In this document: positions 1 through 7,150 of the stretch, one piece after another
How positions within the stretch are numbered: the first letter of the stretch is position 1
Layout: each line of letters begins with the position of its first letter
Origin: Acidobacteriota bacterium
Lineage (GTDB): Bacteria > Acidobacteriota > Terriglobia > UBA7540
DNA: 7,150 nt
Reading direction: 5' to 3'
NCBI GenBank assembly: GCA_003165615.1
Contig: PLWR01000480.1
Span: 415 to 7,564, forward strand
Notes under the pieces: model-generated
What the model was told of the DNA's origin: nothing
The model's input: the letters and a program-made list of their open reading frames with translations, nothing else
Database searches by the model: none
Position numbers and translations under genes: made by a program

Positions 1-120
1 GCCCAGAACATGAAGAGTGTCCGCCAAGTAGTGGACAGTCTCACCCGCGTGCTGGAAGGCAAAGACGTCTCTGACCTGGTGGCGATGGCCAAAGCCGAAC
101 CTTCCCCCAGCATCAGGTAA
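1..120 (+). CDS. C-terminal end of a small protein, possibly an acyl carrier protein (partial)
   Basis: An open frame enters from the left edge and ends at TAA 118-120, giving 39 residues. It begins AQNMKSVRQVVDSLTRVLEG and ends in a polar tail (AEPSPSIR). The stretch MKSVRQVVDSLTRVLEG has the pattern of the last helix of an acyl carrier protein, where a 'TV.DVV..I' type helix closes the four-helix bundle. The serine that would carry phosphopantetheine lies outside the window, so this cannot be confirmed. The next gene, a ketoacyl synthase, begins only 24 bases downstream, and ACP-synthase pairs are common, which is the main support. It could instead be any small helical protein. Confidence 0.45.
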   Translation, partial: AQNMKSVRQVVDSLTRVLEGKDVSDLVAMAKAEPSPSIR

Positions 121-144
121 TCCACGGCATTCAAGGGGCCCATC

Positions 145-1374
145 GTGAGGAGAGTCGTCATCACCGGGATTGGAGTCTTTGCTTCCACTGGTAAGAATGC
201 TGACAGTTTTTTTGCCACGCTGGCCGAGGGGCGGTCGGCGACGCGCCGCATTCAGCAATTCGATCTTACTGAACTGAGCGTGCAGATTGCGGCGGAAGTC
301 CCCGACTATGACCCGCTCAAGTATTTCCCGGCCAAGCGCCTTGACTTGCTTGACCGCTTCAGCCAATTCGCCTTGCTGTCCGCCCAGGAAGCGATAAATT
401 CCAGCGGCATCCAGGTGCGTGATGAGGAGCGACCACGCTTTGGAGTGGTGACGGGTACCGGCATGGCGGGCGCCGCCACCTTCGACTCAGCCTATTACAA
501 CCTTTACGTGAAGCACGCGACCCGCCTGCATCCTTTTACCATCCCCAAGATCATGCACAACGCCGCCACTTCACAAATCTGCATGGAGTTCGGTGCCCAG
601 GGGCCGTCGCTGACCACCGCCACCGCTTGCTCTTCCTCCGGGCACGCGATCGGGCAAGCCTTCCACTTGATCAAACTTGGAATGGCCGACTTGATGTTGG
701 CCGGCGGGACCGAAGCGCCGATCACCTTCGGGATGCTCCGCTCGTGGGAATCGGTGCGCGTCCTGGCCAGCGGCAATGGCGATCCCAGCAAGGCCTGCCG
801 GCCTTTTTCCCTCGACCGCGAGGGATTGGTGCTTGGGGAAGGGTCGGCGATGTTTCTCTTTGAGGAACTCGAACACGCCCGGCAGCGCGGCGCCAGGATT
901 TATGGGGAGATTGCGGGTTTCGGATTAAGCTCCGACGCCAGCCATATTACCCAGCCTTCCATTGATGGTCCGGCGCGGGCGGTGCGCATGGCGCTGTGCG
1001 AAGCTGCGGTCAATCCCCAGGAGGTGGATTATATTAATGCTCACGGCACAGGCACGCGCGTTAACGACGTTACGGAAACGCAAGTCATCAAAGAGGTGTT
1101 CAGAGATCACGCCCGCCGGGTGGCCATCAGTTCCACGAAATCGATGCACGGGCACGTGATGGGGGCGACGGGAGCCGTCGAACTGGCAGCCACCATTCTG
1201 GCCATGGACCGGGGAGTCATTCCCCCCACGGCCAATTATACGCAGCCGGATCCGGAATGCGATTTGGACTATGTGCCCAATCAAGCGCGGAAAAAGTCCG
1301 TGCGCATCGCGATGTCCAATTCCTTTGCCTTCGGTGGGCTGAATGCGGTTTTGCTGGTCCGGCGGTTTGAGTAG
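145..1374 (+). CDS. beta-ketoacyl-ACP synthase (KAS II / FabF-like)
   Basis: A thiolase-fold condensing enzyme of 409 residues, the usual full length for FabF-type synthases. It would catalyse decarboxylative Claisen condensation of an acyl-thioester with malonyl-ACP in the cytoplasm. The catalytic set is complete: Cys162 in TACSSS, His300 in NAHGTGT, and Lys332 and His337 in STKSMHGH; the C-terminal SNSFAFGGLN loop is present at 391-400. The nucleophile context is TACSSS, as in type I polyketide synthases, rather than the ACATG of housekeeping FabF, so a specialised role is more likely than bulk fatty acid synthesis. The start is GTG at 145, preceded by AAGGGG (133-138) with a 6-base spacer; the protein then begins MRRVVITGIG as the family does. 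The upstream frame ends 24 bases earlier, consistent with an operon. The family is certain; the product chain is not. Confidence 0.95.
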   Translation: MRRVVITGIGVFASTGKNADSFFATLAEGRSATRRIQQFDLTELSVQIAAEVPDYDPLKYFPAKRLDLLDRFSQFALLSAQEAINSSGIQVRDEERPRFGVVTGTGMAGAATFDSAYYNLYVKHATRLHPFTIPKIMHNAATSQICMEFGAQGPSLTTATACSSSGHAIGQAFHLIKLGMADLMLAGGTEAPITFGMLRSWESVRVLASGNGDPSKACRPFSLDREGLVLGEGSAMFLFEELEHARQRGARIYGEIAGFGLSSDASHITQPSIDGPARAVRMALCEAAVNPQEVDYINAHGTGTRVNDVTETQVIKEVFRDHARRVAISSTKSMHGHVMGATGAVELAATILAMDRGVIPPTANYTQPDPECDLDYVPNQARKKSVRIAMSNSFAFGGLNAVLLVRRFE

Positions 1375-1513
1375 AACCGGAACACATGGCACGGGGCACG
1401 GGAATCGGAACGCGGGCCTCAGGTTTCGGATCCAACCTGTGGTCTAAGGTAATCGGACAAGCGCAGCCGGGGAATGGGATTTTCGCCCGTGTCCCGTATC
1501 CCATGTCCCGAAC
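1374..1513. repeat. inverted heptamer-repeat element 1, between synthase and glycosyltransferase
   Basis: Most of the 153-base gap is built of 7-bp units in two opposed arms. The left arm (1374-1415) reads as six consecutive G-rich heptamers, including GGCACGG twice (1388-1401), then GAATCGG and AACGCGG. The right arm (1486-1513) reads as four C-rich heptamers: CCCGTGT, CCCGTAT, CCCATGT and CCCGAAC. The arms are imperfect reverse complements (GGCACGGG against CCCGTGT). The central 70 bases hold a small hairpin, CAGGTT (1420-1425) with AACCTG (1434-1439). The left arm begins at the synthase stop codon. No convincing gene or promoter is seen here. Confidence 0.75.
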
Positions 1514-1527
1514 TCGGAGTCTTCTCA

Positions 1528-2715
1528 ATGATTCAGAAGCGTGTTTGCATTTTGACCCTCGGGGTAAGCACGGGACGCCTGCGTGCCTCCGAGTCGGTGC
1601 AACGCGCTCTGTATGACGGTAATGATCCCATTGAAGTGAAGGTTGTGGATGCTCTCGATTCCGTTCGCAGGTGGTTCCACTGGCTTTATCGGGCCCCTTA
1701 CGGATGGACTTTGCGGAACGCCCCGTGGCTATGGCGGTTGGTGTTTGGACGCCGCCACCCCAATCGGTGCTATTCCACGGCTCCTGATTGGGTTTTTCGG
1801 CGTGCCTGGCGGGACGTTTTGCTCCAGATGAAAAGCTATGCTCCCCAATTGGTGATTGTCACGGAAAGTGGAGCGGCAGAAATCGCTGCCTTGGGGCGTC
1901 GCGAAGGGTGGTTCAACGCGCCCATTCTGGCCGTGCAAACCGATTTTCACACCGAGCCTCCCTGGGTGCAATCGGAGATCGATGCTTATTGCGTGGCCAG
2001 TGAGGAAGCACGTGGGCAACTGATTGGATGGGGTGTCCTGCCCAATCGGGTTTTGCTTTGCGGCATTCCCATTGATCCGGTGTTTGCCTTGCCCTTTGAC
2101 AAGAATGAATTGATGAAGGCTCTGGGCCTGGACGCGCGCCTGCCCGTGGTGCTGGTGATGGGGGGCGGAATGGGGCCGGTGCCCCTCGATAACGTGGTGT
2201 CAAGTCTCGAACTTTGCGACGCGCCCATGCAGGTGGTGGCGGTGGCCGGCCGCGACCGCAACCTTCGCCAGCGGATGGAATCGCTGCGCGGGCGGCTGGC
2301 CATGGACCTCCATCTGTTTGGCTGGACGGATAATGTGCCGGAACTGATGGCGGTTTCCGATATTTTGATCACCAAACCGGGCGGTCTCACCGCGGCGGAA
2401 GCGCTGGCCGCGGGATTGCCGATGATTCTGACTCATCCCATTCCCGGGCCGGAGGAGCGGCACGTTCGTTACCTGGGCCAAAATGGGTTGGCTCTGCACG
2501 CCGAGACTTTGCGCGATATCCCGCGCCTGGCATCATGGCTGCTCTCCAGCCCCGAAGAACTCAACGAAATTCGGCATCGCGCCCGTGAGTGGTCGCGTCC
2601 CGACGCCGCGCACGCCATTGCCCAAGTGGCCTTGGCATTGCTGGAAAAAGCCACCTATATCGATTTGCTCGCGACGCCCCCGCCGCGCTCCGGTGAGTCG
2701 GCATATTTAATGTAG
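1528..2715 (+). CDS. MGDG synthase / UgtP-type glycosyltransferase (GT28-like fold)
   Basis: A 395-residue GT-B glycosyltransferase of the family that adds galactose or glucose to diacylglycerol at the inner membrane face. The acceptor-side domain has QTDFHTEPPW (137-146) and CVASEEARGQL (155-165), matching the family's TDF...H and VASEE segments. CGIPIDPVF (178-186) matches the GIP.d..F linker. The C-terminal nucleotide-sugar domain has LVMGGGMG (209-216), LFGWTDNV (263-270) and ITKPGGLTAAEALAAGLP (281-298), its best signature. The N-terminal GGGH motif, normally before RAS, is replaced: residues 11-21 read LGVSTGRLRAS, putting Leu18 where His is expected. No membrane segment is evident. The ATG at 1528 is chosen over an in-frame ATG at 1474 because GGAG (1516-1519) lies 8 bases upstream and the protein then starts directly with the first beta strand (MIQKRVCILT); the longer form would translate the repeat element. 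The acceptor need not be diacylglycerol. Confidence 0.85.
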   Translation: MIQKRVCILTLGVSTGRLRASESVQRALYDGNDPIEVKVVDALDSVRRWFHWLYRAPYGWTLRNAPWLWRLVFGRRHPNRCYSTAPDWVFRRAWRDVLLQMKSYAPQLVIVTESGAAEIAALGRREGWFNAPILAVQTDFHTEPPWVQSEIDAYCVASEEARGQLIGWGVLPNRVLLCGIPIDPVFALPFDKNELMKALGLDARLPVVLVMGGGMGPVPLDNVVSSLELCDAPMQVVAVAGRDRNLRQRMESLRGRLAMDLHLFGWTDNVPELMAVSDILITKPGGLTAAEALAAGLPMILTHPIPGPEERHVRYLGQNGLALHAETLRDIPRLASWLLSSPEELNEIRHRAREWSRPDAAHAIAQVALALLEKATYIDLLATPPPRSGESAYLM

Positions 2716-2941
2716 AAGGACGTCCCTTGTCCTTTGTCATTGGTCCTTGGTCCGTTGCAACGGTGGTTGTCCAGGATTTTCCAGCGATTTGCTGGCTTTC
2801 GAATGGTTTGAAAACGCTGGATTGTGAGTATTCGCACCCAAGTAGTGGGGCGCGCCACGGACAAAGGACCAAGGACCAAGGACCAAGGACTAAGGACTAA
2901 GGACCAAGGACCAAGGACTAAGGACTAAGGACTAAGGACTA
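2716..2941. repeat. inverted heptamer-repeat element 2, between glycosyltransferase and ligase
   Basis: The 226-base gap has two opposed arms of 7-bp units around a roughly 100-base centre. The left arm (2724-2758) is pyrimidine-rich: CCCTTGT, CCTTTGT, CATTGGT, CCTTGGT and CCGTTGC. The right arm (2857-2940) is purine-rich: ACGGACA and then eleven AAGGACY units. Aligned by hand, the reverse complement of 2721-2755 matches 2857-2891 at 29 of 35 positions, so the transcript could form a long stem. The centre (2759-2856) has only a minor hairpin, CCAGC-GATTT-GCTGG, and no convincing gene or promoter. Confidence 0.88.
2864..2940 (+). promoter_or_regulatory. eleven tandem AAGGACY heptamers serving as Shine-Dalgarno array
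   Basis: Eleven exact 7-bp units, AAGGACC or AAGGACT, run without interruption up to one base before the ATG at 2942. The last base of successive units reads C C C T T C C T T T T. Units 2-5 (2871-2898) and 6-9 (2899-2926) are an identical 28-bp duplication, suggesting growth by block duplication. Each unit contains AAGGA, a Shine-Dalgarno core. The last copy leaves 3 bases to the start codon and the one before leaves 10, either side of the usual spacing, and no other ribosome-binding site is present. The ligase is therefore presumably translated from this array. Confidence 0.8.
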
Positions 2942-4255
2942 ATGTTTAGTAATGCCCGCAAACTCTTTGAACGCGCCGTGATTGGCGATTCCGTGCCGGC
3001 CCTGGTCCGTTGGGGCAAACACGTTCCCCCCTCGGTGATTCAGAGAATTCGGACCGATGCGTTTGTGGAGGTCGTGCGTTACTGCGCCGAGCACCAGAAG
3101 TTTTTCGCGCGCAAATTGCGCGAGCACGGTATTGACCCCAGGCGTGTCCGCCGTCCCGAGGATTTGGGCGATATTTTCACCACTCCCGAGGATTTGCGCA
3201 CGCTCCCCGCGGAAGATTTTCTCTGCCGCGAGCCGGAACTGGTATTTGAAACCACCGGAACTTCCGGCGGCCCCAAGCGGGTCTACTATTCCTACCAAGA
3301 ACTGGATTTTGCCGCTCGTTACGAAGCGGCGGGACTTTATGAAAACGGCGTTCGACCCGGGGCCCGCGTAGTTTGCACGTTTGATGCGGGGTATTGGTTC
3401 AGCAGTTGGGTCACCTTCCTGGCCTGCAAAAAGCTGGGGGTGTTTTGCTCCGCCGTTGGCAAGCCCCATCCCCGCGAGGTTTACTCGCGCATGGCCGATT
3501 ACCGGTACGACGTAATTTCGGCGGACCCCACGTGGCTCGTCAGCTTCAGTGAAATTGCGGAGAAGGAAGGCACTTTTCCCCTGCGCCTGATTATGGCCGC
3601 CGGCGACCGCATGACGGATGTGTATCGCCACTATGTGGAGAGCGTCTGGCAGTGCCCGGTCCTTCTCGCCTATGGCTCCACCGAAGTGGGTGGGGCGGGC
3701 ATGGAATGCCGGCGCCAGGACGGATATCATCTCGACGATTTCAATATTTACTTCGAGATCCTCGACCCGGATGAGAACGGTTATGGCGAGCTGGTGGGGA
3801 CCACGCTTTCACGTCGCACCATGCCCTTCATTCGTTACCGGGTTCACGACGTGACCCGGTTCATTGACGCGCCTTGCCCCTGCGGCGCTCCCCTGCGGCG
3901 CATCGAGCGCATCCGCGGCCGCCGCGACGAGATGGTGGTGATGGGCGCAGGGAATATGTATCCGGAGATTTTTGAGCGTGTCCTGCACGACGTGAAGGGC
4001 ATTGCTGAGAACTGGCAGGTGGTCGTCCGCCAGGAAGGCCTGCACGATATTTTGGAGTTCCGCCTGGAACTGACCAATGGCGTCAGCGCCTCCACCGTCC
4101 AGGCGGCGATTGAGGCAAGTCTCCAGACCCTTTATCCCGATGTCTGGGCGAACCAGGCCTGCGGGATGTACCAACTCAGCTTCCGCTTTCTTCCTCTTGG
4201 CAGCATCGAGCAGGGAAGGAAGCCAAGACGGCTCCTCGACGAGCGGGCGGCTTGA
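2942..4255 (+). CDS. phenylacetate-CoA ligase-like adenylate-forming enzyme (PaaK family)
   Basis: A 437-residue member of the ANL adenylating superfamily, with length and layout like PaaK/CoF390-synthetase proteins. It should activate a carboxylic acid with ATP to an acyl-adenylate and then pass it to CoA or a carrier thiol. Motifs in order: the phosphate-binding loop ETTGTSGGPKR (103-113), the adenine-side YGSTEVGG (244-251), RYRVHDVTRF (298-307) with the Asp expected to hold ribose, and the hinge region GRRDEM (326-331). A PaaK-type cysteine pair, CPCG, lies at 312-315. The small C-terminal domain carries QGRKPRRLLDER, where Lys427 is the likely catalytic lysine. The protein looks intact. 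The start is set by the AAGGACY array ending one base upstream. Its place between a glycosyltransferase and a phosphatase fits a biosynthetic role better than phenylacetate breakdown, since no paa degradation genes are nearby. The substrate cannot be read from the sequence. Confidence 0.88.
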   Translation: MFSNARKLFERAVIGDSVPALVRWGKHVPPSVIQRIRTDAFVEVVRYCAEHQKFFARKLREHGIDPRRVRRPEDLGDIFTTPEDLRTLPAEDFLCREPELVFETTGTSGGPKRVYYSYQELDFAARYEAAGLYENGVRPGARVVCTFDAGYWFSSWVTFLACKKLGVFCSAVGKPHPREVYSRMADYRYDVISADPTWLVSFSEIAEKEGTFPLRLIMAAGDRMTDVYRHYVESVWQCPVLLAYGSTEVGGAGMECRRQDGYHLDDFNIYFEILDPDENGYGELVGTTLSRRTMPFIRYRVHDVTRFIDAPCPCGAPLRRIERIRGRRDEMVVMGAGNMYPEIFERVLHDVKGIAENWQVVVRQEGLHDILEFRLELTNGVSASTVQAAIEASLQTLYPDVWANQACGMYQLSFRFLPLGSIEQGRKPRRLLDERAA

Positions 4256-4350
4256 AGGATTAAAGTGTAAAGAGTAGAGGTTAAAGAATGAGAGGCTTCG
4301 TTTTTAGCCCTTACCCTTTAACCTTCCGACGGACAAAGGACAAAGAAATT
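4255..4350. repeat. inverted heptamer-repeat element 3, between ligase and phosphatase
   Basis: The 95-base gap is again mostly 7-bp units. The left arm (4255-4289) is AAGGATT, AAAGTGT, AAAGAGT, AGAGGTT and AAAGAAT, its first base being the last base of the ligase stop codon. The right arm (4308-4328) is CCCTTAC, CCTTTAA and CCTTCCG. A perfect 9-bp inverted pair, AGGTTAAAG (4278-4286) and CTTTAACCT (4316-4324), links the arms across 29 bases. Then follow the direct units ACGGACA (4329-4335) and AAGGACA (4336-4342), which share the 13-base word ACGGACAAAGGAC with element 2. The last of these supplies the phosphatase ribosome-binding site (AAAGGA, 4335-4340, 10 bases before ATG 4351). Confidence 0.75.
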
Positions 4351-5091
4351 ATGACAAACTTAACGCGTGATGCGGCCGAGGGTGAATTGAGCCCGGTAAT
4401 TTTTTGTGATTTTGACGGGACCATCACGCAGCTTGACGTGACCGACCAGATTCTGTCGCAGCTTGCGCATCCCTCCTGGCGCGAAATCGAACAGCAATGG
4501 ATGCAGGGGCTGATTGGCTCGCGGGAGTGCCTGGAGCGGCAGATCGCCCTGGTGGACGCTCCGGTGGGGGAACTTCAATCGGTCATTGACGCCGTTCCGA
4601 TCGACCAGGAGTTCGGGGCCTTTTGCAAATTTGCGCGCCAGAAGCGGCTGCCGCTCTACATCCTCAGCGACGGATTCGATTATGTGATTCGACGCGTCCT
4701 CAAGCGCGCCGGCGTTGACCGGCAATTCAAGAGTGGTAAGAACCTGTTTGCGAGCGCGCTGCGCCTGGAGGGCCGCCGGTTGGCCCCTTCCTTCCCGCAC
4801 TTACCCGAGCCTTGCGCGCACGGGTGCGCGACCTGCAAAGCGGCCCTCGTCCGCCGCCTGCGGGAAGGCCGGCGCCCCGTCATCTTTATCGGTGATGGCA
4901 TGTCAGACCGTTTCGCCGTGGAGAATGCCGACGTGGTGATTGCCAAACGGCATTTGCTGGCGCACTGCCGGGAGAACGGCATCGCCTGCCATCCTTTCGA
5001 GACTTTTAAGGACGTCCAGGTAACGCTGGAGAAGTTGCTGGCCCCGGCGCCCGTCCGGCGATACCGCCAGGCCATTGCCGCGGTGTCATGA
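4351..5091 (+). CDS. HAD-superfamily phosphatase (MtnX / SerB-like, subfamily IB)
   Basis: A 246-residue haloacid-dehalogenase-fold phosphatase, expected to hydrolyse a small phosphomonoester in the cytoplasm through a phospho-aspartate. All four motifs are present: motif I DFDGT with nucleophile Asp20 and acid/base Asp22, motif II Ser106 in YILSDGFD, motif III Lys163 in TCKAALVRRL, and motif IV GDGMSD with Asp182 and Asp186. The helical insert after motif I is typical of the phosphoserine-phosphatase/MtnX branch. A cysteine cluster CAHGCATC (155-162) sits just before the motif III lysine, where MtnX-like enzymes often carry cysteines before the lysine. The ATG at 4351 is preferred over ATG 4288, which would add 21 residues read from the repeat element and lacks a family-like sequence. 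Its context suggests dephosphorylation of a pathway intermediate rather than methionine salvage; no other salvage gene is visible. Confidence 0.88.
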   Translation: MTNLTRDAAEGELSPVIFCDFDGTITQLDVTDQILSQLAHPSWREIEQQWMQGLIGSRECLERQIALVDAPVGELQSVIDAVPIDQEFGAFCKFARQKRLPLYILSDGFDYVIRRVLKRAGVDRQFKSGKNLFASALRLEGRRLAPSFPHLPEPCAHGCATCKAALVRRLREGRRPVIFIGDGMSDRFAVENADVVIAKRHLLAHCRENGIACHPFETFKDVQVTLEKLLAPAPVRRYRQAIAAVS

Positions 5092-5110
5092 CCCAAACCG
5101 CTGTTTTGGG
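5092..5110 (+). terminator. weak hairpin after the phosphatase gene
   Basis: Directly after the phosphatase stop codon, CCCAAA (5092-5097) can pair with TTTGGG (5105-5110) around a 7-base loop. No clear T-tract follows, so this is at best a weak terminator or an RNA end-stabilising hairpin. It falls where the biosynthetic genes give way to the accessory block. Confidence 0.25.
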
Positions 5111-5133
5111 GTTTCGAGAAAGGAGAGATACTG

Positions 5134-5646
5134 ATGCTACAGGAAGACAAAGCGTTCCTTAACCTGGCAGGAGAGTTCGCTGTCGCATCCGAATTGAACC
5201 GAAGGCGAGTTCTCGCGTCTGTAACTTACGGCGCGTCTAAGTGTGCTGACGTTTTCGCGCTTAGCCCGGATATGACTCAGGTGGTTCGCATCGAGGTCAA
5301 AGCGACGAATCCCAAGAAAAAGACAACATGGCTCATCGGGGAAAGAGGCACCAGATCCAGCGTTGCCGAGGATGTTTTCTGGGTATTTGTGCTGTTCCCT
5401 GCCGCGCCGGACGGGACATCTGCCGACGATGCGCAGCGCAGAGCAGAAGCGCCCCGTTTTTTTGTTCTGTCCCGGAAGGAGGTCTACGAAGCTTTTAGGA
5501 AAGGGGTTGATGACTTTAATCAACGCCGTAAAGACCGCGGTAAGGGACCTTTTGAGGGTCTCGGTGTCCCAGGCGTGAGGCTTGATGACATCAAGTCGCA
5601 TGAAGGCAAGTGGCAAAAGATCACCTCGCGCTTGCAATCCCCTTGA
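5134..5646 (+). CDS. small PD-(D/E)XK nuclease-like protein, function unknown
   Basis: A soluble 170-residue protein with no signal peptide or membrane segment. Residues 12-56 fit the restriction-endonuclease-like core: a leading helix with Glu14 and Glu20 (AGEFAVASELNRRR), then Asp39 in CADVFAL, then the strand VVRIEVKAT carrying Glu54-Val-Lys56. This gives D-(14 residues)-E-x-K, the metal-binding arrangement of the PD-(D/E)XK fold, and the opening resembles small 'GE.AVA.EL..RG' endonuclease-like proteins. It may cut or bind nucleic acid; orphan members also occur near defence and mobile genes. The second half (110-170) is charged and not recognised. The start is well supported by AAAGGAG (5119-5125), 8 bases before ATG. 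It is followed by a toxin-antitoxin pair, which suggests acquisition as an accessory module. The fold assignment rests on a short motif read by eye. Confidence 0.6.
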   Translation: MLQEDKAFLNLAGEFAVASELNRRRVLASVTYGASKCADVFALSPDMTQVVRIEVKATNPKKKTTWLIGERGTRSSVAEDVFWVFVLFPAAPDGTSADDAQRRAEAPRFFVLSRKEVYEAFRKGVDDFNQRRKDRGKGPFEGLGVPGVRLDDIKSHEGKWQKITSRLQSP

Positions 5647-5687
5647 TGCTGCTTGAGTAACACAGGAGCAGAACACCATCTTAAGCG

Positions 5688-5716
5688 GTGTCACATTGAT
5701 AGGGCGGGGTTATAAT
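5688..5716 (+). promoter_or_regulatory. candidate sigma-70 promoter of the toxin-antitoxin pair
   Basis: A perfect -10 hexamer TATAAT lies at 5711-5716. With a 17-base spacer, the -35 position (5688-5693) reads GTGTCA, four of six matches to TTGACA. It falls in the 141-base gap between the nuclease-like gene and the antitoxin, about 70 bases before the antitoxin ATG. Such pairs usually repress their own promoter; no clear operator palindrome was identified. Confidence 0.5.
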
Positions 5717-5787
5717 AAGTTCGTGGCGGAACTGGATCATGAAATTGCGGACTTGGAAGGAATGAGCAAGGATGGGAAGATTCAGCC

Positions 5788-6042
5788 ATGAGCACAACTT
5801 CGAATCTCGAATTGCCGACTGAACTGAAGCGAAGGATTGAGCGCGTGGCGAAGGAACGCGAGGAAGAGCCTGCCACCCTGCTTTCCTCTGCCATCGATTC
5901 ATTGCTCAGTATCGAAGAAGCGCAAATCGCTGAGGTGCGGCGGAGAGACGCGACCGATACGGGCGAGATCTCCAGCAATGAGGAAGCCCTCGCGAAGCTG
6001 GAGTCCTTTCGCCCCAGTCGCAGAAATCCGTTGCCCAAGTGA
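5788..6042 (+). CDS. antitoxin of a ParE-type module, ribbon-helix-helix-like
   Basis: An 84-residue, highly charged protein. The N-terminal half has the layout of a ribbon-helix-helix DNA-binding domain: a short strand (NLELP, 6-10), helix one (ELKRRIERVAKEREEE, 12-27) and helix two beginning PATLLSSAIDSLL (28-40). The acidic, polar C-terminal half (41-84) would be the flexible part that wraps the toxin. The frame overlaps the downstream toxin gene by 4 bases (GTGA), the usual coupling in such operons, with the antitoxin first. ATG 5788 is preceded by the purine-rich stretch AAGGATGGGAAG (5768-5779), a usable ribosome-binding site. It should bind its own promoter and neutralise the toxin. 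The family assignment leans on the neighbouring toxin; the exact antitoxin class is less certain. Confidence 0.72.
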   Translation: MSTTSNLELPTELKRRIERVAKEREEEPATLLSSAIDSLLSIEEAQIAEVRRRDATDTGEISSNEEALAKLESFRPSRRNPLPK

Positions 6043-6320
6043 CCGTCCTTTGGGTCAAGAAAGCCTATGACGATCTCGATGGGATTGGCAATTATCTCTC
6101 CGGCCTGTCAGATGAAGCGGCCGAGCATACGGTCGACTGCATTCAAAAGGCTGTCCTCCTGCTGGGGGAATTCCCCAACATAGGAGCAAAGGTCGATGAG
6201 ACCGGACTCCGCAAACTGGTGGTTTCCGACACTCCTTACGTCGTATTCTATCGAGTCCTCGCCGATTATGTGAGCATCCGGGGTGTCTTTCACGCGAGCC
6301 AACGCCGCTTTCTGGAATAG
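6039..6320 (+). CDS. ParE/RelE-superfamily toxin
   Basis: A 93-residue protein, the normal size for this superfamily. It opens with a strand and a helix typical of ParE (LWVKKAYDDLDGIGNYLS, 4-21), continues with a long second helix (25-43), then the signature GAKVDETGLRKLVVSDTPYV (49-68), FYRV (70-73), and the last strand IRGVFHASQRRF (80-91). Arg58, Tyr67, Arg81 and His85 are the conserved-looking polar positions. ParE members inhibit DNA gyrase and RelE members cleave mRNA at the ribosome; this sequence looks closer to the ParE/plasmid-stabilisation branch, but the target cannot be decided by eye. The start is GTG 6039, overlapping the antitoxin TGA, so translation is probably coupled. The protein looks complete and the module could be active. 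Confidence 0.88.
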   Translation: MTVLWVKKAYDDLDGIGNYLSGLSDEAAEHTVDCIQKAVLLLGEFPNIGAKVDETGLRKLVVSDTPYVVFYRVLADYVSIRGVFHASQRRFLE

Positions 6321-6430
6321 CATCCGGGAAACTCCGAGGATGCCGAGGGGCGAATCGTCAAACGGGGAAGCCGGCGTGACCACGGCGCCGCGGCAGCGTC
6401 CGGGAGCGAGCGAAACTGGCGCAAGAAAAT
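6321..6430. other. GC-rich non-coding stretch after the toxin
   Basis: This is the first third of the 328-base gap between toxin and aminotransferase. It is GC-rich and contains the self-complementary word CGGCGCCG (6393-6400) and several short G/C inverted words, but no hairpin followed by a T-run. The + frames show no credible gene. A minus-strand frame crosses it but antisenses the toxin and runs through the repeat element, so it is not accepted. Confidence 0.4.
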
Positions 6431-6620
6431 AAACCACCAAGACACCAAGGCACCGAGAAACAGAAGCACGAGGGATTGGAGGGTAAGAGCTTTTCACGCA
6501 GAGTTCACGTAGAAAAACAACCACAGAGAACACGGAGAAGAGCAGCGGTTTTCTCTGTGCACTCGGTGAGCCGAACTCTGTGCCCTCTGTGTGAAATGAT
6601 CTTTGGTTTCTGGGTGGTGA
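6431..6620. repeat. nested inverted repeat element 4, 8-9 bp units, before the aminotransferase
   Basis: The outer left arm has 8-bp units: CACCAAGA (6435-6442), CACCAAGG (6443-6450) and CACCGAGA (6451-6458), fading through 6474. Its counterpart near 6601-6620 matches its reverse complement at about 15 of 20 positions. The middle pair is TTTCACGCAGAG (6492-6503) and CTCTGTGTGAAA (6585-6596), 11 of 12 complementary. The inner pair is CACAGAGAA (6522-6530) and TTCTCTGTG (6551-6559), perfectly complementary over a 20-base loop. CACAGAG-type words recur about every 9 bases. The arrangement is thus three nested inverted pairs. Similar 'CACAGAG..CACAGAG' intergenic text is, from memory, common in several soil-associated phyla. 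No promoter was recognised. Confidence 0.78.
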
Positions 6621-6639
6621 ATAATTGAGAACTACGAAT

Positions 6640-6644
6640 GGAGG
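6640..6644 (+). promoter_or_regulatory. ribosome-binding site fixing a TTG start for the aminotransferase
   Basis: GGAGG lies 4 bases before TTG 6649. The aminotransferase frame has no in-frame ATG until about residue 57, well inside the conserved domain. The only other upstream start is TTG 6625, right after an in-frame TAA and without a good site. TTG 6649 is therefore the best start. Confidence 0.65.
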
Positions 6645-6648
6645 CCCC

Positions 6649-7150
6649 TTGGCCACATCTGAATCTACTACGCGCACCGCGGAACTGCTGGATCTCGAGC
6701 GCAAGTACTGCTCGTTCGGCGACACGGTGCATTATCTTGAACCCCCGAAAATCTTTGTCGATTGCGAGGGCAGTCACCTTTACGACGAGCGCGGAACGCC
6801 CTACCTCGATTTGCAAATGTGGTATTCGGCGGCGAGCTTTGGTTACAAGAACCGCCGCTTGGGCGAGGCGCTGAAGCGCCAGGTGGACCGCCTGCCGCAG
6901 CTCGCCTGCCAGTACCTGCACGCGGAAAAAGTGGAGGTGGCGGCGTGCATTGCCCAGTACTGCGAAAAGCGTTTTGGCGTGAAGGGCCGCGTACACTTTA
7001 ACGTGGGCGGCGCGCAGGCGATCGAGGACTCGCTCAAGCTGGTGCGCAATTACACCGGCAAGAACCTGATGTTTGCTTTCCAGGGAGGTTATCACGGGCG
7101 CACCCTGGGTGCGTCCGCCATCACCTCCAGCTATCGCTACCGGCGGCGTT
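6649..7150 (+). CDS. class III pyridoxal-phosphate aminotransferase, N-terminal part (partial)
   Basis: The open frame runs to the window edge, giving 167 residues of a protein normally 400-460 long. It has the fold-type I class III N-terminal layout (4-aminobutyrate, acetylornithine, BioA and diaminobutyrate aminotransferase relatives). FVDCEGSHLYDERGTPYLDL (36-55) is the family's 'G..lwD.dG..YlDl' entrance. FNVGGAQAIEDSLKLVR (117-133) is the cofactor-phosphate loop and following helix. FQGGYHGRTLGAS (144-156) holds the tyrosine/histidine segment that stacks on the PLP ring. The PLP-binding lysine lies beyond the window. It would move an amino group between a keto acid or aldehyde and an amino acid donor. 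It may add the amine in the pathway encoded upstream, though the accessory block and repeat element 4 separate it from those genes. Which subfamily it belongs to cannot be settled from this part. Confidence 0.92.
   Translation, partial: MATSESTTRTAELLDLERKYCSFGDTVHYLEPPKIFVDCEGSHLYDERGTPYLDLQMWYSAASFGYKNRRLGEALKRQVDRLPQLACQYLHAEKVEVAACIAQYCEKRFGVKGRVHFNVGGAQAIEDSLKLVRNYTGKNLMFAFQGGYHGRTLGASAITSSYRYRRR

What the first reader, a model, noticed from the sequence alone, without database searches (positions are those of the whole stretch)
1374..4350. Three successive operon gaps each carry inverted arrays of 7-bp units with different unit sequences
Gaps 1374-1513, 2716-2941 and 4255-4350 all parse into consecutive 7-bp units. 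Each has one purine-rich and one pyrimidine-rich arm in opposite orientation, and each arm begins at or very near the preceding stop codon or ends near the next start. The unit sequence changes (GGCACGG, AAGGACY, AAAGAGT-like) but the period and the opposed arrangement do not. A conserved period with diverged text suggests a generating process or structural constraint rather than copies of one mobile element. Heptameric short tandem repeats (STRR) are known in heterocystous cyanobacteria, but that is a different setting. I do not know of a named class matching this one.
Basis: seen in the sequence. Interest (0 to 1): 0.78.

Follow-up and report, generated by a model that had tools for sequence, protein, structure and literature searches.

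The report
Heptamer-armed elements between operon genes
The 7-letter repeats in three gaps of this soil-bacterium operon look like the paired ends of small selfish DNA elements whose full versions carry a gene for a protein called S23/IVP, which offers a testable origin for the unexplained 7-letter repeats found in many bacteria.

Summary
In detail: all three gaps have a period-7 signal (0/500 shuffles each) and opposed complementary arms (0, 0 and 2 of 300 shuffles). Seven of the 8 nearest Terriglobia operon loci carry period-7 arrays, with texts that change between clades. In four Terriglobia genomes period 7 is the only strong intergenic period. Such arrays, even convergent pairs, are known but unexplained in the papers I read.

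New here: the arrays flank genes of the 23S-rRNA intervening-sequence protein (IVP/S23, PF05635). Of 71 IVP loci, 48 have period-7 arrays on both sides, 9 period 8, 1 period 9. Period-7 arrays occurred in 0 of 26 stretches from IVP-less Acidobacteriota genomes, against 10 of 20 from IVP-rich ones. In a Holophagaceae-like genome gene-less pairs share phase and core letters with an IVP element. Three operon relatives have an IVP gene in the gap matching gap 3.

I read the window's arrays as gene-less copies of an IVS-like selfish element. Mobility and RNA processing are inferred. The window has no credible IVP gene, and I saw no common core in Terriglobia.

The parts
1383..1415 (.). gap 1 left arm, G-rich units (GGCACGG, then GAATCGG)
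   Evidence: array and inverted partner above the 95% level of unrelated gaps; TRF 1388-1402
1486..1513 (.). gap 1 right arm, C-rich units (CCCGTGT, CCCGTAT, CCCATGT, CCCGAAC)
   Evidence: TRF 1486-1510; lag-7 z 4.6 for the gap
2722..2757 (.). gap 2 left arm, five GTCCNTN-like units
2852..2941 (.). gap 2 right arm, about twelve GGACNAA units running into the start codon at 2942
4256..4295 (.). gap 3 left arm, degenerate purine-rich units (AAAGTGT, AAAGAGT, AGAGGTT, AAAGAAT)
   Evidence: lag-7 z 5.3 for the gap; arms 2 of 300 shuffles
4308..4327 (.). gap 3 right arm (CCCTTACCCTTTAACCTTCC)
4331..4345 (.). GGACAAA repeat, two units, before the HAD start codon
   Evidence: TRF
6421..6610 (.). probable further member: inverted array of mixed period 8 to 11
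   Evidence: periods 8, 9 and 11 reached by 1, 1 and 5 of 500 shuffles over 6321-6649; arms 2 of 300

Best explanation
The three gaps hold gene-less copies of an IVS-like selfish element. The complete element is a gene for an S23/IVP four-helix-bundle protein (about 120-150 residues) between two inverted arrays of 7-bp (sometimes 8- or 9-bp) units. Both arms of one copy share the same text and a consistent handedness, but the text differs between copies. It sits in intergenic gaps, also inside operons. How it most likely works (inferred): read through as part of an operon message, the arms pair into an imperfect stem like that of 23S-rRNA intervening sequences, which RNase III can cut, so the insertion is tolerated. 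The S23/IVP protein acts on the element's own arms and helps it spread, also serving gene-less copies in trans. Arms gain and lose whole units by slippage and are copied from each other, which keeps the two arms alike while the text drifts. Shown by computation: array-gene association, matching arms, handedness, the same element at unrelated sites (2 pairs), and a shared core of gene-less and IVP-bearing copies in one genome. Not shown: any biochemical step, or that the window's own copies once carried the gene.
For: Period-7 arrays within 250 bp of 23 of 30 IVP genes against 65 of 452 ordinary genes; other periods 0-3 of 30. Both sides at period 7: 18 of 29, 16 of 29 and 11 of 13 loci in three sets; period 8 in a further 8 of 29 of the second set. 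48 of 71 loci period 7 on both sides, 9 period 8, 1 period 9, 13 none. Arms inverted copies in text (0.80 within, 0.50 between elements, 0.45 direct), G-rich arm upstream in 42 of 48 and C-rich arm downstream in 42 of 48. Period-7 arrays in 0 of 26 stretches of IVP-less genomes against 10 of 20 of IVP-rich ones, Fisher 4.5e-5. In G135 the IVP element L206 reads units-GCTG-NNNN-CGACCCA-gene, the same phase as 29 gene-less copies. Element similar but flanks unrelated in L259/L265 and L258/L261. IVP gene in the ligase-HAD gap of the same operon in 3 of 33 loci, L019, L020, L033.
Against: No credible IVP gene in the window (best tblastn 24% identity, E 1.2e-4, one of 71 queries, antisense to the ParD/ParE region). 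I saw no common core in Terriglobia gene-less pairs (read by eye). IVP arm text is closest to arrays of its own genome in only 3 of 11 Terriglobia cases. The IVP element in the matching gap of L033 has period 8, the window's gap 3 period 7. 13 of 71 IVP loci lack matched arrays. The genome co-occurrence is not corrected for kinship. The period does not follow the IVP tree. No target duplication or empty site was examined.
Confidence: 0.68

Rival explanations
1. Slippage only: heptameric arrays are ordinary simple repeats that arise because the polymerase contacts about 7 bp (the Mrazek hypothesis, as cited in PMC4692102 and PMC4679880); no element is involved.
For: Array length varies by whole units, e.g. 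5 against about 12 units in gap 2. The period is dominant in many genomes (passages).
Against: Neighbouring arrays are inverted partners: 17 of 18 pairs more alike inverted than direct. Handedness is fixed (58 of 58 arms of 29 G135 copies; 42 of 48 IVP elements). Arrays are tied to IVP genes and absent from 26 stretches of IVP-less genomes.
Confidence: 0.08
2. Host hairpins: the arms are kept by the host as mRNA stems between genes (terminators, stability or insulation), and IVP genes sit near them by chance or for regulation.
For: Position beside stops and starts; few in divergent gaps of G135 (1 of 52, against 10 of 129 tandem and 5 of 50 convergent); clade-wise retention in the same gap.
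Against: Pairing at the variable letters of G135 arms is not above permutation (0.515 against 0.481, 233 of 2000). Divergent gaps are not clearly depleted in Terriglobia (4 of 35 against 18 of 106 tandem). The IVP association is unexplained.
Confidence: 0.1
3. Target first: heptamer pairs are older intergenic structures and the IVP cassette inserts between their arms.
For: Gene-less copies far outnumber IVP genes in G135 (33 exact cores against 2 IVP genes).
Against: Text and protein similarity are correlated (Mantel r 0.26, 0 of 1000 permutations); arms travel with the gene in L259/L265 and L258/L261; no arrays in the IVP-less stretches.
Confidence: 0.09
4. Ring-bound repeats: the ring of five S23/IVP subunits binds one unit per subunit, as the TRAP ring binds spaced repeats, and this spacing sets the period.
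For: Four units per arm in fixed phase in G135, positions 1-4 and 6 conserved, 5 and 7 free; the same pattern and a preference for four units are reported for Xanthomonas GGGANTN. The solved relative XCC0516 is listed with five chains and its paper's title speaks of five four-helix bundles (reference lists).
Against: Period 7 against 8 does not cluster on the protein tree (8 changes, shuffled mean 8.5). A test for position-specific variation on raw arrays was negative (393 of 400 simulations as high in G135, 60 of 400 in Terriglobia; those arrays included flanking letters). TRAP is recalled, not looked up.
Confidence: 0.05

Closest known systems
23S-rRNA intervening sequences (IVS) with an S23/IVP reading frame (PF05635)
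   Same: Same protein family; inverted ends able to pair around the gene; described as selfish, origin and mobility unclear (passages of PMC4990558).
   Different: Known ones lie inside 23S rRNA; these lie between protein genes, their ends are 7- or 8-bp arrays with variable text, and gene-less copies can be many.
Xanthomonas GGGAATC and Nostoc GGGGA(C/T)T heptamer repeats (PMC4692102)
   Same: Period 7, intergenic, convergent pairs in close proximity, preference for four units, positions 1-4 and 6 conserved (sections read).
   Different: One text per genome was studied; no link to S23/IVP was made (terms not found in the main text). The authors generally did not find the repeats associated with insertion sequences or transposable elements.
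TAACTGA repeats of Beggiatoaceae, cyanobacteria and Bacteroidetes (PMC4679880)
   Same: Period 7, intergenic, same text as arms in L001 and L190.
   Different: Described almost only as direct repeats (169 sets and one indirect, abstract) and proposed as translation-regulator sites.
MITEs (gene-less derivatives of a mobile element)
   Same: Short gene-less copies beside a rarer gene-bearing form with the same ends (seen in G135).
   Different: Ends are period-coded arrays with variable text rather than one terminal sequence; no transposase is known.

Membership tests
23S-rRNA IVS element | insertion inside the 23S rRNA gene | tested here: not met
   The window arrays lie between protein genes, as do annotated IVP elements such as L254 and L255
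23S-rRNA IVS element | S23/IVP reading frame (larger IVS) | tested here: not met
   No credible IVP frame in the window; present in 3 of 33 operon relatives
23S-rRNA IVS element | terminal inverted repeats that can pair | tested here: met
   for the window; for IVP-bearing elements; only gap 2 folds clearly better than shuffles
23S-rRNA IVS element | excision by RNase III | not testable with these tools
   Known for IVS from passages of PMC4990558
heptameric intergenic tandem repeats (STRR / LSSR) | tandem 7-bp units confined mainly to intergenic DNA | tested here: met
   for the window; for four Terriglobia genomes
REP / RAYT elements | Y1 (RAYT-type) transposase in the same genome or beside the elements | tested here: not met
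   0 matches in G135, though present in 8 of 9 genomes searched; 1 of 6 Y1 loci has a period-7 array within 400 bp
MITE | gene-bearing form with the same ends in the same genome | tested here: inconclusive
   Clear in G135; not shown for Terriglobia, and the window's genome is not held
MITE | target-site duplication | not tested
   No close enough empty site was at hand

The most novel reading that the evidence does not exclude
A widespread class of selfish elements whose ends are recognised by period and handedness rather than by one sequence: inverted arrays of 7- or 8-bp units with drifting text bracket an S23/IVP gene or nothing. They account for much of the unexplained excess of intergenic heptamers in bacteria (Xanthomonas, cyanobacteria, Beggiatoaceae, Acidobacteriota) and for S23/IVP genes in cas loci and other operons. 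The two arms stay alike because one is copied from the other through a fold-back intermediate.
Probability: 0.4. Interest if true: 0.92.

Novelty: new variant of a known kind. Interest (0 to 1): 0.8.

Why it matters
Tandem heptamers were reported as the most abundant intergenic tandem repeats over 7006 prokaryote genomes with 'no clear clue' about function (PMC6344855, passages). The origin and mobility of S23/IVP intervening sequences are also open (PMC4990558, passages). Linking the two makes both questions testable: the arrays predict where elements are, and the IVP gene gives a protein to assay. It also asks for caution before reading IVP genes in cas loci as CRISPR functions, or heptamer arrays as regulatory sites.

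Tried and rejected
Hairpin selection as sole cause: pairing at variable letters in G135 is not above permutation, and unit order is not mirrored between arms there (mean shuffle fraction 0.50, 29 elements). Of 10 Terriglobia and window pairs the mean was 0.29; L044 is a near-perfect inverted repeat and L005:8454 close to one.

Period set by the IVP ring: the period does not cluster on the protein tree. REP/RAYT: rejected. Position-specific variation as a general rule: clear in core-aligned G135 arms, not significant on raw arrays.

Rfam: 3 gathering matches over 8 sources (2 tRNA, 1 Acido-Lenti-1), none on an array. IVP in phage records: no match in 50,697. GGAC-type arrays in IMG/VR: 5 stretches, not followed. 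The genus search around G135 held one other genome, no match.

Counts that carry bias or limits: 8 of the G135 stretches (L070-L077) were picked for GGAC arrays, so totals are inflated; one search uses untargeted G135 stretches. In one search the 20 IVP-rich stretches include 10 (L287-L296, up to 10 kb each), 9 of them from contigs with an IVP hit outside the stretch; the 20 first-contig stretches alone give 6 of 10 with three or more IVP genes against 0 of 10 with 0-2. The 26 IVP-less stretches come from 23 genomes. Gene calls in scripts are greedy long reading frames, not a gene finder. Of 33 exact cores in G135, 29 were fetched with flanks. Of 36 plasmid records with an IVP match, 13 were fetched. 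Of 78 IVP matches, 30 loci were fetched; L199 was not located by tblastn and was dropped. L230 and L232 are near-identical elements and count twice.
Full report
SETTING. The window encodes a ketoacyl synthase (145-1374), an MGDG-synthase-like glycosyltransferase (1528-2715), an AMP-ligase (2942-4255), a HAD phosphatase (4351-5091), a frame without Pfam match (5134-5646), a short frame without Pfam match (5788-6042), a ParE-type frame (6039-6320) and the start of an aminotransferase (6625 onward). Named relatives of the ligase are Terriglobia/Acidobacteriia. No whole genome is held for the window. One scan of genome contigs gave 33 loci with the same operon or part of it.

OBSERVATION. Each of the three gaps has a lag-7 excess reached by 0 of 500 dinucleotide shuffles, and inverted arms reached by 0, 0 and 2 of 300 shuffles. 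Only gap 2 is clearly better folded than shuffles (z -5.1).

SAME GAPS IN RELATIVES. Of the 8 nearest loci (L001-L007, L031), 7 have detected period-7 arrays in operon gaps; L004 has none at that threshold. Read by eye, the text follows clades of the protein tree. Between glycosyltransferase and ligase it is GTCC-type in the window, L003 and L005, TCGAAAT-type in L002 and (one arm) L004, and TCAGT/TAACTGA-type in L001 and L006. Between ligase and HAD it is AAAGGGT-type in the window, L002, L031 and weakly L004, TTCTGAA-type in L001 and L006, and different in L003, L005 and L007. The 25 more distant loci together have 7 intergenic period-7 arrays.

GENOME SCALE. In stretches of four Terriglobia genomes (G001, G007, G003, G005) the intergenic arrays number 11, 8, 19 and 9 at period 7, against at most 3 at any other single period from 5 to 12. 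In the Holophagaceae-like genome G135 they number 26 at period 7, with 20 and 12 at periods 9 and 10. In 50 kb of E. coli there are none. Neighbouring arrays within 300 bp are more alike inverted than direct in 17 of 18 pairs, and 12 pass the 95% level of random array pairs (this set includes 8 stretches chosen for GGAC arrays). Of 86 Terriglobia and window arrays, 48 have an inverted partner above the 95% level of unrelated gaps; about 10% are expected, as two sides were tested. Texts recur between loci more often than column-permuted controls (59 of 3545 pairs at similarity 0.75 or more; control mean 10, maximum 15), so the text is not arbitrary.

A RIGID VERSION IN G135. Named relatives of its TrmD protein are Acidobacteria and Holophagaceae. 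A palindromic core CGACCCA...TGGGTCG occurs 33 times (reversed control 1). In the 29 copies fetched, both sides carry arrays in fixed phase: 20 scored GGCT/GGCT, 5 GTCC/GTCC, 2 GGAG/GGAG and 2 mixed GGAG/GGCT by a simple score. The consensus is four units GGCTYTR, then GCTG, four free letters, CGACCCA, a free loop (17 of 29 cores are 29 bp long) and the mirror image. Conservation fades after about 36 letters. All 58 arms have the same handedness. Letters 5 and 7 of the unit are free, as reported for Xanthomonas GGGANTN. The free letters do not pair across the arms beyond permutation (0.515 against 0.481, 233 of 2000).

THE GENE. Relatives L019, L020 and L033 carry a four-helix-bundle gene in the ligase-HAD gap. 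PF05635 (23S_rRNA_IVP) matches in 10 of 10 genomes searched and 0 of 14 control genomes. Of 30 loci, 23 have a period-7 array within 250 bp (other periods 0-3; ordinary genes 65 of 452). In one search, 18 of 29 of these loci have period 7 on both sides. A second set of 29 loci from 29 Acidobacteriota genomes gave 16 with period 7 and 8 with period 8 on both sides. A third set of 13 plasmid loci (11 from cyanobacteria, one Riemerella, one Gemmatirosa) gave 11 with period 7 on both sides. Scored together, 48 of 71 have period 7 on both sides, 9 period 8, 1 period 9 and 13 none. Within an element the arms are inverted copies in text (0.80 against 0.50 between elements and 0.45 direct), with the G-rich arm upstream and the C-rich arm downstream in 42 of 48 each. 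Text and protein similarity are correlated (Mantel r 0.26, 0 of 1000). The period does not cluster on the protein tree.

CO-OCCURRENCE. Over the phylum 75 of 149 genomes have IVP matches, 71 over the cut-off. Period-7 intergenic arrays were found in 0 of 26 stretches from 23 genomes without IVP (33.3 kb intergenic), in 0 of 4 with one or two, and in 10 of 20 with three or more (29.9 kb); Fisher 4.5e-5 for 0 against three or more, not corrected for kinship. Period 8 follows the same trend (1 against 9 arrays). Two GGCTNTN arrays found by text alone lie about 110-130 bp from IVP matches found independently (G162:C27, G126:C3).

GENE-LESS AND GENE-BEARING COPIES IN G135. Its two IVP elements have GTCC and GGAG arms, two of the three texts of the gene-less copies, and the core letters CGACCCA before the gene. 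In L206 the order units-GCTG-four letters-CGACCCA is that of the gene-less copies; in L198 the inner letters differ. I saw no TGGGTCG half just before the right arm in either, so the gene-less copies look like a mirrored left end. For Terriglobia the link is weaker: I saw no common core, and the best text match was in the own genome in 3 of 11 cases.

MOVEMENT. L259 and L265 (two cyanobacterial plasmids) share element DNA (68% over 397 bp, and 91% over a 34-bp arm stretch) but show no flank similarity; L258 and L261 likewise (71% over 474 bp). L190/L215 and L230/L232 are at orthologous sites, and L202/L210 and L216/L217 share one flank only. Elements sit between ribonucleotide-reductase genes in L254 and between cas6 and cas4 in L255 and L265. 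A metagenome survey reported 18 IVP genes in cas loci, often with cas4 or cas6 (passage of PMC3936711).

KNOWN AND UNKNOWN. S23/IVP elements are known inside 23S rRNA, where the inverted ends form a stem cut by RNase III and the origin is unclear (passages of PMC4990558). The only solved relative found is XCC0516 of Xanthomonas campestris (E 3.6e-25, five chains), whose paper title speaks of five four-helix bundles (reference lists). X. campestris is also a species with described convergent heptamer pairs. I found no paper linking S23/IVP to heptameric arrays in searches; the library holds open-access papers only, so this is a limited negative.

VERDICT. The best reading is the gene-less form of an IVS-like selfish element with period-coded inverted ends. 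Its identity as such is moderately well supported; how it moves, and whether the arms act as RNA or DNA, is inference.

Noticed in passing
window 6421-6610: A further inverted array of mixed period 8 to 11 (ACCAAGRC, CACAGAGAA / TTCTCTGTG types) in the gap before the aminotransferase; probably the same class with longer units.
   Followed up: partly
window 5788-6320: A short frame and a ParE-type frame lie in the HAD-aminotransferase gap; by eye the same short frame begins in the corresponding gap of L004, and most other relatives lack it.
   Followed up: no
window 5134-5646: A 170-codon frame without Pfam match, absent from the corresponding gap of the relatives by gap length.
   Followed up: no
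L254-L255, L265: IVP genes with heptamer arms inside nrd and cas6-cas4 gene pairs of cyanobacterial plasmids; the published CRISPR association of IVP may be element insertion.
   Followed up: partly
L005:8454-8557 and L165:7937-8049: Nearly identical GGTGATT arms with a 14-bp higher-order repeat at different loci of two species, with unlike loops.
   Followed up: partly
L112 (G135:C18:313800-314450): One arm switches from GGAC-type to AGCC-type units part-way, so two texts can sit in one arm.
   Followed up: no
L220-L224: Five IMG/VR stretches hold GGACNAA arrays of five or more units.
   Followed up: no
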